DNA of 24,907 nt from a virus, in IMG/VR virus record IMGVR_UViG_3300010334_000254, positions 1 through 24,907 of that record. One strand, 5' to 3'. The notes beneath the pieces were generated by a model. The model was not told the origin of the DNA, did no database searches, and saw only the letters and a list, made by a program, of their open reading frames with translations. Within the stretch, counting starts at the first letter, position 1; the number at the start of each line of letters is the position of its first letter. Made by a program: the position numbers and the translations under genes. Shown here piece after piece: positions 1 to 24,907 of this stretch.

Positions 1-1
1 A

Positions 2-1393
2 AATAATACCAAAGTAAATGGTTCAGTACCGAACACTAATCCAAAATATAATAATGCGACAGTTGTTAAAAATGACGCAGGTCAACCTGCAGTTTCAACA
101 TCACGTTCTCAAAATGCACCAAATGCAGATAACCCAACTGTAGCTTCTGCACCTCCTGGCATGAAATTACCAGATGCTTTAAAAAAGGTTGATCCAAAAG
201 CTATAGCTTCTTCGATGAAAAATATGATGAGTTTGCTTAACCTTGTTAAAAGCGTTATGAACAGTGCAAGTAGTCATTCACAAACTAAATCTGTTACTAA
301 AGGTTTTTCAGGAGCTCTTTCTATTCTTGCTCATAATCATGGGTTTAGTAAAGTTATAACAGCTTTTAATATTGCTCTTAATAACAACGGAATTAATTAC
401 ATTGAAACAGCATATCAACCTATTGTTAAAGAAGGTTTGGCTAATTTAATTCAGCAGGTTATGATATTTGGTGAAGATAATATACCAGCTCCAAAACTGC
501 CTCCTATCGTTTATGGTACAGTTTTACCAGCATTGAATTTAATAGTGTCTTTTTATAAAGTACCAAATCTTTACGTACAACAGTATTATTCATCTAAAAC
601 TGATCCATATCCAGGATATATTCAATGGTTAGGACCAAATGGAGACTATGTATATTCTCTTAGACTACCAACACAATACCCATATGAATCTGCAGATGAA
701 GATATATTAAGAACTTCTGAAATAGAGATTGCACTTGGATTTGAACCTTACATTATAAATTCAGGAACTATTCCGCTATTTCTTACACCTGCAGTGATAA
801 ATAATGTATTAGATATCGCCAGCGCCAATATACAAAAAAATGGCATGGAGAAAAATATGGGTAATGGTTCATCTGTTAATTTGATGAGTTTATTACCGCA
901 ATTGATGGGTGTTGCTGGAACTGCTTTAAATTTATCTCAAACATCTCATTTACCTACATCATTTTTAAATCAAAGTACTGTTTCTACATCATTACAAAAA
1001 TTTGCAACAAATGTTTCTATGGCTAAATTAATGCAATCTAAATCTGCAGGAGCTTTTAATATTCCATCAGCATTTAGTAGTCTTACAAATATTGCATCAC
1101 TGGCAGGAGCTTTAGGTTCATTGGGGATTTCTATACCAAGTTTAGCTGCTGCAGCTGGTCTTACAAGTATTAGTAGTTTAGGTGCTGTTGCAGATATTAC
1201 TAAATTATTAGCTTCTTCTTCGAATGCACTGAATCAATTGAATTCGCTTGGTAAATCTCCTTCTGGATTAGCATATGATGCGTATACAGCTGCAGGTGCT
1301 ACCTCGGCTTCAGTGGCTCTTGGATTACAACACTCTAATGTTTCTACAGCTGGTATTTTAGCTACCGAATTATTATTAAGTAAGGTATTGTGA
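2..1393 (+). CDS. Spike/hub-adjacent structural protein, left-truncated
   Basis: The frame is open from base 2 to a TGA at 1391-1393 (463 codons), so the gene starts outside the window. The first internal ATG, at 161, is unlikely to be the true start because the reading frame continues upstream of it without a stop. Residues 1-53 are a low-complexity N/P/A/S-rich stretch that looks like a linker. Next comes a helical segment with many K, M and S residues, then a more globular part with a YGTVLPALNLIV stretch and Y- and P-rich motifs. The last ~150 residues are Ala/Ser/Leu-rich and probably helical. I do not recognise a family. It is followed one base later by the beta-helix spike gene, so a role in the baseplate hub or as a gp5-related protein is inferred from position only. 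No lysozyme signature or OB-fold motif is visible in the part present. Confidence 0.75.
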   Translation, partial: NNTKVNGSVPNTNPKYNNATVVKNDAGQPAVSTSRSQNAPNADNPTVASAPPGMKLPDALKKVDPKAIASSMKNMMSLLNLVKSVMNSASSHSQTKSVTKGFSGALSILAHNHGFSKVITAFNIALNNNGINYIETAYQPIVKEGLANLIQQVMIFGEDNIPAPKLPPIVYGTVLPALNLIVSFYKVPNLYVQQYYSSKTDPYPGYIQWLGPNGDYVYSLRLPTQYPYESADEDILRTSEIEIALGFEPYIINSGTIPLFLTPAVINNVLDIASANIQKNGMEKNMGNGSSVNLMSLLPQLMGVAGTALNLSQTSHLPTSFLNQSTVSTSLQKFATNVSMAKLMQSKSAGAFNIPSAFSSLTNIASLAGALGSLGISIPSLAAAAGLTSISSLGAVADITKLLASSSNALNQLNSLGKSPSGLAYDAYTAAGATSASVALGLQHSNVSTAGILATELLLSKVL

Positions 1394-1394
1394 A

Positions 1395-2186
1395 ATGGGA
1401 TTATTAGATAATTTTAATAAATTTTTAGAGAAAGCTCCATATGATGATGGAAGAGCTTCTCCTGATTATCCATGGATTCATGGAAGCGGTGGTTTACTTG
1501 GTGATAGAACCATAGTTCATGCTAACCCAGATAAACCAGATGAAGCATATCTAGAAAAAATACATCATGATGGAACCTTTGAACATAAAGAAGCCAATGG
1601 TCTATTAAGTAAAATTGCTAAAGAAGTAAGAGAATATATCTCTGGTGGTCATAGTCATAATTCCGATGGCAATAAAGCAGATCACACACAGGGTAATAAA
1701 AATACAGATGCTAAAGGTGATATGGGAACTGCTTCTGGTGGCGACCATTTCAAAGGGCATGGCGGTAAAGAGATAGGTGGATCTTCGGAAGGCGGTCATC
1801 ACCACACAGATGGAGATGATTTTCGAACTTCAAAAGGTAACGTCGTTCATGCTCATGAAGGTGATTTACATACTAATCACGAAGGCGATCATGTTTCAAC
1901 TGTAATTGGTACAAAATACCATACTACTGTTGGAGATCATGGTATTAATGTTCAAGAAGGTAGCTATGATACTAAAGTTAATAATGGTAAATTAAGATAT
2001 GATGTTAAAGGTAATATGTCTTTATTAAGTCATGATCAAATTAATTTATATGTTGGCGAAGGAACTGGCGTTATAAATTTAAGTGCATCGAATAAAATAA
2101 CATTAACTGTTGGAAGTAGTAAAATTGAAATGACTCCTAGCGGTATAACTATAACTGCATCTGCGGTAAATTTTGTAAAGGTATAA
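1395..2186 (+). CDS. Central spike protein with gp5/VgrG-type beta-helix
   Basis: This 263-aa protein should form the membrane-piercing needle under the tail tube. The C-terminal ~100 residues carry the short G/V/T repeats typical of the triple-stranded beta-helix of T4 gp5 and VgrG, ending in a segment with KITLTVGSSKIEM and SGITITA. The middle (about residues 80-160) is very rich in His, Gly and Asp, including GGHSHN and GGHHHTDGDD, which could bind metal or form loops. The N-terminus (DYPWIHGSGGLLGDR) is globular. No lysozyme domain is present, unlike T4 gp5 (575 aa), so the enzymatic part is either elsewhere or absent. The PAAR gene follows immediately, as expected for spike plus tip. The assignment to a spike is firm; one-to-one equivalence to gp5 is inferred. 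Confidence 0.85.
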   Translation: MGLLDNFNKFLEKAPYDDGRASPDYPWIHGSGGLLGDRTIVHANPDKPDEAYLEKIHHDGTFEHKEANGLLSKIAKEVREYISGGHSHNSDGNKADHTQGNKNTDAKGDMGTASGGDHFKGHGGKEIGGSSEGGHHHTDGDDFRTSKGNVVHAHEGDLHTNHEGDHVSTVIGTKYHTTVGDHGINVQEGSYDTKVNNGKLRYDVKGNMSLLSHDQINLYVGEGTGVINLSASNKITLTVGSSKIEMTPSGITITASAVNFVKV

Positions 2187-2187
2187 A

Positions 2188-2490
2188 ATGGCTATAGCTC
2201 ATAGAAATGGCGATTTGCGAGCCTGTGGTGCTACTACTGTTGTTGGTGGGCAAAACTTTGTTTTCGTAGATGGACAACTTTGGTCTGTAAATGGTGACCC
2301 AAATAGTCATGGTGCTGGTCAATTGATTAATTCACAATCTTATGTTACTATAAATGGAATACCTGTTATACTTGTTGGAGATCAGGCAGCTCCCGATAAT
2401 TTATCACCAGATGTTTTGGATGGTGGTGTTACTCCTCATGATGATCCATATGCTAGTAGCGGCGATAGTTTAATAAACGTAGTAGGATAA
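2188..2490 (+). CDS. 5.4: PAAR-motif spike tip protein (T4 gp5.4-like)
   Basis: This 100-aa protein matches the size of T4 gp5.4 (about 97 aa) and shows the PAAR pattern: AHRNGD and a Cys near the N-terminus, repeated short beta strands (VFVDGQLWSVNGD, YVTINGIPVILVGD) and late histidine. PAAR proteins form a sharp cone on the spike tip and bind one metal ion. Candidate ligands here are H5, C13, H41 and H84, consistent with a three-His, one-Cys site, although the exact pairing is inferred. The gene lies one base after the spike stop codon and one base before gp25, so spike, tip and wedge start are co-transcribed. The start is the only ATG consistent with the tight spacing. Confidence 0.92.
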   Translation: MAIAHRNGDLRACGATTVVGGQNFVFVDGQLWSVNGDPNSHGAGQLINSQSYVTINGIPVILVGDQAAPDNLSPDVLDGGVTPHDDPYASSGDSLINVVG

Positions 2491-2491
2491 A

Positions 2492-2917
2492 ATGGCAACA
2501 TCAAGAGCAGACGTAATATTAAATCCTAGAGGTAAAAGAGAAGATTTCTCTGACTTTCTAGATAGCTTTGCTATGACTCCAGTTGGTAATCAGCTTGGTA
2601 AAGTAACAGATGTTCAATCTGTTAATCAATCATTGAAAAATCTTATCCTAACAAGTGTTGGTGAAAGACTATTCCAACCGCTCATTGGATGCAGTATATA
2701 TAATTCTCTTTTTGAATTAAATGATAATATGCAAGCTTCTAATATGAAATTTTTAATTGAAACAACAATTAAAAATAACGAGCCAAGAGCTTCTGTTATT
2801 GGAGTTAGTGTGTTACCTGAGGCTGACGAAAATACTTTTGGGATTAATATTATTTACAACATCATAAATAGTACTGATCCTATAACGCTTAATTTTACAC
2901 TTAAAAGAGTTCGATAA
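2492..2917 (+). CDS. 25: Baseplate wedge protein gp25
   Basis: This 141-aa protein is close to T4 gp25 (132 aa). It carries the family hallmarks: SVNQSLKNLILTSVGERLFQP around residues 43-63, GCSIYNSLFEL at 66-76 and the conserved EPR triad at 97-99 in NNEPRASV. gp25 bridges the baseplate wedge and the sheath initiator, and it corresponds to P2 gpW and type VI secretion TssE. It stops directly against the gp6 start (stop at 2915-2917, ATG at 2918), which suggests translational coupling. In T4 gene 25 is not next to gene 6; here the two are adjacent, as in P2-like tails. Confidence 0.95.
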   Translation: MATSRADVILNPRGKREDFSDFLDSFAMTPVGNQLGKVTDVQSVNQSLKNLILTSVGERLFQPLIGCSIYNSLFELNDNMQASNMKFLIETTIKNNEPRASVIGVSVLPEADENTFGINIIYNIINSTDPITLNFTLKRVR

Positions 2918-4741
2918 ATGGCCAACAGCGCACTACAGTTATCTTCCCTTGATTTTGATACTCTTAAACAAAATCTTAAGACGTATCTTTCTACACAGTC
3001 AGTTTTCAAAGATTATAATTTCGATGGTTCTAACATCAACGTTCTTCTTGATGTTATGTCATATAATTCATATTTAAACTCTTTCTATTTAAATATGGTT
3101 GCATCGGAAATGTTTCTTGACTCGGCTCAAAAATTAGATTCCGTAGTTTCGCATGCAAAAGAACTTAACTACACTCCTCGCTCAGCAAAATCAGCAGAGG
3201 CTAATCTTTATTTCCAAGTTGACACATCGACACCTTCGCCCTTCACAATTAAAAAAGGTTCTATGTTTGGTGGAACTAATGCAAATGGTACATATACATT
3301 TGTGACAGATAAAGATTATTCTTTTACTTCTGCAAATAATACATTTACGATTCCTAATTTAGCAATTTATCAAGGTAAGTATATAACTGATACTTTCATA
3401 TATAACGTATCAAACGAGGCTCAAAGATTTATCTTATCGAATAAAAATATCGATACTGATAGTATTACTGTTGTAGTTACAGAAAATAATGTTAATACTA
3501 ATTTCTCTGTAGCCACTACTTTGTTTAATCTTACTGCTACTTCAAATGTATATTTCCTTCAAGCTGCACAAAACAATCAATACGAGATAGTTTTCGGAGA
3601 CGGCAATTTCGGTAGAATTCCAAATAACTTAGCTATATTAAATATCAATTATAGAGTTACCAATGGATCTGATGCCGATGGTATTACTTCATTTATCTGT
3701 AATCAAGATTTAGGTCTCATGAATGGCGGTACTGCCTCTGTTCAAACTCCAATAACTGTTATTGCAAATTCTTCAGGTGGAGCTAATGCTGAATCAATCG
3801 ATTCTATTAAATTTGCAGCCCCAAGATATTTTGCTACACAACAAAGAGCTGTTGCATCTGATGACTATTCATCGCTTATTCTTGGTAATTTCGGTGGCTC
3901 TATTTCTGACGTAAGTGTATATGGAGGAGAAACTTTAGAACCGAAGCAATATGGTAAAGTTGTTGTTGCTCTTAAACCAATTGGTGGTACTGTATCCCCT
4001 GATTATATAAAAACTGAAATTATTTCTTTTATGAAACCATATATTGCTTTACCAAATAAAGTAATTGTAACGGATCCTGAATATCTATATTGTAAGATAA
4101 ACACAACAGTTCAATATGATAAAACAATCACAACAAAATCTTCAATTGGTTTGCAAGCTGATATTCTCGCAGGAATTGTTCAGTATAGTGCAGATCATAT
4201 AGAAAAATTTGGTAATGATCTTAGATATTCTAAACTTGTTGCTCATATTGATGATACTGATACAAGTATTACCAGTAACGACACTTCAATTAATATTATT
4301 AAAAGATTAACACCTGCATTAAATTATTCTTCTACATTTAGTTTCAGCTTTAATAATGCAGCTGAAATAGAACAACTATCTCCTGGTTACACTAAAAAAA
4401 ATCCTTTATCGGATGAACCTGTTGTCACTTCAACTGCATTCACATATGTTGACACTACTGGAACTTCATATCCTCTATCATATATAAGAGATGACAATTT
4501 CGGCAATCTTCTAGTTTATAGTACAATTAATGGTGTTTTCAGTGTTTTAAATTCTACAATAGGTACTATTGATTATACTACTGGAGATGTTAAAATCAAC
4601 AATCTATTGACATCATACTATGGTAATTATATTGAACTTTATATGGTTCCAGCCAATAAAGACATTATCGTTAACAATAATAAAATCTTATTAATCGACC
4701 CTAATGATGTTACAATTACAATGGTTGAAAAGATAGTATAA
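2918..4741 (+). CDS. 6: Baseplate wedge protein gp6
   Basis: This 607-aa protein is comparable to T4 gp6 (660 aa), the wedge protein that forms the inner iris-like ring of the baseplate and dimerises with itself and with gp7. The N-terminal region contains FDGSNINVLLDVMSYNSYLNSF (about residues 35-56, shown in part: DGSNINVLLDVMSYN) and LDSVVSHAKELNYTPRSA (73-90), both typical of gp6 and gpJ family members. FGDGNFGRIP at 226-235 is the characteristic FGDG..G..P turn of this family. The C-terminal third is more variable and beta-rich. It follows gp25 without a gap, and its TAA stop overlaps the next start by one base (TAATG at 4739-4743). Confidence 0.93.
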   Translation: MANSALQLSSLDFDTLKQNLKTYLSTQSVFKDYNFDGSNINVLLDVMSYNSYLNSFYLNMVASEMFLDSAQKLDSVVSHAKELNYTPRSAKSAEANLYFQVDTSTPSPFTIKKGSMFGGTNANGTYTFVTDKDYSFTSANNTFTIPNLAIYQGKYITDTFIYNVSNEAQRFILSNKNIDTDSITVVVTENNVNTNFSVATTLFNLTATSNVYFLQAAQNNQYEIVFGDGNFGRIPNNLAILNINYRVTNGSDADGITSFICNQDLGLMNGGTASVQTPITVIANSSGGANAESIDSIKFAAPRYFATQQRAVASDDYSSLILGNFGGSISDVSVYGGETLEPKQYGKVVVALKPIGGTVSPDYIKTEIISFMKPYIALPNKVIVTDPEYLYCKINTTVQYDKTITTKSSIGLQADILAGIVQYSADHIEKFGNDLRYSKLVAHIDDTDTSITSNDTSINIIKRLTPALNYSSTFSFSFNNAAEIEQLSPGYTKKNPLSDEPVVTSTAFTYVDTTGTSYPLSYIRDDNFGNLLVYSTINGVFSVLNSTIGTIDYTTGDVKINNLLTSYYGNYIELYMVPANKDIIVNNNKILLIDPNDVTITMVEKIV

Positions 4742-6996
4742 TGAAATTTTCAATAGAAAAGAAAATCTCTAATTTCATTGAGAATCAATTTCCTAGATTT
4801 TATCAGGAAGAAGGTGAAAACTTCATCCTGTTTACAAAAGCATATTATGAATGGATGGAAACTACTGGCAATCCAATCGCAGAAGCCAGAAAACTTTTAG
4901 ATTACCGTGACATCGATAATACATTAGATGCATTTCTACAGCATTTCCAAACAAAATATCTTTATGGTATCCCATTTGATGTTATCATTAATAAAAGATT
5001 TCTATTAAAACATATCTTAGACGTTTATCGTTCTAAAGGTTCTATTCAGTGTTATAAACTTTTATTCAAACTCATATACAATGAGGATGTTACAGTTTAT
5101 CTTCCATCTGATGATATGTTAAGAATTTCTGATGGTACATGGATCCAGCCAAAATATCTAGAGATTAACGATACTGGTAATCTTAATATTTTTGTCGGTA
5201 AGAAAATTGTTGGTGTTACATCAGGTACATCAGCAATCGTTGAAAATGTGGTAAAAAATCCTATCAATCAAGGTATCGTTTGTAACTTTGCGATTTCTAA
5301 TGTTTTACCAAATGGTGGCACTTTCACTAAAGGTGAAAAAATAACAATAGAAGGTAAAACTGATTCTATTAGTATTTCTACCGCTCCTGTCATTTTAGGT
5401 TCTTTGGATCATTTAAATATCGTTAATGGTGGACAAAATTTCCAAGTAGGTGATATTCTTAAAATAGCTCATTATGAACCTTCAAATAACCAAGTTATTT
5501 CTTCTGGTGTAGATGGACGTGTAAGAGTAACGAAACTTGCAACAGCCTATGGTGCAGTGAATTTTACTATCAATTATGGTGGATTTGGATATCTTCCAAA
5601 TTCTCATGTTTTCGTATATAATGCAGATGGAGACACTAGCGGTACTGGTGCTTCTTTTACCACAGGAAACTTCTCTTATGTTAGAAGTATAAAATATAAC
5701 ACTGATTTAATTTGCGATTATTCTAGCAATGCTATCAATTCTGTATATAATTTCCCAGGAAATCTAACTGCTAATTTATCTACTCCTATATCTTCTGCAT
5801 TAAGATATACTAATACATTATTTGGATCTATTGCTACTCTAAACAACATTGTTTCAGGTAATAATTATATTAAAGAACCTTATGTTTTTGTTAGATCAAC
5901 TCAATTATCTAATACATTACCTGGAACAGTAAGTACTTCAACATCTTCTAATACCGTTACTGGTACTGGAACAAACTTTACATACTATTTTTCCGCTGGT
6001 GATGTTATTGCATTTCAAGCAAATAGCATAGCTGTAGATTATCAAGTTATTAGAAATGTTGATAGTGATACTAGTATTACACTTTATGGACCTCCAAAAT
6101 ACTCCAATACAGTTGCAACGTTCAGAGCTGCTCCAGTTACTTTAACTTCTAACTTTGCAAACTATGATCCTACAGTTATTCAAAATGATAACACTATTGC
6201 AGGTAAAAACGAAATTGTAGTAGGTACACCTTCTTTTGGTAATAATATCGTAGCTGAAGTTACTGCAATTGGATCAGGTAAAGGTTATCTAGATTATGAA
6301 TTAGTAAAAGCATATAGATTAAATGCATTGAGCACACCAGCAATTGCTAGTGGTGGAACTGCATATAGTAATAATGACGCTTTAGTTTTCACAGGTGGAA
6401 TTTACACTACTCCAGCAGCTGGATATGTTACTACAGATAATGCTGGTGTTATTACAGCTGTTGTTTTAACACAAACTGGTTCTGGATTCACATCATTACC
6501 AGCCATATCAGTAAAAAGCACTACTGGCTCTAATGCTGTTTTAACTTCTTCGATCGTAGAATATGATACAACAAACTCTATCCAAGGTCGTGTCGTTAAA
6601 AAAGCTATTGGTAGAGACGTTGGGTACTGGTCGACAACACAAGGTTTCTTGAACTCAGATAAATACATTCAAGATAGTTATTTTTATCAAGATTACTCTT
6701 ATCAAATTAGAACTAATATTACTCTTGATAAATATAAAAATATATTATATAATACATTTCATGTTGCCGGTTCTGAACTTTTTGGTGATTTTTATCAAAC
6801 CATTAATGAATCTTTATTGGCTAGTGTATTATATGAATCAAATAAACCAATTATACAAGTTACGTCAGATAGTTCGATAATTACAGCAGATTCTACTATT
6901 ACAGTTGATGCGCTTATTGATAATGAAATAACTGTAGATATAACAACAATACTCTCTGATAGTACAAGTGTTACTTCGGATAGTTCGTTTTTTTAA
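4741..6996 (+). CDS. 7: Baseplate wedge protein, gp7-like
   Basis: This 751-aa protein follows gp6, the place of gene 7 in T4. Residues 1-130 contain FIENQFPRFYQEEG, FTKAYYEWME, RDIDNTLDAFLQHF, NKRFLLKHILDVYRSKG and SIQCYKLLFKLIYNEDV. I recognise the same arrangement (an acidic/aromatic segment, then a YxSKG...YKFLFKxLYNE motif) from the C-terminal part of T4 gp7. From about residue 140 the protein is a string of beta modules. These include a VGxTSGTSAIVENV..FTKGEKI unit, GGFGYLP and GSGFTSLPAISV repeats, and a GTVSTSTSSNTVTGTGTNF domain (about 395-465) shared with two other proteins of this window. The last 45 residues are an unusual S/T/D/I-rich tail (DSSIITADSTITVD). It is shorter than T4 gp7 (1032 aa) and lacks the T4 N-terminal half. 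The gp7 call is a family-level inference. Confidence 0.75.
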   Translation: MKFSIEKKISNFIENQFPRFYQEEGENFILFTKAYYEWMETTGNPIAEARKLLDYRDIDNTLDAFLQHFQTKYLYGIPFDVIINKRFLLKHILDVYRSKGSIQCYKLLFKLIYNEDVTVYLPSDDMLRISDGTWIQPKYLEINDTGNLNIFVGKKIVGVTSGTSAIVENVVKNPINQGIVCNFAISNVLPNGGTFTKGEKITIEGKTDSISISTAPVILGSLDHLNIVNGGQNFQVGDILKIAHYEPSNNQVISSGVDGRVRVTKLATAYGAVNFTINYGGFGYLPNSHVFVYNADGDTSGTGASFTTGNFSYVRSIKYNTDLICDYSSNAINSVYNFPGNLTANLSTPISSALRYTNTLFGSIATLNNIVSGNNYIKEPYVFVRSTQLSNTLPGTVSTSTSSNTVTGTGTNFTYYFSAGDVIAFQANSIAVDYQVIRNVDSDTSITLYGPPKYSNTVATFRAAPVTLTSNFANYDPTVIQNDNTIAGKNEIVVGTPSFGNNIVAEVTAIGSGKGYLDYELVKAYRLNALSTPAIASGGTAYSNNDALVFTGGIYTTPAAGYVTTDNAGVITAVVLTQTGSGFTSLPAISVKSTTGSNAVLTSSIVEYDTTNSIQGRVVKKAIGRDVGYWSTTQGFLNSDKYIQDSYFYQDYSYQIRTNITLDKYKNILYNTFHVAGSELFGDFYQTINESLLASVLYESNKPIIQVTSDSSIITADSTITVDALIDNEITVDITTILSDSTSVTSDSSFF
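5923..6132 (+). repeat. GTV..TTVTGTGTxF domain, copy 1 (in gp7-like)
   Basis: This coding-level repeat of about 70 residues has the pattern GTVS, TVTGTGTNF, GDVI and then a strand ending in TLYGPP. The same domain appears twice in the 1299-aa protein and twice in the 890-aa protein. Boundaries are approximate. Confidence 0.75.
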
Positions 6997-7013
6997 CAAG
7001 GATATAGCAAAAA

Positions 7014-8999
7014 ATGGCTCAGCAAATAGTTAATACAGGTATTGTAGCTAATGACGGAGTAGGTGATCCGCTACGCACTTCTATGCAAAAAGTTAATAAT
7101 AACTTTTCTGAATTTTATTCCGTATTTGTTCCTGGATCTTCAAATAACGTAACAGCTTCAAATAACTTAACTGTTACCGCTAACGTTATTTCGAATAACA
7201 TTTTTGCTAATACTAAACTTAAAGTTGGTTCTGCAGCAGGATATGATTTTGGTTCCCTTGCTATTATAGAAATTGACGCCTCTCAAAATACCTATGTTCA
7301 ATCAGTTATTCAAAATGCTAATTCTGGAACTAACGCTTCTGGTGATCTTGTAATCACTGCTGATACTGGTAATGATTCCGTCAACTATGTCGACTTTGGT
7401 ATTAATAGCTCTACGTATTCTAATACGACATATACTATTGCTGGAGCATTAGATGCCTATCTTTATACTTCAAATACTAATTTAACTATCGGTACAGCTT
7501 CTGCAAAAGAAGTTATATTCCATGCTGGTGGTACATTAGCTGCAAATAAAGTTTTAACAATCAATGCAACAGCAGTAACAGTTGTAAATAGTATAAGCTT
7601 AGTTGCTAATGGCGCTAGTGGCGCTGCAGGTCAAGTTCTTACTTCAAATGGAAGTGCTTTATATTGGGGTAATCCATCTGTTAACGTAACCGCACAGTAT
7701 TCATGGACAAATACTCAATCATTCAGTAATACTATTACATTCGGTAATAGCACTAGTAATTCAACCCTTACTGCAGCTATTACTTTAAGACAATCTAATT
7801 CGACTGTTAATGCTTCGATGAATTCTAATACAGTTCAAATTGCCAACTCAACTGGTAACACCCAAATTACTGCTACATCATTACTAACGCAAACTAGCGC
7901 CACTGTTAACAGTAATATATCTGCAACTCAGATAAGTGTTGCTAACTCAACTGGTAATATTGCTGTTACTGCTACTTCTGTAACTTTATCAAATTCAACT
8001 GCAGCTTTTCTTGTCGCTAATGCTACTGGCGTTTATGCAACTGTTAATGCTGTATTTAATAGCACAAACCTATTATATACTGGTAATACGACAACACAAC
8101 CAACTGTTACCTTAGCTAATACTGGATCATTTACAATTGGTAATAGTAGTACTACACAAACTACTTCTACTATCGCAGTTGCCAATTCCGTGGGTAATAT
8201 TGCTATTACACCTACTTCTGTAGCATTATCAAATACAACTCAGCCAATATTTGTCGCTAACTCGACAGCTGTAACTGCTTTCAATAAAATTCAAATTGGT
8301 AATAATGCCATAAATCCATATTCATATGGTACTGCAGCAGCTGTTGAAGTTGATTTATCATCTAATGGATTCGTTCAGGTTGTAATACAAAACTCAAATA
8401 CACAATTAAATGCTTCTTCTGACCTTGTTGCAGCAGCTGATAGTGGTAACGATGTAAGCAACTACGTCGATCTTGGTATCAATAGTTCTACATATTCTAA
8501 TGCATCTTATAATATCGGTGGAGCATTAGACGCTTATCTTTACGCTTCTAACGGTGCATTAACTATTGGTACTGCTTCTGTTAAAGACGTTGTTATCCAT
8601 GCTGGTGGTACAACAACTACTAACAGAATTCTTACTGTTAATACAAGTGCTGTTACTGTAAATACTTCAGCCAACCTTACTGTCTTATCAAATACATTTA
8701 ACCTTGGTACTTCAAACGTTGCTGGCCATACAACTTATGGTGCAGGTGGATATACATATCTACCAAACGGTTTGAAAATGATATTTGGAGCGATTACGAC
8801 TGCTAACTCTACAGCTAACATTATATCGTTTTCTGCGCAAAGTGGCGTTTCATTTACTTCAAACTGTTACTCGCTAACTTTAACTTCAAACGCTGTAGCT
8901 TCTGTTGCAGCTGCATATACAGTTAATGCTACTAGCTTTACATTAATAACAAATAGTGCTACTGCATCGACTGTATCGTTTATGGCGATTGGTATTTAA
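7014..8999 (+). CDS. Fibre-like virion protein between gp7 and gp8
   Basis: This 661-aa protein begins with QIVNTGIVANDGVGDPLRTS and then MQKVNNNFSEFY, an N-terminal module I know from marine T4-like phage structural proteins, probably the part that anchors to the virion. The body holds two copies of an NYVDxGINSSTYSN...LTIGTAS domain (about residues 74-193 and 433-550). Between them are a GQVLTSNGSALYWG motif, a YSWTNTQSFSNTITFGNST motif and at least three N/S/T-rich repeats of the form VANSTGNIAVTATSVTLSN, which suggest a beta-helix or beta-prism shaft. The C-terminus (from about 570) is a separate beta domain with the strand NGLKMIFGAIT. It may be a short fibre or baseplate ornament. A ribosome binding site, AAGGAT (6998-7003), precedes the ATG. 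Its place inside the wedge operon argues for baseplate attachment; its ligand is unknown. Confidence 0.8.
   Translation: MAQQIVNTGIVANDGVGDPLRTSMQKVNNNFSEFYSVFVPGSSNNVTASNNLTVTANVISNNIFANTKLKVGSAAGYDFGSLAIIEIDASQNTYVQSVIQNANSGTNASGDLVITADTGNDSVNYVDFGINSSTYSNTTYTIAGALDAYLYTSNTNLTIGTASAKEVIFHAGGTLAANKVLTINATAVTVVNSISLVANGASGAAGQVLTSNGSALYWGNPSVNVTAQYSWTNTQSFSNTITFGNSTSNSTLTAAITLRQSNSTVNASMNSNTVQIANSTGNTQITATSLLTQTSATVNSNISATQISVANSTGNIAVTATSVTLSNSTAAFLVANATGVYATVNAVFNSTNLLYTGNTTTQPTVTLANTGSFTIGNSSTTQTTSTIAVANSVGNIAITPTSVALSNTTQPIFVANSTAVTAFNKIQIGNNAINPYSYGTAAAVEVDLSSNGFVQVVIQNSNTQLNASSDLVAAADSGNDVSNYVDLGINSSTYSNASYNIGGALDAYLYASNGALTIGTASVKDVVIHAGGTTTTNRILTVNTSAVTVNTSANLTVLSNTFNLGTSNVAGHTTYGAGGYTYLPNGLKMIFGAITTANSTANIISFSAQSGVSFTSNCYSLTLTSNAVASVAAAYTVNATSFTLITNSATASTVSFMAIGI
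7233..7592 (+). repeat. NYVDLGINSS..LTIGTAS domain, copy A
   Basis: First copy in the 661-aa protein, running from the AAGYDFGS segment to NATAVTV. It reads VNYVDFGINSSTYSN, then GALDAYLYTSNTNLTIGTAS and then FHAGGTLAANKVLTI. Boundaries are approximate; the match is at the protein level. Confidence 0.85.
8309..8663 (+). repeat. NYVDLGINSS..LTIGTAS domain, copy B
   Basis: Second copy in the same gene, with SNYVDLGINSSTYSN, GALDAYLYASNGALTIGTAS and IHAGGTTTTNRILTV. It aligns with copy A over essentially its full length, and many codons differ, so the duplication is not recent. Boundaries are approximate. Confidence 0.85.
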
Positions 9000-9007
9000 G
9001 GAATAAA

Positions 9008-10534
9008 ATGGGTAAAATTTTACCAGCCTTTAAGAATGCAATTATCGACGATATTGCAGATGGTATTTTAGCGAATACTACTCACTATTATGCATTCGCT
9101 GCATTTTCTGCTAATACACCATCTGCTACAGTAGATGATTCTTTCATCAATGATTGGCAAATGTTATTTGGTAAGAAAATAACATACGGAAATATTTTCC
9201 CAGTTATTTCTAATAAAATTTGGACAACTAATACCGTATATGACATCTATGATAATCATGTCGATTTATCAGAATCTGATTTTTATATTTCTTCTCAATT
9301 AGGTGGTTATTATCTTATCTATAAATGTCTTGATAATGCAAATGGAGCTCCTTCAACTGCTAATCCTAGTTCTGTAGCTATACCTACACAAACTTCGACA
9401 TTTCAAACTGCTGATAATTATAAGTGGAAATATATCACTTCAATTAGTTCTGCTGTCTATAATAGATTTGCAACTGACGCTTATATGCCAGTATATCCAA
9501 ATTCTTCTATTGTTTCAGCCGCTACACAAAATAGTGGTATAGATAATATTTTAATCGCTAATTCTGGTTCTGGATATAACTCTTATCATAGCGGAATTGT
9601 ACAATCAGTTAATACTTCTATTATTCAAATAGAAGCATCTGCTTCTACTATTGATACTTTTTATAAAGGAAATGCGATTTACCTTTACAGTAATGGTACG
9701 CCTTCTTCTTCACAACTTTTAAATGTTTCAAATTCTTATTCAAATTCTACTGGTAGATATATTATACCCGATGCAGCACCAAATACATCAATTATTCAAG
9801 CTGGTGTTTCTGGATATATAATTTCTCCAAGAATTAAAATATATTCAGATGCTACTAATCCTCCTGCAGCATATTGCACAATGAATACAACATCTAATAG
9901 TATTGCAAATGTTATAATTATCAATAGTGGTTCAAATATAACATGGGCTAATATTGCAGTTATAAGTAATACTAGTTATGGTTCTAGTGCTAATTTACAG
10001 GCGATTGTTCCACCTCCAGGTGGTCATGGTTCAGATCCTGCCAGCGAACTATTTGTAAAAGGTATGGGTATATATTTTACTTTTTCAAACAATGAAGTTA
10101 ATTCTATTCCTACAAATATTTCTTATAGTAAAATAGGCTTGATTAAAAATCCATCTGCAATTGATGCTACTGGAGTTAAAACCGCTGTAACATCAGCTAA
10201 TGCATTTAGTTCAATATTACAGGCTAATTTATCTCCAACATTAAATACTCTTTCTTTACTATCCGTTGGTGATACTGTTACTGGAAATACTAGTGGTGCA
10301 GTAGGAACTGTAGTATTTTGTAATACTAGCACGGTATTTTTAACAGGCGATAAAACTTTTGCAAATAATGAATATATTGTAAGTAGTAATGGTAGTATCT
10401 CTACGACACTAGTTATAAATACATTAGGTGATGTTTACACAAAAGATATAAAGCCCATATACGTTCAATCGATTAGCACAGTTTCGAGATCTAACACTCA
10501 AAATGAAGCGTTTAAAATGATTATCCAAATTTAA
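9008..10534 (+). CDS. 8: Baseplate wedge protein gp8, enlarged
   Basis: This 508-aa protein is recognised as gp8 from its ends. The N-terminal part contains FINDWQMLFGKKI, YYLIYKCLDNANGAPS and TADNYKWKYITSISSA...YMPVYP, matching the T4 pattern WLVYRCLD...DGYVWEYLFEIP...VVP. The C-terminus, with IKPIYVQSISTVSRSN and then FKMIIQI, matches the T4 ending in which a PPI motif is followed by a final strand. In T4 gp8 is 334 aa and sits as a dimer on gp7. The extra length lies mainly between residues ~170 and ~460 and consists of NSGSGYNSY-type and GDTVTGNTSGAVGTVVF...FANNEYI modules, also seen in the gp7-like protein. The ribosome binding site TAAGGA (8997-9002) overlaps the previous stop codon. 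The stop is followed 13 bases later by the next start. Confidence 0.85.
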   Translation: MGKILPAFKNAIIDDIADGILANTTHYYAFAAFSANTPSATVDDSFINDWQMLFGKKITYGNIFPVISNKIWTTNTVYDIYDNHVDLSESDFYISSQLGGYYLIYKCLDNANGAPSTANPSSVAIPTQTSTFQTADNYKWKYITSISSAVYNRFATDAYMPVYPNSSIVSAATQNSGIDNILIANSGSGYNSYHSGIVQSVNTSIIQIEASASTIDTFYKGNAIYLYSNGTPSSSQLLNVSNSYSNSTGRYIIPDAAPNTSIIQAGVSGYIISPRIKIYSDATNPPAAYCTMNTTSNSIANVIIINSGSNITWANIAVISNTSYGSSANLQAIVPPPGGHGSDPASELFVKGMGIYFTFSNNEVNSIPTNISYSKIGLIKNPSAIDATGVKTAVTSANAFSSILQANLSPTLNTLSLLSVGDTVTGNTSGAVGTVVFCNTSTVFLTGDKTFANNEYIVSSNGSISTTLVINTLGDVYTKDIKPIYVQSISTVSRSNTQNEAFKMIIQI

Positions 10535-10547
10535 TTAGGGAATAACT

Positions 10548-13500
10548 ATGCCAATTAAGACAGATTTAAATACTCCTCCCTACTATGATGATTATAATGC
10601 AAATAACGAATATTATCGTATTTTGTTTAGACCTGCAACCGCTGTACAAGCTCGCGAACTAACACAAACACAATCGATTCTTCAAAATCAAATTGAAAAT
10701 TTCGGTAATTGGGCTTTTAAAAGCGGTGACATCGTTTCAGGTTGCGCCATTCACGACGATCCAGCTGTTGATTTCGTACGTCTTCAAGATTTTCAAACAA
10801 ATACTGCATCTTTTAGTATAGTTTCATTTGCCAATTTGCAAGTTGTTAGCGCAACTTCTAACTTGACTGCAACTGTTCTTTATGCAAATTCAGGTCTAGT
10901 TTCTCAGTATCCAAATACAAATGTTATCTATGTTAACTATGTTAATACAGGTAATAATGGTGCTAAAGTATTTTCTAATAATGAATCTTTAATTTTCTAT
11001 ACTAATCCAAGAACTGGAAATAATACAGCCGATACTGTTGCTATAGTAAATACATATGCAAATTCTACTTCTGGACAAACAGCTGTTGGTTTAGCGCATG
11101 GTGTCCATGTTGATGCTGGCGTTGTTTATCTTAATGGTGTATTCGTCAATGTATTAAATCCAACATATGGTATTGTTAATAATTTCGGAACATATGCAGG
11201 TAATAATGTTGTTGGGTTCACATTAACTGAATCTATCGTAACAGAAAATCAAGATACATCATTACTTGATAATGCTCTCGGTTATTCAAATGAAAATGCT
11301 CCAGGAGCACATCGTTTAAAATTATTACCAACTCTTGTTTCTCTTGACCCAACTACTTCTTCAAACACAAACGGATTTAATCCGATAGTTTCATATAACT
11401 ATGGATCCCTTATTACCCAAACAATCGCTTCGAAAAATGTATATTCTATTATCGGCGATGTTATGGCTAAGAGAACATATGAAGAATCGGGTAATTATGT
11501 TGTAAATCCATTTGTTGTTGATAGTGTTACTTCTGGTCCAATTTCTTTATCTTCAAATCAAGTTTTTGGCAGAATTAATCCAGGCGTTGGGTATGCACAA
11601 GGTTATCGTGTAGAATTACAAAAAGCAGCATATATTAATATGCGTCGTGGTGTTGATACAGATAATAATAGCCAACAACAAATTACTTTTAATTATGGTG
11701 GATATTTTCTATTAAATGAAGTAGCTGGTGATTTTGATTTTACAAAAGCTGCAAGTGTTACACTATATGACACTGCACAACAAGCAGTAACCAATAGAAC
11801 TTGGAATTCTTTAACTCCTACTGGAACAGCTATCGGTACAGCTTCTTTAAAATGTTTTACATATAATAATGGTTCAATTGGTTCTAACACTGCACAATAC
11901 AATCTTCATGTATTCAATGTTTTTATGAATTCAGGTTATAATGTAAGTCAAATTAAATCTGTATATTATAATGGCACAGTTAAAGGTGTAGGCGATTTAG
12001 TAAAAACAGGTATCCAATCTTCTTCTGTTAAAGATCAACTTTATACTTTTGGTACTCCAGGTCTTTTAAATTTAAGAGATACAAGCAATAATATTAATAC
12101 AGAATACGTTTATAGAAATAGAACATCTGCTACGATGAATACTAGTGGCGACTTAACTGTTACCATTACTTCATCTGCTCCAGGTGGTACTGATATTTTA
12201 CCATATGGTATTGGACAACTTGCAGACTCTGATGCTGTATCATTTAATCTTATTGCTACTGCAAACGTTGATTCTGCTGCTCTTACGGGTACTGTAAACG
12301 TTTCTAGTACAAGCACTACAGTTCTTGGTAACGCGACTTCATTTTTAACTGCTTTTAATCCATTTGATACTATTAAAGTTGGTTCTGATAAAAGAACAAT
12401 TGTTTCTATAACTAACGCAACATCTCTTACAGTTGATTCTGCATTTACATCTACTTTAACTACACAAACATATAATAAAACATATGTTTCTGGAAAACTT
12501 ATTCCAATAAGCACAGCTTCTGTTAATGGTCCTACTTCTTTTGTTAACGTAACAAATTCGACATCATTTACAATTAACACCGCCGAAGTTCCAAGTTCTG
12601 GGTTAGCAGTTGATGTTATCTATGATATATTAAGAACAAATACTAGACCAGCTGCAAAAGTAATTAATAAAAATCGTTTTGTTAAATTAAATACTTTAAC
12701 AACGCCAAATGGTCCATGGTGCTTAGGATATAGTGATGTGCACCAAATTAGAGCAATTTATGGATCAAGTGATGGCACATATTCTATTACCAATAATGAT
12801 GTAACAGAAAATTTTGTATTAGATACAGGTCAAAAAGATACACATTATGATCTTGCTTATTTGTATCCTACTTCTGGATATAATACTAATGCAACTCCAT
12901 ATCTATTAGTTAAGTTAGATTATTTCTCCGCTAATACTTCAGCTGGTGTTAATTTTTATACTGTTGAATCATATCCAATAAATGATGGGTTACCTGGATT
13001 TGTTACCGTTTCATCGAGTAACACTATAGTTCTCGGAACAGATACAACTTTTAATACATCTTTTAATATTGGTGATCTTATTCAAGTAGATAATTTAACA
13101 TTTAGAACTGTAAGTAGCATTTCAAATTCTACATATATGACTGTGAATAATCCATTTAATAATAATCTTGTAAATGTAAATTATTATAATGCAACATCAA
13201 TACAAACTAAAGATATGCCTCTTTATGTCGATGATTCAGGTAAAAAAATACCGCTAAGAGATTATGTAGATTTCCGTGTCAATAGCGTTATAACTGCAAC
13301 TGATACTGGTAAATGCGACACATCAAATACATCGCAGTTAACTGCTGCTATTTCTGCAGCAACTGTTAATCCTTCTTCTACGCTTACTTTTTCAATACCA
13401 ACTAATGGGTTGAATGTACCTTCATATGGTAAAAATTTCCAATCTGATTATACATATTATCTTGGTAGAAAAGATTTGGTTCTTATCACATCAGATAATG

Positions 13501-14447
13501 TTATTAAAGTTAAAGAAGGTTTATCTAGTTTAAGCCCGCAGCATCCACTATATCCAGATAATGCAATGGCTGTTGCTGTTATGGATATTCCCCCATATCC
13601 ATCTTTATCTTCAGACCAACGCGATTCATTATTAACAATAAATCAGCGTTCTAAAAATATAACTCGTGATACATCTCTTGCTATTTCAGTCACTCCTGTA
13701 ACTAATCGTAGATATACTATGAAAGATATTGGGAAAATTGATTCACGAGTTACTAACTTAGAATATTACACAGCTTTAACTCTATTAGAGAAAAAAGCTA
13801 CAGATATGACAGTTACAGATCATAATGGTCTTAATAGATTTAAAAATGGTATCTTCGTAGATCCATTTAATGATTTTACTCAAAGCGATGTATCTAATCC
13901 TGAATATTCTATAGCTATAGATAAAAATAATGGATATGCTAGGCCAAGAATTGTTCGTGAAGTTGTTAAAATTGAATTCAATAGTTCTACATCTTCAAAT
14001 GTTCAACAAACAGGTCGTGTAATATCATTACCATATACTGAAGTTGCTCATATTGTTCAACCTTTTGCAACTAAATATAGAAGTTCTGCTCATGTATCAC
14101 ATGCATGGAATGGAACATGTGTATTAATCCCATCATATGATAATCATGTTGATACAAATAATACAGGTTCTATATCTATTACTGTAGATTTAACAACGCC
14201 ATGGAATGAATTTGCACAAAGCCCATTTGGTTCTATTTGGGGCGATTGGGTAACAACTACATCAGTAACTTCTAAAACGGTCACAACTAATAATGGTGGA
14301 TTTATACCTGTTGTCGATCTCGGTTATGTTGGTCAATTTACAGGTGGTCAAGCACAAGAAAATGCAAATCAAGCAGCTCTTGCTAAAATACATCAAATGT
14401 ATGGTAATAATGTAACTATTGGTTCTCTTTCTATACGTCATAGTTAA
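10548..14447 (+). CDS. Giant virion structural protein, DUF4815-type N-terminus
   Basis: This 1299-aa protein opens with NTPPYYDDYNANNEYYRILF and then RPATAVQARELTQTQSILQ (about residues 8-46), which I recognise as the DUF4815 pattern found in structural proteins of cyanophages and other marine T4-like phages. Its exact place in the virion is not known to me; a baseplate periphery or fibre-attachment role is inferred from its neighbours. The middle is beta-rich and holds two copies of the GTV..TTV.G..T.F domain. The last ~250 residues include a likely coiled-coil and linker motif, KIDSRVTNLEYYTALTLLEK, followed by GLNRFKNGIFVDPFNDF, and end near SPFGSIWGDW. A Shine-Dalgarno TAGGGA (10536-10541) lies six bases before ATG. 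In relatives the conserved C-terminal region seems to continue into what is here the next gene. Confidence 0.85.
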   Translation: MPIKTDLNTPPYYDDYNANNEYYRILFRPATAVQARELTQTQSILQNQIENFGNWAFKSGDIVSGCAIHDDPAVDFVRLQDFQTNTASFSIVSFANLQVVSATSNLTATVLYANSGLVSQYPNTNVIYVNYVNTGNNGAKVFSNNESLIFYTNPRTGNNTADTVAIVNTYANSTSGQTAVGLAHGVHVDAGVVYLNGVFVNVLNPTYGIVNNFGTYAGNNVVGFTLTESIVTENQDTSLLDNALGYSNENAPGAHRLKLLPTLVSLDPTTSSNTNGFNPIVSYNYGSLITQTIASKNVYSIIGDVMAKRTYEESGNYVVNPFVVDSVTSGPISLSSNQVFGRINPGVGYAQGYRVELQKAAYINMRRGVDTDNNSQQQITFNYGGYFLLNEVAGDFDFTKAASVTLYDTAQQAVTNRTWNSLTPTGTAIGTASLKCFTYNNGSIGSNTAQYNLHVFNVFMNSGYNVSQIKSVYYNGTVKGVGDLVKTGIQSSSVKDQLYTFGTPGLLNLRDTSNNINTEYVYRNRTSATMNTSGDLTVTITSSAPGGTDILPYGIGQLADSDAVSFNLIATANVDSAALTGTVNVSSTSTTVLGNATSFLTAFNPFDTIKVGSDKRTIVSITNATSLTVDSAFTSTLTTQTYNKTYVSGKLIPISTASVNGPTSFVNVTNSTSFTINTAEVPSSGLAVDVIYDILRTNTRPAAKVINKNRFVKLNTLTTPNGPWCLGYSDVHQIRAIYGSSDGTYSITNNDVTENFVLDTGQKDTHYDLAYLYPTSGYNTNATPYLLVKLDYFSANTSAGVNFYTVESYPINDGLPGFVTVSSSNTIVLGTDTTFNTSFNIGDLIQVDNLTFRTVSSISNSTYMTVNNPFNNNLVNVNYYNATSIQTKDMPLYVDDSGKKIPLRDYVDFRVNSVITATDTGKCDTSNTSQLTAAISAATVNPSSTLTFSIPTNGLNVPSYGKNFQSDYTYYLGRKDLVLITSDNVIKVKEGLSSLSPQHPLYPDNAMAVAVMDIPPYPSLSSDQRDSLLTINQRSKNITRDTSLAISVTPVTNRRYTMKDIGKIDSRVTNLEYYTALTLLEKKATDMTVTDHNGLNRFKNGIFVDPFNDFTQSDVSNPEYSIAIDKNNGYARPRIVREVVKIEFNSSTSSNVQQTGRVISLPYTEVAHIVQPFATKYRSSAHVSHAWNGTCVLIPSYDNHVDTNNTGSISITVDLTTPWNEFAQSPFGSIWGDWVTTTSVTSKTVTTNNGGFIPVVDLGYVGQFTGGQAQENANQAALAKIHQMYGNNVTIGSLSIRHS
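12288..12480 (+). repeat. GTV..TTVTGTGTxF domain, copy 2 (in 1299-aa protein)
   Basis: Pattern GTVNVSSTSTTVLGNATSF, then FDTIKVGSDKRTIVSI and TSLTVDSAF. It is an in-frame protein-level repeat of copy 1. Boundaries are approximate. Confidence 0.75.
12996..13190 (+). repeat. GTV..TTVTGTGTxF domain, copy 3 (in 1299-aa protein)
   Basis: Pattern GFVTVSSSNTIVLGTDTTF, then IGDLIQVDNLTFRTVSSI and TYMTVNNPF. Second copy within the same gene. Boundaries are approximate. Confidence 0.75.
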
Positions 14448-14453
14448 TAATTT

Positions 14454-14458
14454 AGGAG
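14454..14458 (+). promoter_or_regulatory. Shine-Dalgarno AGGAG deciding a TTG start
   Basis: AGGAG sits six bases before the TTG at 14465-14467. No in-frame ATG lies near this position, so this site decides the start of the 890-aa gene. Confidence 0.85.
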
Positions 14459-14464
14459 ATAATT

Positions 14465-17137
14465 TTGGCAACGACTGATACAACTACAACAACAAAAACA
14501 ACAACTGCAACTCAACTTGGCCAGCAGATTCTTGTTCAATCACAAGCTAATACAGTTACTGTTGGTAATTTTGTAACAGATGTTACTATACAACCATATA
14601 TTGCTCCAAGAATTATTTCATTTTATGCATATAATATGCGTCCAAATCAAACAGTTCATGTATTTTTTGATAGTATTTTAGTTGATCAATATTGTGCTCC
14701 TGCAACAGTTCCTACTTCTATATCTGATACTTCCGACTATAAATCAATTCAAAAAAATGGTAATTGGGGTGATCCAATAGTTACTGATAGTTTTGGTCAA
14801 GTTGCTGGTCAATTTAGTGTACCAGCTTCTACATTTAAAACAGGTGATCGTGTATTAGAACTTTGCGACGTTACTAGTATTGCTCAAGGTAATGATGCAA
14901 TTACAACAGTTTCTTCTGCTCAATTTACTGCTTCTAATTTAAATGTAACTAAAGAAACTGTTACATTAACAACAGTAAATCCAACTGTATCAGTTATTCC
15001 AGTTAAAAATCAAATTGTAACAACTAATACAACACAAACTATTGTTATTCATCCTGATATTGGAACTGTTGTTGGTAGTTGGAATGAACCGATTGCACAA
15101 GGTCTTACAATTAATACTCCATCAGGTGAAGCTGGCATTTATGCAACATCTCTTGACCTTTATTTCAAACAAAAATCTCAAATTGTGCAAAATGGTGTAA
15201 CTGTTTATCTTTGTGAAACAAATAATGGTTATCCAGATGGATCAAAAATTCTTCCATTTTCAACAGTTCATTTGCCATATTCTTCTATTAATGTTAGTGC
15301 AGATGCATCTGTTCTTACAAATTTCCCATTCGAAGCTCCAGTATTTTTAAATAATGGAACCGAGTATGCATTTGTTGTAAAACCAGATGCTGGTGATCCA
15401 GATTATTTTGTATACAGCGCTGTTCTCGGCGATGTTGATATTCAAACTGGACAACAAGTTTTCAATCAGCCTACAATTGGCACTGCCTTTTATGGAGCAA
15501 CTGATTTACAATGGACTGCTCTTCAAACAGAATATATTAAATTTGAATTACATAGAGCTAAATTTAGTCAACAGGTTGGTGATGCATATTTTGTAAATCA
15601 AAAATATGACAATATATCTGTATACAATATTGCGTATGCAAATTCAACTGCTGGCGTTCTTCCTGGAGATTACCTTTTCCAATCTACTAACTCAACAGTT
15701 ACTACAGTTAATACAAGTATAAAAGGTATTGTTGATTATTATGATGATGTTAAAAATATCATATATGTAGCAAATTCAACTGGTAACTTTACTGCAAATA
15801 CTTACATGCAAATTCATAGATTTGCAAACACAACTTTAGTTACTTCGCCTGGACCAAATACTTCAACTTTGATTGCATATGCAAATACAGGCGCTTTATA
15901 TAATCCATTATTTAATGCTTTTGTGCCACAATTTGCATCTGTTGTTCCTGCAGGTACGACATTAACATATGGTGTTTCGGGAACTAGTAATTCGTATGGA
16001 TCAGATAGTTCTTATTATCCAGTAAATTCTGGAACTGAAACTGAATTTTATGATCAAGAGAGAATTGTTGCAAGTAGAACAAATGAAGTTTCTAGCATGG
16101 GTGGTAATAGATCACTTAATATTCATGCTCGATTAACTACTGATTCTGAACTTATTTCTCCTATTATCGACACGGTAAGAAATCAACAATTGGTTTTAGG
16201 TAATAAAATTGATCCAATATCTTTTGTTTATGAAGAATTTTATTCCTCAGGTGCTTCTAAGTCAAAGTATATTTCCCAGCCTATAACATTGGCTTCTGGA
16301 CAAGACGCTCAAGATTTACAAGTTATTGTTACAGCATTTAGACCATACAGCTCAGATATTCAAGTATGGACTAGATTTTTAAATGCAGAAGATTCTGATA
16401 TAATTTCTGCAAAAACTTGGACACCGATGATTAATAATGGCGCTTCTTTATATTCTAATTCAAATGATCCAACAGATATGAGAGAGTTTACATATACTGT
16501 ACCACAATATTATGGTTTACTTCCAACAAATGGAACAATAACATCTACTAGTTCATCTACAACTGTTACTGGCAGTGGTACAAAATTTCAATCTGAACTT
16601 AAAGTTGGATGGTATGTTAATATGCTTGCCAATTCTACAGTAAATGAAACTTCAAGAAAAATTACTGCAATTGCAAGTAATACATCTTTAACTATAGATA
16701 CAGCGTTTACTAATTCGTGGACTAGTCAACCTATATTCATCGTAACTCCACCAACAACGCCATATCTATCATCTAATGATTCAATTCAATTGACTGGAAC
16801 TGTTTCTGTAAATACCACCTCTTCCACTATTACAGGTTCAGGTACTAACTTTAATACGGCGATTAAAGCTGGAAATATTATATATGTAAATGGTGATCAA
16901 CAATCTGTTGTGTTTGTAACTAATTCTACTTCACTAGTTGTGCAAAAGCCATGGTCTTCAACAGTTTCTGGTGCCAATGCATATTTGATAACACCTGCTG
17001 GTTTAACATATCTTAACTCTTCGAATAATATCTATTCGACGTTTAATAGATTCCAAATAAAAATAGTATTACAATCAAATGATACATCAAGAATACCTAT
17101 TCTTGACAACGTTAGAGGATTAGCACTACAATTATGA
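14465..17137 (+). CDS. Large virion structural protein with TTG start
   Basis: This 890-aa protein starts at TTG behind a consensus ribosome binding site, with a Thr-rich N-terminus (TTTTTKTTT). Residues ~40-70 (IQPYIAPRIISFYAYNMRPN and a FFD motif) and the segment SFGQVAGQFSVPASTFKTGDR look like the small beta domain that often precedes the conserved fibre-attachment region. Residues ~205-365 (WNEPIAQGLTINTPSGEAGIY, LDLYFKQKS, NNGYPDGSKILPFS, PVFLNNGTEYAFVVKP, FELHRAKF) match what I remember as the C-terminal part of DUF4815-type proteins. This suggests the gene is the second half of a split protein. A GDYLFQS...GIVDYYDD...GNFTAN unit follows, then SSMGGNRSLNIHARLTTDSE and two GTV..TTVTGSGTxF domains. 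The stop overlaps the next start (ATGATGA). Function beyond virion structure is unknown. Confidence 0.82.
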   Translation: MATTDTTTTTKTTTATQLGQQILVQSQANTVTVGNFVTDVTIQPYIAPRIISFYAYNMRPNQTVHVFFDSILVDQYCAPATVPTSISDTSDYKSIQKNGNWGDPIVTDSFGQVAGQFSVPASTFKTGDRVLELCDVTSIAQGNDAITTVSSAQFTASNLNVTKETVTLTTVNPTVSVIPVKNQIVTTNTTQTIVIHPDIGTVVGSWNEPIAQGLTINTPSGEAGIYATSLDLYFKQKSQIVQNGVTVYLCETNNGYPDGSKILPFSTVHLPYSSINVSADASVLTNFPFEAPVFLNNGTEYAFVVKPDAGDPDYFVYSAVLGDVDIQTGQQVFNQPTIGTAFYGATDLQWTALQTEYIKFELHRAKFSQQVGDAYFVNQKYDNISVYNIAYANSTAGVLPGDYLFQSTNSTVTTVNTSIKGIVDYYDDVKNIIYVANSTGNFTANTYMQIHRFANTTLVTSPGPNTSTLIAYANTGALYNPLFNAFVPQFASVVPAGTTLTYGVSGTSNSYGSDSSYYPVNSGTETEFYDQERIVASRTNEVSSMGGNRSLNIHARLTTDSELISPIIDTVRNQQLVLGNKIDPISFVYEEFYSSGASKSKYISQPITLASGQDAQDLQVIVTAFRPYSSDIQVWTRFLNAEDSDIISAKTWTPMINNGASLYSNSNDPTDMREFTYTVPQYYGLLPTNGTITSTSSSTTVTGSGTKFQSELKVGWYVNMLANSTVNETSRKITAIASNTSLTIDTAFTNSWTSQPIFIVTPPTTPYLSSNDSIQLTGTVSVNTTSSTITGSGTNFNTAIKAGNIIYVNGDQQSVVFVTNSTSLVVQKPWSSTVSGANAYLITPAGLTYLNSSNNIYSTFNRFQIKIVLQSNDTSRIPILDNVRGLALQL
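16532..16746 (+). repeat. GTV..TTVTGTGTxF domain, copy 4 (in 890-aa protein)
   Basis: Pattern GTITSTSSSTTVTGSGTKF, then VGWYVNMLANS and TSLTIDTAF. It is immediately followed by copy 5. Boundaries are approximate. Confidence 0.78.
16796..16994 (+). repeat. GTV..TTVTGTGTxF domain, copy 5 (in 890-aa protein)
   Basis: Pattern GTVSVNTTSSTITGSGTNF, then AGNIIYVNGDQQSVVFV and TSLVVQKPW. It is tandem with copy 4 near the C-terminus. Boundaries are approximate. Confidence 0.78.
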
Positions 17138-17346
17138 TGAATAAATATGTAAAGACTGATATTGAAGGACTTGTTAAAGATCTTAGTAGTGGCGCTATTT
17201 TAAATGTCGATAATGCTAAATTAGAGGCTTATAGAAAAGCGAAACAGAATGCAGCCAAAGCTGATCTTGCAAATGATAGATTAGACAAAGTTGAAAATGA
17301 TTTAGATGATATCAAGCAAATGTTGCAACAGCTATTAAAGAGATAA
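17134..17346 (+). CDS. Small coiled-coil protein, 70 aa
   Basis: The start ATG overlaps the stop of the 890-aa gene (ATGATGA at 17134-17140), so it is probably translated by coupling; the second ATG, at 17137, is an equally good start. The N-terminus (NKYVKTDIEGLVKD) precedes a charged helix with many K, A and D, and the C-terminal ~25 residues (LDKVENDLDDIKQMLQQLLK) form a clear amphipathic heptad pattern. Proteins with this layout occur next to baseplate or fibre genes in marine T4-like phages and are normally left unnamed. It could be a trimerisation factor or a small minor virion component. The function is not known; that the gene is real is well supported by the overlap and by the next gene starting five bases downstream. 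Confidence 0.8.
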   Translation: MMNKYVKTDIEGLVKDLSSGAILNVDNAKLEAYRKAKQNAAKADLANDRLDKVENDLDDIKQMLQQLLKR

Positions 17347-17351
17347 AATAA

Positions 17352-18047
17352 ATGACTTGGAATATTAGTAATATCGCAAATACAGATACCTTTCAAAAAT
17401 GGCTTGATACAACCAACTATCTTGTTAATGCAGTATCAACAGCTGCTGTAACTGTCGGTAACGCTGCAGTTGGTTCTGCTGGTATTACTGGAACATTTGC
17501 TGCTAATACTGTTACAACAAACAATATAACAATCAATGCTAATCTTTCAGTAAATGCTATTTCTGTTGGTAATAGTACTACTAATGCGGTTGCTAATTCT
17601 TCTTCGTTAAAAATTTCAAATTCAACTGCCAATGTTATATTAACAATACCTACAACTACTCAAATTTCTAATGGACAGTATTACCACAATGCAAATGGTT
17701 CTTGGACTATTGTTGCTGTTCCTTATCAGCCTGTCACTAGCGGTCAAACTAATACATCTGGTACAAGTTTACAATTAATTGACTCTTATGCAATTGCTTC
17801 TTATAAAGCAGCTGAATATATTATCAGTGTTGTAGATAACGTCGTAGGTGCTAATAATTATTATATCACTAAAATATTAACAGGTCATAGTGGTGGTGCT
17901 AATTCTTTCTCAACAGAATATGGATCTATTACTACAAATAATTCCGTTGGTGTATTCAGCGTTAATTCTGATAGCACTACTATTTCTCTAAACTTTACAC
18001 CAGTTTCTACAAATACAACTGTTAAATTTATTAGGACAGTAGTCTAA
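17352..18047 (+). CDS. Small fibre-like structural protein, 231 aa
   Basis: The N-terminus (WNISNIANTDTFQKWLDTTN) is a short helical anchor-like segment of a kind I associate with marine phage fibre genes. It is followed by a V/A/G/N/T-rich stretch (residues ~25-105) with an ISVGNSTTNAV-type unit resembling repeats in the large fibres. The C-terminal ~110 residues form a separate domain: QLIDSYAIASYKAAEYIISV, then YYITKILTGHSGGANSFSTE and FTPVSTNTTVKFIRTVV. That domain pattern is familiar to me as a C-terminal domain in phage fibres, where it would lie at the distal, receptor-facing end. It is thus a candidate short fibre or fibre tip. The TAA stop shares its last base with the next ATG (TAATG at 18045-18049). 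Confidence 0.78.
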   Translation: MTWNISNIANTDTFQKWLDTTNYLVNAVSTAAVTVGNAAVGSAGITGTFAANTVTTNNITINANLSVNAISVGNSTTNAVANSSSLKISNSTANVILTIPTTTQISNGQYYHNANGSWTIVAVPYQPVTSGQTNTSGTSLQLIDSYAIASYKAAEYIISVVDNVVGANNYYITKILTGHSGGANSFSTEYGSITTNNSVGVFSVNSDSTTISLNFTPVSTNTTVKFIRTVV

Positions 18048-18430
18048 TGGCAACTAAAGCTAATCTTGTTATAGATCAAGGTACAACTTTTTCCACCGAC
18101 TTGTCTCTTAAAGATGAGAACGGCGATGCACTTAACTTGGCTGGATTTACTGCCAATTCTGTAATTAAGAAATGGTATACTTCACAAACTTCTGTTCCAT
18201 TTAACACCTCTATTAATACAGCTTCTGGAACTATTACTTTAGAATTAGATGCTAATACTTCAGCTGTTTTATATGCTGGTAGATATGTATATGATGTTGA
18301 TATAACTCAAACTAGTACTGGTGCAGTTTCTAGAGTGGTGGAAGGTATTATTACCGTGACTCCATCTGTAACTGCTGGAATTTATTCAACTAATAATACA
18401 TGGTTCGCCAATGGCTATACAAATGGTTGA
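18047..18430 (+). CDS. Small beta-sandwich-like virion protein, 127 aa
   Basis: The pattern LVIDQGTTFSTDLSLKDENG, LNLAGFTANSVIKKWY, GTITLELDANTSAVL and GRYVYDVDITQTSTG is that of an immunoglobulin-like or BppU-N-like beta domain, reminiscent of small proteins encoded next to marine phage fibres. The LDLTGF..-type strand followed by a G.Y.YDV strand is the main recognisable feature. The last ~15 residues after VTPSV are probably disordered. It starts by one-base overlap with the previous stop, and its own stop (TGA, 18428-18430) shares a base with the next start. It is presumably a baseplate or fibre accessory protein; the ligand and location are unknown. Confidence 0.78.
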   Translation: MATKANLVIDQGTTFSTDLSLKDENGDALNLAGFTANSVIKKWYTSQTSVPFNTSINTASGTITLELDANTSAVLYAGRYVYDVDITQTSTGAVSRVVEGIITVTPSVTAGIYSTNNTWFANGYTNG

Positions 18431-18714
18431 TGCAAATGACTACTGTATCTAATGTAATAGTATCTAAAAGAAGAACGGTTACTGTTTCAAGTAATGCGAC
18501 AGCTGGCGTTATAAATACATCGACGCCAGTTACATTAAAACCTATATCTACTATAGCTTCTGGTGTTACAACATTAGAATCGCTTACTGATGTAGTTTCA
18601 ACTGGCGAAACTACTGGAGACACTTTAGTTTATGATTCTGCTTCGAAGACATGGATTGCGAAACCTCTTGATTTGACATATGCCACTGGTGGTTTAGACG
18701 GTGGAACTTTCTAA
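18430..18714 (+). CDS. Small protein with C-terminal LDGGTF motif, 94 aa
   Basis: I place the start at 18430 (TGATG overlap with the previous stop), which gives MQMTTVSN; the ATG at 18436 is also possible. A longer version from ATG 18400 would run through 30 coding bases of the previous gene and adds a Trp-rich segment unlike its neighbours, so I reject it. The N-terminal half is beta-rich and basic (VSKRRTVTVSS). The C-terminal half (LTDVVSTGETTGDTLVYDSA, then KTWIAKPLD) matches a small conserved marine phage domain that I recall ending in a G-G-x-F/Y motif. The same LDGGTF ending closes the 957-aa fibre, suggesting a shared attachment or processing role. Function is unknown. Confidence 0.78.
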   Translation: MQMTTVSNVIVSKRRTVTVSSNATAGVINTSTPVTLKPISTIASGVTTLESLTDVVSTGETTGDTLVYDSASKTWIAKPLDLTYATGGLDGGTF

Positions 18715-18716
18715 AT

Positions 18717-18733
18717 TATAAATAGTATAAATA
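18717..18733 (+). promoter_or_regulatory. Tandem T4-type late promoter boxes
   Basis: TATAAATA occurs at 18717-18724 and again at 18726-18733, one base apart, in the 55-bp gap ahead of the 957-aa fibre. This is the T4 late-promoter -10 consensus, read by RNA polymerase carrying the gp55-type sigma factor. Late promoters of this class need no -35 element. Which of the two is used cannot be told. Confidence 0.72.
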
Positions 18734-18740
18734 GAAACAA

Positions 18741-18758
18741 AGCAACAAGAGCAACAAG
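18741..18758 (+). repeat. 9-bp tandem repeat AGCAACAAG in fibre leader
   Basis: AGCAACAAG is present twice back to back (18741-18749, 18750-18758), just before the Shine-Dalgarno GAGGG at 18758-18762, which lies seven bases before ATG 18770. The CA-rich leader would be unstructured and may enhance translation; this is an inference. Confidence 0.7.
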
Positions 18759-18769
18759 AGGGCCAAAGC

Positions 18770-21643
18770 ATGTCAAATAAAATCCAAATTAAACGTTCAG
18801 TAACAAATTCTACTGTACCTACCCTTGCAAATGGTGAATTTGGCTTTACAGGTAATGGTAACGTACTTTATATTGGTGCACCAGATGGTTCTGGTAATAT
18901 CCGTGTTGCTGGTCTTCAAGTTCCAGGTACACTTACTGCAAACCAAGCACTCGTAGCCAACGCTACCAGCGGTATCGATAAGATTATTACTGCTAACTTA
19001 ACATTGAGCGGTGTCTCTGTTAATACAGTTAATACATCTTCTAACCTTACACATCTAGGTAATGCTTCTAATAATGAATTATCTTCTACATATGCTATTA
19101 AACATTATGTAGATTTACAAACAGCTTCTGCTTCTACTCCACAAGGTTCTAATGGTCAATTCCAGTATAATGACTCTGGTGTTCTTGCTGGTACTAATAA
19201 TTTTACATATGACAATACATCTAATACTATTACTGTTGGTAACAGCACTGTAAACGTACAACTTGGATATGTCTCTGGTGGCGGTCAACAACTTCAACAT
19301 TGGCATGCTAATGCAAATACATATGGACAAGTTCAGCTTACTAATAGTAATACTGGTCCTTCTTCTTCTGCAGACTTTGTTCTTAATGCCGATAACTATA
19401 CTGATTCTACTAACTACGTAGATCTTGGTATTAATGGATCTAACTGGTCAAATACACAATGGACTATTAACGGCGCTGATGATGGTTATCTATATGCTGC
19501 TAATGGTACTATGGCCATTGGTACTGCTTCTGCTAAGGCTGTTCAGTTCTTTGCTAACGGTACACTTGCTACTAACGAAGTTATGCGTATCGATGCTGGT
19601 GCAAACGTTGGTATCGGTAATACTAATCCAAACGCTAAACTTCAAGTAACTGGCACTGCCAATATTTCTGGTAATGTTGTTATTGGTGGTGTTACCAATC
19701 TTACAGGTAATCTTATTCTTGGTAGTAGTTCAGTCGCTGTTGGTTTACAAGCTAATGGTAGTTATGGCGCTGCTGGTCAAACTCTATTAAGTAACGGTAG
19801 TGCTACATATTGGGCTACTCTTGCAGCTTCTGTTGCAGGTTCAAATACTCAAATCCAATTTAATGATAGTGGTAGCCTTAATGCTGTTGCTGGTTTTACT
19901 TTCAATAAAACATCAAATACTTTATCAATTGGTAATACTGTTACTAATTCTACAATTAATTCTACTTCGTTCAGCGGTGCTGCAAATAGTGCCACTTATC
20001 TTGGTGGAAATACTGCCTCAGATTTAAGAGGATATTCTGATACAAAAGCTGCAACTGCTTATTCAAATGCTGTTTCCTATGCTGGTAGTATAGCTGCTAC
20101 TGCTTACTCCAACGCTGTTTCTTATGCTGATGTGGTATCTGGTAGTGCTTATAGCAATGCCATGTCTGATACTCTATCGCGTAATGGAAGCTATACTGGT
20201 AATAATAGTTTTGGTGGAACAAATACTATTTTTACATCGAATGTGGCGATGGAAGGTGCATTAGTTGTTAACAATAATGTTACTATTAAAAATAGTAATA
20301 CACTTACAGTTGGTAATAGCACTGCAAATTCATTACTTACTTCTGGTCGCATTTCCATAAGCAATTCTTCTTCTGGAAATATTAGCCTATTTTCTTCGCT
20401 TACTGACGCTGCAGCATATGGTGCAGCCCTTGTAATCGGTAACCCAACATTCGGTGGTGGTCCAGGTGGAGCAACGGTATATGCTCCACAAGGTACTGGT
20501 TATTCTACTACTTCTAATCTATTCTTTACAAATACTTCATTATTACAAATTGGTAACAGTGCTAACTTCGTTAATATCACTGGTGCAAATTCGTATTTCA
20601 ATGGAAATGTTAGCGTTACAGGTAATACAAGCCTAACAGGTGTTATTACTGCTGGTAACAATATGGTCATTTCTGGTCATATTATACCTTCTTCAAACGT
20701 AACATATGATCTTGGTAATACAACTAATGCATGGCGTTCGCTTTATATTAAGGGAACAACCATTTATCTTGGTACATTATCAGTACAAGATAGTGGCGGT
20801 GGTTTAGCATTAACAACAACAGTTGGCGGAGCTCCTGCTGCTCTAAGCAGTGTATTGAGCGTAACTACTACAAGTAATGTTTCAACAATTGGTAGTACTG
20901 GTTACTTTGTCTCGAATGGTAATTTCGGTCTTGGTAATAATGCTCCAGCTGATAAATTATCAGTTAACGGAACAACAACCCTTGGTGGTAACGTTTCTAT
21001 TACTGGTGCTAATATCGATGCTACTTCTTCAACCCTTCGCATTCGCGATATTACTGCAACAGGTAACTTGATTGTTTCTGGTTCTGTTGTTACTGTTAAC
21101 ACTACAACCTTAACAGTTAAAGATAACGTAATTGAGATTGGTACAGATAATACTACAACTGATGCAGTTGATACTGGATTCTTCTCTCCTGCAGGTGACG
21201 GAAATAAGATTTGGTATTCTGGTATTGCTCGTATCGCTGCTGCTTCTTCGAATTCTAACCCAGTATTCCGTGTATTTGCATCTAACACAAATCCAAATAC
21301 TGCTACTACTATCGATACAAGTGCTAATACTGCTACTGGTACTCTTCAAGCTTACTTACAACCATGGGGTACAGGCGGTGCGTTTGTTGTTAACTCAACA
21401 GCCGTTACTGTAACTGCTAACTCAACAGTTGCTGTAAACTTAACTGCTAACTCTCTAGTACTTTCATCTGCTCTTGCTACTACTTCGGGTGGTACTGGAT
21501 TAAACACTTATACTTCTGGCGACTTGCTAGTTGGTAATACTTCCAATGCCCTAAGTAAGTTAGGTATTGGCTCTGATGGATATGTTCTTCAGGTAAGCTC
21601 TGGAAGCGTTACTTGGGGCGTTCTTGATGGGGGAACTTTCTAA
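18770..21643 (+). CDS. Tail fibre protein, 957 aa
   Basis: The N-terminus (KIQIKRSVTNSTVPTLANGE, then FTGNGNVLYIGAPDGSGNIR) is the anchor module common to fibres of marine T4-like phages. The modules then run in order. There is a FQYNDSGVLAGTNNFTYDN unit. A third copy of the NYVDLGINGS..MAIGTAS domain is followed by NVGIGNTNPNAKLQVTG. A GQTLLSNGSATYWA motif comes next, then a three-fold 15-residue AATAYSNAVSYA repeat (likely trimeric shaft). A GPGGATVYAPQG domain follows, then YDLGNTTNAWRSLYIKGTTI, VKDNVIEIGTDNTTTDAVDT, GGTGLNTYTSGDLLVGN and a final LDGGTF. No intramolecular chaperone peptidase is evident. The protein should form long homotrimers for host recognition. Its own tandem late promoters and Shine-Dalgarno suggest separate, strong late expression. 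Receptor unknown. Confidence 0.88.
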   Translation: MSNKIQIKRSVTNSTVPTLANGEFGFTGNGNVLYIGAPDGSGNIRVAGLQVPGTLTANQALVANATSGIDKIITANLTLSGVSVNTVNTSSNLTHLGNASNNELSSTYAIKHYVDLQTASASTPQGSNGQFQYNDSGVLAGTNNFTYDNTSNTITVGNSTVNVQLGYVSGGGQQLQHWHANANTYGQVQLTNSNTGPSSSADFVLNADNYTDSTNYVDLGINGSNWSNTQWTINGADDGYLYAANGTMAIGTASAKAVQFFANGTLATNEVMRIDAGANVGIGNTNPNAKLQVTGTANISGNVVIGGVTNLTGNLILGSSSVAVGLQANGSYGAAGQTLLSNGSATYWATLAASVAGSNTQIQFNDSGSLNAVAGFTFNKTSNTLSIGNTVTNSTINSTSFSGAANSATYLGGNTASDLRGYSDTKAATAYSNAVSYAGSIAATAYSNAVSYADVVSGSAYSNAMSDTLSRNGSYTGNNSFGGTNTIFTSNVAMEGALVVNNNVTIKNSNTLTVGNSTANSLLTSGRISISNSSSGNISLFSSLTDAAAYGAALVIGNPTFGGGPGGATVYAPQGTGYSTTSNLFFTNTSLLQIGNSANFVNITGANSYFNGNVSVTGNTSLTGVITAGNNMVISGHIIPSSNVTYDLGNTTNAWRSLYIKGTTIYLGTLSVQDSGGGLALTTTVGGAPAALSSVLSVTTTSNVSTIGSTGYFVSNGNFGLGNNAPADKLSVNGTTTLGGNVSITGANIDATSSTLRIRDITATGNLIVSGSVVTVNTTTLTVKDNVIEIGTDNTTTDAVDTGFFSPAGDGNKIWYSGIARIAAASSNSNPVFRVFASNTNPNTATTIDTSANTATGTLQAYLQPWGTGGAFVVNSTAVTVTANSTVAVNLTANSLVLSSALATTSGGTGLNTYTSGDLLVGNTSNALSKLGIGSDGYVLQVSSGSVTWGVLDGGTF
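19286..19604 (+). repeat. NYVDLGINSS..LTIGTAS domain, copy C
   Basis: Third copy, in the 957-aa fibre: NYVDLGINGSNWSN, GYLYAANGTMAIGTAS, then FFANGTLATNEVMRIDAGAN. It is the protein-level equivalent of copies A and B in the 661-aa protein. Boundaries are approximate. Confidence 0.85.
20048..20182 (+). repeat. Three 45-bp in-frame repeats (AATAYSNAVSYA)
   Basis: Three 15-residue units begin at 20048, 20093 and 20138, with cores AATAYSNAVSYAGSI, AATAYSNAVSYADVV and SGSAYSNAMSDTLSR. The Ala/Ser spacing suggests a helical trimeric coiled-coil segment in the fibre shaft. Confidence 0.85.
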
Positions 21644-21663
21644 TCTAAATAATGGAGTATATT

Positions 21664-21882
21664 ATGGATAATGATTTTGTAAATTTATATATTGAAAGAA
21701 TTGTAAAAGAAGTTGAGGAGTTGACAAAAGCTCGACTCCTCAACGAAGCTAAAGCTAGTTACCTCGAAAGTGCAAATCAAAAATTGCTTGCACATATCGA
21801 GGAACTAGAAAAGCAAATTGATAAACAAAGTAAAAAAGTTAAAAAAGAAGTAAATACTTCTAACACTTCTGACGATTTTTAA
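21664..21882 (+). CDS. Small coiled-coil protein between fibre genes, 72 aa
   Basis: I chose ATG 21664 because GGAG (21654-21657) lies six bases before it; the earlier ATG at 21652 would place this Shine-Dalgarno inside the gene. The protein is almost entirely one charged helix, with heptad-like segments FVNLYIERIVKEVEELTKA and LLAHIEELEKQIDKQ, followed by a Lys-rich stretch and a TSNTSDDF tail. No family name comes to mind. A location between two giant fibre genes suggests a role in fibre assembly, such as a chaperone or a trimerisation cap, but this is inference. A strong hairpin lies within its coding sequence. The next gene starts 31 bases later. Confidence 0.75.
   Translation: MDNDFVNLYIERIVKEVEELTKARLLNEAKASYLESANQKLLAHIEELEKQIDKQSKKVKKEVNTSNTSDDF
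21712..21744 (+). other. Strong intragenic hairpin
   Basis: GTTGAGGAGTTGA (21712-21724) pairs with TCGACTCCTCAAC (21732-21744): 13 pairs with a single G-U wobble, around a 7-nt CAAAAGC loop. It is fully inside the 72-aa gene and has no T-run after it, so it is not a simple terminator. It may mark a regulatory or processing site. Confidence 0.6.
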
Positions 21883-21883
21883 A

Positions 21884-21906
21884 CCTCGGTATATACCGAT
21901 TTGAGG
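21884..21906 (+). promoter_or_regulatory. Palindrome and possible Shine-Dalgarno-masking structure
   Basis: TCGGTATATACCGA (21886-21899) is a perfect 14-base palindrome just after the 72-aa gene. In an alternative fold, CCTC (21884-21887) plus GGT pair with ACC (21895-21897) and GAGG (21903-21906). GAGG is the ribosome binding site of the last fibre gene, seven bases before its ATG at 21914. The arrangement could tune translation; no experiment is implied by the sequence. Confidence 0.45.
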
Positions 21907-21913
21907 ATGCCAT

Positions 21914-24907
21914 ATGGCTAATACAGTACTAAAAGTTTTACGCACATCAACTGCGGGAAAACAGCCAAATACTACAAATGCTGCTAATTTACAGTATATT
22001 GATGCTGGTGAATTAGCACTCAATATGGCTGATAAAATCCTCTATACATCAAATGGTTCTGCCCTTATTGCAATTGGCGCTAACCAAGTAAATCAAAACA
22101 TAACTGGCAATCTTACATTGGCTACCACATCTGGTATTTCTGCCAATGGATCATATGGTACAGCTGGTCAAGTTCTCACAACTAATGCCACTTCTGTTTA
22201 TTGGTCAACAGTCAGTAGTGGCTCTAGTAGTTTAACTGTTAGAAGCACTAACGGTGATGGCGGAACTATCAACGTAGCAGTAGGAAGTGTTACTGCAATT
22301 AATTTCGATGAATCGACTGGTATTCATGTTAAGGATCAAGGTTCTGGTAATGTGTTCGTTAGCCTAGGGTCTGGATACAAGTACATTACAGTTGCTGGGC
22401 AACAAACGATTACTGCCGTTGGCGAAGATACATTAAATGTTGCTAATGCACAAGGTATCTATTTAACAACTACTAATACAGCGCCGAAAACATTAACGAT
22501 TGGTATTAATGTAGACTCTCAATTTACTTGGTCTAATACACAGACATTTAGTAATACAATCACATTTAATTCTAATACTAATTATGGCGCAATTGCTGCT
22601 ACTTCTGGAACTGTAGTATCCAATAATAAAATAGTTATCGGTAATAATAGTGTTAATTCTTCGATTAACTCAACAGCGTTTACTGGCACATCTAACAATA
22701 CTTCATATGTTGGATCAGTAACAGCCGCTAACGTAGTATCAAATGCCCAGTTATCAGGTAATCTTTCTAATTATCAAACTACTGCTGGACTATCAGCTAA
22801 CGTTGCGACATTAACATCGAATAATACATCGTATGTCGGTTCTGTTACAGCGGCTAACGTAGTTTCTAATGCACAATTATCAGGTAATCTTTCTAACTAT
22901 CAAACTACTGCTGGATTGAGCGCTAACGTAGCTACATTAACTGCCAACAATACATCTTTTGTTGGAACAGTGTCAGCTGCTAACGTAGTATCAAATACAC
23001 AATTATCAAGTAACTTAGCAAATTATTTTAATCTTACTGGAAGTTATACGCTTAGTAATACGCAAACATTTAGTAATAATATTACATTCGGTAATAGTAC
23101 AGTTAATGTAGTTTCAAATTCATCTATACTACAGATGTCTAATGGCACTGCTCAATATAGTGCTATGTTATTACCAAGATCAAGTGTAGGATCTCTATTC
23201 ACCCTTGGAATAGATACCACCGTAGGACAAGGTCCAGGAGGCTCAACTATCTATTTCCCACAAGGTGATTTTCCTTTAAGTTGGAATATATTTACTGTTA
23301 ATACTTCGCTTATGCAAATGGGTAATAGTACCAATTATGTAAACTTTAGTACAGGTGCTATTCAATTTACTATACCTTCTGCATCAGGCGGTGGAATCAC
23401 TGTTAATAATAGCGGTTTCTATGCTGGTAATAATAGTAATGTTGTAGCAAACACAACTGGCTTTTATATAAATGGATCTGAAAAATATCTTACAACAGCT
23501 GGTTTGGCTTCTAACGTAGCTACATTAACAGCGAATAACACTAGTTTCGTAGGTTCAGTATCAGCCGCAAACGTAGTTTCGAATGCGCAATTGTCAGGCA
23601 ATTTATCTAATTATCAAACTACTGCTGGTATGTCTTCTTACCAAACGACTGCTGGTCTTTCAGCTAATGTTGCGACATTAACTGCCAACAATACTTCATA
23701 TGTTGGATCTGTAACAGCTGTTAACGTAGTTTCTAATGCACAATTATCAGGTAATCTTTCTAATTATCAAACTACTGCTGGTATGTCATCTTATCAAACA
23801 ACAGCAGGACTTTCTGCTAACGTTGCAACTCTAGCAGCTAATAATGCTTCTTATCTTGGAACTATAGCAGCTGCTAACTATGTTCAAAATACCGACTCGC
23901 GCACGCTGTCGGGCAACTTGAACTTTACAGGTGCTAACAATACTTTTGGAACTATGTATACAGTAGGTGCAGTTCCAGGGGCGGTTACTAACAGCGTAAG
24001 TGCAAATACTACAACAATATTATTTGGTAATAGTTCTGTATTTGCAACAGCCAACTCAACAATATTTTCTGGAACATCATTAACTGCAAACAACGCTTCT
24101 TATCTTGGTGGAACAGCAGCTTCAGGATATCAAACAACTGCTGGTCTATCTGCTAACGTTGCTACGCTTTCATCTAACAACGCTTCTTATCTTGGTGGAA
24201 CAATAGCATCTGGTTATCAAACTACTGCTGGTCTATCTGCTAACGTTGCAACATTGACTGCTAATGCCGCTGGTTACTTAGGAACAGTTGCAGCTGCTAA
24301 CTACGTGCAGAACACCGACAGCCGTACTCTATCTGGTAACATAAACTTCACAGGTACCAATACTTACTTCTCTGGTAAGGCAACGCACAACGCTAACTTG
24401 GTACTGAATCCAGGCATTAGTGTTATTGATTCTACGGGTTCGCAGGGTACTGCTGGACAAATACTTTCCTCAAATGGCTCTGGTAACGTATATTGGGCGT
24501 CTGCAGGTGCAGCATCAGTTAATCAAGCCGCTCAGTACGCTTGGACTAACACACAGACATTCAGTAACACAATTACATTTAGTTCATCTATATTGGCAAA
24601 TACAATTAATGCTGCATCATATTCAGTTGGAACATTATTCACAGCAAATTCAACACTTGTTAATGCTGCTGCTATTAATATTACTGGTCAGGTTAACGCT
24701 GCTACCCTATACGCTACGACTTCTGCAAATGTTGGCACTGCTTTCGTAGCCAATACTATCGGCGCGTATCATACTGGAACTATGAATGCAGCATCTTATA
24801 CTGTAGGAACTACCTTTACAGCCAATTCTACGCTGGTAAATGCTGCGGCAATAAACATTACTGGTCAAACTAATACGGCTACATTTTATGCTACTACAAC
24901 AGCAAAC
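21914..24907 (+). CDS. Second large tail fibre protein, right-truncated
   Basis: The frame is open from ATG 21914 to the window edge (998 codons, no stop), so the end lies outside. The start is supported by GAGG seven bases upstream; the ATG at 21907 is in another frame. The N-terminus (TVLKVLRTSTAGKQPNTTNA, then LQYIDAGELALNMADKILYT) is an anchor module of the same general type as in the first fibre. Next come GQVLTTNATSVYWS, a FTWSNTQTFSNTITF motif, and tandem repeats with periods of 126, 153 and 87 bp built around the motifs NNTSYVGSVTAANVV and YQTTAGLSANVATL. There is a GPGGSTIYFPQG domain shared with the 957-aa fibre. Two YVQNTDSRTLSGN modules follow, then GQILSSNGSGNVYWA and YAWTNTQTFSNTITF. 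The receptor-binding end is missing. It is a fibre or fibre-shaft protein for host adsorption. Confidence 0.85.
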   Translation, partial: MANTVLKVLRTSTAGKQPNTTNAANLQYIDAGELALNMADKILYTSNGSALIAIGANQVNQNITGNLTLATTSGISANGSYGTAGQVLTTNATSVYWSTVSSGSSSLTVRSTNGDGGTINVAVGSVTAINFDESTGIHVKDQGSGNVFVSLGSGYKYITVAGQQTITAVGEDTLNVANAQGIYLTTTNTAPKTLTIGINVDSQFTWSNTQTFSNTITFNSNTNYGAIAATSGTVVSNNKIVIGNNSVNSSINSTAFTGTSNNTSYVGSVTAANVVSNAQLSGNLSNYQTTAGLSANVATLTSNNTSYVGSVTAANVVSNAQLSGNLSNYQTTAGLSANVATLTANNTSFVGTVSAANVVSNTQLSSNLANYFNLTGSYTLSNTQTFSNNITFGNSTVNVVSNSSILQMSNGTAQYSAMLLPRSSVGSLFTLGIDTTVGQGPGGSTIYFPQGDFPLSWNIFTVNTSLMQMGNSTNYVNFSTGAIQFTIPSASGGGITVNNSGFYAGNNSNVVANTTGFYINGSEKYLTTAGLASNVATLTANNTSFVGSVSAANVVSNAQLSGNLSNYQTTAGMSSYQTTAGLSANVATLTANNTSYVGSVTAVNVVSNAQLSGNLSNYQTTAGMSSYQTTAGLSANVATLAANNASYLGTIAAANYVQNTDSRTLSGNLNFTGANNTFGTMYTVGAVPGAVTNSVSANTTTILFGNSSVFATANSTIFSGTSLTANNASYLGGTAASGYQTTAGLSANVATLSSNNASYLGGTIASGYQTTAGLSANVATLTANAAGYLGTVAAANYVQNTDSRTLSGNINFTGTNTYFSGKATHNANLVLNPGISVIDSTGSQGTAGQILSSNGSGNVYWASAGAASVNQAAQYAWTNTQTFSNTITFSSSILANTINAASYSVGTLFTANSTLVNAAAINITGQVNAATLYATTSANVGTAFVANTIGAYHTGTMNAASYTVGTTFTANSTLVNAAAINITGQTNTATFYATTTAN
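22694..23031 (+). repeat. 126-bp in-frame tandem repeats
   Basis: Units begin at 22694, 22820 and 22946, a constant 126-bp (42-residue) step; the third is incomplete at its end. Each has NNTS(Y/F)VG(S/T)V, AANVVSN and a QLSGNLSNYQ-type segment. Units 1 and 2 encode 41 identical residues out of 42 but differ at 23 bases by my count. Confidence 0.88.
23534..23839 (+). repeat. 153-bp in-frame tandem repeats
   Basis: Units begin at 23534 and 23687, and a further related unit starts at 23840, so the step is 153 bp (51 residues). Each is the 42-residue unit enlarged by a 9-residue duplication that gives YQTTAGMSSYQTTAGLSANV. Confidence 0.87.
24089..24262 (+). repeat. 87-bp in-frame tandem repeats
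   Basis: Units begin at 24089 and 24176, with a degenerate third at 24263, a step of 87 bp (29 residues): NNASYLGGT, then ASGYQTTAGLSANVATL. Units 1 and 2 agree at 74 of 87 bases by my count. This is the same module as in the longer repeats with the AANVVSNAQL part removed. Confidence 0.88.

Follow-up and report, generated by a model that had tools for sequence, protein, structure and literature searches.

Silent drift under protein constraint and piecemeal exchange as the probable source of rewritten codons in a 42-residue repeat of phage tail-fibre-like genes

In T-even phages, the distal tail-fibre genes are repeat-rich adhesin genes, and recombination among their short repeated motifs reshuffles them. 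The fibre gene described here is likewise repeat-rich and reshuffled, but its 42-residue unit gave no match in Pfam, PHROGs or the sequences of solved structures in the PDB. Taken as an analogy, the closest precedent for this unit is polyubiquitin (PMC10457151), for whose repeats concerted versus birth-and-death evolution has long been debated (PMC10457151 and works cited there). Like the fibre units, polyubiquitin repeats are arranged head-to-tail, are near-identical in protein, carry many silent differences, are under strong purifying selection and exchange sequence between units, with units of one gene being more alike than those of different species. Unlike polyubiquitin, the fibre units are phage modules that have variable linkers and additional motifs and are not cleaved into monomers, and their tract exchange is seen between phages too. 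On a broader scale Persi, Wolf and Koonin (2016; PMC5120217), whose text does not mention viruses, compared dN/dS among the repeats within a protein and found mostly purifying selection, relaxed constraint and fast divergence between one protein's repeats being the rule and adjacent repeats being more alike. The same comparison reveals purifying selection here as well, but omega is very low and the first unit (U1) is nearer to the fifth (U5) than to its adjacent neighbour (U2). Searching the literature for repetitive proteins in which codon divergence is selected returned no direct precedent.

The initial annotation of this locus had described two tandem units with nearly identical protein and heavily rewritten codons, and had proposed either a very old duplication under strong protein constraint or selection for codon divergence that keeps tandem repeats from recombining. 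In our assessment, the pattern reflects with a probability of roughly 0.88 ordinary long-term silent drift under protein constraint, together with exchange of pieces among the repeats, rather than selection for codon divergence, by which a plausible-looking case of codon-level selection would be settled as ordinary.

The fibre gene and its repeat units

The window, i.e. the whole stretch of DNA that was analysed, is a complete IMG/VR virus record of 24907 bases. A tail-fibre-like ORF is located on its plus strand (21914..24907), starting with ATG and remaining open at the window end after 998 residues. The N-terminal 63 residues match a gp37-like tail fibre of Acinetobacter phage 133 (44%, E 2e-6) and the rest is unmatched; searching the ORF against PHROGs (0 matches) and against the sequences of solved structures in the PDB yielded nothing. 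Upstream of it lie the T4-like baseplate wedge families phrog_261, phrog_219, phrog_17744 and phrog_438, placing the ORF in a T4-like baseplate/fibre region, as well as several other repeat-rich fibre-like ORFs and a long VrlC-like ORF (10548-14447) with relatives in Rhizobium, Caulobacter and Sinorhizobium phages. A small coiled-coil-like ORF of 72 residues (21664-21882) is situated between two fibre ORFs and has same-place relatives in contigs L013 (67%) and L014 (43%). Furthermore, the motif WTNTQTFSNTITF is common to the ORF at 7014 (7710-7753) and the fibre ORF (22534-22566, 23056-23088 and 24547-24579) at 85-89% DNA identity and recurs in the fibre ORFs of other contigs; it is another module moved between fibre genes.

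Repeat search confirmed the repeat (family D1) and showed that the ORF contains the unit five times, with starts at 22694, 22820, 22946 (partial), 23534 and 23687, so that the two tandem units of the initial annotation are real but incomplete as a description of the array. By codon alignment and unit scan, U1 (22694..22819, plus strand, like all units; NNTSYVGSVTAANVVSNAQLSGNLSNYQTTAGLSANVATLTS) and U2 (22820..22945) both comprise 42 residues. They are directly followed by U3 (22946..23026), in which about 27 residues from the unit's N-terminal part give way to a different sequence (unit comparison and scan). U4 (23534..23686) is, by unit comparison, a 42-residue unit with nine extra residues (a second YQTTAG motif), and U5 (23687..23839) has the same 51-residue form but is a mosaic, with a U1-like start and a U2-like middle, as revealed by unit comparison and tracts. 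A related but shorter unit of 29 residues (NNASYLGGTAASGYQTTAGLSANVATLSS) occurs twice at 24089..24262 on the same strand, as found by repeat search and codon alignment. The 42-residue unit probably represents a structural module of the fibre shaft; a monomer structure model of U1-U3, built with 12 homologous segments, was too poor for use (mean pLDDT 45.6, pTM 0.19).

Silent divergence of neighbouring units compared with chance

Aligned over 42 codons, U1 and U2 share 41 residues and differ in 19 codons and 23 bases. Eighteen synonymous codon pairs account for 21 of these bases, including CTA/TTG with two and TCA/AGC with three, and the other two belong to a single Ser(TCG)/Ala(GCC) replacement; the counts of the initial annotation, including both codon switches, were thus exact. 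The codon-level dN/dS comparison that it had recommended gave a dS of 1.14, a dN of 0.036 and an omega of 0.03 for U1-U2 (NG86), and an omega of 0.06-0.08 for the remaining unit pairs of the window, indicating strong protein constraint.

The silent difference between U1 and U2 is no greater than chance. Given the gene's own codon usage, independent random codons would produce about 29 silent differences against the 21 observed, and the two units are slightly more alike than random codons (103 versus 94.9 matching bases, p = 0.035). Saturation of silent sites makes unit ages unreliable.

The proposal that silent differences between tandem units are favoured because they keep the array from recombining and thereby losing copies takes its appeal from the high silent divergence itself, found in U1 and U2 despite near-identical protein. 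We consider it very improbable, as it is contradicted by a random-codon test on 117 unit pairs with at least 34 shared residues. In none of these was the DNA less similar than expected for random synonymous codons (p<0.05), whereas 42-43% of them were significantly more similar. Neither do adjacent units stand out as more diverged, the median silent divergence being 0.78 for adjacent and distant pairs alike, and codon identity is higher within arrays (0.49) than between phages (0.43). In addition, the longest exact matches exceed those of random codons, the excess being largest where units are adjacent (median 24 nt versus 12.4 nt simulated), and exact tracts common to different units imply that recombination was not stopped.

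Exchange of tracts between units and between phages

Exact matches connect both U1 and U2 with U5. A 42-nt tract of U2 (22855..22896, plus strand) is identical to 23722-23763 in U5, a match length reached in 0 of 5000 random-codon simulations, and the run test for this pair gave p = 0.0037 (25 silent-variable codons; not corrected for the six pairs compared). Similarly, a 38-nt tract of U1 (22751..22788, plus strand) is identical to 23744-23781 in U5 (longest match versus random codons, p = 0.0004). If the nine extra codons of U5 are disregarded, the DNA of U1 is 87.3% identical to that of U5 but 81.7% identical to that of U2; the closest relative of U1 within the gene is thus not the unit next to it.

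These observations bear on a simple scenario in which U1 was duplicated in tandem long ago to give U2 and only point mutations followed. Head-to-tail placement, 41 of 42 shared residues and a low omega are all in line with it, but it leaves unexplained why U5 is a mosaic with U1 and U2, why the differences between the latter are spread unevenly (1 of 13 codons in codons 19-31 versus 18 of 29 elsewhere), and why U2 shares more codons with a unit of another phage, through the tract described below, than with U1. We therefore regard it as unlikely. Of the old duplication under strong constraint put forward initially, the old divergence and the constraint hold, as supported by the omega of 0.03 and by a unit on another phage contig (L141:485) which has 41 of 42 residues in common with U2 at a DNA identity of 80.2%, while a single duplication is too simple in view of the mosaics.

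The tract in question is a stretch of 31 nt in U2 (22853-22883, overlapping 22855-22896) that is identical to a unit on another contig, L104:6253. Among codons for the same residue, 27 of 34 (0.79) are identical between U2 and L104:6253, mostly within codons 11-31, compared to 23 of 41 (0.56) between U1 and U2. Together with U1 being closest to U5, this could suggest that U1 and U2 were imported as whole units from different donor phages with diverged versions of the repeat. The likeness to L104 is confined to the tract and does not extend over the whole unit, however, and Tyr4, Thr9 and Gly21, which occur in U1, U2 and U5 and elsewhere together only in L141, favour shared descent of the larger part of each unit. 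As no full donor array was found among the collected contigs either, whole-unit import appears rather doubtful.

Across the family, clumped codon matches (p<0.01) were found in 9.5% of within-array pairs as opposed to 0.3% of between-phage pairs. By these signs, tracts have been exchanged between units and are shared between phages, and recombination was not blocked. Under the reading that we prefer, drift with piecemeal swapping, arrays would have been built up and rearranged through recombination, both among units and from phage to phage, in stretches that do not reach the length of a unit, as a result of which neighbouring units would carry codon sets differing in age and source. The direction of exchange and its donors we infer, as we do the intermediate of the serine switch discussed below.

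Two other arrays deserve mention. In L015 (units at 13424, 13655 and 13820), the first and third units are 95% identical in DNA, the middle one being 76% identical to either with a protein identity of 93-95%, which is a clear case of non-adjacent copying. Unlike other arrays, the one in L159 (5287-6928) has been recently homogenised or expanded, its five units being 87-97% identical in DNA.

The unit family in metagenomic phages and the serine switch

By profile search and an ungapped scan, 394 units (235 unique) were gathered from viral contigs, of which 213 units from 52 contigs formed the non-redundant set after removal of near copies. U1 and U2 match the family profile NNTSFVGSVSAANVVSNAQLSANLANYQTTAGLSANVATLTA over its length with scores of 174 and 176 (ungapped scan, threshold 95; both are in the seed set), and tblastn of U1-U3 against a collection of phage isolates, with the low-complexity filter on, gave no match. 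The two units belong to a family of 42-residue repeats which is widespread and builds tail-fibre-like proteins in T4-like and related phages. Because silent sites tag the history of each unit, this family, absent from Pfam and PHROGs and with more than 200 units sampled from metagenomic phages, offers a data set for measuring the reshuffling of fibre arrays.

Near-random synonymous codons between units of similar protein are found throughout the family. Pairs from the same gene whose proteins are at least 88% identical show silent divergence at a median of 0.78 times what random codons would give, and U1-U2 falls slightly lower, at 0.72. Comparable scrambling at 95-100% protein identity occurs in L092, L093, L094, L104, L105, L137, L142 and others, with ratios of 1.12 for L093 1844/1970 and 0.96 for L105 4522/5080, and with 14 silent differences at 100% protein identity for L092 6007/6133. 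Since similar pairs are scrambled across many arrays, the U1-U2 pattern is what this family normally shows. At nearly every one of the 42 positions, codon identity among the 213 units is about as expected at random from codon usage, the largest excesses being at Val position 5 (0.52 versus 0.36 expected) and Asn position 16 (0.62 versus 0.51); a shared codon-level signal, such as a DNA or RNA element within the unit, was not seen in these per-position values. Purifying selection keeps each unit near one protein sequence, while drift has taken its silent positions most of the way to random codons.

The initial annotation had also suggested asking whether synonymous differences are conserved per unit in related phages. 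In the related contig pairs L095-L115, L139-L142, L130-L132 and L131-L136, most matching units have a DNA identity of about 90-99% (about 93-99% in L095-L115, L130-L132 and L131-L136), so that codons specific to a unit are retained among related phages; vertical omega in these pairs ranges from 0 to 0.30, with few changes. This conservation is seen in those pairs; no close relative of this phage itself (>85% DNA identity across the fibre gene) was present among the fetched loci.

At equal codon scrambling, at least 38 of 42 residues are shared by 13% of full-length within-gene pairs versus 2.3% of between-phage pairs. Such an excess of protein likeness within genes means that a family-wide consensus constraint alone is insufficient, and has to be supplemented either by constraint particular to a gene or by slow concerted evolution. 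Selection may, as a tentative explanation, keep the units of one gene alike in protein since they are packed along one shaft; slow homogenisation at the protein level via short conversion tracts would give the same within-gene likeness.

The TCA/AGC difference had been presented initially as a switch that cannot occur by one silent step, which is correct as arithmetic but weak as evidence. The position concerned (33, 0-based) tolerates other residues: 106 of the 213 units have Ser there, 41 have Thr and 39 have Ala. As Thr and Ala each occur in about one fifth of the units, the switch can be made by way of a permitted residue. Among the serines at position 33, 17% are encoded by AGY, and the share is again 17% when tolerant positions including 33 are pooled, compared to only 3% at the conserved serine of position 15 (0-based, 90% Ser). 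The difference between conserved and pooled tolerant positions is significant (Fisher p 2.7e-8), with one position representing the conserved class and the rank correlation over 12 positions not being significant. Most likely the serine switch would have proceeded via a Thr or Ala intermediate, or through import of a tract, either of which would explain it without double silent steps.

On the phage contig L008, two ORFs with RCC1-like repeats (10228-11355 and 12093-13010; ARKTDGTLWAWG...GQLGDNT...SSPVQIPGTTW), the units of which are near-identical, lie directly downstream of the fibre gene and are perhaps adhesin propellers. Glycine-rich ORFs adjoin the fibre genes of L006 (10173-11156), L007 (2380-3183 and 7827-8498) and L141 (5587-6330), and are reminiscent of the Gly-rich adhesins of phages.
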